This document shows, one piece after another, positions 1-64,000 of a stretch of DNA of 64,000 bases. The DNA comes from Paludibacter propionicigenes WB4 (GTDB taxonomy: Bacteria > Bacteroidota > Bacteroidia > Bacteroidales > Paludibacteraceae), in assembly GCF_000183135.1 (NCBI RefSeq), contig NC_014734.1:3410001-3474000 (forward strand). The letters are read 5' to 3'. Under the pieces are notes generated by a model. That model was not told where the DNA came from and did not search any database. It saw nothing but the letters and a program-made list of their open reading frames with translations. Positions within the stretch are counted from its first letter, which is position 1. Each line of letters opens with the position of its first letter. The translations under genes were made by a program, and so were the position numbers.

Positions 1-712
1 CGTTCCAATAATATGCAGTGTCCTTTACTCCGGTGTTAATAAAGAAGTGAAGCATCTTAAGTTCAACCTGCGGATTGTTGGCAATGTGCTTAGTGTAGTA
101 TGGAATAATATCGTTGTAACGAATACCAAGTCGTGATGTATAGAAGTCAAACTTAGGTTCTTCTTCGGCTGCAATTCGAATACCTACATTGAATTTGATA
201 TCAAAGTCTTTTAGGAATAGGTCCAATTCAAATTTATTGTCAAGTATAGGGATGACATTTGTGAATCCAAGACGCATAAGGTTTTGAATGTTTTCAACGT
301 ATTGAGGTCGTTTAAATCCATTACATATCACAAAAGTGTCTGTTTTAAGTAAGTCCTGTTCGTATAATGATTCCATTATATTTATGTCGAATGCAGATGA
401 TGTTTCTAGGTGTACACCATGCTTTAAGACCTCTTCCATTACAAATGAGAAGTGAGAACTCTTAGTGCAATAGCAATAATTGTAGTCGCCATTGTAGTCA
501 ACCTTAGCCATTGCTACGTTGAACATTCTTCTGGCTTTTTGTATATTTTGCGCTATTTTAGGGAGATACGATATACGCAAGGGAGTTCCATACTGTTTGA
601 TAATGTCCATTAGTGGTACTCCGCACCATTCCAATTCGTTTTCAACAATATTGAATTCTTCATTTGGAAATTCAAAACTTTGCTCAATAAGATCAATGTA
701 TTTATTTTTCAT
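1..712 (-). CDS. speA: Arginine decarboxylase-like PLP enzyme, N-terminal part (cut by window edge)
   Basis: The minus-strand frame is open from the window edge to an ATG at 710-712 and gives the first 237 residues. The product resembles the fold type III (alanine-racemase-like barrel) PLP decarboxylases annotated in Bacteroidetes as arginine decarboxylase, which makes agmatine for polyamine synthesis. Lys84 in YCTKSSHF sits where the PLP lysine strand is expected; RIAAEEEPKF and HFFINTG are further conserved-looking segments. A good promoter lies upstream (-7 box at 819-826). The C-terminal domain is outside the window, so substrate-specific residues cannot be read; diaminopimelate or ornithine decarboxylase activity is less likely but not excluded. 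Confidence 0.75.
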   Translation of the reverse strand, partial: MKNKYIDLIEQSFEFPNEEFNIVENELEWCGVPLMDIIKQYGTPLRISYLPKIAQNIQKARRMFNVAMAKVDYNGDYNYCYCTKSSHFSFVMEEVLKHGVHLETSSAFDINIMESLYEQDLLKTDTFVICNGFKRPQYVENIQNLMRLGFTNVIPILDNKFELDLFLKDFDIKFNVGIRIAAEEEPKFDFYTSRLGIRYNDIIPYYTKHIANNPQVELKMLHFFINTGVKDTAYYWN

Positions 713-818
713 TTTCTCTTTTGTGATGTAAATTATTAAGAGTATGTAAATAAGTTGGATTGGGCTTTATTTGTCAATGTAACTTACTTAGATTTGCTCA
801 CATTGATGAAAAAGCTTG

Positions 819-848
819 CAAAAGTAATTATTTATTTCTTCTTTTCAA
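819..848 (-). promoter_or_regulatory. Predicted promoter of the speA-like gene
   Basis: Read on the minus strand, the -7 element is TACTTTTG (819-826) and a TTG (846-848) lies 19 bases upstream, matching the Bacteroides TTTG/TAnnTTTG pattern. It implies a leader of about 100 bases. Confidence 0.55.
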
Positions 849-1040
849 TAAGTTATGTGATCTATTTTCTAAAAATGGAACTTATCTGACTTTCTTTTTC
901 CAACTAATTATATTGTTGTTACATGTATGACACAATTACCATTGGATGTTCTTTTTTGGGATTTATTCTTACATAATTGTTTTTTGCTGTAGTTATTCTG
1001 TATTTATTGGAGTTTGTTTATCGAAAAACAACAAATTAAT

Positions 1041-1072
1041 TTTGATATTCAAATAAATATGTCATATCTTTG
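1041..1072 (+). promoter_or_regulatory. Predicted promoter of the DUF2975/HTH pair
   Basis: TTTG at 1041-1044, a 20-base spacer, then TATCTTTG at 1065-1072. This is an excellent match to the Bacteroidetes primary sigma factor pattern, about 35 bases before the ATG at 1108. Confidence 0.65.
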
Positions 1073-1107
1073 TCTATAATTTTTTTTGAACCTTTACTCG
1101 GGAAGAA

Positions 1108-1764
1108 ATGAAACGGATTAAATTTTTATGTATTGTCTTGTTGGCTGTTTTTTTTGCCAGCCTTTATCAGAGTGTTGTTTTGCCTTTCTGGGAAGGAGTA
1201 AAAACCGGTTATACTGCTGCAAAATACCAATTTGAACACAAAGAACAGATTGACAATTATCTTTTGATCGATGTTACTCCGAAAGATTATGCTTACTTTG
1301 ATGAATCTGAAATTAATCTGAATACCAAAGAAGGAGTGTTGATTCGTCCGCATAATGTTACAATAATGACTAAATCTTTACCTGATAAAACAACTACATG
1401 GCTTATTCTCAAGTCTTTTATTTCTGTTCTTACCTTGATAGTTCTTACTCTGGGTATTTGGGTTCCATTTCTGCTTGTGAAAATATTGAGATCATTACAA
1501 AAATCTGAGGTTTTTGATAGGCGTAACTTAAAAAGAATAAATAGAATAGGACTTATATTGTTGACTATAGGCCTATTTGACTCATTATTAAAAATTGTAA
1601 ATATTCTGTTGGCGGAATTAATGATAGACTTGAGTAATTATAATTTTTCGTATGCTAATGTAGTTGAATTTTATCCGATAATAATGGGAGTTGTGATTCT
1701 GATAATGAATGAAATATTGAGAATTAGTATTGAAATTAAGGAAGAGCAGGATATGACTATCTGA
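1108..1764 (+). CDS. DUF2975 family membrane protein (YoaS-like)
   Basis: A 218-residue integral membrane protein. Hydrophobic segments lie near residues 5-25, 98-125, 148-170 and 188-205, with a polar, probably extracytoplasmic stretch (about 28-95) between the first two. Size and layout fit DUF2975, whose members are commonly next to a very small Xre-type regulator, as in Bacillus yoaS-yozG; the next gene at 1832 is such a regulator, which supports the assignment. A promoter at 1041-1072 probably serves both. The biochemical role of DUF2975 is not known to me. Confidence 0.7.
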   Translation: MKRIKFLCIVLLAVFFASLYQSVVLPFWEGVKTGYTAAKYQFEHKEQIDNYLLIDVTPKDYAYFDESEINLNTKEGVLIRPHNVTIMTKSLPDKTTTWLILKSFISVLTLIVLTLGIWVPFLLVKILRSLQKSEVFDRRNLKRINRIGLILLTIGLFDSLLKIVNILLAELMIDLSNYNFSYANVVEFYPIIMGVVILIMNEILRISIEIKEEQDMTI

Positions 1765-1831
1765 TTGAGTTTGGTTTGTATATTTTTTAATCAGAGAAAA
1801 ACGTAGAATAATTTAGTATTAACAAGAAATT

Positions 1832-2044
1832 ATGCCGATAATAGTAAATTTGGATGTAATGATGGCTCGTAGAAAGATATCTTTAAATGAGTTATCGGAG
1901 AAAGTGGATATTACCCCAGCTAATTTGTCGATATTAAAGACGGGTAAAGCTAAGGCAATTCGCTTTAGTACGCTCGAATCTATATGCAAGGTGCTTGATT
2001 GTCAACCGTCGGATATTTTAGAATATCAAAGTGAAGCGAAATAG
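1832..2044 (+). CDS. Small Cro/CI (Xre) family regulator, YozG-like
   Basis: A 70-residue single-domain helix-turn-helix protein starting MPIIVNLDVMMARRK. The segment LSEKVDITPANLSILKTG (about 22-39) has the spacing of the HTH core, followed by KAKAIRFSTLESICKVLDCQ, a hallmark of the short YozG-type Xre repressors. It follows the DUF2975 gene by 67 bases on the same strand with no terminator between, so the two are likely co-transcribed. By analogy it probably represses its own operon; the operator was not identified. The short acidic tail (EYQSEAK) ends right after the DNA-binding domain, so there is no sensor domain. Confidence 0.8.
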   Translation: MPIIVNLDVMMARRKISLNELSEKVDITPANLSILKTGKAKAIRFSTLESICKVLDCQPSDILEYQSEAK

Positions 2045-2084
2045 GAATTGTCCCCCATGTATTTCAATAAATTATTGCTAGCAT

Positions 2085-3458
2085 ATGAAAAAACTCTACT
2101 CACTAAAATGTTTCTGTATTTTTTCATTCTTTGTGTTCGGAACTTCTTTAGCTTATGCACAAGCAAGTTTACCATTTAGTTATGATGGCGGAAATCCTGG
2201 AGTAACAATTCCAGGATTAACAGCTACTAGTCTAGCTGCCGATGCTACATCATCACCCAAAATGAGACTTGGAAGTACCGGCAGTTCGGTGATTTTAAAT
2301 TTTTCGGGAACTCCGGGTGTCCTATCGTTTAAGATTAAGTGGATTCAGGCAACTGCTGCTGCTCGATTTCCTGGTGAATTTCTGCTGCAGGAATCTGCCG
2401 ACGGAGTTACTTACACCACGGTTCAAGCCTATAATTCTACAACCGGAACCGCGCTGACAAGTGGTGCTATTATTACTGAAACATTTACAGGTCTACTACC
2501 AACAACCCGTTATGTAAAATGGGTTTATAATACCAAAACAAATGGGAATATTTACATAGGGGCTATCAATCTATCGGCAGGTTCATTGTTGTCTGTTTCG
2601 CCAAAATCCTTGAATAGTTTTACGTATATTTTTGATAAAGGTCCATCTTCTGAGCAAAGCTTTGTAATTAGTGGTACTAAATTTACTCATAATATTTCTG
2701 TAACTCCTTCTGCGAATTATGAAATATCGACATCTTCCGGAAGTCAGTTTCAAGCAACAAATCCGATTGTTTTAACGCCGACAGATGGTGCAGTAAGTAG
2801 CACCACTGTTTATGTAAGGCTCAAAGCCGGCTTGGCATTAAATACCTATAGCGAAGCAATAGCAGTGTCTTCGATAGATGCCTCAACTCAATCGGTTATT
2901 TGTTCAGGAAGTATAACTCCGATACCTGTGATGAGGATTATGGACATGTCTAACATCGCGATGAATGCTGTTGTAGGTAAATCAAATGTTCAGACGCTAA
3001 ACGTAAGTGCCGTAAATTTAAATCAGGATTTAAGCCTGGCACTAACCGGAGCTGATGCAAATCAGTTCACACTCTCTCATTATTCACTTCCTTTAGCCTC
3101 TGATAAGTCTATTGCAAATACAATATTGACTATAACTTACCAGCCCAAGGCTGTAGGAAATCATACAGCTACTTTGTTGATAAGTAGCAGTGGAGCTATG
3201 GATGTGAGCAGAGTAATAAATGGAGTGGCCGAGGTAAATACTGAGCTAGATGAAGTGTTGAAACCACTTAATGTGTCAGTAGTTGATGGACAGATAGTTT
3301 TTACTGCTAATGAAAATGATGTCCTTCAGATTTATAATTCGATGGGTCAGAAAATTCTGCAGAAACTGACGTCGGACGGAGTAAATAAAATTGCTGTTTC
3401 TGCACACGGTGTTTTGTTAGTGAAGGTTGGAAGTCAGGTGACTAAAGTAATGCTGTAA
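2085..3458 (+). CDS. Secreted beta-sandwich protein with C-terminal sorting-like domain
   Basis: A 457-residue exported protein. Residues 1-25 form a signal peptide ending around AYAQ. The body looks like tandem beta-sandwich modules: an N-terminal carbohydrate-binding-like segment (about 28-165), a module from about 172 to 280 of a type common in Bacteroidetes surface proteins (SPKSLNSF, then FVISGTKF), and another to about 385. The last 70 residues (VSVVDGQIVF, LQIYNSMGQKIL, VLLVKVGSQVTKVML) have the strand pattern of a type IX secretion C-terminal domain. No catalytic motif is visible. It lies 41 bases after the Xre regulator and could share its transcript. Substrate and function are unknown. 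Confidence 0.6.
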   Translation: MKKLYSLKCFCIFSFFVFGTSLAYAQASLPFSYDGGNPGVTIPGLTATSLAADATSSPKMRLGSTGSSVILNFSGTPGVLSFKIKWIQATAAARFPGEFLLQESADGVTYTTVQAYNSTTGTALTSGAIITETFTGLLPTTRYVKWVYNTKTNGNIYIGAINLSAGSLLSVSPKSLNSFTYIFDKGPSSEQSFVISGTKFTHNISVTPSANYEISTSSGSQFQATNPIVLTPTDGAVSSTTVYVRLKAGLALNTYSEAIAVSSIDASTQSVICSGSITPIPVMRIMDMSNIAMNAVVGKSNVQTLNVSAVNLNQDLSLALTGADANQFTLSHYSLPLASDKSIANTILTITYQPKAVGNHTATLLISSSGAMDVSRVINGVAEVNTELDEVLKPLNVSVVDGQIVFTANENDVLQIYNSMGQKILQKLTSDGVNKIAVSAHGVLLVKVGSQVTKVML

Positions 3459-3464
3459 GTAAAA

Positions 3465-4406
3465 CTATTGCTGTTTCTTATTTTCGATGGCTGCGACAAT
3501 TTTTACGGATTGTTTTAATTTTTGAAATCCGGCACGTTTCATAGCAGAATTACGAAATGTTTCGTTGAAATTGGCTTCAGAGAGATTCAACCAAGTTTCA
3601 TAATCCCACTGAAGCATCTTTTTGTTTGGGCTAAGTTCGACGTGTTCGTTGGGTTTAGCCCACTTTTTATTCCAGGGACAAATGTCGGCACATATATCAC
3701 ATCCGTATGAGCACGATGAAAGTTTATCATGAAATACTTCAGGTATTTCATTTTTGCTTTCGATGGTAAGGTAAGAAATGCATCGGTTGGCGTCGATTGT
3801 AGAGTTTTTTAAAGCCTGTGTAGGGCAGGTATCCATACAACGTGTACAGGAGCCGCAGCGATTTTTTATTGGTGTGTCATACTCAAGCTCTATATTGAGC
3901 ATTATTAATCCGATAAAGACATAGGAACCCAATCCGGGATGTATTAGTTGAGTGTGTTTGCCTATCCAACCAAGTCCGGCGCGTTCAGCCCAACGGCGTT
4001 CCAGTACCGGTGCCGAATCAACAAAAATATGCTGATTGCCGGTTGAGATGCAATCTACCCCATAAAAGTCAATGATTTTTTGTTCAAACAGTTTAAGTTT
4101 GGACTTAATTATCAGATGATAATCTGTTTCAGAGTATGCATACTTGGCAATTTTAGGTGCTTGAGGGTTTTGTTTTTCCTGAGGAAAATAATTCATCAAT
4201 ACGACCACAATTGACTTGCAACCCGGGACAAGTTCTCTAGGATCAACACGCTTCTCAAAGTTGCGCTCAAGGTAATGCATATCACCGTTTTTACCTTCGT
4301 CAAGCCAGCTTCTTAGAAACATGGCATCTTCATCAAGCCTTTCTGCCTTAGCTATTCCACAAGCATCAAAACCAATAGATAACGCTGTCTGCTTAATAAA
4401 GCTCAT
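3465..4406 (-). CDS. queG: Epoxyqueuosine reductase QueG
   Basis: A 313-residue cytoplasmic iron-sulfur, cobalamin-dependent enzyme that reduces epoxyqueuosine to queuosine at position 34 of GUN-anticodon tRNAs. The N-terminal half (1-165) is the DUF1730-type cobalamin-binding part, with FVDSAPVLERRWAERAGLG near 130. The C-terminal half carries two 4Fe-4S clusters: CGSCTRCMDTCP at about 183-194 and CSYGCDICADICPWN at about 232-246. Length is normal for the family. It is the last gene of the minus-strand run and meets the secreted-protein gene tail to tail with 6 bases between. Confidence 0.93.
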   Translation of the reverse strand: MSFIKQTALSIGFDACGIAKAERLDEDAMFLRSWLDEGKNGDMHYLERNFEKRVDPRELVPGCKSIVVVLMNYFPQEKQNPQAPKIAKYAYSETDYHLIIKSKLKLFEQKIIDFYGVDCISTGNQHIFVDSAPVLERRWAERAGLGWIGKHTQLIHPGLGSYVFIGLIMLNIELEYDTPIKNRCGSCTRCMDTCPTQALKNSTIDANRCISYLTIESKNEIPEVFHDKLSSCSYGCDICADICPWNKKWAKPNEHVELSPNKKMLQWDYETWLNLSEANFNETFRNSAMKRAGFQKLKQSVKIVAAIENKKQQ

Positions 4407-4433
4407 GGCTTGAATTGATTACGGTTAATTCGG

Positions 4434-5573
4434 TTAGAGTGACTTCTCTATCTCGCTCTTTAAATCTTCTAAACTGAAATCCCTTCCGATAATTATCCCT
4501 TTTCTATTCATTAAAAATGTAGTTGGGACGATTGATACATTGTACGAAGATATAACTCTTGTATTAGGTCCATCCTCATCGCGAACGCATACCCAAGGTA
4601 TATTTGCGACAGATTGTTTCCACAGCGATTTGTTTTGATCCAACGATATTTGGTAAATTTCAAAACCCCGATTGTGGTATTTATTATACAATTCACGAAG
4701 AGCAAAAGTGTAATCGACACTTTCGGAAACCTCATGTGTAGAGAAGTCAATTAAAATAACTTTGCCCTCTAACTGAGAAAGTTTGCGTACTACATTATTC
4801 TTGTCAGGCAATGCAATGTCTATGTAGCCGGTTGAATGTTTTGCTAAAACTTCTTTCCATGCTTCTTTTCCCCTTTGAGTCCTTTCTGTTTTAATAGCAT
4901 CCAAAACCAAGCTGTAGATATTTTTACTCCTGTCATAATCCGGCATAAATGAGTTGAATGAAGTAGCTACGGCAGCATAATATGCCTTGTCGGATTTTAT
5001 GTAAGGAGAAAACAAGAACGAGTTGTTTACTTTTTGATAAAGAGCAAAATACGCCGCTAACGAACGAGGGTTCTTGAGGATTAGAGCTTCTGCTATCTTT
5101 TTATGGGCTTCAATTTGCTGTTCGATTTTTTCTATTTCAGCATTTTGCTTTTCAGGACTAATGGTAGCCAACAGGTTTGCTTTTTCCTGAATATCCATGA
5201 CCGATTGACGGAGCTTCTGTATCTGTAAAGAGGTCTCGGAACCGGTTAACTTGTAGTCGGTAGCAAATCTCGCAGATTTTGCTTCGATACTTATGTCCTC
5301 ACATGAGTCTACAGCAAATGTGATAATTTTATCGTTACTTAGTCTTAAGCGATAAAAATCCGGATATGCAGGACGTGTTGACTTAAAACTAAATTCACCA
5401 TTAGTGCCTAGTTTAGTTGAATCAATGACTGTCGTTTTCATTAAACCACTGTGCTCGAAATACAACATTTCTCCTTTTGCATCAGCTATTTTTCCACTGA
5501 TATGAAATTTATTATGTTGTTTACAAGAATATAATCCTGCTAAAACAAGGATGATGGCAAGTGTTTTTTTCAT
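4434..5573 (-). CDS. Thioredoxin-fold lipoprotein with DUF4369 domain, active-site cysteines missing
   Basis: A 379-residue lipoprotein: signal peptide and lipobox at residues 1-17 (LAGLYSCK, Cys17), a DUF4369-type N-terminal domain (about 24-120), a helical charged region (about 120-245) and a C-terminal TlpA/AhpC-like thioredoxin fold (about 248-379; GKVILIDFS, FEIYQISLD, VPTTFLMNRKGIIIGRD). The place where the family normally has W-C-x-x-C reads FSTHEVSESVDY, so both redox cysteines are absent while the fold and the cis-Pro (VPTTF) remain. It may be a non-redox binding protein. It lies between purE and queG and is anchored in the cell envelope. Confidence 0.8.
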   Translation of the reverse strand: MKKTLAIILVLAGLYSCKQHNKFHISGKIADAKGEMLYFEHSGLMKTTVIDSTKLGTNGEFSFKSTRPAYPDFYRLRLSNDKIITFAVDSCEDISIEAKSARFATDYKLTGSETSLQIQKLRQSVMDIQEKANLLATISPEKQNAEIEKIEQQIEAHKKIAEALILKNPRSLAAYFALYQKVNNSFLFSPYIKSDKAYYAAVATSFNSFMPDYDRSKNIYSLVLDAIKTERTQRGKEAWKEVLAKHSTGYIDIALPDKNNVVRKLSQLEGKVILIDFSTHEVSESVDYTFALRELYNKYHNRGFEIYQISLDQNKSLWKQSVANIPWVCVRDEDGPNTRVISSYNVSIVPTTFLMNRKGIIIGRDFSLEDLKSEIEKSL

Positions 5574-5626
5574 GCTGTGAATTTTCCGGTTATGTATTAA
5601 AAATCAGTTTGGGTGCGTTTTTCGAA

Positions 5627-6133
5627 TTAATTCGTTTTGAATTTGTATTTTACCTGAGAGAGTTGCTCGTTTGCTTCAACAATTTTTTGTTTCAGATTGT
5701 CTTTGTACTTGCTCAGTTTCTTTTGCAGCTCAGCATCACCTACAGCCAACATTTGTACTGCCAAGATTCCCGCATTCAAAGCTCCGTTTATTCCAACAGT
5801 TGCAACAGGAATACCCGGAGGCATTTGTACTATGGCTAATAAAGCATCCATGCCATCAAGACTTGCGTTAATTGGAACACCGATTACAGGGACAGTTGTC
5901 ATAGAAGCAATAACACCCGGAAGGTGCGCTGCCATACCGGCGGCTGCAATTATAACTTGTATTCCATTTTCGCAGGCATTTGTAGCAAATTTCTCCACTT
6001 CGCGCGGAGTTCTATGAGCTGATAGTGCATTTATTTCGAATGGAATCTCAAATTCGTTAAGCAGTGCAGCAGCTTTTTCCATAACGGGTAAATCTGAAGT
6101 GCTACCCATGATTATACTAACTTTCGGTTTCAT
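5627..6133 (-). CDS. purE: N5-carboxyaminoimidazole ribonucleotide mutase PurE
   Basis: A 168-residue class I PurE that converts N5-CAIR to CAIR in de novo purine synthesis. Conserved elements are visible: GSTSDLPVMEKAA (10-22, phosphate-binding loop), SAHRTP (about 38-43, catalytic His) and AAAGMAAHLPGVIAS (about 64-78). Length is typical. It follows gcvH on the same strand with a strong hairpin between (6173-6206). The pairing of gcvH and purE is common in Bacteroidales and does not by itself imply a functional link. Confidence 0.95.
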   Translation of the reverse strand: MKPKVSIIMGSTSDLPVMEKAAALLNEFEIPFEINALSAHRTPREVEKFATNACENGIQVIIAAAGMAAHLPGVIASMTTVPVIGVPINASLDGMDALLAIVQMPPGIPVATVGINGALNAGILAVQMLAVGDAELQKKLSKYKDNLKQKIVEANEQLSQVKYKFKTN

Positions 6134-6172
6134 GTGATTTTATAATTTCGGATAAACTTTGTAACGTTTGCA

Positions 6173-6206
6173 GTTTTGTTAGTTGCCATACAGCAACTAA
6201 CAAAAC
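6173..6206 (-). terminator. Perfect 14-bp hairpin between gcvH and purE
   Basis: GTTTTGTTAGTTGC (6173-6186) and its exact reverse complement (6193-6206) enclose a 6-base loop. There is no T tract after the stem on the minus strand, so it may be a transcript-processing or partial-termination hairpin rather than a full terminator. Confidence 0.5.
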
Positions 6207-6221
6207 AGTTTAATGGGTTAT

Positions 6222-6602
6222 TTAGGCTCCAATTAATGCTTCGTATTCAGATGCAGAAAGGAGTGATTCAGCCTGTGCGGCATCAGAAACTTCGATTTTT
6301 ATCATCCAACCTTCACCATACGGATCTTCGTTAACCAACTCAGGTTTGTCTTCCAAGCCTTCATTGAATTCCAAAATTTTGCCATCGATTGGCAAGTATA
6401 AATCCGAAACGGTTTTAACGGCTTCAACTGTTCCGAAAACGTCTCCCTCTGCAAGTGTTTCACCTACAGTTTCAACTTCGACAAAAACAATTTCGCCTAA
6501 TTCACTTTGGGCATAATCAGTAATTCCTACAAAAGCAGTGGTACCTTCTAAACGAATCCATTCATGCTCTTTTGTATACTTTAAATTTGCTGGTACATTC
6601 AT
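6222..6602 (-). CDS. gcvH: Glycine cleavage system H protein
   Basis: A 126-residue lipoyl carrier protein of the glycine cleavage complex; it shuttles the aminomethyl group between the P, T and L proteins. The lipoylation lysine is Lys63 in GTVEAVKTVSDLY, in the expected hairpin, and GWMIKIE near the C terminus is conserved. The start MNVPANLKYTKEHEW is canonical. The other gcv genes are not in the window. It lies 32 bases downstream of the endonuclease-fold gene and is probably part of the same minus-strand transcript. Confidence 0.95.
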   Translation of the reverse strand: MNVPANLKYTKEHEWIRLEGTTAFVGITDYAQSELGEIVFVEVETVGETLAEGDVFGTVEAVKTVSDLYLPIDGKILEFNEGLEDKPELVNEDPYGEGWMIKIEVSDAAQAESLLSASEYEALIGA

Positions 6603-6634
6603 AATGATCTGTTTTTTTAGATGTGTTATATGTT

Positions 6635-7744
6635 TTAATTGTTGTTGATTTTAATCTGACACAAAACCGGGTAATGATCGGAGTAGTTCACTTTGTCCGT
6701 TTTATAATCAATTATTGAATATGCAGTTGGGTCAAAAAAGACATAATCAATTCGGAAATGATAATATCTTTCGTTGAAAGTCCACCCTAGTCCTGTTCCT
6801 GTCTCGGCAAAGGCATCTTTCAAAGAGCCTTTAACTTTGGTGTAAGTATAGGAAGACGGAACGTCGTTGAAATCACCACAAACGATAACCTTGTATGGTG
6901 AATTGGCAATTACCCCAGCCACTGTATCTGCCTGAACTGCCCTTATTTTGAAAGCAGATCCAAGTTTATTCGTAAAATGCCTCGTTACCCGTGTTAACTT
7001 ATTTGTGTCCCAGTTATTTTTGAGTTTAGCGGGCATTGCTTTATCGTATTCAGTCAATCTGTTAGATTCCAGATGATTATTGATAACCCGAACAATTTTG
7101 CCGTTGATATTTATATCCGAAAGAATTGAATTATTGTATGCTGACGGATAATTGATTTTTTGTTTGCTGACAATTGGAAATTTAGAGAAGGTGGCTACTC
7201 CATTCTCTTTACTGTTTTTCTGCCTGAATTGAATATGCTTGTATGGATATTTCGCAAAAGCTTTATTTATATCTTCCATGGTGAGATATTCATTGCTGCC
7301 ACTCACTGTGAACTCTTGTAAACAAATTATATCTGCATTCGAATCTATTGCATACTGAATGACCTTGTTGTGATTTTCTGCAGTGTGTTTCTTTAAATCT
7401 CCACACATTTTAGTGTTGTATGACAGTAATTTAAATGTTCCAGAAGTAGTTTCAGATTGTTGATTGATATTTCCCAGATGTACAGGGTAAGTATTATTGA
7501 TTTCGGATGCTGAAAAAATTAAAAGACTTAGAGATAACAAAAATAGCCACTTGCGGGCTAAAAGCCAAAATACAACAAATCCGATATTCGCAACGATAAT
7601 AGCCGGAAAAGCAAGCGTGCAATAAGCGGGTAAAACAAATTTAGCAGGACTCAGTACCGAACCAATTAAAATAACGAGCATAAGAGTAGCTGCAAATATA
7701 TTTGAGGCTATCATTACCCATTTTACTAAAATCCTTCCAAACAT
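6635..7744 (-). CDS. Membrane-anchored endonuclease/exonuclease/phosphatase family protein
   Basis: A 369-residue protein with three hydrophobic segments in the first ~90 residues (about 8-35, 40-62, 65-85) followed by an endonuclease/exonuclease/phosphatase domain (about 108-369). Metal and catalytic motifs visible: YNTKMCG (first Asn), ICLQEF (Glu), CGDFND (Asp/Asn) and NYSDHYPV (terminal SDH). The active site faces the periplasm if the anchor is oriented as in relatives. I place the start at the ATG at 7742-7744; a TTG 9 bases upstream is possible. It follows the two rhomboid genes, an arrangement frequent in Bacteroidales. The substrate is unknown. Confidence 0.85.
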   Translation of the reverse strand: MFGRILVKWVMIASNIFAATLMLVILIGSVLSPAKFVLPAYCTLAFPAIIVANIGFVVFWLLARKWLFLLSLSLLIFSASEINNTYPVHLGNINQQSETTSGTFKLLSYNTKMCGDLKKHTAENHNKVIQYAIDSNADIICLQEFTVSGSNEYLTMEDINKAFAKYPYKHIQFRQKNSKENGVATFSKFPIVSKQKINYPSAYNNSILSDININGKIVRVINNHLESNRLTEYDKAMPAKLKNNWDTNKLTRVTRHFTNKLGSAFKIRAVQADTVAGVIANSPYKVIVCGDFNDVPSSYTYTKVKGSLKDAFAETGTGLGWTFNERYYHFRIDYVFFDPTAYSIIDYKTDKVNYSDHYPVLCQIKINNN

Positions 7745-7786
7745 GATTTTCAATTAATTCGATATTCATAACTTCTAAATTATGAA

Positions 7787-8680
7787 CTAGTTTTTGTTCC
7801 CCTGTTCAAATAAACGTTTTTTTTCTTCCGTCGATAAACTTTCGTATCCCGAAGTTTTAATCTTGTCCAGAATTTTGTCAATTTCCGCCATTTTTCGGGC
7901 TTTATTTGCATTAAACTCTGCATCAGTCATCTTTGCTTTCCGATAGTTAGGATTTGTCTTAACTTTCAGTTTTTTAGGGCGAAACAGGTTTGAAAATACA
8001 TCCAGTATTCTACTGACTCCTTTGCTCAAATCTGTACCTTGATGCAAAGATACAACAAATATATAACCCGCCAAAGCTCCGCCAAGATGTGCTAATTGAC
8101 CTCCCGAGTTGTTCGATGTTAAACCAAAGAAACTGGTTAAAACGGCCACGGCGGCAATGTATTTCAATTTTACATTACCGATAAAAAGAAGTTGTAATTC
8201 CATGTTAGGCGATTGGAATGCTGTCGCAACAATGATAGCCATGATAGATCCGGAAGCTCCCAGTAACAGACTCTGACTGACAAGAGGCGCATAATAAGGA
8301 ATTAAATTGAATGCAGAAACATAGGTCAGGGCAGCAACCAAACCCCCAATTACATAAAGTCCTACTAATTGTTTTTCAGAAAAATACAATAAGAAAATTC
8401 TGCCAAACCAGAAGAGGGAGAACATATTGAAAAAAATATGTGAAAGACTCTCATGTAAAAACATGTAAGAAAAAACTGACCAAAACTGAGTTAAGAGCAA
8501 ACTTACATTAGAAGGTACTTTGAAATAATCCGCGAAGTTTATTTCTGGAGAAATTTTGAATAGTTTGAGTAATATGTCTAGCACATTTATAATTATAAAT
8601 ATGCCGACATTGATGTAAATGAGTTTTATAAGCGAATTTCCCTGACGGAAAGTAAGCTTGAGTTTTTCGAAAGCATCCAT
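7787..8680 (-). CDS. Rhomboid family intramembrane serine protease (second copy)
   Basis: A 297-residue rhomboid. Six membrane helices span about residues 20-215; the catalytic serine is in LLGASGSIM (about 140-148) and the catalytic histidine in LAHLGGALAGY (about 196-206). The cytoplasmic tail from about 215 is long and basic (RPKKLKVKTNPNYRKAKMTDAEF) and ends in a helical segment with LSTEEKKRLFEQG, a tail type shared by Bacteroidetes rhomboids. It lies 13 bases after the first rhomboid gene, an evident tandem duplication with divergence. Substrates are unknown. Confidence 0.9.
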   Translation of the reverse strand: MDAFEKLKLTFRQGNSLIKLIYINVGIFIIINVLDILLKLFKISPEINFADYFKVPSNVSLLLTQFWSVFSYMFLHESLSHIFFNMFSLFWFGRIFLLYFSEKQLVGLYVIGGLVAALTYVSAFNLIPYYAPLVSQSLLLGASGSIMAIIVATAFQSPNMELQLLFIGNVKLKYIAAVAVLTSFFGLTSNNSGGQLAHLGGALAGYIFVVSLHQGTDLSKGVSRILDVFSNLFRPKKLKVKTNPNYRKAKMTDAEFNANKARKMAEIDKILDKIKTSGYESLSTEEKKRLFEQGNKN

Positions 8681-8693
8681 TTTCTTGATGAGC

Positions 8694-9485
8694 TTAAAAA
8701 AGTCTTTTCTTTTTCCAGTACATTATCAGAATAGCGCCAAAAAGCATTCCACCCAAATGAGCAAAATGGGCTATGCTATCACCTGAAAATTGTGCAACAC
8801 CCATGAATAATTCAATAATTCCATAAAAGAATACGAAGTATTTTGCTTTTATCGGAATCGGAATAAACATAACGTAAAGTTCCTGATTAGGAAATAACCA
8901 ACCAAATGCCAAAAGTAACCCAAATACTGCTCCCGAGGCACCGACGGTGATAGGCATGTTTAAAAACAACCGTTTCATCTCAATTAAGGCCGGAGCATCA
9001 AACGAAGATATATTCTCTAACCTGAAATATTGACCTATACTGCTTGAACTGTTAAGTAGAACTTGTCCAGAGTTTGCTGATATTGCATCGTCCAGAGCTT
9101 TAATGACTGAATGATATTCGATAGACCAGAAAGCCTGTTGAATAATAGCAGCTCCAACGCCTGTGACTAAATAATAAAACAGAAAACGTTTAGGACCCCA
9201 TAATCGTTCAAGAATGCCACCAAACATGTATAGAGCAAACATATTAAAGAAGAGGTGTTCAAAGCCACCATGCATGAACATGTAGGTGATTAATTGTGCC
9301 GGATTAAATTTTGAGGATGCCCAATAGTGCATTCCCAGGATGTCTGATAATTCGGTGCCTGCTCCAAAACGGCTTAGTAAACCCGGGGTTAGTACACTTG
9401 CAAGCCATAATATTAAATTTATAGCAATTAAATTTTTTACAACCGGTGGTATAGAGCTTAGAAAAGATGACCTGTAATTGTTCAT
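8694..9485 (-). CDS. Rhomboid family intramembrane serine protease (first copy)
   Basis: A 263-residue rhomboid with catalytic GASG (VGASGAVFGLLL, about 181-192) and catalytic His in HFAHLGGMLFG (about 240-250). YMFMHGGFEHLFFNMFALY near 68 is the conserved H/N-rich helix 2 region that helps shape the active site. A soluble loop of about 50 residues (about 115-170) between early helices is longer than in its neighbour. It is the first gene of the minus-strand run; a -7 element TACTTTTG lies at 9633-9640. The short C terminus (KKKRLF) lacks the basic tail of the downstream copy. Confidence 0.9.
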   Translation of the reverse strand: MNNYRSSFLSSIPPVVKNLIAINLILWLASVLTPGLLSRFGAGTELSDILGMHYWASSKFNPAQLITYMFMHGGFEHLFFNMFALYMFGGILERLWGPKRFLFYYLVTGVGAAIIQQAFWSIEYHSVIKALDDAISANSGQVLLNSSSSIGQYFRLENISSFDAPALIEMKRLFLNMPITVGASGAVFGLLLAFGWLFPNQELYVMFIPIPIKAKYFVFFYGIIELFMGVAQFSGDSIAHFAHLGGMLFGAILIMYWKKKRLF

Positions 9486-9803
9486 TTTTAATGAAATAAT
9501 GAGAGTGTTTTTTAGAATATGTTTCGAGTCTTTCTGTTGGAATAAACAGGAACTAAATAAAAGTTCAAAATTAATTCATAAAGCAGTCGGATGAAACATG
9601 CCAAACTGCCTTACTACCTGCATTCTGCTACACAAAAGTAGTGAAAAATACTCCAAAAATATGTTTTCTAACATATTTTTGGAAAAGATGTAAAATAAAG
9701 TGATTTTTTTTAAATTATACGCTTGTTTATTATTTCCAAACCACTACATTTGCAGAATCAAAAATTTATGTTTATAGTTTCTAATAAAAAAAATCAAAAT
9801 CTT
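9486..9803. other. Divergent intergenic region between rhomboid and HU genes
   Basis: This spacer of 318 bases holds a minus-strand -7 box (caaaagta on plus, 9633-9640) for the rhomboid run and the HU promoter at 9723-9752. An AT-rich stretch with the inverted pair ATATGTTTTCTAACATAT near 9659-9676 lies between them. I see no gene. Confidence 0.5.
9723..9752 (+). promoter_or_regulatory. Predicted promoter of the HU gene
   Basis: TTG at 9723-9725, a 19-base spacer, then TACATTTG at 9745-9752. The promoter lies inside the longest open frame, which shows that the real HU start is the downstream ATG at 9804. Confidence 0.6.
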
Positions 9804-10076
9804 ATGAACAAAGCAGAATTAATCAATGCCATCGCTGCTGAAGCAGGTCTAAGTAAAGCTGACGCAAAAAAAGCTCTTGACGCAGTAGTTAAAAGTGTAT
9901 CTGACGCCCTTGTTGCAGGCGATAAAGTTAGTTTAGTTGGTTTCGGTACTTTCTCAGTATCTGAACGTTCGGCTCGCTCGGGCATCAACCCAGCTACAAA
10001 GCAACCAATCAAAATTGCTGCAAAAAAAGTTGCTAAATTTAAAGCGGGAGCTGAATTGACAGCTGCAGTAAACTAA
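9804..10076 (+). CDS. HU family DNA-binding protein
   Basis: A 90-residue histone-like nucleoid protein. The N-terminal helix-turn-helix dimer core (MNKAELINAIAAEAGLSKAD, then LDAVVKSV) is followed by VSLVGFGTFSV and the DNA-binding beta arm with SGINPATKQPIKI (about 59-71), ending FKAGAELTAAVN. Length and motif positions are those of HU/IHF. I chose ATG 9804 because the earlier in-frame start at 9723 lies inside the promoter and the extra residues do not belong to the family. It probably acts genome-wide in DNA bending. Transcribed alone, with a strong terminator right after. Confidence 0.95.
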   Translation: MNKAELINAIAAEAGLSKADAKKALDAVVKSVSDALVAGDKVSLVGFGTFSVSERSARSGINPATKQPIKIAAKKVAKFKAGAELTAAVN

Positions 10077-10097
10077 GATTAAAGCATTGTCTTGTTG

Positions 10098-10129
10098 AAA
10101 AGGAATATGGAAACGTGTTCCTTTTTTTT
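10098..10129 (+). terminator. Rho-independent terminator of the HU gene
   Basis: An AAGGAATA stem pairs with TGTTCCTT across an 8-base loop, followed by eight T residues ending at 10129. It lies 22 bases after the HU stop. Confidence 0.8.
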
Positions 10130-10165
10130 GTTTTAAAGACTAAGATGATGAAGGTTCGTTTCTTT

Positions 10166-10708
10166 TTACAGACAGATAGAATCGGCCAGTTTCTGAGCTT
10201 CCTCCCGACCTTTTAATTCTTCAACCAGTTTCAACGCAAATTGCACTGCGACGCCTGCTCCTTTGGCTGAATGTATATTTCCTGACTTTACAATTTTATT
10301 CTTAGATAATATTGCACCGTGCAGTTGATCTTCAAACCCGGGGTAACATGTAGCTTCTTTTCCTTCAAGAAGTCCCATTTTGCCTAATATAGACGGAGCA
10401 GCACAAATAGCAGCGAGATTTTTGTTGTCAGCAATTTGTCTGTTAATTAGTTTCTTCAGACCTGTGTGAGCATCCAGATTTTTTGTTCCGGGCATTCCGC
10501 CGGGAAGGTACAATATATCATTGTCTGAAAAATCTGTTTGTGTAAACAGAAAATCGGCTATGACGGGGATTCCATGCGCACCTTGTACTATTCTGTTTTC
10601 GGAGATAGAAACAGTCGCAACTTCTATTTTGGCACGTCTGAATATGTCGATAGGGGCAATGGCTTCAATTTCTTCAAAACCATCAGCGAGGAATATATAA
10701 GCTTTCAT
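10166..10708 (-). CDS. DJ-1/PfpI family protein (YajL/ThiJ-like)
   Basis: A 180-residue DJ-1 superfamily protein. The nucleophile elbow reads AAICAAPSILG (about 98-108) with the reactive Cys at about 101; Glu15 in FEEIEAI matches the conserved acidic partner, and LPGGMPGTKNL (about 67-77) is the family loop. Members have been described as chaperone/deglycase or glyoxalase III enzymes; older annotations as thiazole monophosphate synthesis are unreliable. Its start codon is 6 bases after the TonB stop, so it is probably co-transcribed with tonB and pdxJ. Confidence 0.88.
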   Translation of the reverse strand: MKAYIFLADGFEEIEAIAPIDIFRRAKIEVATVSISENRIVQGAHGIPVIADFLFTQTDFSDNDILYLPGGMPGTKNLDAHTGLKKLINRQIADNKNLAAICAAPSILGKMGLLEGKEATCYPGFEDQLHGAILSKNKIVKSGNIHSAKGAGVAVQFALKLVEELKGREEAQKLADSICL

Positions 10709-10714
10709 TGTGTT

Positions 10715-11596
10715 TTATTCTAATTTATAGTTGTAAGTGATAGTTCCTGTCTCAATACCTTTGCCTTGGGTAAATTTTGTTTTGTTGGCGGCGGACATGG
10801 CTTCTCTGCGCATTTCTGCGTCAGAAATAGTAGTAGGCGAACCGATGGAAGTTCCGGTTACCACGCCGTTTTCATCGACTCTGATATTGACAGTTATTTT
10901 TCCTTCGATGTCTTTCGGATAATTAGGTTTAGCAGGGTTTCCTGCATAAGAGCGGTTTCCGAGTCTGAAACTTGAGCCTACGCCCGAAGTTCCTCTACCG
11001 GCCGGATTTCCCTGTATTCCGTTGCCGGAACCGTTACCAATGCCTTTTCCTGTTCCATTTCCGGAGCCGGTACCGCTTTTGCTTCCATTTCCGTTACCGA
11101 ACAAACCGTTTACCGAACTGGCCTTGTTGATAGCTTCCTGTTCTTTTCTTTTTTGCTCGGCTATCCGTTTGTTTAATTGTTGCTGTTGTAATTCCTGCTC
11201 TTCCTGTTCTTTTTTAATGCGTTTCTTCTCGTTTTGTTCGGCAATGGCAACAGAGTTGTTTTGTTGGGTCATAAACTTTTCGTCCACTGCTTTTGAAGTA
11301 GTAGTGGCTTGCCTGACTTGTTGAGGTTGGGTGCGTTCCACCATCGGCTTGAAGGGTGTGGCACTTCCTGCCGACATTTCTCCTGAGCCACCTCCATCGT
11401 CGCTATCGCCAAAAGCAACCATAAGACCTTCTTCTACAGGTTTTTGGGTGAGCGATGGCAAAACGGCAAACCACAATATCAGAAATATTATCAGGCAAGA
11501 CAAAGAAGATCCGATTAAAGCGTAAATATTTGACTTTCTCAGATGGTTTGTATTCGTCTGATTAAAAGACTGTGACTTGCTAAACGTATATGTCAT
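10715..11596 (-). CDS. tonB: TonB-like energy transducer
   Basis: A 293-residue TonB-type protein: short cytoplasmic N terminus (1-25), one transmembrane helix (about 26-50, YALIGSSLSCLIIFLILWFAV), a periplasmic spacer and a TonB C-terminal domain (about 215-293; YPKDIEGKITVNIRVDENG and the final TGTITYNYKLE strand). The spacer is unusual: a Gln/Lys/Glu coiled coil (about 115-165) and then a Gly/Asn/Ser-rich segment (about 170-205, repeats such as GNGTGKGIGNGSG) instead of Pro-rich repeats. No exbB or exbD is adjacent. Some TolA-type proteins share this layout. Confidence 0.8.
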   Translation of the reverse strand: MTYTFSKSQSFNQTNTNHLRKSNIYALIGSSLSCLIIFLILWFAVLPSLTQKPVEEGLMVAFGDSDDGGGSGEMSAGSATPFKPMVERTQPQQVRQATTTSKAVDEKFMTQQNNSVAIAEQNEKKRIKKEQEEQELQQQQLNKRIAEQKRKEQEAINKASSVNGLFGNGNGSKSGTGSGNGTGKGIGNGSGNGIQGNPAGRGTSGVGSSFRLGNRSYAGNPAKPNYPKDIEGKITVNIRVDENGVVTGTSIGSPTTISDAEMRREAMSAANKTKFTQGKGIETGTITYNYKLE

Positions 11597-11669
11597 TTTT
11601 AGTAGATGTTTAAATGCTCCATTTTTTCGGATTGAAATCGCAAATTTCGTACCGTTTTATCAGCTGTTT

Positions 11670-12383
11670 TTACTCTAACTGCTTTTTGTAACGCTTTATT
11701 GTGTCTTCAAGTCCAAAATATAAAGCATCCGCAATAAGAGCATGCCCAATTGAGACTTCGTCTATCCAGGGGATAAATTTATGCATGTAGGCCAGATTTT
11801 CAAGACTTAAATCATGTCCTGCGTTGAGTCCAAGCCCCAGTCCTTTGGCAAGTTTAGCTGCAGCTACAAATGGGGCTATAGCTTTCTCCCGATCTTTTGG
11901 GTAATCAGTGGCGTAGGGTTCGGTATATAACTCTACACGGTCAGTTCCGGTTTTAGCCGCGAACTCAATATTCTTCAGGTCAGTGTCAATAAATATCGAA
12001 ACTCTTATTCCTACGCTTTGAAAATCGGCAACCACTTCTTTCAGAAATTCCAGATGGGTGATTGTATCCCAACCGGCACTTGAGGTGATGGCTTCTGGCG
12101 GATCAGGTACTAATGTAACCTGATGTGGTTTTACGGATTTGACAAGCTTTATAAAGTCGGGCGATGGATAGCCTTCTATGTTGAATTCGGTTTTTAGCAG
12201 CGGCTTCAAATCCCATACATCGGCATATCGTATGTGTCTTTCGTCGGGGCGGGGATGAACTGTAATTCCTTCGGCTCCAAATTTCTCACAGTCTAAGGCC
12301 ACCTGGCATACATTAGGAACATTTCCGCCTCTGGCATTTCGAATGGTAGCTACTTTATTGATATTAACGCTTAGTTTTGTCAT
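11670..12383 (-). CDS. pdxJ: Pyridoxine 5'-phosphate synthase PdxJ
   Basis: A 237-residue TIM-barrel enzyme that condenses 1-deoxyxylulose 5-phosphate with 3-amino-2-oxopropyl phosphate to pyridoxine 5'-phosphate. Visible motifs: [17 protein letters not shown] (4-20), [14 protein letters not shown] (about 38-51, catalytic His and Arg), TLVPDPPE (about 95-102), VSIFIDTD, and [10 protein letters not shown] (about 187-196). Length is typical. It is divergent from nadK with 266 bases between and heads the pdxJ-tonB-DJ-1 run. Confidence 0.95.
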
Positions 12384-12649
12384 AGTTCTTTTTAGTCTAT
12401 TGCTTTACGTGGTATTTTTATATCTACCATGTCATTATTAAAAAACACTTGCATGTGTCATTTTCATTTAGTTCCTTTGCATAGCTTTTGATATCAGAAG
12501 CTATTTCTGCTACAAAAATAATTAAAAAAACGGAAGCTTGTCTGTTTACAGTTATCTTTCATTTATTTTTAAACTTTTAGAAGCGGAAGGGTAAATGGTG
12601 TTAAACATATTTTCAACCGACTTTTGAAATGTATTAATTTCATGACATT

Positions 12650-13522
12650 ATGAGAATAGCCCTTTTTGGAAATATCTATCGGAGTGTGTTGCTGTCGCAT
12701 GTTCAGATTTTGTTTGAGTATTTTGAAAGTAAGGATGTTGTGCTTTTGCTCAATAAGGAATTGTATGAATTTGTGAGTGAGCATGGCGCTTGTGACATGA
12801 CGCGTACTGAAATTATTCTGGATGATAATTTCGAAGCTGATATAGCATTGAGTATTGGAGGTGATGGTACATTTCTGAATACTGCTGCCAGAATCGGTCG
12901 AAAGCAAATCCCCATTTTAGGCATTAACACCGGACGTTTGGGTTTTTTGGCCGATGTGTCGACGGAGGAAATTGTGCCGGCGCTGGATGCTGTTCTGGCA
13001 AAAAAATACAGCATACAGGACAGAACGTTGCTTGCTGTTGAAACCTCGGATGGTACAGCTTTTGACTATCCGTATGCGTTGAATGAGGTTTCGGTTTTAA
13101 AGCAGGACAGCTCGTCTATGATGAGTATTACGGCCAGTGTAAATGGCGAGAAGGTTCACACTTACCATGCCGATGGTTTGCTGGTGTCTACTCCAACAGG
13201 TTCGACGGCCTATTCGATGAGCGTGGGCGGTCCATTGGTAGTTCCTGAAGCTGGGAATTTCATTTTGTCGCCCATTGCTTCACATAGTTTGAATGTTAGG
13301 CCGCTGATAGTTCCCGATACATGGACGTTTGAGCTGGAAGTCAGTAGTCGTAGTCAGTGTTATCTGGTGGCGTTGGATGGGCGTTCAATGGTGTTGGATC
13401 TTTCCACTAAACTAAAGATTACCAAGGCGGATTATACAATTAAAGTCATTAAGCAATTGAATCATACTTTTTTCGATACATTGAAAAATAAGTTGATGTG
13501 GGGAGTGGATAAGAGAAATTAA
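12650..13522 (+). CDS. nadK: NAD kinase
   Basis: A 290-residue NAD kinase that phosphorylates NAD to NADP. The diagnostic GGDGTFL is at 70-76; ALNEVSVLKQD (about 144-154), SVNGEKVHTYHADGLLVSTPTGSTAYS (the NE/D and GSTAYS substrate motifs, about 164-190) and SHSLNVRPLIVPD (about 213-225) are all present. Length is typical of the bacterial enzyme. The ATG at 12650 fits the N-terminal sequence MRIALFGN. It runs in the same direction as fmt, with a repeat-bearing spacer between (13532-13574). Confidence 0.95.
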   Translation: MRIALFGNIYRSVLLSHVQILFEYFESKDVVLLLNKELYEFVSEHGACDMTRTEIILDDNFEADIALSIGGDGTFLNTAARIGRKQIPILGINTGRLGFLADVSTEEIVPALDAVLAKKYSIQDRTLLAVETSDGTAFDYPYALNEVSVLKQDSSSMMSITASVNGEKVHTYHADGLLVSTPTGSTAYSMSVGGPLVVPEAGNFILSPIASHSLNVRPLIVPDTWTFELEVSSRSQCYLVALDGRSMVLDLSTKLKITKADYTIKVIKQLNHTFFDTLKNKLMWGVDKRN

Positions 13523-13531
13523 TTGAAAGTT

Positions 13532-13574
13532 GCCTTCGGCGATATTATTGGATATTAGTCCTTCGGACGTTATT
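13532..13574 (+). repeat. Mini-hairpin/GATATT repeat, nadK-fmt spacer
   Basis: Two triloop hairpins, GCCTTCGGC (13532-13540) followed by GATATT and GTCCTTCGGAC (13558-13568) followed by GTTATT, start 9 bases after the nadK stop. The same module with different but self-complementary stems occurs after trpE (41423-41471) and after trpF (44830-44857). Confidence 0.7.
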
Positions 13575-13628
13575 AGTTGTCATTGAAATAACACGAAGTA
13601 ACTAACTCGAAACAAATAATTTTTTAGA

Positions 13629-14567
13629 ATGAGAATAGTTTTTATGGGCACACCGGATTTTGCGGTGGCGAGCCTGAAAATATTGGTTGAGAATAAATAT
13701 GATGTTGTTGGGGTGATTACCATGCCCGATAAACCTGCCGGACGTGGACACAAAGTTCAGTATTCGGCGGTAAAACAATACGCGTTGGAGCAAAACCTGC
13801 GATTGCTGCAACCCGAGAAATTAAGAGACGAAGCTTTTTTGGAAGAATTACGCAGTTTGCAAGCCGATCTGCAAATTGTGGTGGCATTCCGCATGTTGCC
13901 TGAGGTGGTTTGGGATATGCCAAAATACGGAACATTCAACTTGCATGCTTCGCTGCTTCCGCAATATCGCGGTGCTGCACCCATCAATTGGGCTATCATT
14001 AATGGTGATAAAGAAACCGGTGCAACGACTTTTTTCCTTACCCACGAAATTGATACGGGTAAGATTATCCAACAAGAGAAAATTGCCATTGCCGAAACCG
14101 ATAATGCGGGCATTGTGCACGATAAGCTGATGGAAATGGGAGCGAAGCTGGTGAAGAAAACGGTGGATATGCTTATCGAAGGCAAAATTGATGCGGTTGA
14201 TCAGGCTCAATTTATTCATTCGGGCGTAGAGCTAAAAGCAGCTCCTAAAATTTTCAAAGAAACTTGTCAGATAGATTTATTGTGGGGTGTGGAGCGGGTT
14301 TATAATTTTGTTCGTGGACTGTCGCCTTATCCGGCAGCGTGGGTGGAACTTCAGTTTCCGGGACAAGCTGAAACCGTTGTGCTGAAAGTTTATGAAACGG
14401 AAAAAGAATTTGAAAAGCACGACTTGGCGGTAGGTACTATTGTAACCGACGGAAAGAAATCTGCTAAGATTGCTTTGACTGACGGATTTATTCAATTAAA
14501 ATCGGTTCAGGCGCCGGGCAAAAAACGCATGGAAATAGGAGAATTGTTGCGCGGAATGCGGTTTTGA
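13629..14567 (+). CDS. fmt: Methionyl-tRNA formyltransferase
   Basis: A 312-residue enzyme that formylates initiator Met-tRNA using 10-formyltetrahydrofolate. The N-terminal Rossmann domain begins MRIVFMGTPDFAV; the formyltransferase active site appears as FNLHASLLPQYRGAAPINWAI (Asn and His near 105-108) with HEIDTGKII (Asp near 146). The C-terminal beta-barrel tRNA-binding domain occupies about 205-312. Length and order are canonical. In many bacteria fmt is beside def; here it stands after nadK and a long hairpin terminator separates it from the convergent ridA. Confidence 0.95.
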   Translation: MRIVFMGTPDFAVASLKILVENKYDVVGVITMPDKPAGRGHKVQYSAVKQYALEQNLRLLQPEKLRDEAFLEELRSLQADLQIVVAFRMLPEVVWDMPKYGTFNLHASLLPQYRGAAPINWAIINGDKETGATTFFLTHEIDTGKIIQQEKIAIAETDNAGIVHDKLMEMGAKLVKKTVDMLIEGKIDAVDQAQFIHSGVELKAAPKIFKETCQIDLLWGVERVYNFVRGLSPYPAAWVELQFPGQAETVVLKVYETEKEFEKHDLAVGTIVTDGKKSAKIALTDGFIQLKSVQAPGKKRMEIGELLRGMRF

Positions 14568-14570
14568 TTG

Positions 14571-14613
14571 AATACAACTTTTCCGAAGTTTTAAACTTTG
14601 GAAAAGTTGTATT
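14571..14613. terminator. Bidirectional terminator between fmt and ridA
   Basis: AATACAACTTTTCC (14571-14584) pairs exactly with 14600-14613, with T runs on both exits. It sits between the convergent stop codons of fmt (14567) and ridA (14615). Confidence 0.8.
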
Positions 14614-14614
14614 T

Positions 14615-14992
14615 TTATTTCACCGCTATCGTTTCAATCTCTACCAAAGCACCCAGTGGCAAAGCCTTCACTGCAAATGCCGAACGAGCGGGGCATTCTG
14701 TTTGGTAGTATTTCTTGTACACTTCGTTCATACCTGCAAAATCGGCAATGTCCGACAGGAAAACTGTCGACTTCACTACATCAGCAAACGTATATCCTGC
14801 CTCAGTCAGAATTGCATTGATATAGGCAAAAGCCTGTTCGGTTTGTGCAGTAATATCAGTTGCCTCAATTTTTCCTACTGCTGGATTTATAGGTAATTGT
14901 CCTGAAATATACAAAGTTCCGTTTGCTTCAACTGCCTGACTGTATGGGCCAATGGCGGCCGGAGCATTTACTGTGTTGATAATTTTCTTCAT
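14615..14992 (-). CDS. ridA: RidA family reactive intermediate deaminase
   Basis: A 125-residue protein of the YjgF/YER057c/UK114 family, which hydrolyses reactive enamine/imine intermediates released by PLP enzymes. Motifs: APAAIGPYSQAV (9-20), LYISGQLPINPAVG (about 25-38), the conserved Arg in CPARSAFAVKALP (about 101-113) and VEIETIAVK at the end. I start at the ATG at 14990-14992 (MKKIINTVNAP); the upstream extension to 15019 is not family-like. Trimeric cytosolic enzyme; transcribed alone, convergent with fmt. Confidence 0.92.
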   Translation of the reverse strand: MKKIINTVNAPAAIGPYSQAVEANGTLYISGQLPINPAVGKIEATDITAQTEQAFAYINAILTEAGYTFADVVKSTVFLSDIADFAGMNEVYKKYYQTECPARSAFAVKALPLGALVEIETIAVK

Positions 14993-15060
14993 GTTTTTTG
15001 TTCTTAATAATTTGACCACAAAGATAAATATTTTTATTTTCTAATACCCTCATTTTTTTT

Positions 15061-15068
15061 TATCTTTG
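15061..15068 (+). promoter_or_regulatory. Predicted -7 element of the valS promoter
   Basis: TATCTTTG at 15061-15068, 107 bases before the valS ATG. A -33 element is not clear in the T-rich upstream sequence. Confidence 0.45.
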
Positions 15069-15138
15069 CAGTCTTGAAAAATTCAGAACCAAGAGTTTTT
15101 ATAGCTCTGAGAAAGAATAGATTGTAACTTTCAATGCA

Positions 15139-15163
15139 ATCGTAAATCGTAAATTCGTAAATC
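15139..15163 (+). repeat. Short tandem repeat in the valS leader
   Basis: Three direct copies of CGTAAAT(C/T) in 25 bases, ending 12 bases before the valS start. This is a simple repeat in the untranslated leader; a function is not evident. Confidence 0.55.
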
Positions 15164-15175
15164 AAAAAATATAAA

Positions 15176-17812
15176 ATGGAACTCGCAAGTAAATACAATC
15201 CCACTGACATCGAATCAAAATGGTATCAATATTGGCTGGACAATGGCTTTTTTAGTTCAAAACCTGATGGTCGTGAACCTTACACCATTGTTATTCCTCC
15301 GCCAAATGTAACCGGTGTGTTGCACATGGGGCACATGCTCAACAATACCATTCAGGATGTGTTGGTTCGTCGGGCGCGTATGCAGGGCAAAAATGCTTGT
15401 TGGGTTCCGGGAACGGACCACGCTTCTATTGCTACCGAAGCCAAAGTGGTAGGTAAACTTGCTGCCGAAGGAATCAAGAAAACCGACCTGACCCGCGAAG
15501 AATTCTTGAGTCATGCTTGGGACTGGACACACAAACACGGTGGAATTATTCTGGAGCAGTTGAAAAAATTGGGTGCTTCGTGCGATTGGGATCGAACAGC
15601 GTTCACCATGGATGAGCCACGCTCGGAAAGTGTATTGAAAGTGTTTGCCGATTTATACGAAAAAGGCCTTATTTATCGCGGCGTACGCATGGTAAACTGG
15701 GATCCAAAAGCGTTGACAGCACTGTCGGACGAAGAAGTAATTTTCAAAGAGCAACAAGGTAAACTGTTTTATCTGCGCTATAAAATTGAAGGCGAAGATG
15801 GGTATGCTGTTGTGGCTACCACTCGCCCCGAAACTATCATGGGCGATACTGCTATGTGTATCAACCCGAACGACCCTAAAAATGCACATTTGAAGGGTAA
15901 AAAGGTAATTGTTCCGTTGATTAACCGTGTAATTCCGGTAATTGAAGACGATTATGTGGATATTGAATTTGGAACAGGTTGCCTGAAAGTAACTCCGGCG
16001 CACGACGTGAACGACTACATGTTGGGCGAAAAATACAATCTGCCATCTATCGATATTTTCAATGATAACGGAACTTTGAACGAAAACGGTGCGCAATATG
16101 CAGGACTCGATCGTTTTGATGTTCGCAAACAAATAGAAAAAGACCTCGAAGCGGCGGGCTTACTAGAAAAAGTAGAGCCATACACCAACAAAGTTGGATT
16201 CTCTGAACGTACCGATGCGGTTATTGAACCAAAGCTTTCGATGCAATGGTTTATGAAAATGGAAGAGTTGGCAAAACCAGCTCTAAATGCTGTAATGAGC
16301 GACGATATTCAGTTGTATCCTGCCAAATTCAAAAATACCTATCGTCACTGGATGGAAAACGTGAAAGACTGGTGTATTTCGCGTCAGCTTTGGTGGGGAC
16401 ATCGCATACCTGCTTATTTCTTACCACAAGGCGGATTTGTTGTGGCTTTATCAAAAGAAGAAGCATACCAAAAGGCATTGGCCATTGTCAACTATCCATT
16501 ATCCATTGATGACTTGCGTCAGGACGAAGATTGTTTGGATACCTGGTTCTCATCGTGGTTATGGCCTATCTCAGTTTTCGATGGCATTAACAATCCCGAG
16601 AATGAGGAAATAAAATACTACTATCCAACCAATGATTTGGTGACTGCTCCTGAAATTTTGTTCTTCTGGGTGGCTCGTATGATTATTGCCGGATACGAAT
16701 ACCGCGGCGAAATGCCGTTCAAAAATGTTTATCTGACCGGTATCGTTCGCGATAAATTGGGTCGTAAGATGTCGAAATCGCTCGGTAACTCGCCCGATCC
16801 GTTGGATTTGATTGCGCAATATGGTGCAGATGCGGTACGTCTGGGTATGTTGCTGACTTCGCCTGCCGGAAACGATTTGCCTTATGACGACAGCCTTTGC
16901 GAACAAGGCCGTAACTTCAATAATAAAATCTGGAATGCTTTCCGCTTAGTAAAAGGTTGGGAAGTAGCCGATATCGAGCAACCAGAATCGGCTCGCATGG
17001 CGGTAAAATGGTTCGAAGCGCAATTGAACAAAACATTACTCGAAATTGAAGATTTATTCTCGAAATATCGTTTATCGGAAGCTTTGATGGCAGTTTACAA
17101 GCTGTTCTGGGATGAATTCTCGTCATGGTATTTGGAAATGGCAAAACCGGCTTACCAAAAGCCAATCGACCGTACCACCTATGAAGCTACGCTTGGTTTC
17201 TTCGATTCGTTGTTGAAAGTATTGCATCCGTTTATGCCATTTATCACCGAGGAACTTTGGCAAGCGCTTGAAGACCGTAAAGACGGCGAAAGCATCATGG
17301 TGGCATTGCAACCAAAAGCTGCGGAAGTTGACGAAAAACTGATTGCTGAGTTTGAATATGCTAAAGAAATTATTGCTGGAATCCGTACTGTGCGTTTGCA
17401 GAAAAACATTCCGAATAAAGAAAGCTTGAGCTTGCAGATAATACCTAGTGAGGCCGTCTCTGAAAGTGACAGTCTCACTCAGTTCAACGCTGTGGTGGCT
17501 AAATTGGGTAATCTGGAAACAATTGAGAATGTGACCGACAAAGCAGCCGGTTCTATTTCATTTCTTGTTGGTACAACCGAATTTTCTATCCCTATGGGTA
17601 GCCTGATTAATGCCGAAGAAGAAATCGCCAAAATGGAAGCTGAGATCAAATACTTCGAAGGATTTATTGAATCGGTAATGAAAAAACTTGGCAACGAACG
17701 CTTTGTGGCAAACGCCAAACCGGAAGTGGTAGAAGCCGAACGCAAGAAAAAAGCGGATGCTGAAAGTAAAATTGCTTCATTGAAAGAAGGAATTGAAGCT
17801 TTGAAGAAATAA
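15176..17812 (+). CDS. valS: Valyl-tRNA synthetase
   Basis: An 878-residue class Ia synthetase charging tRNA-Val. The HIGH-type motif HMGH is at 50-53 ([15 protein letters not shown]), the CP1 editing domain spans about 190-350 ([12 protein letters not shown]), the KMSKS signature is near 531 ([14 protein letters not shown]), the anticodon-binding domain follows (about 600-770), and the C-terminal coiled-coil arm (about 810-878) ends GIEALKK. Around residues 436-448 the protein reads [10 protein letters not shown] from DNA that resembles a dispersed intergenic repeat (16483-16509), a possible in-frame insertion near the editing/catalytic junction. Otherwise full length. Confidence 0.96.
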
Positions 17813-17815
17813 ATT

Positions 17816-17909
17816 CCGGGCAGCGGCTTTTGTCGCTTGCCGGATGATTAATAGATTCATTTCGTATTGTTTGATAACGCGACAAGCCGTAAAAGAAACG
17901 GCTGTTCGC
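17816..17909 (+). repeat. REP pair 1 (inverted), upstream of transposase
   Basis: Unit A1 (17816-17843) is CCGG-CAGCGGC-tttt-GTCGCT-TGCCGG and unit B1 (17879-17909) is the same core in the opposite orientation (GCGA-AAGCCGT, ACGGCT-TTCGC). The two imperfect palindromes are 35 bases apart and start 4 bases after the valS stop. Together they look like a REPIN. Confidence 0.75.
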
Positions 17910-17951
17910 TTTCAAGCATCTCAAAACTAGTCGCAAATGGCAGTTATAATA

Positions 17952-18063
17952 CCGAGCAGCGGCTATATGCCGCTTGTCGGATGGTGTGTAAAGTGGCAAT
18001 TGTCGTGTATTGAAAGTTTTGGTTCTTTGTTAACGCAACAAGCAGCATAGAGCTGCTGATTGC
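17952..18063 (+). repeat. REP pair 2 (inverted), upstream of transposase
   Basis: Unit A2 (17952-17980) has a perfect inner stem AGCGGC-tatat-GCCGCT with outer CCGA/TCGG arms; unit B2 (18035-18063) is GCAACA-AGCAGC-ataga-GCTGCT-GATTGC. Inner stem bases change in a compensating way between units (AGCGGC/GCCGCT versus AGCAGC/GCTGCT). The pair ends 32 bases before the transposase ATG. Confidence 0.8.
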
Positions 18064-18094
18064 TAGTGCCTGCTGAATGCTAAAGAAGTAAAAT

Positions 18095-18679
18095 ATGTAT
18101 TTCCAGGAAGAATGTACATATCACGTTTACAACCGAAGTAATGAAACGTTGTTTTATAATCGGGGAAACTATATTTTCTTTATTCAGAAAATACGAGACC
18201 ATCTTTTGCCTTTTGCCGATGTCTTGGCATATTGTTTAATGCCAAATCACTTCCATTTAATTCTTACTGTAAAAGCTGAGGGAGTCAAATTTTCAGATAA
18301 AAAGAAAAGAGAAGATATGCAGTTGCTACCTCAGGCAATAGGTACGATGCTGAGTTCATATACACAAGCTCTAAATAAACAACAAGGGAGGCGGGGTAAT
18401 CTTTTTGCACATAATACAAAAGCAAAAATTTTGAATGATGCCAAAGATGACTATGCATTAAACTGTTTTATGTACGTGCATCAAAATCCAATATTGTCGG
18501 AATTGGTTGAAAAAATAGAGGATTGGGAATTCTCATCTTTTCCAGATTATATAGGTATAAGAAACGGCACCTTGGTAAATAAACAATTGGCATTAGATAT
18601 TTTCCGATTAGAAATAGATCAGATCTACGGATTGACTTATAAAATTTTACGGGATAAGCTTGATGAAGATTTTTTATGA
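18095..18679 (+). CDS. REP-associated tyrosine transposase (RAYT)
   Basis: A 194-residue single-strand HUH nuclease of the IS200/IS605-related Y1 transposase superfamily. The N terminus YHVYNRSNETLFY is typical, the metal-binding HUH motif is HFH at 52-54 (CLMPNHFHLIL), and the probable catalytic tyrosine is Tyr89 in MLSSYTQALNKQQGRRGNLF. YVHQNP and DWEFSSFPDYIG near 143-165 are RAYT signatures. RAYTs are thought to mobilise REP elements; here two inverted REP pairs lie on each side, with no IS-type ends of its own. The frame is intact. The HFH motif is slightly degenerate only at the central hydrophobic position, which is allowed. Confidence 0.9.
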   Translation: MYFQEECTYHVYNRSNETLFYNRGNYIFFIQKIRDHLLPFADVLAYCLMPNHFHLILTVKAEGVKFSDKKKREDMQLLPQAIGTMLSSYTQALNKQQGRRGNLFAHNTKAKILNDAKDDYALNCFMYVHQNPILSELVEKIEDWEFSSFPDYIGIRNGTLVNKQLALDIFRLEIDQIYGLTYKILRDKLDEDFL

Positions 18680-18705
18680 TTGAATAATCGCTTATTTCGC
18701 TAGTA

Positions 18706-18775
18706 TCGGACAGCGGCTTTTGTCGGTTAAGAAACATTCTTATCTATGCTGCAAGCGGCATGTAGCTGCTGTTTG
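18706..18775 (+). repeat. REP pair 3 (inverted), downstream of transposase
   Basis: Unit A3 (18706-18729) has the core CAGCGGCTTTTGTCG but a decayed 3' arm; unit B3 (18748-18775) is GCTGCA-AGCGGC-atgta-GCTGCT-GTTTGC with a G-U wobble in the stem. The 18-base gap between units is the shortest of the four pairs. Confidence 0.65.
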
Positions 18776-18786
18776 CTTTCACAAAT

Positions 18787-18807
18787 TCAACTCAACAAAC
18801 GTATAAT
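18787..18807 (+). repeat. Isolated half-unit of the 41-bp array
   Basis: TCAACTCAACAAACGTATAA (18787-18806) matches the 21-bp type of half-unit in the array at 18911-19300, but stands alone in the spacer between REP units B3 and A4. It suggests that the array grew from inter-REP spacer sequence. Confidence 0.6.
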
Positions 18808-18818
18808 CTGATACCGCG

Positions 18819-18905
18819 CCGGACAGCGGCTTTAGACGCTTGCCGGTTGAAAAGCAGAAAGGCTCAAAGATTTACGCTACAAGCGGCATAGAGCCGCTGA
18901 TAGCG
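18819..18905 (+). repeat. REP pair 4 (inverted), downstream of transposase
   Basis: Unit A4 (18819-18846) is CCGGA-CAGCGGC-tttaga-CGCT-TGCCGG; unit B4 (18875-18905) is CGCTACA-AGCGGC-ataga-GCCGCT-GATAGCG with a perfect inner stem and complementary outer arms. The 41-bp tandem array begins 5 bases after B4. Confidence 0.8.
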
Positions 18906-18910
18906 TTGAG

Positions 18911-19300
18911 TCATCTCAACAACCGCGAAGTCGTCTCGACAAACGTATAAGTCATCTTTACAACCGCGGAATCAACTTTACAACCGTATAAGCCATCTCA
19001 ACAACCGCGAAACCGTCTCGACAATCGTATAAGCTATCTCGACAACCGCGAAAGCATCTCGACAGTCGTATGAGCCAACTCAACAACCGCGGAATCAACT
19101 TTACAATCGTATAAGCCAACTTTACAACCGCGAAATCAACTTTACAATCGTATAAGCCATCTCGACAACCGCGAAATCATCTCGACAGTCGTATAAGCTA
19201 TCTCAACAACCGCGAAGGCATCTCAACAACCGTATAAGTCATCTTTACAACCGCGAAACCGTCTCGACAATCGTATAAGCCATCTCAACAACCGCGGAAG
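18911..19300 (+). repeat. 41-bp tandem array, 9.5 copies, two alternating half-units
   Basis: Nineteen half-units alternate strictly between 20 and 21 bases (starts at 18911, 18952, 18993, 19034, 19075, 19116, 19157, 19198, 19239, 19280 for the 20-base type) without a single insertion or deletion. The 20-base type ends ACAACCGCGAAA or CGGAA; the 21-base type ends ACAATCGTATAAG. A few positions vary, mainly among CTCA, CTCG and CTTT before the ACA. There is no continuous reading frame. It is not a CRISPR because no unique spacers exist. Confidence 0.9.
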
Positions 19301-19346
19301 TACATCTTATTATTCCATTGACAACTATAATAAACGGTATATTTAC

Positions 19347-19377
19347 TTGGTGGTGATAATTGAAAACTCTAACTTTG
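19347..19377 (+). promoter_or_regulatory. Predicted promoter of the suhB-like gene
   Basis: TTG at 19347-19349, a 20-base spacer and TAACTTTG at 19370-19377, 25 bases before the ATG at 19403. Confidence 0.65.
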
Positions 19378-19402
19378 CAATCATTAATCAAAAGCATATT
19401 TT

Positions 19403-20200
19403 ATGATACCAACATATAAGGAACTTTGCGATTTTACGTGCGAAGTAGCCCGTTCTACCGGAAAATATTTATCGGAAGAACGGGTGAATTTTGATGCATC
19501 AAAAATTGAAAGTAAGGGGTTGCACGATTTGGTGAGTTACGTAGATAAGGAGTCGGAGAAACGAATTGTCAGGGCTTTGCAGGCAGTTTTACCGGAGTCG
19601 GGTTTTATTGCCGAAGAAGGTACGACAAAGAAACGGGGTGAGCGTTTTAACTGGGTGATTGACCCGCTCGATGGAACTACCAATTTTGTACAGGGCGTTC
19701 CGGTTTATGCAGTTAGTATCGGGCTGTTGGATGGCGATGAACTGGTACTGGGAGTTGTGTATGAAGTAGGACGAGATGAGTGTTTTTATGCGTGGAAAGG
19801 CGGTGGAGCTTTTTTGAATGGTGAACCGATTCATGTTTCGGACCGCAATGCTATGAATGATGCATTGTTGGCTACCGGTTTTCCATACTCCAATTTTGGT
19901 TTGCTGGATGAATATATCGCCGTATTGAAATGGGCGATAGTGGAGGCACGTGGAATGCGCCGAATGGGTTCTGCAGCGGTAGATTTGTCGTATGTAGCCT
20001 GTGGGCGGTTTGATGCTTTCTGGGAATATGATCTGAAATCGTGGGATGTGGCAGCCGGAGCTTTGATATTGATGGAAGCGGGTGGAACGGTAACCGATTT
20101 TTTGGGAGGAAAGAATTATTTGTTTGATAAAGAAATAGTGGCTTCAAACACCTTGTTGCACGGGGTACTCCAGCACAAGATAGCTGAACTTATGAAATAA
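19403..20200 (+). CDS. suhB: Inositol monophosphatase family protein
   Basis: A 265-residue Mg-dependent, Li-sensitive phosphatase-fold protein. Metal-binding motifs are in order: EEGT (about 72-75), WVIDPLDGTTNFVQG (about 85-99) and WDVAAGALILMEAGG (about 215-229). GLHDLVSYVDKESEK near 39-53 is also conserved. The family hydrolyses inositol 1-phosphate and related sugar or nucleotide phosphates, and E. coli SuhB has a separate role in rRNA transcription; which applies here is not decidable. It has its own promoter right after the repeat island, and the DUF2148 gene follows 18 bases later. Confidence 0.9.
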   Translation: MIPTYKELCDFTCEVARSTGKYLSEERVNFDASKIESKGLHDLVSYVDKESEKRIVRALQAVLPESGFIAEEGTTKKRGERFNWVIDPLDGTTNFVQGVPVYAVSIGLLDGDELVLGVVYEVGRDECFYAWKGGGAFLNGEPIHVSDRNAMNDALLATGFPYSNFGLLDEYIAVLKWAIVEARGMRRMGSAAVDLSYVACGRFDAFWEYDLKSWDVAAGALILMEAGGTVTDFLGGKNYLFDKEIVASNTLLHGVLQHKIAELMK

Positions 20201-20218
20201 TCGATATACAAAAGTGAT

Positions 20219-20764
20219 ATGCTAATTGACGAAAGAGATACACGCACAGAACGTTTGCTTCTGGTGGCTAACGAAATGATGACTGCTGCCCGAACTGCGC
20301 CTAAAGGCAAGGGTTTTGATATTATTGAAGTGCTACTGGCTACCGGAGAAACTATCGAATTGCTCTCCAAAGAAATGCTGAAGTACAGCGAAAAAACCGG
20401 TCTGAAGTTTATATTGCGCGATGCTGAGAATATTCTACATTCCGAAGCCATTGTACTAATAGGAACCAAACAGAAAACTCACAGTCTCAATTGCGGGTAT
20501 TGTGGATTTGAAACTTGTGCTGCTAAAAATGAATTTGCAGATGTTCCGTGTGCTATCAACACCGTCGATGTTGGTATTGCCATTGGGTCGGCTTGTTCGG
20601 TTGCAGCCGATCACAGAGTAGATTCGCGCGTGATGTTTTCTGTAGGAAGAGTGGCGCAGGAACTGGATTTGATGCCCGGTTGTAGTTCTATTTACGGAAT
20701 TCCGATTAGTTGTTCGTCAAAAAGTCCTTTCTTCGACAGGGTATCAACTAATCCTTCAAAATAG
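20219..20764 (+). CDS. DUF2148 ferredoxin-like domain protein
   Basis: A 181-residue protein of the DUF2148 (ferredoxin domain) family. The cysteine signature is NCGYCGFETCAAKN (about 91-104; CxxCxxxxC) plus Cys at about 112 in DVPCAIN, and GIAIGSACSVAADHRVDSRVMFSVG follows, with another Cys. The N terminus LLVANEMMTAARTAPKGKG is conserved in the family. It probably binds an iron-sulfur cluster; no reaction is known to me. It lies 18 bases after suhB on the same strand and is convergent with the GGGP synthase gene, 2 bases apart. Confidence 0.8.
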   Translation: MLIDERDTRTERLLLVANEMMTAARTAPKGKGFDIIEVLLATGETIELLSKEMLKYSEKTGLKFILRDAENILHSEAIVLIGTKQKTHSLNCGYCGFETCAAKNEFADVPCAINTVDVGIAIGSACSVAADHRVDSRVMFSVGRVAQELDLMPGCSSIYGIPISCSSKSPFFDRVSTNPSK

Positions 20765-20766
20765 GT

Positions 20767-21534
20767 TTATTCAGTAGCCGACAATTCTGAGCCGGCTTCG
20801 TAATTTCGGGTGCATTTTACAAATTCTTCTATCAGATTTGGATTGCTCTCGAAAGCATTGCCCACTACAACTATATCTGCTCCGGCATCGTAGGCTGCTG
20901 TCAATTGTTCCGTAGTTTTTATTCCACCTCCAACAATCAGTGGTAGCGATAATCCTGCACTTACACAGTGAATCATCTCGGGCGCTACAGGAGTGTCGGC
21001 ACCACTTCCGGCTTCCAGATAAACCAGTCGCATTCCCAGCAACTCGGCTGCAACAGCCGTAGACAATGCTATTTCATTTTTATCGCGGGGTATGGTGCGC
21101 GTGTTGCTGATATATTCCACCGAACTTGGTTTTCCTCCGTCAATCAGTAAATATCCGGTTGGGATAACTTCTATTCCCGTTTTTTTTATGGCTACCGACG
21201 ATGTTATGTGCTGTCCGATTAAAAATTCGGCATTTCTGCCTGATAAGAGGGAAAGGTAAAGCAATGCATTGGCTTTGGTGCTGAACTGTGATGCATTTCC
21301 GGGAAACAGAACTATTTTAGTGTTTACTTCTTCTTTTAGTAATTCAATCAATGAATCGACTGACGTAACAGTATGACTTCCTCCCACAAAAACCAAATCG
21401 GGTGTATTTGATTTGAGTGCTGCTATGGTACCGGCCAGTACACTTCCGCGACATTTGTCGGGATCCAGCAGTACAGCCAGCATTTTGCGGTTTGCCTCTC
21501 TGTTGAGTAAGATCGATTTATATACGTTTTTCAT
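20767..21534 (-). CDS. Geranylgeranylglyceryl/heptaprenylglyceryl phosphate synthase family protein
   Basis: A 255-residue TIM barrel of the GGGP/HepGP synthase (PcrB-related) family, which joins sn-glycerol 1-phosphate to a polyprenyl diphosphate. Motifs: LLDPDKCRG (about 22-30), VGGSHT (about 51-56), LFPGNASQFS (about 76-85), YLEAGSGADTPV (about 173-184) and VGGGIKTTEQ and VVVGNAFE at the C-terminal phosphate site. This reaction is typical for archaeal ether lipids; Bacteroidetes homologues exist. The start is the ATG at 21534 (a TTG two codons upstream is less likely). It is followed upstream by the PPTase gene on the same strand. Confidence 0.88.
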   Translation of the reverse strand: MKNVYKSILLNREANRKMLAVLLDPDKCRGSVLAGTIAALKSNTPDLVFVGGSHTVTSVDSLIELLKEEVNTKIVLFPGNASQFSTKANALLYLSLLSGRNAEFLIGQHITSSVAIKKTGIEVIPTGYLLIDGGKPSSVEYISNTRTIPRDKNEIALSTAVAAELLGMRLVYLEAGSGADTPVAPEMIHCVSAGLSLPLIVGGGIKTTEQLTAAYDAGADIVVVGNAFESNPNLIEEFVKCTRNYEAGSELSATE

Positions 21535-21546
21535 TTGCAATTTTTT

Positions 21547-22164
21547 TTAATCCACACAATAAGCCAGTGTGTAAGCTGAATTTTGAATAAAATGTAATTG
21601 ATAAAGCTTCTTTGTCGGTACATGTTGCGCCATAATTTTGCCTGAAGGCTTAGTCTCGAAAGGGAAAATGCGCAACTGATTGGCAAAATCCACAGCTTCT
21701 TTTCCGATAATCTTGTACAGTGCCTCTTTCACCGACCATGCCAATTGCAGTTGGCTAATATCCCGTCCTCCCGACAAGTCTTTTTGCTCACCCGGACTTA
21801 AAAAGCGGGTGTAGATTTTCTGAATTTTATCGCTTGGACATTCAATATCCACGCCGATAGAGCACGTGGGATGTGCTATCACTGCTATCCAGTTTTTGCT
21901 GTGCGAAATACTTATCTGATAGCAATTGTCCGATAAGTATGGCTTCCCGTCGCTGTCATGTTCAATGCTGACTTCTTTGCCCAATAATTTTTTCATTGCC
22001 ACCCGAACCCCCAAAAACTCTCGCTTGCGTTTTTCGGACACTATGTTTTTTAATTCTCGTTCGTTGAATAATACCAATTGTTTTTTGAGCTCATCAATGC
22101 TTTCGGTCAGGTCCCAAACCAATAATCGGATATCTTCGGTCAAAATAGAATAACTTTTCGGCAT
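21547..22164 (-). CDS. 4'-phosphopantetheinyl transferase superfamily protein
   Basis: A 205-residue Sfp-type transferase that moves phosphopantetheine from CoA to a carrier-protein serine. The two signature motifs are IGVDIECPSDKIQKIYTRF (about 99-117) and WSVKEALYKIIGKE (about 144-157). Length is that of Sfp-type enzymes rather than AcpS. Carrier targets are not adjacent. The start is the ATG at 22164. It lies 12 bases upstream of the GGGP synthase gene on the same strand and 32 bases downstream of gldD, so gldE-gldD-PPTase-GGGPS may be one transcript. Confidence 0.9.
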   Translation of the reverse strand: MPKSYSILTEDIRLLVWDLTESIDELKKQLVLFNERELKNIVSEKRKREFLGVRVAMKKLLGKEVSIEHDSDGKPYLSDNCYQISISHSKNWIAVIAHPTCSIGVDIECPSDKIQKIYTRFLSPGEQKDLSGGRDISQLQLAWSVKEALYKIIGKEAVDFANQLRIFPFETKPSGKIMAQHVPTKKLYQLHFIQNSAYTLAYCVD

Positions 22165-22196
22165 ATACAATTTGGTTTTGTGTTATATCGATTGCA

Positions 22197-22781
22197 TTAC
22201 TTTTTCCATTCGAAACTTTCCATTATTCGAACAATATCTTCGCGTACGTATTTTGACATTGGGGCGATAGAATCCTTGTTAGGAACATTGTTGAAATACA
22301 ATGCGGCTCTGAAAAAATGCTTTGTACTGTCGGTCAGGATAAACTGAACAGCTGACGCAGTATTGCCCTGTAAGTCGTACAGAATACCATGCACGTTTTT
22401 ATTTGCGCTCTCGAAAGCTTTTTCGCCAATACCATCTGCTTTTACGCTGTGTTTGTAAACAATTTTGCGGGTGTCTTCCAGCAGGTTTATCAGATTATTG
22501 TTGACCGACTTGTAACTACAGAAAATGCTGGCATTCAGTTTTGGGTATACTATGTCAATCCAGTACTTGTCTCCATTTACTTTGCGTTCAACTATTTTTG
22601 CGTTCAGCGGTAAATCAAATTTGTAAGGAAGATCAAGCGTGTCAAGTTTTCTGTAAGCGTGCTTGGGCAGTTCTACCCGGAAGTAACCGTACGGACGAGG
22701 AATAGAAGCCTCACCACATGAACTTAAAATACCTACGATTAATGTAATCAGACAGATGTTTAAATATCGCAAAATTTTCAT
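22197..22781 (-). CDS. gldD: Gliding motility lipoprotein GldD
   Basis: A 194-residue lipoprotein with signal peptide and lipobox ILSSCGEA (Cys22). The segment RPYGYFRVELPKHAYRKLD (about 29-47) is the family hallmark and the C terminus VREDIVRIMESFEWKK is conserved. GldD is needed for gliding and type IX secretion in Flavobacterium, where it sits beside gldE, as here. In a Bacteroidales background it more likely supports type IX secretion or outer-membrane lipoprotein biology than gliding itself. Confidence 0.92.
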   Translation of the reverse strand: MKILRYLNICLITLIVGILSSCGEASIPRPYGYFRVELPKHAYRKLDTLDLPYKFDLPLNAKIVERKVNGDKYWIDIVYPKLNASIFCSYKSVNNNLINLLEDTRKIVYKHSVKADGIGEKAFESANKNVHGILYDLQGNTASAVQFILTDSTKHFFRAALYFNNVPNKDSIAPMSKYVREDIVRIMESFEWKK

Positions 22782-22817
22782 TTATTGTTTGTTTATTTCT
22801 GTGTTGGAATCATCAAG

Positions 22818-24167
22818 TTACCCCATATCAGAGTTTTTGAAATCATCTTTAATGTATAGTTTTACCTTTTTTATCCTGCGATTATCGGCCGCCACTATTT
22901 CGAACACATACCTGCCATAGTCTATTCTTTCATTCTTGGTTGGTATGTCACCTTTTAATTCTAGGATTAGCCCGGCCAGCGTCTCAACTTCCTCAGTTAC
23001 CTTTACAAAGTCATCTTCTTCTATTTCGGCTATCTTGAAAAAGTCGTTTAGAAGTATTTTGGCTTCGAAAATAAAAGTATGGTTGTCAATTTTGGTGAAC
23101 AATACTTCTTCGTTATCGTATTCATCACTTATATCTCCAACTATTTCTTCCAGTATGTCCTCCAGCGTAACCAATCCCGAAGTTCCGCCATATTCGTCCA
23201 CAACAATGGCTAAGTGCACTTTGTTTGTCTGAAATTCATTTAACAAATCATCGATTTTCTTTGTTTCGGGGACGTAATAGGCCGGACGAATGAGCGTCTG
23301 CCACCTAAAATTAGCAGGTTTGTCCAGGTGTGGTAATAAATCTTTGCTGTAGAGCAGTCCTTTTATGTTGTCGCGCGTGCCTGCATACACCGGAATGCGG
23401 GAGTAACCGGACTCTATTTTGATTTCGAGTAATTTCTTGTAGTTGGTTTTTATGTCCACTATCACCATATCCACACGCGAAGTCATAATGTCCACAACCT
23501 GAATATTCCCGAATTTGATAATTCCTTCCAGAATTTCGGTGTCTTCATCTTTGTTGTTTGATGTTAGCTCCAATGCGTGAGATAGCTCATCCATTGAGAT
23601 GTTTGAATGATTGTGTTTGGCCAGCCTGTTGTTTACGAACGAAGTGGAATTGACCAGAAAACTTACAAAAACCCCGAACAATTTTTCAATTGCCGATAGG
23701 TATGGAACGGTATAAACAGCTGTTTTTTGCGCAAATTGGGTGGCGTATACTTTCGGTATTATTTCGGCAAAAAGCAGAATGGCGAATGTAATGATGATAG
23801 TCTGGAAAATAAAACCCAACAGCGGAGCGCTGTCGAAATTTAAAATCGTATTGGTAAAGTAGGTAAGCAGGAAGATAACTGCGACATTCAGAAAATTATT
23901 GCCGATAAGCATGGTTGCCAGCAGGCGTTGAGGCGTTTTCAGCAAACGGAGAATGTTCCGATCGGCTTTACTCTCACTTTCTTCCAGCTCGTTCAGCGTT
24001 TTCGGATCCAGCGAAAAAAATGCTACCTCTGATGCCGAAATAATCGCCGAAAAACACAGCAACAGTATGCTGACAATTAATGAAATTGCGGCAGAAACAG
24101 TTAGAGGATGAATGGTTATGCCCCCATAAATTGAATATAAAACGTCCGTTCCCACTAAATTAGCCAA
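22818..24167 (-). CDS. gldE: GldE, CNNM/CorC-type membrane protein with CBS domains
   Basis: A 449-residue protein: a DUF21 (CNNM) transmembrane domain with about four helices (residues 20-190), paired CBS domains (about 205-335; VVDIMTSRVDMV and VHLAIVVDEYGGTSGLVTLEDILEEIVGDI) and a C-terminal CorC/HlyC domain. It pairs with gldD, as in Flavobacterium. No ATG precedes the first helix; the frame begins TTG directly after the stop of the upstream gene (TAA-TTG), with GTG at 24155 as the alternative. A role in ion homeostasis supporting GldD is inferred. Confidence 0.9.
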   Translation of the reverse strand: MANLVGTDVLYSIYGGITIHPLTVSAAISLIVSILLLCFSAIISASEVAFFSLDPKTLNELEESESKADRNILRLLKTPQRLLATMLIGNNFLNVAVIFLLTYFTNTILNFDSAPLLGFIFQTIIITFAILLFAEIIPKVYATQFAQKTAVYTVPYLSAIEKLFGVFVSFLVNSTSFVNNRLAKHNHSNISMDELSHALELTSNNKDEDTEILEGIIKFGNIQVVDIMTSRVDMVIVDIKTNYKKLLEIKIESGYSRIPVYAGTRDNIKGLLYSKDLLPHLDKPANFRWQTLIRPAYYVPETKKIDDLLNEFQTNKVHLAIVVDEYGGTSGLVTLEDILEEIVGDISDEYDNEEVLFTKIDNHTFIFEAKILLNDFFKIAEIEEDDFVKVTEEVETLAGLILELKGDIPTKNERIDYGRYVFEIVAADNRRIKKVKLYIKDDFKNSDMG

Positions 24168-24551
24168 TTATTTGTTTTTTACAGATACGATTTTATCTAC
24201 CACAAAAGTATTAACTCCTCTCCAGGGTAGTGTTCCTAAATACTCTTTATAATGAAGCTCAACATTTTTACCGCTGCATCTCATTAGCGAATCGGCCACT
24301 GTTTTATCTTCCACCGAAAATGGGAATTCATACGATTGAACCGTTCCTGCTGTTTGTGCCCTGAATCCGGCTTGTATCATTTTACCTTCGTAGGTTTTGA
24401 AAATATAGCCTTTCCGAACAAAATAATTCAGTTCACCGGCTTTAACTCCCTCGCCAAATACAAAATAAAATTTGATGTAGATCCAAATTGCGAACACCAG
24501 AATGGCTATAAGTGTTCCAATAGTAAGCCCTTTTTTTAATTTTGGATTCAT
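24168..24551 (-). CDS. Conserved single-pass membrane protein of unknown function
   Basis: A 127-residue protein with a short basic N terminus, one transmembrane helix (about 8-30, GLTIGTLIAILVFAIWIYIKF) and an extracytoplasmic domain containing GVKAGELNYFVRKGYIFKTYEGKMIQ and a C-terminal TFVVDKIVSVKNK. Bacteroidetes homologues are often mislabelled 6-phosphogluconate dehydrogenase; nothing here supports that. I chose ATG 24551. It is immediately upstream of gldE (stop and start abut), so it is translationally linked to the gldE-gldD genes. Confidence 0.75.
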   Translation of the reverse strand: MNPKLKKGLTIGTLIAILVFAIWIYIKFYFVFGEGVKAGELNYFVRKGYIFKTYEGKMIQAGFRAQTAGTVQSYEFPFSVEDKTVADSLMRCSGKNVELHYKEYLGTLPWRGVNTFVVDKIVSVKNK

Positions 24552-24651
24552 ATTTTTGGGATAAAAGTTATTTTGGATACAAATATAGCTCATTTTTTCC
24601 GTTTCGCTTAAAATTTATTTAAAAAGAAACGAAGTCTTAGTTAAGATTCGC

Positions 24652-24659
24652 TATCTTTA
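24652..24659 (+). promoter_or_regulatory. Possible -7 element upstream of the universal stress gene
   Basis: TATCTTTA at 24652-24659, 77 bases before the ATG at 24737. The -33 box is weak. Confidence 0.35.
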
Positions 24660-24736
24660 CGACGTTCTTTAGAAATAGAATAATTTACAAGTAAGATATT
24701 GGTTTGTTTTTTTAAAACGGTCAAATTTAGATTATT

Positions 24737-25840
24737 ATGGAAGATAGATTAGTTACTCTGGCCATTCGCACTTTTCAACGAGCGCAAATGATTAAAACGG
24801 TTTTGGAGGAAAACGGAATTGAAACCGTAATTCATAACCTGAATCTGGAAAATCCGGAATTGTCGGTAGGGGTACGTGTTCGTATCAAAGAAAGTGATTT
24901 GCCGCGTGCTTTGAAAATTGTAGAAGAGATGGAAAATGCATGGGAGCGTGAGCCTGTAGTAAGTCCATTAGCTATTCAAAAGGTTCTGGTTCCGATTGAC
25001 TTCAACGACCAGGTGGCAAAAGCTGCCGATTTTGGATTTCATTTTGCCGATATACTGGCTACCGAAGTTGTGTTTTTATATGTTTATTTCAGTCCTACTT
25101 TTACTATTTCGTCAAACCATGATTTAAGCACCTATAGTATAAGCGACAGTGAATTGTTGCGCAGAATTGTCAGCACCGCCAATGCCGAGATTGAAACAAT
25201 GACTAAGTCTATACATGCAAGAATCTCGAAAGGTGAATTGCCCAATATACCGTTTAGCTTCGAAATGAAAGAAGGTGTTCCTGAGGATCTGATTCTAGAA
25301 TACTGCAAAAAACATAAACCTGCTTTGGTAGTAATGGGTACTCATGGGAAAAAAGTGTCGAACGAGCTGATCGGAAGTGTCACAGCCGAAGTGATGGAAG
25401 CCTGCGTTTCTCCTGTGTTTGCTGTGCCGGTTCTGATGCCTATGCAGTCGCTGGATGATATTAAGCGAATAGCTTTCCTGACTAATTTTGATCAAAAGGA
25501 TTTGATAGCTATTGACCGTGCGATATCGCTTTTTGCCTCTGATAAAATGGAAATGTACTTTATTCATGCTTCCGATAAAAAAGAGGCTTGGAGCGAAGTG
25601 ATGTTGGCCGGAATAAAATCATACTTTTCAACGCATTATCCGCAGTTGGTTGCTAATTATGACTTACTTAATGCTACCGATTCGCCTGATTTGTTGAATA
25701 ATTATATTGAAACTCATCATATTGACGTGCTGGCATTTAATTCTCGTCGCCGAAATTTATTTTCGCGCTTGTTCAATCCAAGTTTGGCTTACCAAATGGT
25801 GCTACATTCTGATACGCCTCTTTTTGTTACGCACGTTTAG
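24737..25840 (+). CDS. Universal stress protein with N-terminal DUF2007-like domain
   Basis: A 367-residue cytoplasmic protein with three parts: a small N-terminal domain (1-70, RTFQRAQMIKTVLEENGIE, DUF2007/putative signal-transducing type), a complete UspA domain (about 78-235, IQKVLVPIDFN and LVVMGTHGKKVSNELIGSVTAEV, the ATP-binding G-2x-G-9x-G(S/T) type) and a degenerate second Usp domain (about 240-367) ending FSRLFNPSLAYQMVLHSDTPLFV. Tandem Usp proteins bind ATP and act in stress survival; the fused N-terminal domain suggests a regulatory role. It is divergent from the gldE run and has its own terminator. Confidence 0.85.
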   Translation: MEDRLVTLAIRTFQRAQMIKTVLEENGIETVIHNLNLENPELSVGVRVRIKESDLPRALKIVEEMENAWEREPVVSPLAIQKVLVPIDFNDQVAKAADFGFHFADILATEVVFLYVYFSPTFTISSNHDLSTYSISDSELLRRIVSTANAEIETMTKSIHARISKGELPNIPFSFEMKEGVPEDLILEYCKKHKPALVVMGTHGKKVSNELIGSVTAEVMEACVSPVFAVPVLMPMQSLDDIKRIAFLTNFDQKDLIAIDRAISLFASDKMEMYFIHASDKKEAWSEVMLAGIKSYFSTHYPQLVANYDLLNATDSPDLLNNYIETHHIDVLAFNSRRRNLFSRLFNPSLAYQMVLHSDTPLFVTHV

Positions 25841-25857
25841 TCTCATATACCAATAAC

Positions 25858-25895
25858 AAAAATCCGCATTCATATAATTTGATTGCGGATTTTTA
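25858..25895 (+). terminator. Terminator after the universal stress gene
   Basis: AAAAATCCGCA and TGCGGATTTTT enclose a 15-base loop and are followed by further T residues. It can serve both this gene and the convergent gene ending at 25920. Confidence 0.75.
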
Positions 25896-25919
25896 TTTTA
25901 TTTGAGCCAACGGGTTTGT

Positions 25920-26951
25920 TCAGTACCAGAAATCTGTATAGATGGGTAAATGGTCGGAAAATCCACCTTGATATTTCATTCCTGCATAAGTTCTGAAAGG
26001 TTGTTTCCCCAGAAAGGTATTATCATTTTCCAATAAAAAGTCTGCATCAAAGAAGTGGGCATCACTTTGCTTAGTGTAAATTGAATTTGAAGATTTCAAT
26101 AAATTGCCCGAAACAATCATTTGATCCAGTGCTCCCCAATCACCGGAATGTTTGTTTGAACCCTTGCCTTCGGTGTGTAATTTATACATCAGATTATACA
26201 GGCTCTGAGTTGAAACAGAATCAACAATCGGTTTTGCTTTCAATACTTCCAAAAGACTTGAGTTCGTTGGGAAATCATTAAAGTCTCCCATGATGACAAT
26301 GTTCGGTTTTGGGCTGGCTGCAAATATACTGTCTGCTTTGGCTCTGACGACGGATGCCACAAATAGTCTTTTGTCATCGGATTCCATTTCGCCACCCAGT
26401 CTGGAAGGAAAATGACATACAAAAACATGTAATGTATCACCAGTTGGGATAACACCTGATACGAAAAGAATGTCGCGGGTTCTGTTTGCTGGAGCATCGG
26501 GGTAACGTATTTTAATTGCCTGATCGTGAAATGGCTTGAACTGACTGGGCTGGAACAAAAGTGCTACGTCAATGCCTCTTGGGTCGGGTGATTCGTGATG
26601 AATGAATTTATATCTCAGATTTTTCAATCCGGAATAGCGTGTTAAATCTATCAGACATTTCCGGCTTTCCACTTCGCACATTCCTACCAGTGCAGGGGCT
26701 TCCCAACCGCCTATGGCTGTGATTACACGGGCTATATTGGCTTGTTTCTTTTGATATTTTGTGTAGTTCCAGGCTCGTATGCCTGTAGGCAGGAATTCGT
26801 TGTCGTTAGTCGTTGAGTCATCTACGCAGTCGAAAAAGTTTTCGACATTGTAACACATGATTTTGAAATTCTGTTTTTCTTTTTCTGCCGTTTGAGCATT
26901 AATTATCAGTGCTATAAATAAACAGAAGACAGTCAATACATTCTTTTTCAT
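25920..26951 (-). CDS. Exported endonuclease/exonuclease/phosphatase family protein
   Basis: A 343-residue secreted protein with signal peptide (1-20, ending INAQ). The EEP fold motifs are complete: MCYNVENFFD (about 32-41), ALVGMCEVES (about 86-95, Glu), HESPDPRGIDVALLF (about 118-132), IVIMGDFNDFP (about 220-230) and GGFSDHLPIYTDFWY at the C terminus. The family includes secreted nucleases and phosphodiesterases; substrate unknown. It precedes the beta-helix lipoprotein gene on the same strand with 58 bases between, so co-transcription is plausible. Confidence 0.87.
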   Translation of the reverse strand: MKKNVLTVFCLFIALIINAQTAEKEKQNFKIMCYNVENFFDCVDDSTTNDNEFLPTGIRAWNYTKYQKKQANIARVITAIGGWEAPALVGMCEVESRKCLIDLTRYSGLKNLRYKFIHHESPDPRGIDVALLFQPSQFKPFHDQAIKIRYPDAPANRTRDILFVSGVIPTGDTLHVFVCHFPSRLGGEMESDDKRLFVASVVRAKADSIFAASPKPNIVIMGDFNDFPTNSSLLEVLKAKPIVDSVSTQSLYNLMYKLHTEGKGSNKHSGDWGALDQMIVSGNLLKSSNSIYTKQSDAHFFDADFLLENDNTFLGKQPFRTYAGMKYQGGFSDHLPIYTDFWY

Positions 26952-27009
26952 AGCGCCAGCATTATTATTTATTGAGATTTTAAAGCTTAATATGAATAGT
27001 TGTGATTAA

Positions 27010-28488
27010 TCATTTGACAGATTTCCATTGATAAGCACCTGCATCAGGAGTCTGTGCAGGTCTGATATTACCGTTCAAATCAACATCCAGTCGATATGTC
27101 GCAACAATGTCCGGATTAATGCTTGTTCCTATTTTGCGGGCAACAGAAATTGAATCCGGACGGAAATCGAAATTTGTGTTTTTAATGTAGTTATATCTTG
27201 TGCTTTTAAAAATGACATCGTCTTTTTTTGACCAACGGATATGCGAGAATTGTTTTGAACTTAATGAATCTTTTGCCAGAATATAACAGCCTGAAAATAA
27301 ACCCGTATAGTCACTTACTGATGGTACAGCCAATGTAAATTCATTGTCAGCATCGCCACTAATTATGCAGTTTTGGAAGAAAGATTGCATGGGTGCCATG
27401 TCATTAATCCCCGAAATAAGTACAGCGGGATTTTTATCGCGCGATACAGGTTGGACACTGCTGCTATTGAAATAGTTGGCTATCGTGCAGTGAATGAAAG
27501 TATGCTTGCCACCGTTCAAATACACAGCATGACTTCCGGCATTTGAAATTTCAGTATTTATGACTGTCACATCTCCGTTTTGAACAAACAGCCCATCTGC
27601 GAGAAAATTTTGTATTTTGCAATTATGTATTTCCAGACTTGGCAGGTTACTCATATTTTTATTCAAGAAATTAATACCCACGTACCCGCTATTCATATTT
27701 ACGTGATTTAGCACGTATTTTCCACCACCCAGTAAATAAATGCCACCCCATTGTCCGGCAACGTTATTATACGGGACCGGAACATTGAAATTGATATTAT
27801 CTAGTCTGTCACCTCTCAGAGCAATAGGTTGTTCTGCTGTGCCTTGTGCTATCAGGTTGCCATACACTTTCATATTCGCATTGTTATGAAAGTAAATCTT
27901 GCAACCGGAGTTTAATGTAAGTGTTTTAGTCGAGTCAACCGTCAGATTGCCATAAACAAGAAAAGGTTTTTCTGAGGTTAATGTTGAGTCGTTTGCGATA
28001 TGCAGGTTGCGCAATATCTTTATGCTTTGTCCGTAGGCCTGCAGTTTTATTTTTTGAGTTACACCGTTGGTCTGAAAAATTAAAGAGTCATTAATAAATA
28101 CTGGCGAATTAGAATCTGTTGGATTAACAGTTACTGCCACAAAAACATACATGCTGTCTTTGGCTCTGATTTCAACATCCTCAAATTTATTGTTTGCATT
28201 CAAGGATCCATCCACGTTTATTCTGAAAGCCGAATTCTTACCTCCGGCAACTTCTATATAGCTTATTCTTAGTGCAGCATTGTTGCGGTTGTAAATCATT
28301 ATTCTAGCCGTGGTGCTTCCCACGCTTGTAAATACAGTGTCAAAGCTTACAGTATCGGCAGAAAAACTCAAAATATCCTTGGAGTTTGTTGAATACATGT
28401 CGTCTTTGCATGACAAAAGCATTATGGCAATTAGTATTGACAGAAAGACGGATAGGCGTGAACTTATTTTTTGAAAAATGTATGCCAT
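27010..28488 (-). CDS. Lipoprotein with right-handed beta-helix fold
   Basis: A 492-residue lipoprotein: lipobox IMLLSCKDD near residue 28, an Ig-like region (about 40-160; SFDTVFTSVGSTTARIMIYNRN), then parallel beta-helix repeats (about 165-390) with turns such as VYGNLTVDSTKTL, LEIHNCKIQNF and VINTEISNAG, and a C-terminal DLNGNIRPAQTPDAGAYQW motif frequent in Bacteroidetes beta-helix proteins. I use the ATG at 28488 so that the signal peptide is at the N terminus; the frame extends 19 codons further. A surface polysaccharide-binding or structural role is inferred only. Confidence 0.75.
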   Translation of the reverse strand: MAYIFQKISSRLSVFLSILIAIMLLSCKDDMYSTNSKDILSFSADTVSFDTVFTSVGSTTARIMIYNRNNAALRISYIEVAGGKNSAFRINVDGSLNANNKFEDVEIRAKDSMYVFVAVTVNPTDSNSPVFINDSLIFQTNGVTQKIKLQAYGQSIKILRNLHIANDSTLTSEKPFLVYGNLTVDSTKTLTLNSGCKIYFHNNANMKVYGNLIAQGTAEQPIALRGDRLDNINFNVPVPYNNVAGQWGGIYLLGGGKYVLNHVNMNSGYVGINFLNKNMSNLPSLEIHNCKIQNFLADGLFVQNGDVTVINTEISNAGSHAVYLNGGKHTFIHCTIANYFNSSSVQPVSRDKNPAVLISGINDMAPMQSFFQNCIISGDADNEFTLAVPSVSDYTGLFSGCYILAKDSLSSKQFSHIRWSKKDDVIFKSTRYNYIKNTNFDFRPDSISVARKIGTSINPDIVATYRLDVDLNGNIRPAQTPDAGAYQWKSVK

Positions 28489-28616
28489 GCAAGTTTCGGG
28501 AGTTTTTTGAATAAATTGTAGAAAAGATAAATTATTTCGCTGCAAATTTACACTAAAAGATGACTTTATTAATATAATAGCTTATATTTGTGATAGCAAA
28601 AATTAAAATAAACAGT

Positions 28617-28895
28617 ATGGCAAGTCGTAGAAAACTAAAAACTACAATTAAATTTGTTTCTTCCGAATTAATAACCGATATCTATTTTAGGTGTCTAATG
28701 TCTAAAGAGATTGATGAACAAAAGGTTAATAGTTTAGTGGAAAATATTATGATTCTCAACAGAGAGTTTATTTTACGGGTTAACCGGCCGGATGGTAAAG
28801 ATAATCCCAAATTGGTGAAAGCTTATTTCAAAAAGCTATTTGCCGACTGGCAGGGAGCCATGGAAAAGACGATTAAAGAAATCGAAAGTTTATAA
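28617..28895 (+). CDS. Small conserved helical protein, function unknown
   Basis: A 92-residue protein beginning MASRRKLKTTIKFV, predicted alpha-helical, with SELITDIYFRCL and a charged C terminus (YFKKLFADWQGAMEKTIKEIESL). There is no signal peptide or membrane segment. Similar small proteins are widespread in Bacteroidales but I know of no function. It starts at ATG 28617 rather than the upstream ATT-rich extension. A bidirectional terminator follows (28898-28930), separating it from the convergent porT. Confidence 0.65.
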   Translation: MASRRKLKTTIKFVSSELITDIYFRCLMSKEIDEQKVNSLVENIMILNREFILRVNRPDGKDNPKLVKAYFKKLFADWQGAMEKTIKEIESL

Positions 28896-28897
28896 TC

Positions 28898-28930
28898 AAA
28901 AAAGCAATCATTTATTTGATTGCTTTTTTT
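28898..28930. terminator. Bidirectional terminator between the 92-residue gene and porT
   Basis: AAAAAAGCAATCA and TGATTGCTTTTTT enclose a 7-base loop, with A and T tracts on the outside. porT ends at 28941 on the other strand. Confidence 0.8.
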
Positions 28931-28940
28931 GTGGAATGAC

Positions 28941-29648
28941 TTACTCAAAATTAAAAGTGAGTGTGAACATCTTTGAAGTTAGCTTACTCAATGAGTCGGA
29001 GAAACGTTGTTTGCTGGTTGGAACTTGGCCGCTCTCACGTTCGTTCAATGGCACAAAGATGTCATTAAAACCGATGGAGTATTTTAGTTCCGGAGCAAGT
29101 TTAAAAAACAAAAAATAAATGTCGCATCCCACACCGAATTCAGCAAATAAGTTTACTGGTCTCAACAATACCGGATTTTCCTTATTTGTGGCTAAATCAA
29201 TTGACATTCCACCTCCAGCTATCAGATAAGGACGAAAGTTTCCTTTTCTTTCTGCGCTATATTTGATGTAAACCGGTAAACTAATAGGAATGGATGTTAT
29301 AAGTACGGAATCTGCTTTTAGCTTGGGAAAATAATTCAACTGACGTTGTCCAAAATGCAAGGTAGGAGTGAACCGGAAATTAAAATATCTGCTTAACCTC
29401 AAATTGCTTATAATACCGACTGAAAATCCGGGACTTAAAGTAGAAACGCGAGCTCCCACGGAGTCGGATGAAGTCTTTACCCCAAAATCCATAGTATTTA
29501 CGCCCAGAGAAAATCCAAAATGAAGAAGCTTATCGTCAGCATATGGCAGGTTTTGTTGCGAACGAATAGGCTGGCTTAAGCAGAATATTAAAAAAACAAG
29601 TAAAGTAATACTCTTATATATCTTGGGTTGCATACGGATTTTTGCCAT
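28941..29648 (-). CDS. porT: PorT family outer membrane beta-barrel protein
   Basis: A 235-residue protein with a signal peptide (about 1-30, LVFLIFCLSQPIRSQ) and an eight-strand-like outer-membrane barrel. LPYADDKLLHFGFSLGVNTMDF, RLSRYFNFRFTPTLHFGQRQLNY and the C-terminal SDSLSKLTSKMFTLTFNFE with terminal Phe-type strand fit PorT, a type IX secretion component first studied in Porphyromonas gingivalis. RPVNLFAEFGVGCDIYF is also conserved. An internal Met6 start is equally possible. The other por genes are not in the window. Confidence 0.87.
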   Translation of the reverse strand: MAKIRMQPKIYKSITLLVFLIFCLSQPIRSQQNLPYADDKLLHFGFSLGVNTMDFGVKTSSDSVGARVSTLSPGFSVGIISNLRLSRYFNFRFTPTLHFGQRQLNYFPKLKADSVLITSIPISLPVYIKYSAERKGNFRPYLIAGGGMSIDLATNKENPVLLRPVNLFAEFGVGCDIYFLFFKLAPELKYSIGFNDIFVPLNERESGQVPTSKQRFSDSLSKLTSKMFTLTFNFE

Positions 29649-29753
29649 TATTGTAACAGTAAACGCGCAAAAATAAGCATTATTGCTCGAATTTGGGCTT
29701 AAGTAAATACAAAATATGTATATTCCTAAAAATTAGTCGGATTGTAGCCAAAT

Positions 29754-29793
29754 AAAGAGGGTTGTTTCAATGCCTGAAACAACCCTCTTTTAC
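29754..29793 (-). terminator. Terminator of the phosphate transporter operon
   Basis: AAAGAGGGTTGTTTC (29754-29768) pairs with 29776-29790 across a 7-base loop, flanked by T residues. It lies 20 bases after the PiT stop codon on the minus strand. Confidence 0.8.
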
Positions 29794-29812
29794 TATAATT
29801 GCGTAATTTTTT

Positions 29813-30856
29813 TTAAACAATGGTTCCGAGTAAGAAATATATCAGAGCAGCCAGAGTTGCACTTACCGGAATAGTCAGTAACCATGCTATAAGCAGGCTT
29901 CGAGTAACTCCCCAACGAACTGCCGAAAGGCGTTTTACGGCTCCAACTCCAATGATAGAACCTGTAATTGTGTGGGTCGTACTTACCGGAATCTTCAAAA
30001 TTTCAGTAAGGTAAAGTGTTAAAGCTCCTGCTGTTTCTGCAGCTACACCTTCCAACGGTGTTACCTTCGTGATTCTTGAACCCATAGTTTTTATAATTCT
30101 CCAACCTCCAGACATTGTTCCAAGAGAAATTGCCGCAAAACAAGAAAAGGCAACCCAGTCCGGTATGTTTTTTATGTCGTGAATACCCATATCAATACCG
30201 TTCTTGTGATAAGCCGCATAAAGAGCCGCAGCAATTATTCCCATTACTTTTTGCGAGTCATTAAGTCCGTGACCGATACTAAATAAACCAGACGAAACTA
30301 ACTGTAGCTTTTTAAACCATTGATTGGCTTTGTGAGGATTAACTCTTCTGAATATGTACAAAATGAGAATGGTAATCAATGATGAAATAATCATACCGAT
30401 AAGAGGTGCGAGAACAATAAACGAAGCAATTTTTATAATAACTTCATATTTAATTGATTCGAAGCCGCTTGTAGTGTATCCATTGGCAATCATGGTACTC
30501 ATAATAGCTGAACCGGCAAATCCTCCGATAAGCGTGTGAGATGAAGATGAAGGAATTCCTAACCACCAGGTTGCCAGATTCCAGATAATGGCAGCAACTA
30601 TACCTGAAAATATAACAGGCAATGTGATATATTGCTCTATTACAGCTTTTGATACTGTATTGGCAATACCAAAACCGCTAAAATATTTAGCAATGAAGAA
30701 TGCCACAAAATTGAAGAATGCTGCCCATAAAACTGCCCTAAACGGAGTTAGTACTTTTGTTGATACAATAGTTGCAATGGAATTCGCAGCATCATGGAAT
30801 CCATTGATATAATCAAAAACTAAAGCCAGTACGATAATAGTTATTAATAGCGTCAT
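29813..30856 (-). CDS. PiT family inorganic phosphate transporter
   Basis: A 347-residue inner-membrane phosphate:cation symporter. The family signatures are both visible: DYINGFHDAANSIATIVSTKVLTP (about 15-38) and, in the second repeat, STTHTITGSIIGVGAVKRLSAVRWG (about 292-316). About ten hydrophobic segments are present. It is shorter than eukaryotic relatives, as usual for bacteria. The gene is 18 bases downstream of a DUF47 (PhoU-like) gene, the common partner of Pit transporters. Confidence 0.92.
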   Translation of the reverse strand: MTLLITIIVLALVFDYINGFHDAANSIATIVSTKVLTPFRAVLWAAFFNFVAFFIAKYFSGFGIANTVSKAVIEQYITLPVIFSGIVAAIIWNLATWWLGIPSSSSHTLIGGFAGSAIMSTMIANGYTTSGFESIKYEVIIKIASFIVLAPLIGMIISSLITILILYIFRRVNPHKANQWFKKLQLVSSGLFSIGHGLNDSQKVMGIIAAALYAAYHKNGIDMGIHDIKNIPDWVAFSCFAAISLGTMSGGWRIIKTMGSRITKVTPLEGVAAETAGALTLYLTEILKIPVSTTHTITGSIIGVGAVKRLSAVRWGVTRSLLIAWLLTIPVSATLAALIYFLLGTIV

Positions 30857-30874
30857 TTTGTCTTTTTGAAGTTA

Positions 30875-31522
30875 TTATGCGTACTTAACAATAATTGTTT
30901 TGATAATTTTACCAACATGCTCTGCAGCATCAGTAGCTTTTTCAAGTTCGCTCATAATTTCTTTCATTTTGATGATCTCTACTGCATCTTTTTGATTTTC
31001 AAATAAATCAATCAGGAAGTTTTCATAAACATCATCAGCTTTATTTTCTATTACCTTTAATTCAAGACAATATTCTTTGATTTTGTTGGAGTTCTTTTTA
31101 AGAACATCAAGCTCATTTACAGCTTTTTGTATTGCGATAGCATCTTCTCGGATAAGCTTGGCTATCTCTACTGCTTTAGCCGGAATTTGTTTAGGGTTGT
31201 AAAGTACAATTTTCTTTGCACAGCTATTTATATAGTCAGTAACGTCATCAATCTTATCTGCTAAATGATGAATATCTTCGCGGTCGAATGGAGTAATGAA
31301 CGTAGAATTTAATTCGTCAAATACCTTTGCAGATAGCTTATCACCTTTTTTCTCCTGTTCTTTAATTTTTTTGTAGTATTCAATGGCTAATTCATGATTG
31401 TTGTTTTGAACGCATTCGATAATTAAATCGGAAGCAACTAAAATTACATCCGCCATTTCAGTCAGAATAGGGAAAAATTTAGTCTCTTTGGGCGTGAATT
31501 TGCTGAAAAAAGAATTGTTCAT
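30875..31522 (-). CDS. DUF47 family phosphate transport regulator (PhoU-like)
   Basis: A 215-residue all-helical cytoplasmic protein of the DUF47/PhoU-like family. KFTPKETKFFPILTEMADVI near the N terminus and acidic patches (ENKADDVYENFLIDLFE, ELEKATDAAEHVGKIIKTI) form the repeated metal-binding helices. DUF47 proteins are generally paired with PiT transporters and regulate phosphate uptake; the pit gene follows directly. A promoter is predicted at 31630-31638. Confidence 0.9.
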   Translation of the reverse strand: MNNSFFSKFTPKETKFFPILTEMADVILVASDLIIECVQNNNHELAIEYYKKIKEQEKKGDKLSAKVFDELNSTFITPFDREDIHHLADKIDDVTDYINSCAKKIVLYNPKQIPAKAVEIAKLIREDAIAIQKAVNELDVLKKNSNKIKEYCLELKVIENKADDVYENFLIDLFENQKDAVEIIKMKEIMSELEKATDAAEHVGKIIKTIIVKYA

Positions 31523-31629
31523 AACAAAGAAGTTTTGTGTGAATTAAAATTTAATTGCTTGTTATTTAGTTTATTATTTGTTTCTCTTGAATACAATTTT
31601 TAAAATTATTTTTCCAATTTTAAAGTAGT

Positions 31630-31638
31630 GCAAATGTA
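31630..31638 (-). promoter_or_regulatory. Predicted -7 element of the DUF47-pit promoter
   Basis: On the minus strand the sequence reads TACATTTGC, 108 bases upstream of the DUF47 ATG. The -33 element is not clear. Confidence 0.45.
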
Positions 31639-31841
31639 CTAAAACTATTTATAGAAATAATACATTCATTGTAATTTAATAGAAATGTAACATCGAAATT
31701 TGGGTATTATTGAAATACTAGCTTATAACATGTAATTGCTTTAAAAATAAACAGTTAAAAGACATGGCCTGATTGGTTCAGACAACTCATAGAACCCTTA
31801 TAAATAGGGCGTATATTAATCCTGAATTGAATATATTGAGA

Positions 31842-31856
31842 TTCGAATTGTTCGAA
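31842..31856. promoter_or_regulatory. Palindrome upstream of the ferredoxin promoter
   Basis: TTCGAA repeated as an inverted pair around a 3-base centre, 59 bases before the ferredoxin -7 box. It could be an operator; there is no direct evidence. Confidence 0.3.
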
Positions 31857-31914
31857 ATGTCCGATTCGATACAAAAAAATATATTAAAAACTTTTTTAGG
31901 TATAGAAAAATTTC

Positions 31915-31922
31915 TACTTTTG
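31915..31922 (+). promoter_or_regulatory. Predicted -7 element of the ferredoxin promoter
   Basis: TACTTTTG at 31915-31922, 39 bases before the ATG at 31962, with a T-rich run about 20 bases upstream. Confidence 0.5.
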
Positions 31923-31961
31923 CATAACTAATTAGTACTAACAAAATAAATTTATAAGAAA

Positions 31962-32132
31962 ATGGCTTACGTTATTTCAGAAGATTGTATTGCTTGCGGA
32001 TCATGTATCAGCGAATGTCCAGTTGAAGCAATTTCAGAAGGTGATATTTATGTAATTGATGCAGATGTTTGCACTGATTGTGGAACTTGCGCAGATGTTT
32101 GTCCATCAGAAGCAATTAGCCCAGTTAATTAA
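31962..32132 (+). CDS. Small 2[4Fe-4S] ferredoxin
   Basis: A 56-residue bacterial-type ferredoxin. Two complete cluster motifs are present: CIACGSCISECP (9-20) and CTDCGTCADVCP (37-48), each CxxCxxCxxxCP, arranged as in clostridial ferredoxins, with MAYVISEDCIACG at the start. It is a soluble low-potential electron carrier, probably for pyruvate:ferredoxin oxidoreductase or hydrogenase-type enzymes in an anaerobe. It is shorter than most gene-calling cutoffs. A strong bidirectional terminator follows. Confidence 0.97.
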   Translation: MAYVISEDCIACGSCISECPVEAISEGDIYVIDADVCTDCGTCADVCPSEAISPVN

Positions 32133-32145
32133 TTACACTACAAAT

Positions 32146-32185
32146 AAAAAAGACCTGCTCGTTTTTTACGAGCAGGTCTTTTTTT
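32146..32185. terminator. Bidirectional terminator between ferredoxin and gldB
   Basis: AAAAAAGACCTGCTCGT (32146-32162) pairs with 32168-32184 across TTTTT. The right end overlaps the gldB stop codon (32184-32186). Confidence 0.9.
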
Positions 32186-33194
32186 ATGGTCTGTATCCCG
32201 ATTCTTCGAGCATTTTCTGATAGTTACTGTCTTTCATTAGATCCGTAAGACTTACTTTAGGATTTTTATTCATATAGCTTTCTACTATTTGCCAACCAAG
32301 CCATGTACCTAATCTTCCTGGCGATTCTTGCGATACCGGAGCCGTAAAAGGAGCATCGTTCATGTATTTACGTATAAGTTGCAGGTCTGTAGAAAATAAG
32401 TGCTTTTGGTCTATTACGGTAGCCCATATCTCTTTTTCGTATTTTTTAGTCCACTTCCATTGTTCTTCACTATACCCCATAATATCTTGCGGCTTTTCAT
32501 CAGGCATAAAAACAGAGAGCAAATACATTACCTTGCCTCTGAAAAGCATGTTATCCAGCAAACGGTATTCGGAACTGTCCATAACAAACATCCTGAACAG
32601 GGTTGCGGATACTAAATCGGTAGCTACACATTCCCGACGCATATTGAACAGCATGTATTCATATGTATAATCTTTGTAGGCAGGATAATCGCTTCCAAGG
32701 TATAAATCTGTACCAACGGCAATAAATTTATCGTTCATCATTATTGCCCGGTTAAATCCGGATACGTAGAAATATATTTCGGGGAGTTTTACTTCGGGAA
32801 AATAAAAATGAATATAGGTGAATGCGTCCGAAATTTTCTTTTCTATGTCCGATACATCATCGAAGGTTTGCAGTGTTTTTTTGTTTACCTGAGTGAATGT
32901 TTTATCTGTCAGAAATTTATAAAACTCATGACTAACAGCATTTGTATCTGCAGCAGTAGTGTCAAGTACGTTATAAACAAATTCGGGTAAAAAATCAGGG
33001 TATTTCGAATATAATTTCTTTACTCCCGCTTTTAAGTTTGTAGTGTCAAGGGTGAGGAGATCTTTGTCAAAACGATGTATCTTTACAGTTACCCTGTTTT
33101 TGTCAGTATCAATCTTAAAACGATTGTTGTTGCTGCACGAACTTAGCAGGTTTAGTGCGGCAAGAAGCAGTATCAGTACATTAATTTTTTTCAT
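32184..33194 (-). CDS. gldB: Gliding motility lipoprotein GldB
   Basis: A 336-residue lipoprotein with signal peptide and lipobox NLLSSCSNN (Cys20). Typical GldB segments: VKIHRFDKDLLTLD (about 37-50), the zincin-like region FYVSGFNRAIMMNDKFIAVGTDLYLGSDYPAYK (about 142-174) and the C-terminal GTWLGWQIVESYMNKNP. GldB is required for gliding and type IX secretion in Flavobacterium, alongside GldD elsewhere in this window. It is transcribed alone, with the stop in a terminator stem. Confidence 0.92.
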   Translation of the reverse strand: MKKINVLILLLAALNLLSSCSNNNRFKIDTDKNRVTVKIHRFDKDLLTLDTTNLKAGVKKLYSKYPDFLPEFVYNVLDTTAADTNAVSHEFYKFLTDKTFTQVNKKTLQTFDDVSDIEKKISDAFTYIHFYFPEVKLPEIYFYVSGFNRAIMMNDKFIAVGTDLYLGSDYPAYKDYTYEYMLFNMRRECVATDLVSATLFRMFVMDSSEYRLLDNMLFRGKVMYLLSVFMPDEKPQDIMGYSEEQWKWTKKYEKEIWATVIDQKHLFSTDLQLIRKYMNDAPFTAPVSQESPGRLGTWLGWQIVESYMNKNPKVSLTDLMKDSNYQKMLEESGYRP

Positions 33195-33222
33195 ATTGCA
33201 TTTACCAATAATAAGTTCATTT

Positions 33223-33266
33223 AAAAAAGCGCAAAAGCAAAATGGAAATTTGCATATTGCGCTTTT
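33223..33266 (-). terminator. Terminator after yidC
   Basis: AAAAAAGCGCAA (33223-33234) and TTGCGCTTTT (33257-33266) form the outer stem, with an inner GCAAA/TTTGC pairing. It lies 19 bases after the yidC stop on the minus strand. Confidence 0.7.
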
Positions 33267-33285
33267 AAAAATTATTTGAAGTTGA

Positions 33286-35184
33286 TTACTTGCGTTTCTG
33301 AACGGCTTTTTGTTGTTCCCGTTGCATTTTTTCTAATCGCTCCATGAATCCGCCTTTTTTAGCAGGTTTCTTGCTGTTGCTGGCGCGCTTAGCATGAAGC
33401 TGAGCTAGGATTTTCTTTTCATCTACAAATCCGCGAATAACGTAGGTTTGAATAATTGAAATTAATGTAGCTATGAAATAGTAGTAGCTCAAACCAGATG
33501 CGTAATTATTAAATATAAATAAGAACATAACAGGCATCAGATACATCATCCATTTCATTACAGCGCCTCCCGGTTGATCGGTAGTAGACTGATTAGCCAT
33601 ATTGAGCTTGGTGTAGACAATGTTTGTAGCTGTCATCAGTAAACAGAATAAGCTTACGTGATTTCCAAAACCAAACGGAACGGTAAATGGCAATGTCATG
33701 ATTGAATCGTAAGCAGATAAGTCGGTAGCCCACAAAAAGCTTTGCTGACGAAGTTCTATAGCTGCCGGAAAGAAGCTGAACATCGCAAACAATATTGGCA
33801 TTTGTAGTAATGAAGGTATACAACCACTCATAGGGCTGACTCCTACTTTGCCATACAACTCCATGGTTGCTTTCTGACGCTCTGCAGGTTTATCTGCAGG
33901 AATACGGGCATTGATTTCGTCAATTTCAGGCTTCAATACGCGCATTTTGGCGCTAGACATGTACGATTTGTATGTCAGCGGGAATAAAACCAGCTTGATA
34001 ACAAGGGTCAATAATAAAATAATCAACCCAAAATTGCTAATGAATTTGTTGAAGAAGTTGAACATTGGGATAATGGCAAATCGGTTCACCCAACCAAAAA
34101 TACCCCAACCAAGTGGAATCAGTTTATTCAATGTAAGTTCATGACCGTCTTTGGCGTCTTTGTCGTATGCAGTAAGGGTTTTGTAATGATTTGGGCCAAA
34201 ATACCAACGGAAGGTAGTAGGTACTTTGCCTGTAGGATCAAAAGCTACCGACATATTGGCATCATAGGTTTTCAGATAGCCTGAATTTTCACCCTCGAGA
34301 GTACTTTTCAAAGTCGTTGAGTTTAAAGCTTCATTAGCAATCAAAATGCTGCTAAAGAACTGGTCTTTAAATGCAATCCACTTAACCTTATTAGTTAACT
34401 TTTTCTCATCGTTCTTGCTCTCACTCAGTTTTTCTACATCATCGGCCACATATTTATATTCAATAGAAGAATAGCGATCCTCAAATTTACGTCCTTTTTC
34501 TTGTTGAGGAATTTTTGAAGTCCATGCCATGTCCAATGAGTTGGTTCCGGTCGGCATTATCGTATTCATGTCCTTGGCTTTTATTCCAAAGCCTAGCATG
34601 TAGTCGTTTGCCGGTAAAGTATAGGCAAAATCAATGTAAGCCTGACCTGTGGTTTTCAGGCGTAAAATAAGCGTTTGATTTCCTTTTGCATCCTTCGTAA
34701 TGCCCGAAACCGGTTCAAAATAGAGGTTAGAACTATTGATAACTCTGTTGTTGTTAGTCACAAAGGTAAAGCCCAGGTTGCTATCTTTTTCTTTGAACAG
34801 AATCAACGGATGAGCATTATTCAAAGAGTCGCGTTTTGAGTATTTTTTTAGCTGCACAGAGTAAATTCTACCACCTTTGCTGCCCAACGTAATTTTTACC
34901 AGCTCATTTTCTAGTGTGTAAAATTTCTCTTCGCCTTTAGAAGCCACACTAAAATCGCCAAAAGCACCTGAATTGTTTGTCGTGTCATTTGCGGCAACCG
35001 AATCAGAAACTGTTTCGCTGATCGTTTTTACGGCAACGTGAGCTTTGCTTTGTTGAACCAGTGCTATTGAATCGTTGTAGCGTTTTTGAGCTGCAATTTC
35101 TTTCTCACTTGGCTTGGTAATTTGCATATATCCAAGGACAATCACTGCAATAAGCACAAATCCAAAAATCGTATTTTTATCCAT
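33286..35184 (-). CDS. yidC: Membrane protein insertase YidC
   Basis: A 632-residue inner-membrane insertase. N-terminal TM anchor (about 5-22, TIFGFVLIAVIVLGYMQI), a large periplasmic beta-sandwich domain (about 60-350, YIDFAYTLPANDYMLGFGIKA) and the conserved five-helix core (about 370-580; LVIKLVLFPLTYKSYMSSAKMRVLKPEIDEINARI, GCIPSLLQMPILFAMFSFFP). The C terminus is strongly basic (KRASNSKKPAKKGGF...VQKRK), as in Bacteroidetes YidC. It follows pyrG on the same strand (63 bases). Confidence 0.95.
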   Translation of the reverse strand: MDKNTIFGFVLIAVIVLGYMQITKPSEKEIAAQKRYNDSIALVQQSKAHVAVKTISETVSDSVAANDTTNNSGAFGDFSVASKGEEKFYTLENELVKITLGSKGGRIYSVQLKKYSKRDSLNNAHPLILFKEKDSNLGFTFVTNNNRVINSSNLYFEPVSGITKDAKGNQTLILRLKTTGQAYIDFAYTLPANDYMLGFGIKAKDMNTIMPTGTNSLDMAWTSKIPQQEKGRKFEDRYSSIEYKYVADDVEKLSESKNDEKKLTNKVKWIAFKDQFFSSILIANEALNSTTLKSTLEGENSGYLKTYDANMSVAFDPTGKVPTTFRWYFGPNHYKTLTAYDKDAKDGHELTLNKLIPLGWGIFGWVNRFAIIPMFNFFNKFISNFGLIILLLTLVIKLVLFPLTYKSYMSSAKMRVLKPEIDEINARIPADKPAERQKATMELYGKVGVSPMSGCIPSLLQMPILFAMFSFFPAAIELRQQSFLWATDLSAYDSIMTLPFTVPFGFGNHVSLFCLLMTATNIVYTKLNMANQSTTDQPGGAVMKWMMYLMPVMFLFIFNNYASGLSYYYFIATLISIIQTYVIRGFVDEKKILAQLHAKRASNSKKPAKKGGFMERLEKMQREQQKAVQKRK

Positions 35185-35247
35185 AAATTATAATTAATTC
35201 CTATTTAAATATTGATTAAAAGGGATGAATAATATTTTCTTTCTGTT

Positions 35248-37268
<2,021 letters not shown>

Positions 37269-38405
37269 ATGGCGAAAAAGGTTTTTGTGAGTGGTTGTTA
37301 TGATATGCTTCACAGTGGTCACGTTGCTTTTTTTGAAGAGGCAGCTCAATTAGGAGACTTGTATGTTGGCATAGGCTCCGATAAGACTATTTTTGAATTG
37401 AAAGCGAGAAAAACCATAAATTCCGATGCCGAGAGGCTTTATATGGTAAAATCGCTGAAAACAGTGAAAGATGCCTGGATTAATAGAGGTAGTGGTCTGC
37501 TTGATTTTTTGGAAGAAATAAAACACTTGCGTCCTGATATATTTTTTGTAAATGCCGATGGACATACATTGGCCAAAGAAAATCTTTGTAATGAATTGGG
37601 AATTGAGTATGTGGTAAGTAAACGTATCCCTCATGGTAATTTGCCTCCCCGCTCTACGACTGCTTTACGTCAGGAGTGCAACATTCCTTACAGAATAGAT
37701 TTAGCCGGAGGTTGGTTAGATCAGCCTTATGTGAGCAAACATGCTGGAGGTTCGGTTCTGACAATCTGTATAGAGCCTGATTATGAGTTTAATGATCGGA
37801 GCGGGATGTCAACCAGTAGCCGAAAGAAAGCTATTGAACTTTGGCAGTCGGATGTGCCTGAAGGCGATAAAGAAAAGCTAGCACGGATGTTATTCTGCTT
37901 CGAAAATCCTCCGGGAACAAAGTATGTGAGCGGATCTCAGGATTCGTTGGGAATTACTGTACCAGGTTTAAACAACCTTTATTACGAAGGAGATTTTTGG
38001 CCATCAAAAATTCAAAGCGTTCTGGATGATGATATCCTCGATTGGATTGAGCAGCGTTTGTGGATGATTCCGCTATATCCGCGTCACAAAGACTATGATG
38101 TATTGGCTGATACGCATATAACTCCGCAAAATGTGCAAGAGCTAAGTGATGCAACTAAAGCCTGTTGGGATGCATTGCTGGCAAAAGATGCTGTGGCTGT
38201 AGGGAAAGCCATGACTCAAAGTTTCGATGCTCAGATTACCATGTTTCCAAATATGATTTCAGAAGATATCTTGTCGCAGATAGAATCATATAAAAGTCGC
38301 GTACTGGGTTGGAAAATAAGTGGTGCAGGAGGTGGTGGCTATATGATTTTCTTTAGCGAGGAACCATTGGAAAATGCAATTCAGATTAGAATAAGACGGC
38401 AATAA
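37269..38405 (+). CDS. Fused cytidylyltransferase-like and GHMP kinase-like protein
   Basis: A 378-residue two-domain protein. Residues 1-135 are a cytidylyltransferase/RfaE-type nucleotidyltransferase with HSGH (15-18) and RSTTALRQE (128-136). From about 139 the sequence passes without a linker into a GHMP kinase-like domain: YRIDLAGGWLDQP (141-153) resembles motif 1 of fucokinase/HddA kinases, GMSTSS (179-184) may be a compact motif 2, and KISGAGGGGYMIFF (about 349-362) is motif 3. The layout parallels HldE and FKP, which join a sugar kinase to a nucleotidyltransferase, but with other domain pairings. A role making a nucleotide-activated sugar is inferred; the substrate is unknown. Confidence 0.75.
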   Translation: MAKKVFVSGCYDMLHSGHVAFFEEAAQLGDLYVGIGSDKTIFELKARKTINSDAERLYMVKSLKTVKDAWINRGSGLLDFLEEIKHLRPDIFFVNADGHTLAKENLCNELGIEYVVSKRIPHGNLPPRSTTALRQECNIPYRIDLAGGWLDQPYVSKHAGGSVLTICIEPDYEFNDRSGMSTSSRKKAIELWQSDVPEGDKEKLARMLFCFENPPGTKYVSGSQDSLGITVPGLNNLYYEGDFWPSKIQSVLDDDILDWIEQRLWMIPLYPRHKDYDVLADTHITPQNVQELSDATKACWDALLAKDAVAVGKAMTQSFDAQITMFPNMISEDILSQIESYKSRVLGWKISGAGGGGYMIFFSEEPLENAIQIRIRRQ

Positions 38406-38437
38406 AAATAATGAATAAGAAAAAATGATATTTTTCT

Positions 38438-38467
38438 TGCGTAAATAGAATTAATTTGCAATCTTTG
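38438..38467 (+). promoter_or_regulatory. Predicted promoter of the trp operon
   Basis: TTG at 38438-38440, a 19-base spacer and a CATCTTTG box at 38460-38467 (7 of 8 to TAnnTTTG). Transcription would start shortly before the leader peptide ATG at 38493. Confidence 0.55.
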
Positions 38468-38492
38468 CACTCTCAAAACAAACAAAAAGGAA

Positions 38493-38549
38493 ATGAACTC
38501 AATTTTGACAGTAAATAAATTTTGGTGGTGGCACTTACGAATCAGCTAA
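38493..38549 (+). CDS. trpL: Tryptophan leader peptide (18 codons, three consecutive Trp)
   Basis: The frame ATG to TAA reads MNSILTVNKFWWWHLRIS. Three TGG codons in a row (38523-38531) are very unlikely by chance in an AT-rich leader directly upstream of trp genes. An AAGGA purine tract precedes the ATG. A ribosome stalled on the Trp codons would leave 38549-38556 free to pair with 38615-38622 and prevent the terminator at 38601-38635; a ribosome that reaches the stop codon would cover 38549-38556 and allow termination. No protein function is expected beyond this sensing. Confidence 0.88.
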   Translation: MNSILTVNKFWWWHLRIS

Positions 38550-38622
38550 TCGTGAGAGGTAACACCTGTGTATATTGTCAAAACAAAAAGATATTACAAA
38601 AAGGCTTGTCGGAACTCACGAT
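38549..38622 (+). promoter_or_regulatory. Antiterminator arms of the trp attenuator
   Basis: ATCGTGAG (38549-38556) is the exact reverse complement of CTCACGAT (38615-38622). The 3' arm overlaps the loop and descending strand of the terminator, so the two structures exclude each other. A small hairpin AGGTaacACCT (38557-38567) lies between. Confidence 0.8.
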
Positions 38623-38635
38623 AAGCCTTTTTTTT
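38601..38635 (+). terminator. Rho-independent terminator of the trp attenuator
   Basis: AAGGCTTGTCG and CGATAAGCCTT form an 11-bp stem (one G-U) with a 7-base loop, followed by eight T residues (38628-38635). It stands between the leader peptide and trpB. Confidence 0.88.
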
Positions 38636-38640
38636 ATTTT

Positions 38641-38758
38641 ACCCCTAGTCCCTGAAGGGGAACTAAATTACAACTGTTTATTTAAAACAACTAGTATGAA
38701 TAAAGAGAAAGATATGCAAAACGAAACTAATTCCAACTCCCCTTTAGGAGCTGGAGGC
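38641..38758 (+). repeat. Start-codon-bearing inverted-repeat element, trpB copy
   Basis: The left arm ACCCCTAGTCCCTGAAGGGG begins at 38641, and a diverged inverted copy lies at 38736-38758 inside the trpB reading frame. Between them are ATTACAACTG and the trpB ATG (38696). The trpC copy (43266-43386) has the same layout, with the ATG exactly 40 bases before the right arm in both. Confidence 0.8.
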
Positions 38759-39928
38759 ATTGACGAAAACGGATACTACGGTGAATTTGGCGGAGCATAT
38801 ATCCCCGAAATTTTGCATGGTTCTTTTGAACGACTGAAGGAAGCCTTCTATGCTATAAAAGATGATGCCGGATTTAAAGCAGAATATTACGAATTGTTGA
38901 AAAACTACGTGGGACGCCCCTCGCCATTGTATTTTGCCAGTAGACTGTCGGCGGAATATGGAACAAAAGTTTACCTGAAGCGTGAAGACCTGAATCACAC
39001 AGGAGCACATAAAATAAACAATGCGTTGGGACAAATTCTGCTTGCCAAACGGATGGGGAAAACCCGTATTATTGCAGAAACAGGTGCCGGGCAGCACGGT
39101 GTGGCCACAGCGACTGCTTGTGCGTTGATGGGGTTGGAATGTATTGTATTTATGGGTAAAACCGATGTGGAACGCCAGTTTCTGAATGTGCAGAAGATGC
39201 GCATGTTGGGCGCCACTGTCGAACCGGTTACAAGTGGCAATATGACGCTGAAAGATGCTACCAACGAAGCTTTTCGCTATTGGTGCTCCAATCCTGATTC
39301 TTTTTATATTGTAGGTTCCACGGTGGGTGCGCACCCTTATCCGGATATGGTGGGTTTCTTCCAATCAGTGATCAGCGAGGAAATTAAATGGCAACTGCAG
39401 GAACAAATTGGGCGTGATTATCCTGATTACCTGATGGCCTGCGTAGGCGGAGGTAGCAACGCTATGGGAACTTATTATCATTATCTGAATGATGACCGCG
39501 TGAAAATTGTATCAGCAGAAGCAGGAGGTTTAGGTGTTGATACCGGCGAAACGGCTGCAACCATTTCGTTGGGAACAACAGGTATTATCCATGGAGCCAA
39601 AACATTGTTGATTCAGGATGAAGATGGACAAATTATAGAACCCTATTCCATTTCAGCAGGATTGGATTATCCGGGAATCGGTCCTGCACATGCGTTTTTT
39701 GCAAAGTCGGGCCGAACAAAAGTGTTGGCAATAAATGACGACGAAGCACTGGATGCTGCTTTCGAACTCACCCGACTGGAAGGAATTATTCCGGCTATAG
39801 AATCGGCGCACGCGCTGGCACTCTTGAAAAAAGAAAAAGCAACTTTTAAACCCGATGATATTGTGGTTCTCACAGTTTCTGGTCGTGGTGACAAGGATAT
39901 GGATACTTATGTGAAGCATTTTAAATAA
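38696..39928 (+). CDS. trpB: Tryptophan synthase beta chain
   Basis: A 410-residue PLP enzyme condensing indole with serine. The PLP lysine is in LKREDLNHTGAHKINNALGQ (about 97-116), GAGQHGVATATACALMG follows, and VGGGSNAMGTYYHY (about 254-267) binds the phosphate. The family-like sequence begins only at DENGYYGEFGGAYIPE; the first 21 residues (MNKEKDMQNETNSNSPLGAGG) form an extension encoded by the inverted-repeat element and are homologous to the start of TrpC in the same operon. The frame is open further upstream to 38522, but that part contains the attenuator. First structural gene of trpB-E-G-D-C-F-A. Confidence 0.95.
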   Translation: MNKEKDMQNETNSNSPLGAGGIDENGYYGEFGGAYIPEILHGSFERLKEAFYAIKDDAGFKAEYYELLKNYVGRPSPLYFASRLSAEYGTKVYLKREDLNHTGAHKINNALGQILLAKRMGKTRIIAETGAGQHGVATATACALMGLECIVFMGKTDVERQFLNVQKMRMLGATVEPVTSGNMTLKDATNEAFRYWCSNPDSFYIVGSTVGAHPYPDMVGFFQSVISEEIKWQLQEQIGRDYPDYLMACVGGGSNAMGTYYHYLNDDRVKIVSAEAGGLGVDTGETAATISLGTTGIIHGAKTLLIQDEDGQIIEPYSISAGLDYPGIGPAHAFFAKSGRTKVLAINDDEALDAAFELTRLEGIIPAIESAHALALLKKEKATFKPDDIVVLTVSGRGDKDMDTYVKHFK

Positions 39929-39980
39929 TTGTCATTGGTCGCCTGTTGCCAGTCAACTGTCTTTGGACTTTAATGACTGC

Positions 39981-40005
39981 AGACCGGAGACCGGAGACTT
40001 AAGAC
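39981..40005 (+). repeat. GACCGGA repeat before trpE
   Basis: AGACCGGAGACCGGAGACTT followed by AAGAC, 9 bases before the trpE ATG. Similar GACnGGAGACCGG sequence occurs before trpA (44878-44900) and a looser relative before trpG (41522-41553). Confidence 0.6.
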
Positions 40006-40013
40006 ATAATTAT

Positions 40014-41417
40014 ATGAAACTATTCGTTCATTCAAAAAAGATGCTGGCCGATTTACAGACGCCGGTGGGAATTTACCTCAAGATACGCGATTTATATACT
40101 AACTCTGTGTTGTTGGAAAGTTCCGATTATCACGGTGTTGAAAACAGTTACTCGTATATCGGCTTTTGTCCGATTGGTGGAATTTCGGTCAATCATTTTG
40201 TGATTAAAGAGGAATATCCCGACGGAACTAAGCTTGAAACACCGGTAACCGGAAAATTGACGGTGGCTGAGCGTTTCGATGCATTTCTGAAATCGGTTGA
40301 GCTGGTAAAAAATGATAATCCTGTGGGAATAAATGGTTTATTCGGATACTCGTCTTATGAGTCGGTGCAGTACTTTGAAGATGTAAAGCTTACAGCCCGC
40401 GAAACTGTCCCGGGAAGCATGCCGGGCTTGCATTATGTATTGTTTAAATACATTATTGCTGTGAATCATTTTAATAATGAATTGACCATTATTGAGAATT
40501 TGCTCGAAGGTGAAACCTCAAAAATTGCTGAGATAGAAGAAATTCTTGGAAATAATAACATAGCAACCTATGACTTTGAGGCTGTCGGTGTGGAAAAATG
40601 TGATATTTCAAATGAGGATTATAAGAAAATGGTAGCTCGTGGCAAAGAGGAATGCTTCAAAGGAAATGTTTTCCAGATTGTGCTTTCGCGCCGTTTTTAT
40701 CAGCAATACAAAGGGGACGATTTTATGCTTTATCGTACCTTGCGCTCGGTGAATCCGTCACCCTATTTGTTTTACTTCAATTTTGGCGATTTCCGAATTT
40801 TCGGTTCGTCGCCCGAAGCTCACCTGGTGGTGGATGCCAAAAAGCAGAAAGCTTTCATCAAACCTATTGCCGGAACATTCCGCCGCACGGGTAATGACGA
40901 AAAGGATGCCGAACTTGCAGAGAAACTCAGCACCGATAAAAAAGAAAATGCGGAGCATGTGATGTTGGTCGATTTGGCACGCAATGATTTGAGCCGCAAT
41001 ACTGATCATGTGGAGGTTGAGGTGTTCCGCGAAGTGCAGTATTATTCGCACGTATTACATTTGGTGTCAAGCGTTAGCGGACAGCTAAAACCTGACACTA
41101 AAGTTATTAAACTTTTTGCCGACACATTTCCGGCCGGAACGCTTTCGGGAGCTCCGAAAATAAAAGCCATGCAACTTATTGATAGCATTGAGCCCCACGA
41201 CCGAGGTCCTTATGGCGGTTGTCTTGGTTATATCGGTTTCGATGGCAGCATGAATCAGGCCATTACCATACGATCATTTGTAAGTAAAAATAATACGCTT
41301 TATTATCAGGCCGGTGCCGGTATCGTTGCCAAGTCTGATGAAGAAAGTGAATTGCAGGAGGTAAATAATAAACTGGCGGCGCTCAAAAAGGCGGTGGATG
41401 TTGCTTCAGGAAGATAA
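40014..41417 (+). CDS. trpE: Anthranilate synthase component I
   Basis: A 467-residue chorismate-using enzyme that works with TrpG to make anthranilate. The chorismate-binding core contains FQIVLSRRFYQQYKGDD (about 222-238), PSPYLFYFNFGDFRIFGSSPEAHL, IAGTFRRTGNDEKD, EHVMLVDLARNDLSR, and FPAGTLSGAPKIKAM, and ends IRSFVSK...YQAGAGIVAKSDEESE. The start MKLFVHSKKMLADLQTPVGIY is the ATG at 40014; the 17 codons before it are repeat sequence. Feedback inhibition by Trp at the N-terminal domain is expected for the family. Confidence 0.95.
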   Translation: MKLFVHSKKMLADLQTPVGIYLKIRDLYTNSVLLESSDYHGVENSYSYIGFCPIGGISVNHFVIKEEYPDGTKLETPVTGKLTVAERFDAFLKSVELVKNDNPVGINGLFGYSSYESVQYFEDVKLTARETVPGSMPGLHYVLFKYIIAVNHFNNELTIIENLLEGETSKIAEIEEILGNNNIATYDFEAVGVEKCDISNEDYKKMVARGKEECFKGNVFQIVLSRRFYQQYKGDDFMLYRTLRSVNPSPYLFYFNFGDFRIFGSSPEAHLVVDAKKQKAFIKPIAGTFRRTGNDEKDAELAEKLSTDKKENAEHVMLVDLARNDLSRNTDHVEVEVFREVQYYSHVLHLVSSVSGQLKPDTKVIKLFADTFPAGTLSGAPKIKAMQLIDSIEPHDRGPYGGCLGYIGFDGSMNQAITIRSFVSKNNTLYYQAGAGIVAKSDEESELQEVNNKLAALKKAVDVASGR

Positions 41418-41422
41418 TATTT

Positions 41423-41471
41423 GCCTTCGGCGATATTTGTCCTTTGGACGATATAAGGCTTCGCCGATATT
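41423..41471 (+). repeat. Mini-hairpin/GATATT repeat, trpE-trpG spacer
   Basis: Three triloop hairpins in a row: GCCTTCGGC-GATATT, GTCCTTTGGAC-GATATA and GGCTTCGCC-GATATT. Stems differ but stay self-complementary. The module starts 5 bases after the trpE stop. Confidence 0.75.
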
Positions 41472-41521
41472 AATTGTTACTAGCTTTGTAATACTTAGAA
41501 TAAAAATATACTATGATTGAA

Positions 41522-41553
41522 GGACTTTTGACCTTTGACTGTAGACAATAGAC
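41522..41553 (+). repeat. Short TTGACC/TAGACAA repeat before trpG
   Basis: The sequence GACTTTTGACCTTTGACTG and then TAGACAATAGACAA ends 6 bases before the trpG ATG. It is a degenerate direct repeat with a GAC/TGAC core related to the element before trpE. Confidence 0.4.
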
Positions 41554-41559
41554 AAATTT

Positions 41560-42126
41560 ATGAAGATATTAGTTTTCGATAATTACGACTCGTTTACCTA
41601 CAACCTGGTGCATGCAGTCAAAAAATTGGGATATACCGATGTGGAAGTGCATCGCAACGACCAGATAGCATTAGAAGAAATTGCACGTTTCGATAAAATT
41701 ATCCTGTCGCCGGGTCCCGGTGTGCCGTCCGAATCGGGCATTTTGTTGGATGTTATACGGACGTATGCTCCGTCTAAACCCATTTTGGGCGTATGCCTGG
41801 GAGAGCAGGCCATTGCTGAAGCTTTTGGCGGTACATTGATAAACCTTACCGATGTTCACCACGGGATAAGTTCTATGGTAGATGTAGTGGCAGAAGATGT
41901 TCTTTTCAACGGGTTGGATAAAAAGCTGGAAGTGGGGCGTTATCATTCCTGGGCTGCTGAGAAATCTACCTTGCCGGAATGCCTGACCATTACAGCTGTG
42001 GATGAAGAAGGTATGATTATGGCATTGGCACACAAAATCTACGATGTACGTGGCGTTCAGTTTCATCCGGAATCGGTATTAACTCCTGACGGGGAGAAAA
42101 TGCTGAAGAATTGGTTGGAAGCTTAG
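41560..42126 (+). CDS. trpG: Anthranilate synthase component II (glutaminase)
   Basis: A 188-residue class I glutamine amidotransferase that supplies ammonia to TrpE. The catalytic triad is visible: Cys79 in LGVCLGEQAIAEAFGG, His and Glu in VQFHPESVL near 171-173. ILSPGPGVPSESG (48-60) is the oxyanion/PGP region, and VGRYHSWAAE near 126-135 is conserved. The usual His after the nucleophile loop (GHQ) is Glu here, a tolerated variation. The stop codon lies inside the first unit of an 8-bp tandem repeat. Confidence 0.94.
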   Translation: MKILVFDNYDSFTYNLVHAVKKLGYTDVEVHRNDQIALEEIARFDKIILSPGPGVPSESGILLDVIRTYAPSKPILGVCLGEQAIAEAFGGTLINLTDVHHGISSMVDVVAEDVLFNGLDKKLEVGRYHSWAAEKSTLPECLTITAVDEEGMIMALAHKIYDVRGVQFHPESVLTPDGEKMLKNWLEA

Positions 42127-42194
42127 TCAATTGGTTAATTAGTTAATTAGTTAATTAGTTAATCGGTTGATTAGTTGACTGGTTGATTGGTTTA
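42123..42194 (+). repeat. 8-bp tandem array in the trpG-trpD spacer
   Basis: Nine consecutive 8-base units of the form (T/C)T(A/G)GTTAA to TTGGTTGA, in strict period, starting at 42123 within the last codons of trpG (the TAG stop is part of unit 1) and ending at 42194. Confidence 0.8.
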
Positions 42195-42230
42195 ATAGAA
42201 TAAAAAACATTATATAAGGTTCTCAGCAAG

Positions 42231-42258
42231 TGCTTGCCTCTTACTGCTTACCTCTTAC
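42231..42258 (+). repeat. 14-bp direct repeat before trpD
   Basis: TGCTTGCCTCTTAC and TGCTTACCTCTTAC are adjacent copies with one difference, followed by a partial TGCTGA. They end 10 bases before the trpD ATG. Confidence 0.65.
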
Positions 42259-42268
42259 TGCTGAATAT

Positions 42269-43264
42269 ATGAAACAAATACTTAATCAATTATTTAATCA
42301 CCAGTCGCTGACTCGCGAGGAAGCAGCAGAAGTGATGACCAACATAGCTGCCGGAAAGTATAATGATGCTCAAATAGCCGCATTTATATCTGTATATTTG
42401 ATGCGCAGTATTGAACTCGATGAATTGATTGGCTTCCGTAATGCCTTGTTGGAGCTTGCTATTCCGATGGATTTGTCGGAATTCGATGCACTCGATATTG
42501 TTGGTACAGGCGGTGATGGAAAAAATACGTTCAATATCTCCACTTGCAGCTGTTTTGCAGTGGCGGGAGCAGGCTATAAAGTGGCCAAACACGGCAATTA
42601 TGGTGCTACCTCGGTCAGTGGGGCATCGAATGTACTCGAGTATTATGGCGCCAAATTTACGACGGATATCGATGTGATAAAACGCTCGCTCGACCAATCG
42701 GGATTTGCTTATTTACATGCACCGTTTTGTAATCCTGCTATGAAAAACGTAGCGCCTGTACGTAAAAATCTGGGTGTACGCACTTTCTTCAATGTGCTGG
42801 GACCACTTATCAGTCCGGTGCGTCCTCAGTATCAATGTTTGGGCGTATATAGTTTGAAAATGATGCGTCTTTACAATTATATTTATCAAAATCTGGGAGT
42901 GCAATATTCTGTCGTTCATAGTTTGGATGGATACGATGAAATCTCGCTGACAGATACCTGTAAGATTATGACCAATGCCGGTGAGTTTGTTTATACACCG
43001 GAACAACTTGGTTTCAAACGTTTAAAACAAGAAGAACTCTCAGGAGGCGAAACAGTTGACGATGCCGCACAGATATTTATCAATGTGCTGGATAACAACG
43101 CTACCGAAGCCCAACGCAATGCTGTAATTATCAACTCGGCACTGGCAATTCAGACACGCAATCCGATAAAACCAATGGAGCAATGCATTGCTGAAGCCAC
43201 CGAATCGCTTGCTGGTGGATATGCCAAAAAAGCGTTTGAAAAATTTGTGGAGATATATAAATAA
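42269..43264 (+). CDS. trpD: Anthranilate phosphoribosyltransferase
   Basis: A 331-residue enzyme transferring phosphoribose from PRPP to anthranilate. DIVGTGGDGKNTFNISTC (about 76-93) is the PRPP-binding loop, KHGNYGATSVSGASNVLEYYG (about 104-124) and FAYLHAPFCNPAMKNVAPVRKNLGVRTFFNVLGPL (about 144-178) contain the anthranilate-binding segments. The start is the ATG at 42269 (MKQILNQLFNHQSL); the 13 upstream in-frame codons derive from a 14-bp repeat. It is third in the E-G-D order of the operon. Confidence 0.95.
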   Translation: MKQILNQLFNHQSLTREEAAEVMTNIAAGKYNDAQIAAFISVYLMRSIELDELIGFRNALLELAIPMDLSEFDALDIVGTGGDGKNTFNISTCSCFAVAGAGYKVAKHGNYGATSVSGASNVLEYYGAKFTTDIDVIKRSLDQSGFAYLHAPFCNPAMKNVAPVRKNLGVRTFFNVLGPLISPVRPQYQCLGVYSLKMMRLYNYIYQNLGVQYSVVHSLDGYDEISLTDTCKIMTNAGEFVYTPEQLGFKRLKQEELSGGETVDDAAQIFINVLDNNATEAQRNAVIINSALAIQTRNPIKPMEQCIAEATESLAGGYAKKAFEKFVEIYK

Positions 43265-43265
43265 G

Positions 43266-43386
43266 ACCCCTAACCCCTAAAGGGGAATAAAAAACATTAC
43301 AACTGATTCTTTTGATATTCAAAATGAATAATGACAAAAACATACAAGATAATAGTAACTCTAATTCCCCTTTAGGGGTTAGGGGT
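43266..43386 (+). repeat. Start-codon-bearing inverted-repeat element, trpC copy
   Basis: Perfect 23-bp inverted arms at 43266-43288 (ACCCCTAACCCCTAAAGGGG...) and 43364-43386 flank 75 bases holding ATTACAACTG, the trpC start (ATG 43324) and the first codons. The right arm is translated as part of NSNSPLGVRG. Transcribed RNA could fold the start codon into the loop of a 23-bp stem. Confidence 0.85.
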
Positions 43387-44166
43387 AGTAATATCTTAGA
43401 TAAAATAATAGCAAGTAAAAAAGTTGAAGTGGCGGCTCGTAATCTCTCAACACCTGTTTCGGCTTTAGAAAAGTCTCCTGTTTTTTCCCGTAAATGCTTG
43501 TCGTTGAAGCAAAGTTTGCTGAACTCGGAATCGGGAATTATTTCTGAGTTTAAACGTAAATCGCCGTCACTCGGTTGGATACACGAAGATGCGGACGTGG
43601 TGGATGTAACTTCGGGTTATAGTGCAGCCGGAGCCTCAGGTATTTCTATTCTTACGGATGAAGAGTATTTTGGCGGTACGCCAATGGATTTGATGGCTGC
43701 CCGTCAGTTTATAGCTTGTCCGGTGTTGCGTAAGGATTTTGTGATTGACGAATATCAGCTTTACGAAGCCAAAGCCATGGGGGCTGATGTGGTGCTGCTG
43801 ATTGCCGCCGCGCTCACTGTGCAACAAACGCTTGAGCTTGCCCGCAAAGCACATGAACTCGGGTTGGAAGTATTGCTTGAAGTACATAATGCCGAAGAAC
43901 TCGGTCATGCCAACGACTACGTGGATTTGTTGGGTGTCAACAACCGTAACCTGAAAACTTTTGAACAAAACATTCAGACTTCGTTCAATTTGGCAGCATT
44001 GATTCCAGATCAGTTAGTGAAAGTGAGCGAAAGCGGCATCTCTAAGGGGGAGACCGTTAAGGAATTGCGAAAGGTAGGTTACAAAGGTTTCCTGATGGGT
44101 GAAAATTTTATGAAGGAAGAAGATCCTGCGGCAGCGCTAGCGAATTTTATTGAAAATTTACAGTAG
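43324..44166 (+). CDS. trpC: Indole-3-glycerol phosphate synthase
   Basis: A 280-residue TIM barrel converting CdRP to indole-3-glycerol phosphate. IISEFKRKSPSLGWI (about 74-88; catalytic Lys), YSAAGASGISILTDEEYFGG (about 99-118), CPVLRKDFVIDEYQLYEAKAMGADVVLLIAA, EVLLEVHNAEE and GVNNRNLKTFEQN are all conserved. Family-like sequence begins at ILDKIIASKKVEVAARN; the first 21 residues (MNNDKNIQDNSNSNSPLGVRG) come from the inverted-repeat element shared with trpB. The stop TAG is the first triplet of a 26-bp palindrome. Confidence 0.95.
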   Translation: MNNDKNIQDNSNSNSPLGVRGSNILDKIIASKKVEVAARNLSTPVSALEKSPVFSRKCLSLKQSLLNSESGIISEFKRKSPSLGWIHEDADVVDVTSGYSAAGASGISILTDEEYFGGTPMDLMAARQFIACPVLRKDFVIDEYQLYEAKAMGADVVLLIAAALTVQQTLELARKAHELGLEVLLEVHNAEELGHANDYVDLLGVNNRNLKTFEQNIQTSFNLAALIPDQLVKVSESGISKGETVKELRKVGYKGFLMGENFMKEEDPAAALANFIENLQ

Positions 44167-44189
44167 AGACGCAAGGCCTTGCGTCTCTA
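44164..44189 (+). repeat. 26-bp perfect palindrome at the trpC stop
   Basis: TAGAGACGCAAGG is followed immediately by its reverse complement CCTTGCGTCTCTA, with no loop. It starts with the trpC stop codon and ends 14 bases before the trpF ATG. There is no T tract, so termination is unlikely. Confidence 0.85.
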
Positions 44190-44203
44190 ACAATTGATTG
44201 AAC

Positions 44204-44824
44204 ATGAAAATCAAAATCTGCGGGATGAAAATCCCTGAAAATATATATGCAATTGCGGAGTTGAAGCCCGATTTTATGGGTTTCATTTTTTACCCCAAGT
44301 CACCACGCTATGCTGAACCGTTGGATATGGAGGCATTAAAGGCATTGCCCAGGCGAATTTTGAAAATAGGTGTTTTTGTAAATGCGTCGTTGGATGATAT
44401 GCTGACTGCGATAAAAAAATACGCGCTCAACGGAGTACAATTGCACGGCACAGAGTCTGAAGATATTTGTTATACCTTAAAAATGGCAGGTTTGCTTGTA
44501 TTTAAAGCATTCCCGGTGGCTGAGGTATCTGATTTTGATGCAACAGACAGATACGAAGGTACCTGCGACTTTTTTTTGTTTGATACGAAAACCAAAGAGT
44601 ATGGAGGCTCGGGTGTGAAGTTCGACTGGAGAATGTTGGAGAGCTATAAAGGTGAAACGGCTTTTTTGCTGAGTGGTGGAATTTCTGCCGATGACGCGGA
44701 TGCCATACGTGCCATCAATCATCCAAAGTTCACCGGAATTGACCTGAATAGTAAGTTTGAGGTGGAACCGGGACTTAAAGATATTGATTTACTAAAGAGT
44801 TTTTTGAAAGAGATAGGAAAATGA
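44204..44824 (+). CDS. trpF: Phosphoribosylanthranilate isomerase
   Basis: A 206-residue TIM barrel performing the Amadori rearrangement of PRA to CdRP. KICGMKIPENI (2-14 with the catalytic Cys), MGFIFYPKSPRYAEP (about 28-42), GVFVNASLDDM, VQLHGTESED and the C-terminal LLSGGISADDADAI and FTGIDLNSKFEVEPGLKD (catalytic Asp) are present. Monofunctional, separate from trpC. I use ATG 44204; a TTG two codons earlier is not needed. The following spacer carries two repeat families. Confidence 0.95.
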   Translation: MKIKICGMKIPENIYAIAELKPDFMGFIFYPKSPRYAEPLDMEALKALPRRILKIGVFVNASLDDMLTAIKKYALNGVQLHGTESEDICYTLKMAGLLVFKAFPVAEVSDFDATDRYEGTCDFFLFDTKTKEYGGSGVKFDWRMLESYKGETAFLLSGGISADDADAIRAINHPKFTGIDLNSKFEVEPGLKDIDLLKSFLKEIGK

Positions 44825-44829
44825 TAGTT

Positions 44830-44857
44830 GCTTCGCGATATTAGCTTCGCTGATATT
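44830..44857 (+). repeat. Mini-hairpin/GATATT repeat, trpF-trpA spacer
   Basis: GCTTCGC-GATATT and AGCTTCGCT-GATATT in direct succession, 5 bases after the trpF stop. It is the third copy of the family in the window. Confidence 0.7.
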
Positions 44858-44877
44858 AATTGTAAATAAAATATATA

Positions 44878-44900
44878 GGACTGGAGACCGGTGTCTGTCG
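44878..44900 (+). repeat. GACTGGAGACCGG repeat before trpA
   Basis: GGACTGGAGACCGGTGTCTG lies 22 bases before the trpA ATG. It shares GGAGACCGG with the element before trpE. Confidence 0.5.
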
Positions 44901-44921
44901 TCCGTTGTCAAAATAGAAATC

Positions 44922-45692
44922 ATGAACAGAATCAATCAATTATTCGAACAAAAGAAGGAAAACATCCTTTCGGTATATTTTACTGCCGGTTTTCCAAAGC
45001 TGGAGGACACCCTGCCAACACTAAAATGCCTTCAGGCAAATGGTGTGGATTTGGTGGAAATCGGAGTGCCATTTTCCGATCCGTTGGCCGACGGAATTGT
45101 GATACAAAACAGCAGTCAGCAAGCTCTACGAAACGGTATGAGCATCCGCAAGCTTTTCGACCAACTCACATCCGTTCGGGCAGACATTCATATTCCATTA
45201 ATCATGATGGGCTATCTGAATCCCATTATGCAGTTTGGTTTTGAGACGTTTTGTGCCGAATGTGCCAGAGTAGGAGTGGACGGTATGATCATTCCCGATC
45301 TGCCCATGGTCGACTACATCAACCAATACAAAGCCATTGCCGAGCGCTATGGATTGGAATTTATTTTCCTTATTACGCCCGAAACTTCGGAAGAACGTAT
45401 CCGTGAAATCGACAGTCATACCAACGGATTTATCTATATGGTTTCGTCGGCAGCCGTTACAGGGACGCAAAATTCGTTCGACACGAAGGTAGATTACTTT
45501 AACCGCATCAACTCGATGAACCTGAAAAATCCGCGCCTGATTGGCTTTGGAATCTCCAATAAATCAACCCGCGATATGGTGAACCGCTATTCTTCAGGAG
45601 CCATTATTGGTAGTGCTTTTATCAAAGCACTTGAAGAAACGCAGGATGTAGAGAAAGGGGTGAAACTGCTGTTGGACAAATTGGAAGAGTAA
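44922..45692 (+). CDS. trpA: Tryptophan synthase alpha chain
   Basis: A 256-residue TIM barrel that cleaves indole-3-glycerol phosphate and channels indole to TrpB. VDLVEIGVPFSDPLADGIVIQNSSQQALRNG (about 41-71) contains the catalytic Glu and Asp; MMGYLNPIMQFG, GMIIPDLPMVD and FIYMVSSAAVTGTQNSFD follow, with IGFGISNKSTRDMV near 205. It is the last gene of the operon, followed by a bidirectional terminator. Unusually, trpB is at the far 5' end rather than beside trpA, as is common in Bacteroidales. Confidence 0.95.
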   Translation: MNRINQLFEQKKENILSVYFTAGFPKLEDTLPTLKCLQANGVDLVEIGVPFSDPLADGIVIQNSSQQALRNGMSIRKLFDQLTSVRADIHIPLIMMGYLNPIMQFGFETFCAECARVGVDGMIIPDLPMVDYINQYKAIAERYGLEFIFLITPETSEERIREIDSHTNGFIYMVSSAAVTGTQNSFDTKVDYFNRINSMNLKNPRLIGFGISNKSTRDMVNRYSSGAIIGSAFIKALEETQDVEKGVKLLLDKLEE

Positions 45693-45733
45693 TCTTAATA
45701 GGTCTTCGAGGTCTTAATTGCGATTGATAAAAC

Positions 45734-45770
45734 AAAAAATGCCGAACTCGTAATGAGTCCGGCATTTTTT
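45734..45770. terminator. Bidirectional terminator between trpA and infB
   Basis: AAAAAATGCCG and CGGCATTTTTT form the outer stem with an inner ACTC/GAGT pairing. It can end the trp operon from the left and infB from the right. Confidence 0.85.
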
Positions 45771-45797
45771 ATAATATAATTCGTGTTTACTATTAAT

Positions 45798-45837
45798 TGA
45801 TCACTGATCACTGCTAACTGATCACTGCTAACTGTTA
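45798..45837. repeat. 14-bp direct repeat at the infB stop
   Basis: Two exact copies of TGATCACTGCTAAC (45805-45818 and 45819-45832) preceded by a partial TGATCAC. The array ends at the infB stop codon (45835-45837). Confidence 0.75.
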
Positions 45838-48800
45838 CAGTGTTTTTCTCACTTCCGTTTCTTCGTAGCTTTCTACTATATCGCCCACCTGAATGTCGTT
45901 GTAGTTTTTGATATTCAAACCACATTCGTAGTTTGTACCTACTTCTTTCACGTCGTCTTTAAAACGTTTGAGCGAGTCAAGCTCACCGGTATAGACTACG
46001 ATACCATCGCGGATGATACGAATTTTGTTAGAACGTTTAATCTTACCTTCGCGAACCAAACATCCGGCCACTGTACCCACTTTGGTGATTTTAAATACTT
46101 CGCGAATTTCAACCGTGGCGGTGATTTCTTCCTTGATTTCGGGCGAAAGCATACCTTCCATAGCCGATTTGATTTCTTCAATCGCGTCGTAGATGATAGA
46201 ATAAAGTCGGATATCGATTTCTTCTTTTTCAGCAATTTTACGAGCCGAAGTAGTAGGGCGAACCTGGAAACCGCAAATGATAGCATTAGAAGCAGCTGCC
46301 AGCAAAATATCCGAATCGGAAATGGCACCCACCGCTTTGTGTATTACATTTACCTGAATATTTTCTGTTGACAGGTTAATCAGTGCATCCGATAAAGCTT
46401 CTACCGAACCATCCACGTCACCTTTCACAATGATATTCAATTCCTTGAAATCGCCAAGTGCTATACGGCGACCCAGTTCGTCGAGCGTAAAGTGTTTCTT
46501 GGTACGCAGGCTTTGTTCGCGTTGGAGTTGCTCACGTTTATTGGCAATCTCGCGCGCCTCGTGTTCAGAGTTCATCACGTTGAAGTTATCACCCGCCTGA
46601 GGTGCTCCGTTTAATCCGAGTATCAAAGCCGGTTCTCCCGGTAGTACTTCTTTTATGCGTTGGTTACGTTCGTTGAACATAGCCTTTATTCTACCAAAGT
46701 TAGTTCCTGCCAATACCACATCTCCCTGATGCAATGTTCCGTTCTGAATCAGGATGGTTGAAACATATCCACGTCCTTTGTCCAGTGTCGATTCTATCAC
46801 CGAACCAATAGCACGCTTGCCCGGGTTGGCTTTCAGCTCAAGCAGTTCGGCTTCGAGCAATACTTTTTCAAGCAACTCGGCCACTCCATCGCCTTTTTTG
46901 GCTGATATATCCTGCGATTGGTATTTACCACCCCAGTCTTCAACCAAATAATTCATTTGAGCCAGCGTTTCCTTTATTTTTTCAGGATTTGCACCCGGTT
47001 TATCTACCTTGTTGATTGCAAAAATCATAGGCACATTGGCTGCTGCTGCGTGGTTAATCGCTTCAATGGTTTGAGGCATGACGTTATCGTCGGCAGCTAC
47101 TATGATAATAGCGATATCAGTTACTTTCGCACCACGGGCACGCATAGCCGTAAATGCTTCGTGACCCGGAGTATCAAGGAAAGTGATTCGTTGACCGTTT
47201 TCCAACTTCACATTGTATGCTCCGATGTGCTGAGTTATACCACCGGCTTCACCGGCAATCACATTTGTTTTCCGAATGTGGTCGAGCAAGGATGTTTTAC
47301 CGTGGTCAACGTGTCCCATTACAGTCACAATTGGAGCGCGTGGCAACAAATCTTCTTCGTTATCTGCTTCTTCCTCTCCAATAGCTTCAATTACGTCGGC
47401 ACTTACATATTCTGTTGTAAAGCCGAATTCTTCAGCCACAATATTAATTGTCTCAGCATCCAAACGCTGGTTGATAGAAACCATCAAACCAATGTTCATA
47501 CAGGTTGCAATAACCTGATTAACCGAAACGTCCATCATTACAGCCAGTTCGCTAGCCGTTACGAATTCGGTCAGTTTAATTACGCTTTCTTCGTCACGCT
47601 CACGTTGTGCCTGCTCTTGTTGACGTGCACTGTTGATATCACGTTTATCACGACGGTATTTTGACCCTTTGCCTTTTTTGTTGGCACCCGAAAGACGGGC
47701 TAAGGTTTCTTTTATTTGTTTCTGTACATCTTCTTCGTTGACAACGGTTTTAATCGATTTTTTCAAACGATCTCTATTTGGTGTCGGTTTAGCTGCACCT
47801 CCGCCACCACCGGTAGTTCCCGGAGTCACCTTTTTCGGGTGAGCAAAGCCTTGTGTAGCTCCATTTGCCTGAGGTACCTTGGTAATGTCAACTTTCTGGT
47901 TGGAGAAGCGTTCACGTTTTTTCTTCGGATGTGCCGATGCAGGATCAGCAGCAACCTCGGCAGCCGTACGCAGGATTTTCTTCTCGCCTGCGATAAATGG
48001 TTTTTTGCCGTCTAGTTTATTTTTGTCTTCACGCTCTTTGCGTTTCTGTTCTTTTGTTTTAGGTTTTGGACGGGTGCTTTGATTCAGCAGATCCAAATCA
48101 ATGGTTCCGATAACCACAGGAGCAACATCGATAGTGGGGCGAGTCAATGAGAATATTTCATCCTCATCATTGTCGTTGTTATCTTTCGCCGGAGTGTTTA
48201 CTTCGGCAGGCTCAGTTTCTTCTTTTAATTTGAACTTTTTAATCGGTTTAATAAGTTCTATTTTAGGTTCGGAAATTACTTTTTCTTCTTTTTCAGCTAC
48301 TTTCGGTTCTTCTTTTTCTTCAACCAAAGTTACTACCGGAGCTGTTTTAGGTTCTACCGTAACTTCAGGTTCTGCTTTCTGTACCGGCGGTGTTACAATT
48401 TCTTCCTTCTTTTCAGTAACCGGAGCTTCGGCAGCCTTGATTTCTTGTACTTCTACAGGTTTGATAACCTCAGCTTTTTCAATAATTTTTTCTTCTGCTA
48501 CGGGTTTCTCAACCACTATAGACTTTTCTGCAACCGGTGCTTGTGTTGGTACTTCAGGTTTCGTTTCCGGATGTTTGCTTTTTGCATTCAAATCTATATG
48601 TCCAACGGATTTGAAATGCGGTAACTGTTCTTCTGGAATTGAAATATGAATAGTTTCTGCAGATTTTTCAGCAGGTTTTGGTTGGTTATAACCTTCTATG
48701 GAAACAGTTGCAGCCTTCTCTTTGAGCTGGCGCTCCTGACTCAAGCGCTCCGATTCTATTTTCAGAGCCATATCTTTATTAAATTCTTTCGCTAACAAAA

Positions 48801-48930
48801 GGTGTAAGTCATCGGATAATTTCAAATTAGGGTCGACGACGATTTTATGACCTTTTTTCGCCAAAAATTCAACGGCAGTGGTCATTCCAACGTTCAAATC
48901 TTTACAGGCTTTACTTAATCTTATGGACAT
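45835..48930 (-). CDS. infB: Translation initiation factor IF-2
   Basis: A 1031-residue GTPase that delivers initiator tRNA to the ribosome. The N-terminal IF2_N module (1-55) is followed by a long Glu/Lys/Pro-rich low-complexity region (about 90-390) and a basic stretch. The G domain starts near 537 ([24 protein letters not shown]), followed by domains II, III and IV (to KTL). The length is at the upper end for the family because of the N-terminal expansion, normal for Bacteroidetes. Last gene of rimP-nusA-infB. Confidence 0.96.
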
Positions 48931-49028
48931 ATTCTATTTTCAGTTTTCTGTTTTTTTAGTCTTCGGATATATCATCCGTTCTGAATTTTAGCTGATATTT
49001 TGCTATCGCTAAACATACTATGGTTTTC

Positions 49029-50294
49029 TTAGGCTTCTTCTTCATCTTCAAATTCTGCTGCTAAAATAGCCAGAACTTCGTCGATGGTTTCTTCTTCAAG
49101 GTCGGTGCGACGAACCAGATCCTGACGAGATATTGCCAACACACTTTTTGCAGTATCGCATCCTATTGCCTTAAGTGCGTCAATAACCCATTGATCAATT
49201 TCATCGCTGAATTCATCCAGGTAAATATCTTCGCTTTCTGTATCTTCGTCCATTTCGCGGAATACATCAAGGGTATAGCCTGAAAGCATTCCGGCCAGCT
49301 TGATATTCAATCCACCTTTTCCGATAGCTTGCGAAACTTCTTCGGGTTTCAGGTAAATTTCAGCTTTTTTCTCTGCTTCATTCAGTCTGATTGAAGATAT
49401 CTTCGCAGGACTCAATGCACGTGAAATAAATAGATTTACATTATTGGTGTAGTTTATTACATCTATATTTTCGTTACGCAACTCACGAACAATGCCGTGG
49501 ATACGAGAACCTTTTACGCCTACACAAGCTCCAACCGGATCAATGCGGTCGTCGTATGATTCAACGGCCACTTTAGCACGCTCGCCGGGAATACGGGCAA
49601 TTTTTTTAATTGTGATTAGGCCTTCATGAATTTCAGGAACTTCCAGTTCAAAAAGTCTCTCCAAAAACACCGGTGATATACGTGACAAGATAATTTTAGG
49701 GTTATTATTCTTGTTTTCAACCATGGCTACTACTGCACGCACTGTATCACCTTTACGGTAGAAATCCGTTGGGATTTGCTCTGTTTTTGGCAAATATAGT
49801 TCGTTGCCTTCATCGTCTATCAGCAACATTTCTTTTTTCCAGATTTGATACAGCTCGGCACTAACAATCTGACCGACCTTTTCACTGTACTTGCTGAAAA
49901 CGTTGTCTTTTTGCAGTTCAAGTATTTTTGACGACAAAGTCTGACGAAGAGTCAGAATGGCGCGGCGTCCGAAGCTAAGAAAGTCAACCGTATCCGTTAC
50001 GTCTTCGTCTATTTCATAATCCTCATCAATTTTCTTTGCCTCAGTCAAAGATATCTGGAGGTTAGGATCTGTCAAATCTTCATCAGCCACCACAGTACGA
50101 TTACGATAGATTTCAAAGTCGCCCTTGTCGGGGTTGATAATCACATCATAATTTTCGTCGGTACCAAACAATTTCGAAATCACATTACGGAATGACTCTT
50201 CCATTACACTGATTAATGTACTTCTGTCGATGCTTTTTAGCTCTTTGAACTCCGAAAAAGTATCAATTAAGCTAATAGTTTCTTTTTTGCTCAT
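49029..50294 (-). CDS. nusA: Transcription elongation/termination factor NusA
   Basis: A 421-residue RNA polymerase-binding factor. N-terminal domain (1-130), S1 domain (about 140-205; GQIVSAELYQIWKKEMLLIDDEGNELYLP), two KH domains (about 235-345; DPVGACVGVKGSRIHGIVREL and ISSIRLNEAEKKAEIYLKPEEVSQAIGKGGLNIKLAG) and an acidic C terminus that binds other factors. Bacteroidetes NusA lacks the second acidic repeat of E. coli, as here. Between rimP (3 bases) and infB (98 bases). Confidence 0.95.
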   Translation of the reverse strand: MSKKETISLIDTFSEFKELKSIDRSTLISVMEESFRNVISKLFGTDENYDVIINPDKGDFEIYRNRTVVADEDLTDPNLQISLTEAKKIDEDYEIDEDVTDTVDFLSFGRRAILTLRQTLSSKILELQKDNVFSKYSEKVGQIVSAELYQIWKKEMLLIDDEGNELYLPKTEQIPTDFYRKGDTVRAVVAMVENKNNNPKIILSRISPVFLERLFELEVPEIHEGLITIKKIARIPGERAKVAVESYDDRIDPVGACVGVKGSRIHGIVRELRNENIDVINYTNNVNLFISRALSPAKISSIRLNEAEKKAEIYLKPEEVSQAIGKGGLNIKLAGMLSGYTLDVFREMDEDTESEDIYLDEFSDEIDQWVIDALKAIGCDTAKSVLAISRQDLVRRTDLEEETIDEVLAILAAEFEDEEEA

Positions 50295-50297
50295 GGC

Positions 50298-50771
50298 TTA
50301 TTTGAATCTAATAATATATTTTGTGTATTTAATATCTTCATAAGAGAACGTTACATCCTCAATGATTGTAGTTTTACGCTTGGCTCCTTCAGGTTTTTCT
50401 GTTTTTTCGATTTCCAGTACGAAATTATCCTCATGTACTTCTTTCAAAACACCCGAAAGTTTTTTTCCGCCTTTTGTCAATGTTTCGACCTCGTTGCCGA
50501 TGTTTTTTTCGTATTGTTTTAAAACCTTGAATGGCTCAGTGAGTCCTGCCGAACTAACTTCCAGTTCAAAATCCTCTACTTCCCTGTCAAATTGAGATTC
50601 AATATGACGATTTAGCTCAGCACAAAACTCAAGCGAAACACCATCAAAAGAGTCTATTTCTACAGAAATTCTGTTATCCTGAGTGACTTTTACATCTACG
50701 AGATAATAGTCTGTGTTATCAAGATAGTTTTCAACTATCTGATTTATAGTTGTTTTTAAAATCATAGTCAT
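50298..50771 (-). CDS. rimP: Ribosome maturation factor RimP
   Basis: A 157-residue protein for 30S subunit assembly. YLVDVKVTQDNRISVEIDSFDGVSLEFCAELNRHIE (about 23-58) is the N-terminal domain core, LEVSSAGLTEPFK (about 73-85) is the signature, and the C-terminal SH3-like domain follows. It is the first gene of the classic rimP-nusA-infB cluster. Met1 or Met3 may be used. A strong promoter lies at 50828-50859. Confidence 0.93.
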   Translation of the reverse strand: MTMILKTTINQIVENYLDNTDYYLVDVKVTQDNRISVEIDSFDGVSLEFCAELNRHIESQFDREVEDFELEVSSAGLTEPFKVLKQYEKNIGNEVETLTKGGKKLSGVLKEVHEDNFVLEIEKTEKPEGAKRKTTIIEDVTFSYEDIKYTKYIIRFK

Positions 50772-50827
50772 GTTATACTAACAAACGAGGGGACTGTTGT
50801 CCCCTCCTCCGTATCCTATTTCGATTG

Positions 50828-50859
50828 CAAAAGTACAAAATAATTCTTTATAATACAAA
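50828..50859 (-). promoter_or_regulatory. Predicted promoter of rimP-nusA-infB
   Basis: On the minus strand TTTG (50856-50859), a 20-base spacer and TACTTTTG (50828-50835), 57 bases before the rimP start. Confidence 0.65.
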
Positions 50860-51016
50860 GATTTAATACAAAAAATAATTGCTTGTATGATAGTAATTTG
50901 TACAGTATGTTTCGAATTCAACGGCAAAACAAAAATTAAATGAATCTACTATAGCAGTTTTTTCTGCCTAAAAGCTATCTTTGTCACTTAATTAAAAACT
51001 GCATAATAATACAAGC

Positions 51017-52081
51017 ATGTATAAAATTCTATCAGTCAATCCAGGCTCAACATCGACAAAGTTTGCTGTTTACGAAGATGAAACATTAGTATGTCTCCAT
51101 ACAATCCGGCATTCGGTTCAGGACTTAAAACCGTTTAAAACCCTGTTCGATCAATATGAGTTTCGCAAAACATTGATGCTCGATTATTTGAAAAACGATG
51201 GTATAGATTTATCCGATTTGTCGGCTGTTGTCGGGCGCGGTGGTATGGTGAGGCCGTTGGAGTCGGGGGTTTATGCGGTGAATGATAAACTGTTGTCCGA
51301 CCTGAAAGCTTCGCATTCTGCGGAGCATGCCAGCAATTTGGGAGGGGTTATTGCTTTTGAAATAGCCGAAAATATACCTAATTGTCAGGCTTTTATTGCT
51401 GATCCTGTCGTTGTAGACGAATTGCAGGATGTGGCCAGAGTAAGTGGATTGCCCGAAATACCTCGCATATCAATGTTTCACGCTTTAAACCATAAAGCTA
51501 TTGCCCGAAAATATGCTGCGGCTACAGGCATGTCGTATGAAAATCTGAAACTGGTAATTGCGCATTTGGGTGGTGGAATTTCAGTGGCTGCGCATTCTTA
51601 TGGAAAAGTAATCGATACCAATCAGGGATTGGACGGATATGGTCCGTTTTCGCCCGAACGTGCAGGAACAATAGATGCAGGCAGGTTAGTAGATATGTGT
51701 TTCGAAGGGAAATATACGCAAGCTCAAATTAAAAAGATGCTTGTCGGAAATGGTGGATTAATGGCTCATTTGGGATTGAGCGATGTGCAAAAAATAGAGC
51801 TAAAGATTAAAGCTGGTGATGAAAATGCAGATTTGATTTTGCAAGCTATGGCATATAATGTGGGGAAAGAAATAGGTTCTATGTTGGCTGTTTTATCGGG
51901 AAATGTGGACGCAGTTATTCTTACAGGCGGTATAGCTCGAAGTAAATTTGTGGTGGATTATATTAAAGATATGATTTCAGCTATGGCGAAGGTTGTTGTT
52001 TATCCGGGCGAAGATGAAATGGAAGCGCTTGCAATGAGTGGCTTACGGGTGCTCAGGGGAGAAAAAAGCAAAGTGTATTAA
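51017..52081 (+). CDS. buk: Butyrate kinase
   Basis: A 354-residue acetokinase-superfamily enzyme interconverting butyryl phosphate and butyrate with ATP. LSVNPGSTSTKFAVYEDE (4-21) and VVGRGGMVRPLESGVY (about 72-87) begin the first domain; IAHLGGGISVAAHSYGKVIDTNQGLDGYGPFSPERAGTID (about 178-217) and VILTGGIARSKFVVDYI (about 298-314) are the nucleotide-binding parts. Branched-chain acids are alternative substrates. Its usual partner, phosphotransbutyrylase, is not adjacent. The last 4 bases overlap the stop of the convergent exosortase gene. Confidence 0.92.
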   Translation: MYKILSVNPGSTSTKFAVYEDETLVCLHTIRHSVQDLKPFKTLFDQYEFRKTLMLDYLKNDGIDLSDLSAVVGRGGMVRPLESGVYAVNDKLLSDLKASHSAEHASNLGGVIAFEIAENIPNCQAFIADPVVVDELQDVARVSGLPEIPRISMFHALNHKAIARKYAAATGMSYENLKLVIAHLGGGISVAAHSYGKVIDTNQGLDGYGPFSPERAGTIDAGRLVDMCFEGKYTQAQIKKMLVGNGGLMAHLGLSDVQKIELKIKAGDENADLILQAMAYNVGKEIGSMLAVLSGNVDAVILTGGIARSKFVVDYIKDMISAMAKVVVYPGEDEMEALAMSGLRVLRGEKSKVY

Positions 52082-52686
52082 TTGTTGGTAGATTCCGTCT
52101 TGGATTTATCGCTTTCTTTTCTTGGAGCAATTTTTTCTTCCCAGAATACCCACATTAGGAAAATTATTCCGTAGAAAATATATTTAAAGGCATATTCGTG
52201 TAGAAAAGCAAACCAGTCGGGATGATTCTTAATAGCAGCAATGATGAATGAAATCCTGAATATATTAAACAGATAGACAACGCATAAACCCAGCGGTATA
52301 TACCATAGTTTTTTCTTCCATGGGCCACGGTAAAAAGCGATTATACAGAAAAAAATATACGCTTGTTTTAGCCCCGTGCAAGCCCATATTATGAGTACCG
52401 AGCGTCCATTCGGATGACTGATTGAATTATCGGGTTTTAGTTTTACATCCCAACCGATTGTATTTAGTGCAAATTCACATGCATGAGCCACATTGCGGGC
52501 AGCGTAGGTGAAAGGGGCGGAAATATCCCAACCCCAGAATGTTACCGATGAATTCAAATTTGCTGCTTCGTCGCCCAGTATATTGTATTTCCAGAAAAAA
52601 TTAGCCACCATCAGAATAACTGCAAAAAAAATAACACCTCGAAAGGGTTCTAATTTTTCAGGAAGTTTGATGGGTTGTAATTTCAT
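52078..52686 (-). CDS. Exosortase/archaeosortase family protein
   Basis: A 202-residue multi-pass membrane cysteine protease-like transpeptidase. About six hydrophobic segments are present; the expected catalytic residues can be placed as Cys103 (IIWACTGLKQ), Arg144 (NIFRISFI) and His163 (FLHEYAFKYIFYG). The basic C-terminal tail is cytoplasmic. Exosortases cleave C-terminal sorting tripartite signals of exported proteins; no obvious target or polysaccharide locus is nearby. It lies between buk and tsaD and starts 33 bases after tsaD ends, on the same strand. Confidence 0.82.
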   Translation of the reverse strand: MKLQPIKLPEKLEPFRGVIFFAVILMVANFFWKYNILGDEAANLNSSVTFWGWDISAPFTYAARNVAHACEFALNTIGWDVKLKPDNSISHPNGRSVLIIWACTGLKQAYIFFCIIAFYRGPWKKKLWYIPLGLCVVYLFNIFRISFIIAAIKNHPDWFAFLHEYAFKYIFYGIIFLMWVFWEEKIAPRKESDKSKTESTNN

Positions 52687-52719
52687 AAGCTTTTGAAACT
52701 AATTTTTTTGATGACAATA

Positions 52720-53748
52720 TCAGAATTTGTCGGAAACGCGTGCAAAAGGCACTTCTTCTATCGAACAAAAATCATTGTGTTGATATTTGAAGTAACCGGT
52801 AATGGCAATCATGGCTGCATTGTCGGTCGTAAATGCAAATGGTGGAATGTACACTTCCCAGTTGTGTTTTACTCCAAAGTCCAGAAAGGCCTGACGCAGA
52901 GCTGAATTGGCAGATACTCCTCCAGCTACAGCCACTTGTCGGATGTTTAATTCGCTGGCAGCTTTTCGGAGTTTATTCATCAAAATATCTACCACAGTTG
53001 CCTGAAGCGACGCACAAAGATCGTTCAGGTTTTCTTCCACAAAGTTTGGATTCTCTTTTATTTTATCTCTGAGCAGATATAAAAAGGATGTTTTTAGCCC
53101 GCTGAAACTGTAGTTATATCCCGGAATCTGAGGTTTGTTGAACGTGAAAGCTTTTGGATTTCCCTCTTTTGCCAGACGGTCAATGTGTGGTCCGCCGGGA
53201 TAGGGTAATCCCATGACTTTTGCACATTTATCAAATGCTTCGCCGGCTGCGTCGTCTATGGTTTGTCCAATTACTTCCATGTCGTTGTAGGCTTTTACCA
53301 ATACAATTTGGGAGTTGCCACCTGAAACCAGTAAGCATAAAAACGGAAATTCAGGACGTCGTTCATCGGGTTTACCCTCACTGATATAATGAGCAAGCAC
53401 ATGGGCTTGCAAGTGATTGACATCGACAAGCGGAAGGTTCAGTGCCTGAGCAAATCCTTTGGCAAATGATGTTCCGACCAGTAGCGACCCCAACAGTCCC
53501 GGTCCACGGGTAAAAGCAATGGCACTCAACTCCGATTTTTCAATTCCGGCACGTTTAAGAGCCTCGTGTACAACAGGGATAATGTTGAGTTGATGAGCCC
53601 GGGATGCCAGCTCGGGAACTACGCCACCAAAACTGGTGTGAACTGCCTGGCTTGCAATCACGTTTGAAAGCATTACTCCATCGCGAATGACAGCTGCTGA
53701 AGTGTCATCGCAGGATGATTCAATGCCTAATATAATTGTTGAATTCAT
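52720..53748 (-). CDS. tsaD: tRNA N6-threonylcarbamoyladenosine transferase TsaD
   Basis: A 342-residue ASKHA-fold protein that completes t6A37 on ANN-decoding tRNAs with TsaB and TsaE. LGIESSCDDTSAAV (6-19), the metal-binding HLQAHVLAHY (HxxxH, about 111-120), PGGPHIDRLA (about 183-192) and GGVSANSALR (about 270-279) identify it. The start is the ATG at 53746-53748; the frame continues upstream 21 codons but overlaps the divergent region. TsaB and TsaE are elsewhere. Confidence 0.96.
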   Translation of the reverse strand: MNSTIILGIESSCDDTSAAVIRDGVMLSNVIASQAVHTSFGGVVPELASRAHQLNIIPVVHEALKRAGIEKSELSAIAFTRGPGLLGSLLVGTSFAKGFAQALNLPLVDVNHLQAHVLAHYISEGKPDERRPEFPFLCLLVSGGNSQIVLVKAYNDMEVIGQTIDDAAGEAFDKCAKVMGLPYPGGPHIDRLAKEGNPKAFTFNKPQIPGYNYSFSGLKTSFLYLLRDKIKENPNFVEENLNDLCASLQATVVDILMNKLRKAASELNIRQVAVAGGVSANSALRQAFLDFGVKHNWEVYIPPFAFTTDNAAMIAITGYFKYQHNDFCSIEEVPFARVSDKF

Positions 53749-53859
53749 TTTCTTATTTGTATGGTATATTGATGAACAGCTTTTCATTTTTTGTCTACTG
53801 CCTGTTGGCACAACAATTGCTATTCAATCTTTTTTATTTGGTTTGTTGAAACCGTTTCC

Positions 53860-53891
53860 TTGCGTTATTCACGAATTATTATTTACTTTTG
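53860..53891 (+). promoter_or_regulatory. Predicted promoter of the TamB-like gene
   Basis: TTG at 53860-53862, a 21-base spacer and TACTTTTG at 53884-53891. Transcription would begin near 53896, downstream of every in-frame TTG that could extend the protein. Confidence 0.5.
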
Positions 53892-53910
53892 CGAAACAAA
53901 GTTCAAAGGT

Positions 53911-56900
53911 ATAAAAAAAAGAGCTAAAATATTAGGTTTAGGCATCGATGGAATAATTTTATTTCTCGTGCTATTGTTGATGCAGGTTCAAACTGGTTCG
54001 ATACAGAGGCTTGTGTCTAAAGTAATTGTATCTGAACTGTCGAGCAAACTTCACACTAAAGTCACCATTGGGAAGATAGAGTACAGGCTTTTTAATGATA
54101 TCGCTATCCATGATTTATATGTTGAGGATCAGCAAAAAGATACCTTGCTGTTTGTTGAAAGAGCTGATGCTCATTTTAAATTCTGGAAATTTTTTCAGGG
54201 GAAAATTATTTTTACCTCCATTGAGTTGAATCAATTCTTTGGTAATCTTGTGATTGACAAGAATGGTCACTCCAATCTCGACTTTGTAATTAAAGCCTTT
54301 AAGACTCCTCCCAGCAAAGATTCTACACAGATAGAATATCGAATCAGTCGCTTCAAGATAAAAAACTCCAGGTTCAATTATTCCAATTATAAGGAATATA
54401 AAAAAATGCATGCGGGGGTATTCAATGCAAACCGATTGAAAATAAAGGATATCAATGCAGATATAGCATTGAATATTTATAAAAAAGACTCTATGGATGC
54501 GCACATCCGAAGCTTGAGTGCCCGCGAACAATCCGGCTTGACGCTGACAAATTTTAAAACAAGTATTTTAGTTTCAGCAAGCACAATCAATATCCCCTCT
54601 GTAGAGCTTAGATTGCCCAACTCGAACATTCGGTTAGAAGATATTAAACTCAAGTATAACAGTTCGTCTGATTTGCATCACTTTAATAATAAGGTGAAAT
54701 GGAATGCGCCTATTCGTCTATCTACCGTAGCACTTTCTGATTTGAGCGCGTTTGTGCCTGATTTCAAGAATGTAAAAGGAAAAGCTTCGCTCAAAGGTTT
54801 GATTACAGGAAGGTTGTCGAGCTTGAGATTTCAGAATATGCAAATTCGCTACGGAAACAATTTCTTATTGGATGCCGATTTAGACATAAATGGGCTGCCT
54901 AGCCTGAGCGAAGCGTTTATTTATGGTCAGATCAAGGAATTACGTTGTGAAAAGGGAGACGTGCAGGATTTTATTTCTGAGCTGACTCAGAGTCCGTTCT
55001 TACTTCCGAAAGAAGCAGCTCAACTTGGGCTTATCCGTTATAAAGGAAATGTGTCCGGGTTCCTGAATAACCTGGTACTTTATGGAAATTTGAGTACCAA
55101 TGTTGGTAATATCTCTACCGATATTTTACTGAAACTGGCTAATGACCTGAGAGATTTGACTTACAACGGAACAATTAAAACAGAAAATTTTCAGTTGGGT
55201 AGATTGTTGTCCAGTAAGCAATTGGGCAATGTGTCGTTTAATATAAATACTGTAGGAAGTAAAAAGGAAAATACACAGTTTCAGGGAACAATCAAGGCAA
55301 AAGTTTCAGAGTTGAAAATTAATAATTATACATACCGCGATATTCAGCTAAATGGAAAGTATGATGGGAAGGGCTATGATGGAGTTGTAGATTTACAAGA
55401 TCAGAATATAGATGCGCACTTTACGGGGAAAATTGATTTGACTCAGAAGTTGCCGGTCTGTGATTTCGATTTAAGAATGAAGAAGTTGAATGTAAATGCG
55501 CTGAATATAACTGATAAGTACCCCGGAGCGATTCTTTCTTTTAATGGTAAAACAAATATTGTTGGTAATTCTCTGGATAATATCAATGGATTCATCCAAT
55601 TTGATAGTATTCAGTTTAAAAATCAAAATAAAGTGCTTAATGTCAGCAATATTAAGTTTGTTTCGCGTATCGAAAATGATTTTACGCACTTTGGAATTAC
55701 TTCCGATTACGTGAATGGTTCATTTAGCGGTAATTTTAAATATAGTACCGTAGGACAGTCGATTAATAAAATAGTCCGTAAATATCTTCCATCGTTGTCA
55801 ACCAGTGTAAAGGAGCCTGCGCAAAAATTTCAAAATCACATTGATATTGACCTTCAGTTAGCAAATACGGCTGAAATATCCGATGTGCTGGATTTGTCTT
55901 ATACGCTAAAAGGACTCTCAACAATCAAAGGTTTTATTGATGAAAAATCAAATCTGATTGATATTTCCGCTAATTTCCCTAAACTGTCATCCAGCAAGCG
56001 CGAAATAGAAAATATAGCCTTGCATGTTGACAATCCATCCAAAGAATTGCAGTTTACTTCGAGAGCTCAGATGCACGAAAAAGATGGTTTGATGAATATT
56101 TTCTTAAAAGCATCTGCTGTTCAGGATTCGCTTAAAGCACAATTGGGATGGCAAAATGCCCAACAAGTAACCAATGCGGGCGAAATTAAATCAATAACAC
56201 GATTCTCCAATATTAATGGAAGAACTGTTGCCGACCTGGCTGTTTTACCAACACAGGTGATAATTTCCGATTCGGTTTGGAATATTCATCCCTGTAAGAT
56301 TAATTTCAAAGCTGACAGTACCATAAGTGTCCACAATTTTGTATTTGATAATAACAACAAGCAATTTATTCATATCAACGGTGTAGCTTCAAAAAATCAG
56401 AATGACAGTTTAAGCTTGTCTATGAATCAGTTGGATCTGGACTTCGTGATGGGGCTTCTCAAGTTGAGAGGCTTCAGAATAAGTGGTAAGGTTACCGGGC
56501 GAGCAACACTGCTGAGCGTCCTTCAACAGCCTATTTTTGAGGCAGATCTCGGGGTGCAGGCACTAAAACTAAATCAGGTTTTAGTAGGAGATGGGCAGAT
56601 TAATTCGAACTGGGATAAATTGAACAGTCATCTTCTGGCAAAGGGAACTTTTGTAAATGATAAGAAAGATACTGTGGTAGTTGCATCTTGCTTGTATAAT
56701 CCCAAAGCCGATACGATAAGTGTACTGTATGATGCACGTAAGTTTAGTATTGAATTCTTGTCGCCTTATTTTGAAAGTGTGGTGCATGATGTAAAAGGGC
56801 TGGCTACCGGTAAAATCAGGATGTTCGGACCACTTAAGCACGGTTTGTGTTTTGAGGGCGATGCATTTTTGGATAAAGGACAGGTAACAATGAAAATGCT

Positions 56901-58386
56901 TAAGACTACCTATTTCTTGAATGACTCGGTTCATATGAGAAAGAACTCAATTGAACTTAGAAACGTAAAATTATACGATCAGGATAAGAATCAGGCTAGT
57001 TTGAATGCTACTATAATGCACAACGGCTTTTTTCAACACATGAAATATGATGCCAGAATTATTGGAAAAAATATTATGGCTTTGAATACCACGGCTGAAG
57101 ATAATGACTATTTTTTTGGGAAAGCATATGCCAGCGGTACCGTACATGTTTATGGTGATGATAAAGTGGCTAATATTGACGTGGAGAAAGCGGTATCTCA
57201 ACCCCATACGAAATGTTATATTCAGATGGGTGGGGCTTCCAAAACTTCGGACAACAGTTTCATTCATTTCGTGAATAAGAATATAATCAATGCCAGAAAA
57301 GATACTAACACGGTTCGTAAATCTTCAGCTTCGTCCGGAGAGATGAATGTGAAGGTAAATTTACAAATTGAAGTTACTCCTGATGCCGAAATGGAATTGA
57401 TTATCGATCCAAAAGCAGGAGACAGAATCAGGGGTACCGGAAGCGGGAATTTGCAAATTAGTTTTGATACGTTTTCGGATATGAAACTTTATGGAACTTA
57501 CTCTATAAATAATGGGGATTATTTATTTGTGTTTAAAAATCTGATTCGTAAAGAGTTTAAAATTGATCAGGGAAGTACGTTGTCATGGACGGGCAGTCCG
57601 TATAATGCCAAAGGAAAAATTCGTGCGCTATACTCCTTGACTGCTTCACTCAAAGACTTGGATGAAACTTTGTCGACTACAACTACCCGAACAAGTATTC
57701 CTGTCAATTGTGTTCTGAAACTTTCGGATGATATTATGAAGCCTACTATAAACTTTGATATAGAATTGCCTCAGAGTGATGAAGGGGTGAAACAGCGTGT
57801 GAGGAATATAATTAACACGGACGAAATGATGAATCGTCAAATTCTTTATTTGTTGGTTTTCAATAAGTTTTATACTACCGATTATCTAAGCAATGCAAGT
57901 CTGGCAACTAACTTAGGAACCAATCAGGGACTTTCGCTTTTGACATCAACAGCTAGTGCTCAGCTCAATAACTGGATTTCGCAGACTTTCAAAAGTAATA
58001 ATCTGTCTCTTGGTTTTGATTATCAGGTGAACGATGCTGCTACCAGCGATATTCAGGCTCAGATATTTTATCAGCCGAACAATAGATTGATAATCAATGG
58101 AAATTTGGGATATAGAAATGATAATCTGATCAATAATACGAATAGATTTATAGGTGATGTCGATTTACAATGGCTGTTGACGGAATCCGGAAAATTACGA
58201 TTCAAAGCCTATAATCATACGGTCGATCGGTATACGCTAAGTAAAGCGACACAAACACAAGGAGTTGGATTTATGTACAAGGAAGACTTTAATAGCATGA
58301 ATGAACTTTTTAGCTACTATTGGCATTTCTTTGTAGGAAATAAAAAAAGTAATAAAGATGAAAAAGCAGTTTCTCCGAATAAATAG
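53911..58386 (+). CDS. TamB-like (DUF490) AsmA-superfamily envelope protein
   Basis: A giant of about 1491 residues: one N-terminal membrane helix (about 8-27, ILGLGIDGIILFLVLLLMQV), long repetitive beta-groove of AsmA/TamB type (LHTKVTIGKIEYRLFNDIAI..., FNGKTNIVGNSLDNINGFIQFDS) and the C-terminal DUF490 domain (last ~400 residues). Such proteins bridge the two membranes, in lipid transport or outer-membrane assembly. The start is a problem: no ATG precedes the membrane helix. The codon ATA at 53911 begins KKRAKILG, an ideal N terminus, and is 15 bases after the predicted transcription start. The frame is open to 53791. The DUF3256 gene overlaps its 3' end by 29 bases. Confidence 0.85.
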   Translation: MKKRAKILGLGIDGIILFLVLLLMQVQTGSIQRLVSKVIVSELSSKLHTKVTIGKIEYRLFNDIAIHDLYVEDQQKDTLLFVERADAHFKFWKFFQGKIIFTSIELNQFFGNLVIDKNGHSNLDFVIKAFKTPPSKDSTQIEYRISRFKIKNSRFNYSNYKEYKKMHAGVFNANRLKIKDINADIALNIYKKDSMDAHIRSLSAREQSGLTLTNFKTSILVSASTINIPSVELRLPNSNIRLEDIKLKYNSSSDLHHFNNKVKWNAPIRLSTVALSDLSAFVPDFKNVKGKASLKGLITGRLSSLRFQNMQIRYGNNFLLDADLDINGLPSLSEAFIYGQIKELRCEKGDVQDFISELTQSPFLLPKEAAQLGLIRYKGNVSGFLNNLVLYGNLSTNVGNISTDILLKLANDLRDLTYNGTIKTENFQLGRLLSSKQLGNVSFNINTVGSKKENTQFQGTIKAKVSELKINNYTYRDIQLNGKYDGKGYDGVVDLQDQNIDAHFTGKIDLTQKLPVCDFDLRMKKLNVNALNITDKYPGAILSFNGKTNIVGNSLDNINGFIQFDSIQFKNQNKVLNVSNIKFVSRIENDFTHFGITSDYVNGSFSGNFKYSTVGQSINKIVRKYLPSLSTSVKEPAQKFQNHIDIDLQLANTAEISDVLDLSYTLKGLSTIKGFIDEKSNLIDISANFPKLSSSKREIENIALHVDNPSKELQFTSRAQMHEKDGLMNIFLKASAVQDSLKAQLGWQNAQQVTNAGEIKSITRFSNINGRTVADLAVLPTQVIISDSVWNIHPCKINFKADSTISVHNFVFDNNNKQFIHINGVASKNQNDSLSLSMNQLDLDFVMGLLKLRGFRISGKVTGRATLLSVLQQPIFEADLGVQALKLNQVLVGDGQINSNWDKLNSHLLAKGTFVNDKKDTVVVASCLYNPKADTISVLYDARKFSIEFLSPYFESVVHDVKGLATGKIRMFGPLKHGLCFEGDAFLDKGQVTMKMLKTTYFLNDSVHMRKNSIELRNVKLYDQDKNQASLNATIMHNGFFQHMKYDARIIGKNIMALNTTAEDNDYFFGKAYASGTVHVYGDDKVANIDVEKAVSQPHTKCYIQMGGASKTSDNSFIHFVNKNIINARKDTNTVRKSSASSGEMNVKVNLQIEVTPDAEMELIIDPKAGDRIRGTGSGNLQISFDTFSDMKLYGTYSINNGDYLFVFKNLIRKEFKIDQGSTLSWTGSPYNAKGKIRALYSLTASLKDLDETLSTTTTRTSIPVNCVLKLSDDIMKPTINFDIELPQSDEGVKQRVRNIINTDEMMNRQILYLLVFNKFYTTDYLSNASLATNLGTNQGLSLLTSTASAQLNNWISQTFKSNNLSLGFDYQVNDAATSDIQAQIFYQPNNRLIINGNLGYRNDNLINNTNRFIGDVDLQWLLTESGKLRFKAYNHTVDRYTLSKATQTQGVGFMYKEDFNSMNELFSYYWHFFVGNKKSNKDEKAVSPNK

Positions 58387-59017
58387 TTTATTGATATTTA
58401 TCTGTTTAATGATAGCTCAGAGTTCATTTTCTCAAACTATAGAGGATTGTTATGTGGATATGCCGGATATTCTTAATCCTACTTTAAGCAGGCAAAACCG
58501 CTTGGAGCTGGTTGGATACCACAAAGCAAAGCAGAGCGACAGCGTTGTAAATAGATTCGGGAATCAGGCTTATCTGGTGAGTTTAGACTCTCTTGGCAAA
58601 AGAATTGTTGTTCGAAACTCTTCATCTTCAACATTCGAGATGAAGCTTTTGTCGCTAGAAAATAATGTGAAAGTAATTAGTATTATACGTACTGTATGTG
58701 CGCCGGTTTGCCTCTCAAGCGTAGAGTTTTACGATACAGCCTGGAATGCTATACCTCTTCAGTTTACAATGCCTAAGGCTATTGACTGGGTGAATGAAAG
58801 CGCGCTACCAAAAGATCAGGTAGATGTACAGTGGATAAAGAATAATCTGGATATCGGTTTCGTATCGCTGACTTTTACAAATCAAGGGCAGATGATTCAG
58901 GCAACAAATAACACGCTGGATTTCTTTAGTGAGGCTGATCGGAAATTGATATCGCCTTTTATGAATAATAGTCCTATTTTGTTTAAGCTTAGTGGACGAG
59001 TCTGGGTTCGAAATTGA
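58358..59017 (+). CDS. DUF3256 family exported protein
   Basis: A 219-residue protein with a signal peptide (1-26, ending SSFSQ). It fits DUF3256, a family I know only from Bacteroidales: TIEDCYVDMPDILNPTLSRQNRLELVGYHKA near the N terminus and TVCAPVCLSSVEFYDTAWNAI (about 108-128, two Cys, possibly a disulfide) in the middle. The function is unknown. Its ATG lies 29 bases inside the TamB-like gene, suggesting translational coupling; the two probably act together in the envelope. Confidence 0.75.
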   Translation: MKKQFLRINSLLIFICLMIAQSSFSQTIEDCYVDMPDILNPTLSRQNRLELVGYHKAKQSDSVVNRFGNQAYLVSLDSLGKRIVVRNSSSSTFEMKLLSLENNVKVISIIRTVCAPVCLSSVEFYDTAWNAIPLQFTMPKAIDWVNESALPKDQVDVQWIKNNLDIGFVSLTFTNQGQMIQATNNTLDFFSEADRKLISPFMNNSPILFKLSGRVWVRN

Positions 59018-59021
59018 TAAT

Positions 59022-59056
59022 AAAAAGCCCCGAACAAATTTGTTCGGGGCTTTTTT
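59022..59056. terminator. Bidirectional terminator between the DUF3256 gene and rpmE2
   Basis: AAAAAGCCCCGAACAAA and TTTGTTCGGGGCTTTTTT form a near-perfect stem with almost no loop. It serves both convergent genes. Confidence 0.9.
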
Positions 59057-59074
59057 ATTATGCGTTTATTGTGC

Positions 59075-59332
59075 TTATTTCTTTTCTCCGCGTTTTGCGT
59101 AACGAGTCATAAACTTATCAACACGTCCTGCTGTATCTACAAGTTTAGATTTACCTGTATAGAAAGGGTGTGATGAACTAGAAATTTCCATTTTAACCAC
59201 AGGATAAGTTACACCATCAATGTCGATAGTTTCTTTTGTGTTTACGGTTGAACGTGAAATAAATGTGTCGCCGTTTGACATATCTTTAAATGCTACCGGA
59301 CGATAATTTTCTGGATGGATTCCGCTTTTCAT
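59075..59332 (-). CDS. rpmE2: Large ribosomal subunit protein L31, type B
   Basis: An 85-residue ribosomal protein. [19 protein letters not shown] and [26 protein letters not shown] are characteristic, and the absence of the zinc-binding CxxC marks the type B (C-) form. It is the longer, zinc-independent version, usual in Bacteroidetes. A good promoter lies at 59378-59408. Confidence 0.96.
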
Positions 59333-59377
59333 ATCTGTATGTTTTAATTATATTTTTCTTCTTGTTGTTTGGGCTTG

Positions 59378-59408
59378 CAAAAGTACTAATTTCTATCTAA
59401 TTATCAAA
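59378..59408 (-). promoter_or_regulatory. Predicted promoter of rpmE2
   Basis: On the minus strand TTTG (59405-59408), a 19-base spacer and TACTTTTG (59378-59385), 46 bases before the ATG. Confidence 0.65.
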
Positions 59409-59505
59409 CATTTTCCTGTAATTTTATTTTAATGGATAATTGAAACAGCTCTTGCTTGTGAATAATTTAAATATCTGATTGAAAATTAATTGTTTATCTT
59501 GCCTG

Positions 59506-60405
59506 TTATTTTGATCCTAAATACAAAAGGAACATCCCGATTAATACTCCAATCAGATCTACTATTTTGAGTTTTATATTTTTATCACGTAAAACAATGG
59601 CGCCGTATAAAAAAGGTACGATTACGCCCGAACGTCTTATAGTAGAAACTACCGAAATCATAGAGTGTGGCAGAGTTAAGGCGTAGAAATATATAAAATC
59701 AGCTGTTACCAGAAAAAAAGCAATGAAGGCGATTGACCATTTAAATTTGAAAGGAGTTGTTTTCTCTCGCGTGGGGGCCCACAGAAACAGGGTTATTATT
59801 CCCATAATGATAGCCTGGTAGTACGTGTAGTAAACCTGAACGGACATAACATCGTATCTGTTCATGAGGTATTTGTCGTACAATCCGCTGAGCGCTCCAG
59901 TGAGGGTTGCCATTACGATAAACCAAAACCATTTATTTGTTTTCAGCGATATACCCTCCTTTTTTCCTACAACCGAGAATAAGAAAAAAGAAATCAGGGT
60001 GACGCCAACTCCGGCAGTCTGATACCCGTTGAGTTTCTCTCCCAGCAACAAGGTGGCTCCTATCACAGTCCATACCGGCTGCGTGGCTTTAATAGGCGAA
60101 GCTAGTGAAAGTGGCAAGTGTTTTAATGCGAAATATGCAAATAGCCAGGATGTAAGTACGATGGCTGCTTTCAGTACGAATAACAGATGTGCATGAAAGT
60201 CAACACGAGGCACAAAAAAAACAGAGTCCTTGAGTAGATCCGGAAAAAATTCAGATATAAACAAAAAAGGAGTAAGAACTGCGCAAGAAAAAAGTATTGA
60301 GACTAAAATTACCGGAATAACAGCGTTTTCTTTTAAAGAAACTTTTTTGAAAACTTCGTATGAGCCCAGTAAAATAGCCGAAATAAATGCAAGAAATAAC
60401 CACAT
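59506..60405 (-). CDS. DMT superfamily (EamA) transporter
   Basis: A 299-residue inner-membrane protein with ten predicted helices as two EamA repeats. SLKENAVIPVILVSILF, LPLSLASPIKATQPVWTVIGATLLLGEKLNGYQTAGVGVTLI (about 95-140) and the second-half SVQVYYTYYQAIIMGIITLF and LTLPHSMISVVSTIRRSGVIVPFLYGAIVLRDK. Drug/metabolite exporters of this fold have diverse substrates; none is indicated. The short tail YLGSK ends the last helix. Confidence 0.85.
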   Translation of the reverse strand: MWLFLAFISAILLGSYEVFKKVSLKENAVIPVILVSILFSCAVLTPFLFISEFFPDLLKDSVFFVPRVDFHAHLLFVLKAAIVLTSWLFAYFALKHLPLSLASPIKATQPVWTVIGATLLLGEKLNGYQTAGVGVTLISFFLFSVVGKKEGISLKTNKWFWFIVMATLTGALSGLYDKYLMNRYDVMSVQVYYTYYQAIIMGIITLFLWAPTREKTTPFKFKWSIAFIAFFLVTADFIYFYALTLPHSMISVVSTIRRSGVIVPFLYGAIVLRDKNIKLKIVDLIGVLIGMFLLYLGSK

Positions 60406-60454
60406 AAAAAACTAATAAAAGGGAATTAATAATTCATAGTTCAAAAGGCACGAG

Positions 60455-61210
60455 TTAATTTATAAAGATATGGTCAGGATATTTAATATCGACCAAGTAT
60501 AGCCCGTGAGCAGGAACAGAAACGCCTGCTTTACAACGGTTTTTAGCTGCAATAACTGTTGCGAATTCGTCAGTATTCATTTTTCGTCGCCCCACTTCGA
60601 ATAGTGTGCCAACAATCGCACGAACCATATTTCGTAAAAAGCGGTCGGCTTCAATAGTGAAAACCCATTCATCGCCCTGTTGCGTCCATTCGGCATGATG
60701 AATTTGGCAATTGTTCGTTTTTACGTCAGTGTGAAGTTTGCTGAAGCTGGTAAAATCTTTAAATTTCGTAAGGGTTTTAGCTGCCAGATTCATCGCTTCA
60801 AAATCGAGCTTGTCGCTTTCTCGTACGGCGAGTTCATTTTTGAAAACATTTTTATTGGTGAAGATATGGTATTCATATCGACGGGAAATAGCATCGAAAC
60901 GTGCATGGGCGTCAGGCTTAACTTCAGCAATTTTATAAATAGAAATATCACCGGGCAGAAAACTGTTTAATTTGGCTACCAGATCAAATTCAGAAGGTAA
61001 AGCAGTCTCAAAATCAAAGTGAGCAACCATAAGTTTGGCGTGCACGCCGGCATCGGTTCTGCCTGCACCTACAATTTCAAGATTGGTGCGTAAAATGGTG
61101 CACAAAGCTCGTGTCAGTACTTCCTGAACTGAAATTCCATTGGGCTGCATTTGCCAGCCATGGTAAGCGGTGCCTTTGTAGGAGAAATATATGAAGTATC
61201 GTCGTTTCAC
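60455..61210 (-). CDS. truA: tRNA pseudouridine(38-40) synthase TruA
   Basis: A 251-residue enzyme forming pseudouridine at positions 38-40 of the tRNA anticodon arm. [22 protein letters not shown] (about 4-25) starts the fold; the catalytic Asp is in [12 protein letters not shown] (about 50-61); [13 protein letters not shown] and [20 protein letters not shown] follow. I use GTG at 61208-61210: no ATG fits, and the -7 box TATCTTTG (61215-61222) is only 4 bases upstream, so the mRNA is probably leaderless. The longer frame to 61300 would pass through that promoter. Confidence 0.9.
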
Positions 61211-61214
61211 GCTG

Positions 61215-61222
61215 CAAAGATA
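61215..61222 (-). promoter_or_regulatory. Predicted -7 element of truA, abutting the start codon
   Basis: On the minus strand TATCTTTG ends 4 bases before the GTG at 61210. Given normal spacing, transcription would begin at or near the start codon. Confidence 0.55.
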
Positions 61223-61312
61223 CGGGTATTTCTTGGCTTTGCCAAGTGGAAGAGTGGCTGTTATTCTATCGGTTGGCACCGCATGCGCCTGCTGCTGCAA
61301 GTAGAAGACAGG

Positions 61313-63076
61313 TTATGAGAAAAGCTTTTCAATGGCGTCTGCATAATGCGACTCGATGACATTTCGTTTGATTTTTAAAGTGGGCGAAAGAAAACCATCG
61401 GCAGTGGTCCATTCGTCGGGCACTAGTTTGTAACGCTTAATTTGTTCGAAATCACCAAAGAACTGATTGTAGTGCTTTATCTCTTCCTGATAACGTTTTA
61501 CAATTGCAGGATGCTCTATCATTTCAGCATTGGTACTGTATTTGATTTTATGTTTATTACACCACGATTTTAAATAGATAAAATCGGGCGATAGTAATGC
61601 CGCTGCAAATTTTTTGTTTTCACCCAATACAATCATGTTTTCGATAAATGCCGATTCGGTGAATCTTGACTCTATTGCCTGCGGATTTACATATTTGCCA
61701 AACGAGGTTTTGAAAATGCTTTTTAAACGACCGGTAATTATCAGCTGACCTTCGGGTGTGAATTTGCCCGTGTCGCCGGTGTGGAACCAACCATCGTTAT
61801 CAATTGCCTGAGCGGTGAGAGCTGGGTCCTTGTAATAGCCTAGCATGACATTGTGACCACGACAGATTATTTCATCGCGTTCGGCTAATTTGACTTCAAC
61901 TCCCTGGAGCGGTAAGCCCACTGTCCCAAATTTACGACCATTTTCGCCACGTTGACTAACAGCTATTACGGGTGAAGTTTCGCTTAACCCATAACCCTCG
62001 AAAACAGGCATTCCTATGGCAGAGAAAAATGAAGCAATATGAGGTTGAATAGCCGATCCTCCCGATACAACTATGTCGAAATTGCCACCTATAGCAGCTC
62101 TCCATTTGGAATAAATCAGTTTTTCGGCCAGTTTATATTTGATATTATAATACCACCCCATTTCTTCTAATTGGAATTTGGTAGCCAAATTAAAAGCCCA
62201 ATAATAGATTATTTTGCTGAAAAAAGGCAGCTTTTTTCCTGATAGATAAAGTTTATCGTATATCTTTTCAAGCAACCGTGGTACGCACGACATCATCGTT
62301 GGATTTATTTCCTTGATGTTTTCTGCAATTGTACCAAGGCTCTCGGCATAATACACAGACATGCCGAGGTATTGATAAAGATACACCAACATACGCTCGT
62401 ATGCATGACAGAGTGGGAGGAAGCTCAATGCTTTGTTGCTCCACTTAGCAGGAATCGATTCAAGACTTTTTAATTGGCTTACTATGTTTTGGTGAGAAAG
62501 CATTACACCTTTTTGACTTCCGGTAGTGCCTGAAGTATAGATGATAGTTGCTAAATCATCGGGTTTTATTGAAGCTTTGAGCTGTATAAGTTTGTCTGGC
62601 TGGCGATTTTCTTTGCCTAGCGTTATAAGCTGGTCGAGGTATTTATACTCGCTGTTTTCATCAGAGAACGTAAATATTTCTTTTAGTGTCTTGATTTCAG
62701 GAAGGATGGGTTTAAGCTTGGTTCTAAGCTCTTTCCCTTCGATGAAAATCATTTTCATCTCGGCATGATTAAGTATGTGGCTGTAATCATTCTGGCTGAT
62801 AGTGGGATAAATAGGAATAGAAACTGCTCCGATTTGCATCGCCGCAAAATCAAGCATGTTCCACTCGGGGCGGTTGCTGCTAACAATCCCTATTTTGTCG
62901 CCCGGCTGAATGCCTAATGCCAGCATGCCATAACTTAGGTCATTGGTTAGTTCCACATATTCACAGATGCTGAATTTTTTCCAAGCACCTTCGCGTTTGC
63001 ACACCAAAGCTGCATCCTGATCCGGATAATTTTCAATATAATTATCCAGCAGATCAAATAATCTGGTTACGTTCAT
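61313..63076 (-). CDS. AMP-forming acyl-CoA ligase (long-chain fatty acid type)
   Basis: A 587-residue adenylate-forming enzyme. The P-loop-like motif TIIYTSGTTGSQKGVMLSHQN (about 177-197), FEGYGLSETSPVIAVS (about 353-368) and GWFHTGDTGKFTPEGQLIITGRLKSIFKTSFGKYVNP (about 424-460, including hinge and A8 motif) are all present. It resembles FadD-like long-chain acyl-CoA synthetases of Bacteroidetes. The C-terminal catalytic Lys is in the LKIKRNVIESHY region. It lies between purU (42 bases downstream) and truA. Confidence 0.9.
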   Translation of the reverse strand: MNVTRLFDLLDNYIENYPDQDAALVCKREGAWKKFSICEYVELTNDLSYGMLALGIQPGDKIGIVSSNRPEWNMLDFAAMQIGAVSIPIYPTISQNDYSHILNHAEMKMIFIEGKELRTKLKPILPEIKTLKEIFTFSDENSEYKYLDQLITLGKENRQPDKLIQLKASIKPDDLATIIYTSGTTGSQKGVMLSHQNIVSQLKSLESIPAKWSNKALSFLPLCHAYERMLVYLYQYLGMSVYYAESLGTIAENIKEINPTMMSCVPRLLEKIYDKLYLSGKKLPFFSKIIYYWAFNLATKFQLEEMGWYYNIKYKLAEKLIYSKWRAAIGGNFDIVVSGGSAIQPHIASFFSAIGMPVFEGYGLSETSPVIAVSQRGENGRKFGTVGLPLQGVEVKLAERDEIICRGHNVMLGYYKDPALTAQAIDNDGWFHTGDTGKFTPEGQLIITGRLKSIFKTSFGKYVNPQAIESRFTESAFIENMIVLGENKKFAAALLSPDFIYLKSWCNKHKIKYSTNAEMIEHPAIVKRYQEEIKHYNQFFGDFEQIKRYKLVPDEWTTADGFLSPTLKIKRNVIESHYADAIEKLFS

Positions 63077-63118
63077 CTGATAGTATAAAACTAAAGTAAT
63101 AAATAAAAGTTTTGTTAT

Positions 63119-63985
63119 TTACTGAAACACAATTGTTCTGTTCTTGTACGCCAGAATTTTTCTGTCGATGTGTTTCTCTACAGCATGGGATAGTACGATT
63201 TTTTCTAAATCACGTCCTTTTTTAATTAGTTCTTCTACCGTGTCTTTGTGCGAAATATGAGTTACATCTTGTTCTATAATCGGACCGGCATCTAAGTCGC
63301 TGGTAACATAGTGACTGGTGGCACCAATTACTTTTACGCCACGCTCATGAGCAGCATGATAGGGCTTTGCACCGGCAAAAGCAGGTAAAAAAGAGTGATG
63401 GATATTTATAATCCTGTTTGGGTAGTGATCGATAAAATCAGCAGATAGGACCTGCATATATCTTGCCAGTACGCAGAATGTTATACCGTGTTTTTTTAGT
63501 AGTTCCAGTTGTTTGGCTTCTTGTTCGGCCTTGTTTTCTTTAGTAACAGGAATAACATGATATTCAATTCCGAAGCGGTTAGCCACACTTTCCATGTCGG
63601 GATGATTGCTTATGATAAGCGGAATTTCAACTTCCCATTCGCCCGCTGCATAGCGTGCCAGCAGGTCGTAGAGGCAATGTGACATTTTAGAAACGAAAAT
63701 AGCCATTCTTGGTTTTGTGTCGGCAAAGTAAAGACGGAAGCTCATGCTATAGCGAACAGCAATAAGAGTCTCGAAATACTCTTCAATTTTATCCTTTGGA
63801 ATTTGAAATAGGGTTAAGTCCCACTCTACGCGCATGAAAAAAACCTTTTCTTCGCGGTTCACGTATTGGTCTAAATATAGAATATTGCCTTTGTGTTGGT
63901 TAATAAATTCAGTAACTACAGCTAAAATACCCGGTTTGTCAGGACAGTGCATTAATAACACTGCCGTATTTCCATTTTGTTTCAT
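63119..63985 (-). CDS. purU: Formyltetrahydrofolate deformylase
   Basis: A 288-residue enzyme releasing formate from 10-formyl-THF. An N-terminal ACT domain (about 7-85; LLMHCPDKPGILAVVTEFINQHKGNI) precedes the formyltransferase-fold catalytic domain (about 90-288) with RYMQVLSADFIDHYPNRIINIHHSFLPAFAGAKPYHAAHERGVKVIGATSHYVTSDLDAGPIIEQD, including the Asn, His and Asp triad. Length is canonical. It is the first gene of the minus-strand purU-acyl-CoA ligase pair, starting near the window edge. Confidence 0.95.
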   Translation of the reverse strand: MKQNGNTAVLLMHCPDKPGILAVVTEFINQHKGNILYLDQYVNREEKVFFMRVEWDLTLFQIPKDKIEEYFETLIAVRYSMSFRLYFADTKPRMAIFVSKMSHCLYDLLARYAAGEWEVEIPLIISNHPDMESVANRFGIEYHVIPVTKENKAEQEAKQLELLKKHGITFCVLARYMQVLSADFIDHYPNRIINIHHSFLPAFAGAKPYHAAHERGVKVIGATSHYVTSDLDAGPIIEQDVTHISHKDTVEELIKKGRDLEKIVLSHAVEKHIDRKILAYKNRTIVFQ

Positions 63986-64000
63986 TCAATTTCAATTTTT

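Follow-up and report, generated by a model that had tools for sequence, protein, structure and literature searches.

The trp operon of strain WB4 and its leader

The window, a 64-kb stretch of DNA covering bases 3410001–3474000 of the Paludibacter propionicigenes WB4 genome, contains the operon trpBEGDCFA, preceded by a leader region with a short reading frame and an intrinsic terminator. The first gene, trpB, scores 581.7 bits against TIGR00263 (cut-off 392.45); trpD, trpC, trpA and trpG (as the trpG/pabA subfamily) also exceed their NCBIfam cut-offs, and trpE and trpF are best matches that fall below theirs. Upstream lies a co-directional nucleotidyltransferase/kinase-like gene (37269–38405), the stop codon of which is about 190 nt before the terminator. 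The features discussed here are the following.

38437–38467, + strand: probable Bacteroidetes-type promoter, with TTG at 38437–38439, 20 nt, then AATCTTTG at 38460–38467 (sequence; motif in relatives)
38473–38610, + strand: match to Rfam RF01692, Bacteroid-trp, model positions 1–131 of 131 (62.5 bits, gathering cut-off 49)
38493–38549, + strand: leader peptide MNSILTVNKFWWWHLRIS, 18 codons, from ATG at 38493 to stop TAA at 38547–38549 (read directly; pattern kept in relatives)
38503–38583, + strand: leader hairpin with closing stem UUUUGACAGUA/UAUUGUCAAAA (minimum-energy fold; weak across relatives)
38523–38531, + strand: Trp codons TGG TGG TGG (read directly)
38534–38540, + strand: segment 1, CUUACGA, partner of segment 2 in the 1:2 hairpin (minimum-energy fold and relatives)
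38549–38556, + strand: segment 2, AUCGUGAG, the antiterminator 5′ arm, overlapping the leader stop codon by one base (sequence and relatives)
38598–38635, + strand: intrinsic terminator, stem 38598–38611/38619–38632, loop GAACUCA, T run 38628–38635 (fold, terminator scan and relatives)
38615–38622, + strand: antiterminator 3′ arm, CUCACGAU, made of terminator loop 38615–38618 and the top of the terminator 3′ strand, 38619–38622 (relatives)
38696–39928, + strand: trpB, the first gene of the operon (TIGR00263)
39963–45692, + strand: trpE, trpG, trpD, trpC, trpF and trpA, the remainder of the operon (NCBIfam)

An earlier note on this DNA had picked out the 18-codon frame with its three adjacent Trp codons, an exact 8-bp pairing and an 11-bp terminator stem followed by eight T residues, and all three are borne out by the sequence. 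Segment 2, ATCGTGAG at 38549–38556, is complementary to CTCACGAT at 38615–38622, which gives the 8-bp alternative pairing. The 11-bp terminator core (38601–38611/38619–38629) extends to 14 pairs if the A-U pairs into the T run are included, the most of any of the 13 terminators scored in a scan of 37200–46000. The antiterminator and the terminator share 38619–38622 and are thus mutually exclusive, with the possible exception of a partial pseudoknot that retains the lower stem. For the 168-nt leader the computed folding energy is −44.8 kcal/mol (z = −5.68), and none of 200 shuffled sequences was equally stable; this z-score, together with the Rfam E-value and the conservation in relatives described below, places the leader beyond chance. 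The motif TGGTGGTGG by itself was dropped as evidence, since it occurs at 80 places in the genome, as does its reversed form, which only shifts the register of the repeat and hence makes a weak control.

The minimum-energy fold also contains a 1:2 hairpin of 7 bp, in which CUUACGA (38534–38540) pairs with UCGUGAG (38550–38556). Its 3′ arm is the antiterminator arm itself, and it is nested in the larger hairpin closed by UUUUGACAGUA/UAUUGUCAAAA; the consensus structure of RF01692 likewise has a hairpin in this region. The earlier note, which favoured ribosome-mediated attenuation, had denied a separate 1:2 hairpin and described a compact design with a single alternative pairing. Attenuation stands as the best reading, but the denial was mistaken, and a novel compact attenuator without a 1:2 hairpin is ruled out by the minimum-energy fold and by the conservation of the 1:2 helix in relatives. 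Given that this hairpin is present and conserved, the four-part logic of an attenuator is complete.

The proposed promoter element AATCTTTG is a near match only, one base off TAnnTTTG, which has been named the Bacteroidetes-specific promoter sequence in the part of PMC6414381 consulted. Among 56 relatives, 35 have an exact TAnnTTTG that begins 20–45 nt ahead of the leader ATG, against 2 of 56 in a control interval. Transcription in WB4 may therefore start near 38472–38476, where the Rfam match begins.

Several observations concern the operon and genome more broadly. The trpB frame stays open across the terminator, so that a mechanical open reading frame call yields 468 amino acids from a TTG at 38522 (38522–39928), and an annotator might place the trpB start wrongly. 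A dispersed palindromic repeat (about ACCCCTAACCCCTAAAGGGGA) lies near 38641–38661, 38738–38758, 43266–43286 and 43366–43386. Repeats of this type occur at 52 places in the genome with at most one mismatch to a 14-mer (reversed control, 0); two copies are in frame near the N termini of TrpB (NSNSPLGAGG) and TrpC (NSNSPLGVRG), and 6 of the 30 copies inspected, out of the 52, fall inside a mechanical open reading frame of at least 90 amino acids. Runs of five His codons, searched for as a lead to a his leader, occur at four places in the WB4 genome.

Membership of the Bacteroid-trp family

RF01692 is the only Rfam family with a match over its cut-off in the 64-kb window (62.5 bits, E = 2.8e-5); no other family, T-box included, reaches its cut-off there. 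The match stands where the family is expected, in a Bacteroidete and ahead of genes for tryptophan synthesis (trpB from 38696, operon to 45692), and on its sequence the WB4 leader is to be taken as a member of this already known family, ordinary as a kind. Identity with the E. coli type of leader was dropped, as none of the 11 matches in 38400–38720 at E values up to 10 is to the enterobacterial Trp_leader (RF00513); Phe_leader, at 23.5 bits against a cut-off of 55, matches weakly and was dropped as well.

The Bacteroid-trp motif was published in 2010 by Weinberg et al., whose Table 1, the one place in the searched main text where the name occurs, gives it as probably RNA, probably cis-regulatory and of the taxon Bacteroidetes (PMC2864571). 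A 2019 study of Flavobacterium psychrophilum, in the part consulted, reports that a Bacteroid-Trp RNA is conserved ahead of that species' trp operon and describes it as similar to the E. coli leader (PMC6414381). A transcriptome paper on Bacteroides thetaiotaomicron treats leader-peptide-like short frames in general, the words ‘tryptophan’ and ‘trp’ being absent from its main text (PMC7366714), and a 2010 comparative paper on the attenuation of amino acid operons is cited in PMC4833913. No experimental test of a Bacteroidetes trp leader was found in the open-access literature, outside which most subscription papers fall. The earlier note had known of no characterised case in Bacteroidetes; the described family RF01692 includes this one, and the statement may hold for experimentally characterised cases.

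With strict filters, the RF01692 model matched in 30 of 60 relatives (22 over the cut-off), in 38 of 393 genomes across the order at E ≤ 0.001 (22 over the cut-off) and in 42 of 395 genomes across the phylum (38 over the cut-off). These counts are lower bounds, because four genomes of the host genus without a match (G396, G397, G407 and G413) carry a leader that was found through trpB (L142, L166, L158 and L164, respectively). Among six loci tested that carry such leaders, three give no match above the RF01692 cut-off (L068, L076 and L128).

Distribution and gene order

Loci from the host genus were retrieved by TrpB protein, independently of the RNA model. TrpB was found in 45 of 48 genomes. 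Thirty trpB loci were fetched, and in 28 of them trpB is preceded by a leader frame containing adjacent Trp codons and by a strong terminator; in the two exceptions, L140 and L157, the contig starts just 164 and 113 nt ahead of the TrpB match. We also used the best 80 of 591 named trpB loci. A frame with two adjacent Trp codons (WW) precedes trpB in 27 of these 80, accompanied by a scored terminator in 23. Twenty-five of the 27 are labelled Bacteroidales, and in these the 900 nt upstream of trpB contain no trp gene; the other two, L114 and L127, have trpF upstream and for that reason are probably chance frames. Among the 53 loci lacking a WW frame, a trp gene lies upstream in 41 (L061, L078, L088 and 38 others: trpF in 38, trpA in 2, trpG in 1), 2 are too short and 10 show none. 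Within these best 80 of 591 named loci, then, the WW leader goes with trpB as the first gene of the operon.

Two of those ten loci have an altered leader; the other eight depart from this pattern. The first, L058, has a single Trp codon (..NACLWRF..), retains the terminator and scores 67.6 bits against RF01692; in the second, L068, W-R-W takes the place of WW or WWW and the terminator is again kept. Two loci from Prevotellaceae, L071 and L076, keep the Trp leader and the hairpin and have no T run, which suggests decaying or differently acting leaders. The leader is also found in front of another gene: in eight loci from the phylum search, belonging to another family of the same class (L167–L174), the leaders are alike and trpE follows, and in two from the order (L023 and L030) a leader with a different segment 2 and terminator loop precedes trpE, the usual antiterminator not being seen in L023.

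Conservation and covariation of the competing helices

Leaders with adjacent Trp codons gave 119 rows, some of which are the same place fetched twice. A scored terminator was present in 114 (L018, cut by a contig end, was dropped, as were L071, L076, L114 and L127, with a weak terminator or none); 98 of these were distinct, and 57 remained under 85% identity. WWW occurs in 40 of the 57 non-redundant leaders and WW only in 17, WW being the entry condition. The earlier note had proposed looking in relatives for Trp codons and covarying stems, and the 57 leaders conserve both: the three competing helices keep 86–98% of their pairs, with covariation.

The terminator is paired in 98.4% of 626 cells, with a covariation score of 0.437 against 0.229 in shuffled alignments (reached in 0 of 500) and changes on both sides in 10 of 11 pairs. 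The antiterminator is paired in 91.0% of 442 cells; its covariation, 0.272, exceeds both shuffled alignments (0.204; 0 of 500) and slid versions of the helix (0.043–0.141), and double-change cells number 25 against 7.7 in shuffles, while neither the 4 pairs showing a double change nor the 11 pair types exceed what shuffles give. Its column pair 73/190 is G-C in 36 leaders, A-U in 14, G-U in 5 and unpaired in 2. As column 190 lies outside the terminator stem as counted (columns 170–180 with 192–202), the terminator does not explain this covariation. The 1:2 helix is paired in 85.8% of 395 cells, with a covariation of 0.281 against 0.197 shuffled (0 of 500) and 0.056–0.185 slid, and 28 of the 57 leaders lack its pair at columns 57/70. 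The basal stem UUUUGACAGUA/UAUUGUCAAAA is poorly conserved (59.5% paired, with many gaps; slid versions 37.5–52.1%).

On average, leaders also fit their own terminator better. Segment 2 and the terminator of the same locus score a mean of 17.87, compared with 15.37 when the two partners come from different loci and 10.83 when the letters of the segment-2 window are shuffled, and none of 2,000 permutations reached the mean of the own pairs. On a TrpB tree of 51 of the 57 rows (L023, L030, L167, L169, L172 and L174 have no TrpB on the locus), the A-U state at 73/190 needs four changes, two of them forced by well-supported branches. Tree-independent double changes at this most telling pair are few, with two supported pairs, one usually in the same direction, so that a sign test has no power.

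Geometry and timing of the proposed switch

A helix of at least 6 bp that starts 14–22 nt after the last Trp codon is present in 51 of the 57 leaders; in the other six (L006, L017, L023, L029, L060 and L079) the in-register antiterminator is short, shifted or absent. The stop codon begins 3–4 nt inside segment 2 in 30 of the 51, and in most cases segment 2 spells Ser-stop (UCG-URA). Eight of the 51 have a called leader frame that ends 12–38 nt past the start of segment 2, which would place a finishing ribosome further on. A ribosome covers about 15 nt beyond its P site. On this footprint, a ribosome waiting at the Trp codons would hide the RNA, segment 1 included, to about 38535–38541, and at the stop codon its cover would extend to about 38559 and take in segment 2; a helix that starts 14–22 nt after the last Trp codon would likewise be free under a stalled ribosome and covered by a ribosome at a nearby stop codon.

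Computed folding of the growing transcript follows this geometry. With the RNA masked to 38541, the antiterminator has a probability of 1.0 at exposed 3′ ends 38620–38626, 0.44 at 38628 and 0.03 at 38630, and the terminator wins from 38628 onwards. With the mask extended to 38559, the terminator alone forms, and with no mask the 1:2 helix has a probability of 1.0 and the antiterminator of 0 at all ends. RNA polymerase hides roughly 14 nt of its transcript, and ends 38620–38626 would therefore be exposed at about the time when the polymerase is on, or just past, the T run. The antiterminator helix alone is computed at −6.9 kcal/mol and the terminator at −18.6 kcal/mol; with so large a difference, the switch must be kinetic. 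The lower terminator stem of 10 pairs accounts for −8.3 kcal/mol, and this stem could possibly coexist with the antiterminator as a pseudoknot in which termination is reduced.

The antiterminator arm scores better with the terminator loop and 3′ strand than with the 5′ strand in 54 of the 57 leaders, and the loop and 5′ strand, as in E. coli, score better in L023, L060 and L128. Judging from the alignments, this competition for loop and 3′ strand appears to be a less usual detail of an otherwise ordinary attenuator. We see about an even chance that strand exchange in Bacteroidetes proceeds unlike that in E. coli: the ribosome-controlled arm, often carrying the Ser-stop UCG URA, would invade the terminator through a toehold in its loop and take the 3′ strand as the bases leave the polymerase at the T run, within a decision window of a few nucleotides and possibly through a loop-pairing pseudoknot intermediate. 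Such a loop-first exchange is directly testable in vitro.

Proposed mechanism and alternatives

A tryptophan-responsive, ribosome-mediated transcription attenuator very probably controls trpBEGDCFA in WB4, a soil Bacteroidetes bacterium. The reading rests on the Rfam match, the trp operon downstream, the conserved leader and terminator, the covarying helices, the timing seen in computed folds and the link with trpB as first gene; the parts themselves, with their spacing, conservation and covariation, are as described above. We infer translation of the peptide, ribosome stalling on it, an end of transcription at this site and tryptophan as the signal. When tRNA-Trp is charged, the ribosome would reach the stop codon and cover segment 2; with no ribosome present, segments 1 and 2 would pair. 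Either way the terminator would form and RNA polymerase would stop at about 38632–38637. With uncharged tRNA-Trp, the ribosome would stall at the three TGG codons and cover segment 1, and the free segment 2 would catch the terminator loop and the upper 3′ strand on their emergence from the polymerase, too early for the terminator to be finished, and the trp operon would be transcribed.

The same locus could be read as a plain intrinsic terminator of the co-directional gene 37269–38405, which ends about 190 nt before it, with a chance short frame in between and trpB served by its own downstream promoter. This is highly improbable: the leader frame, Trp codons, 1:2 hairpin and antiterminator are kept in many genera, even before trpE, and a promoter-like motif precedes the leader. 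Control of trpB might instead be translational, as the two Prevotellaceae loci that keep leader and hairpin and have no T run (L071 and L076) would allow; however, the hairpin of WB4, like that in 114 of the 119 WW-leader rows, is a scored terminator with a T run, and the WB4 hairpin stops about 60 nt short of trpB, so that we give this reading hardly any credence.

Alternative hairpins by themselves suit any antitermination mechanism, and a TRAP-like protein or T-box-like tRNA sensing might choose between the same two structures with no ribosome stalling. Such a sensor would leave unexplained the short frames with adjacent Trp codons at 28 genus loci and 25 named loci found by TrpB (among the best 80 of 591), as well as the stop codon that begins 3–4 nt into segment 2 in 30 of 51 leaders. 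With no T-box or other Rfam family over its cut-off in the window besides RF01692, we regard this explanation as very unlikely and retain ribosome-mediated attenuation.

Comparison with known systems

The WB4 leader shares with RF01692 the Trp codons before trp genes in Bacteroidetes and matches the model over its full length. It resembles the Flavobacterium psychrophilum leader, a Bacteroid-Trp RNA before the trp operon as given in the part of PMC6414381 consulted. The RF01692 model, however, stops at the terminator 5′ strand (its end corresponds to 38610), and annotation based on it omits the terminator 3′ strand and the antiterminator pairing. New here are that conserved antiterminator pairing beyond the Rfam model, the loop-and-3′-strand geometry, the stop codon inside the arm, the gene-order link and the correction concerning the 1:2 hairpin.

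The trp attenuator of E. coli, with its trpL leader (Rfam RF00513, Trp_leader), has two Trp codons, and its antiterminator uses the terminator 5′ strand, a feature of the E. coli example and not of the mechanism as such. Both systems have a leader peptide with adjacent Trp codons, a 1:2 hairpin, a mutually exclusive antiterminator and terminator, and a stop codon at which a finishing ribosome would lie over segment 2. They differ in that WB4 has three Trp codons, that its segment 2 pairs with the terminator loop and 3′ strand, that its operon begins with trpB and that its leader gives no RF00513 match (E up to 10). Conserved leaders in Bacteroidales and in a further family of their class form a counterpart to classic trp attenuation, which is best known from enterobacteria.
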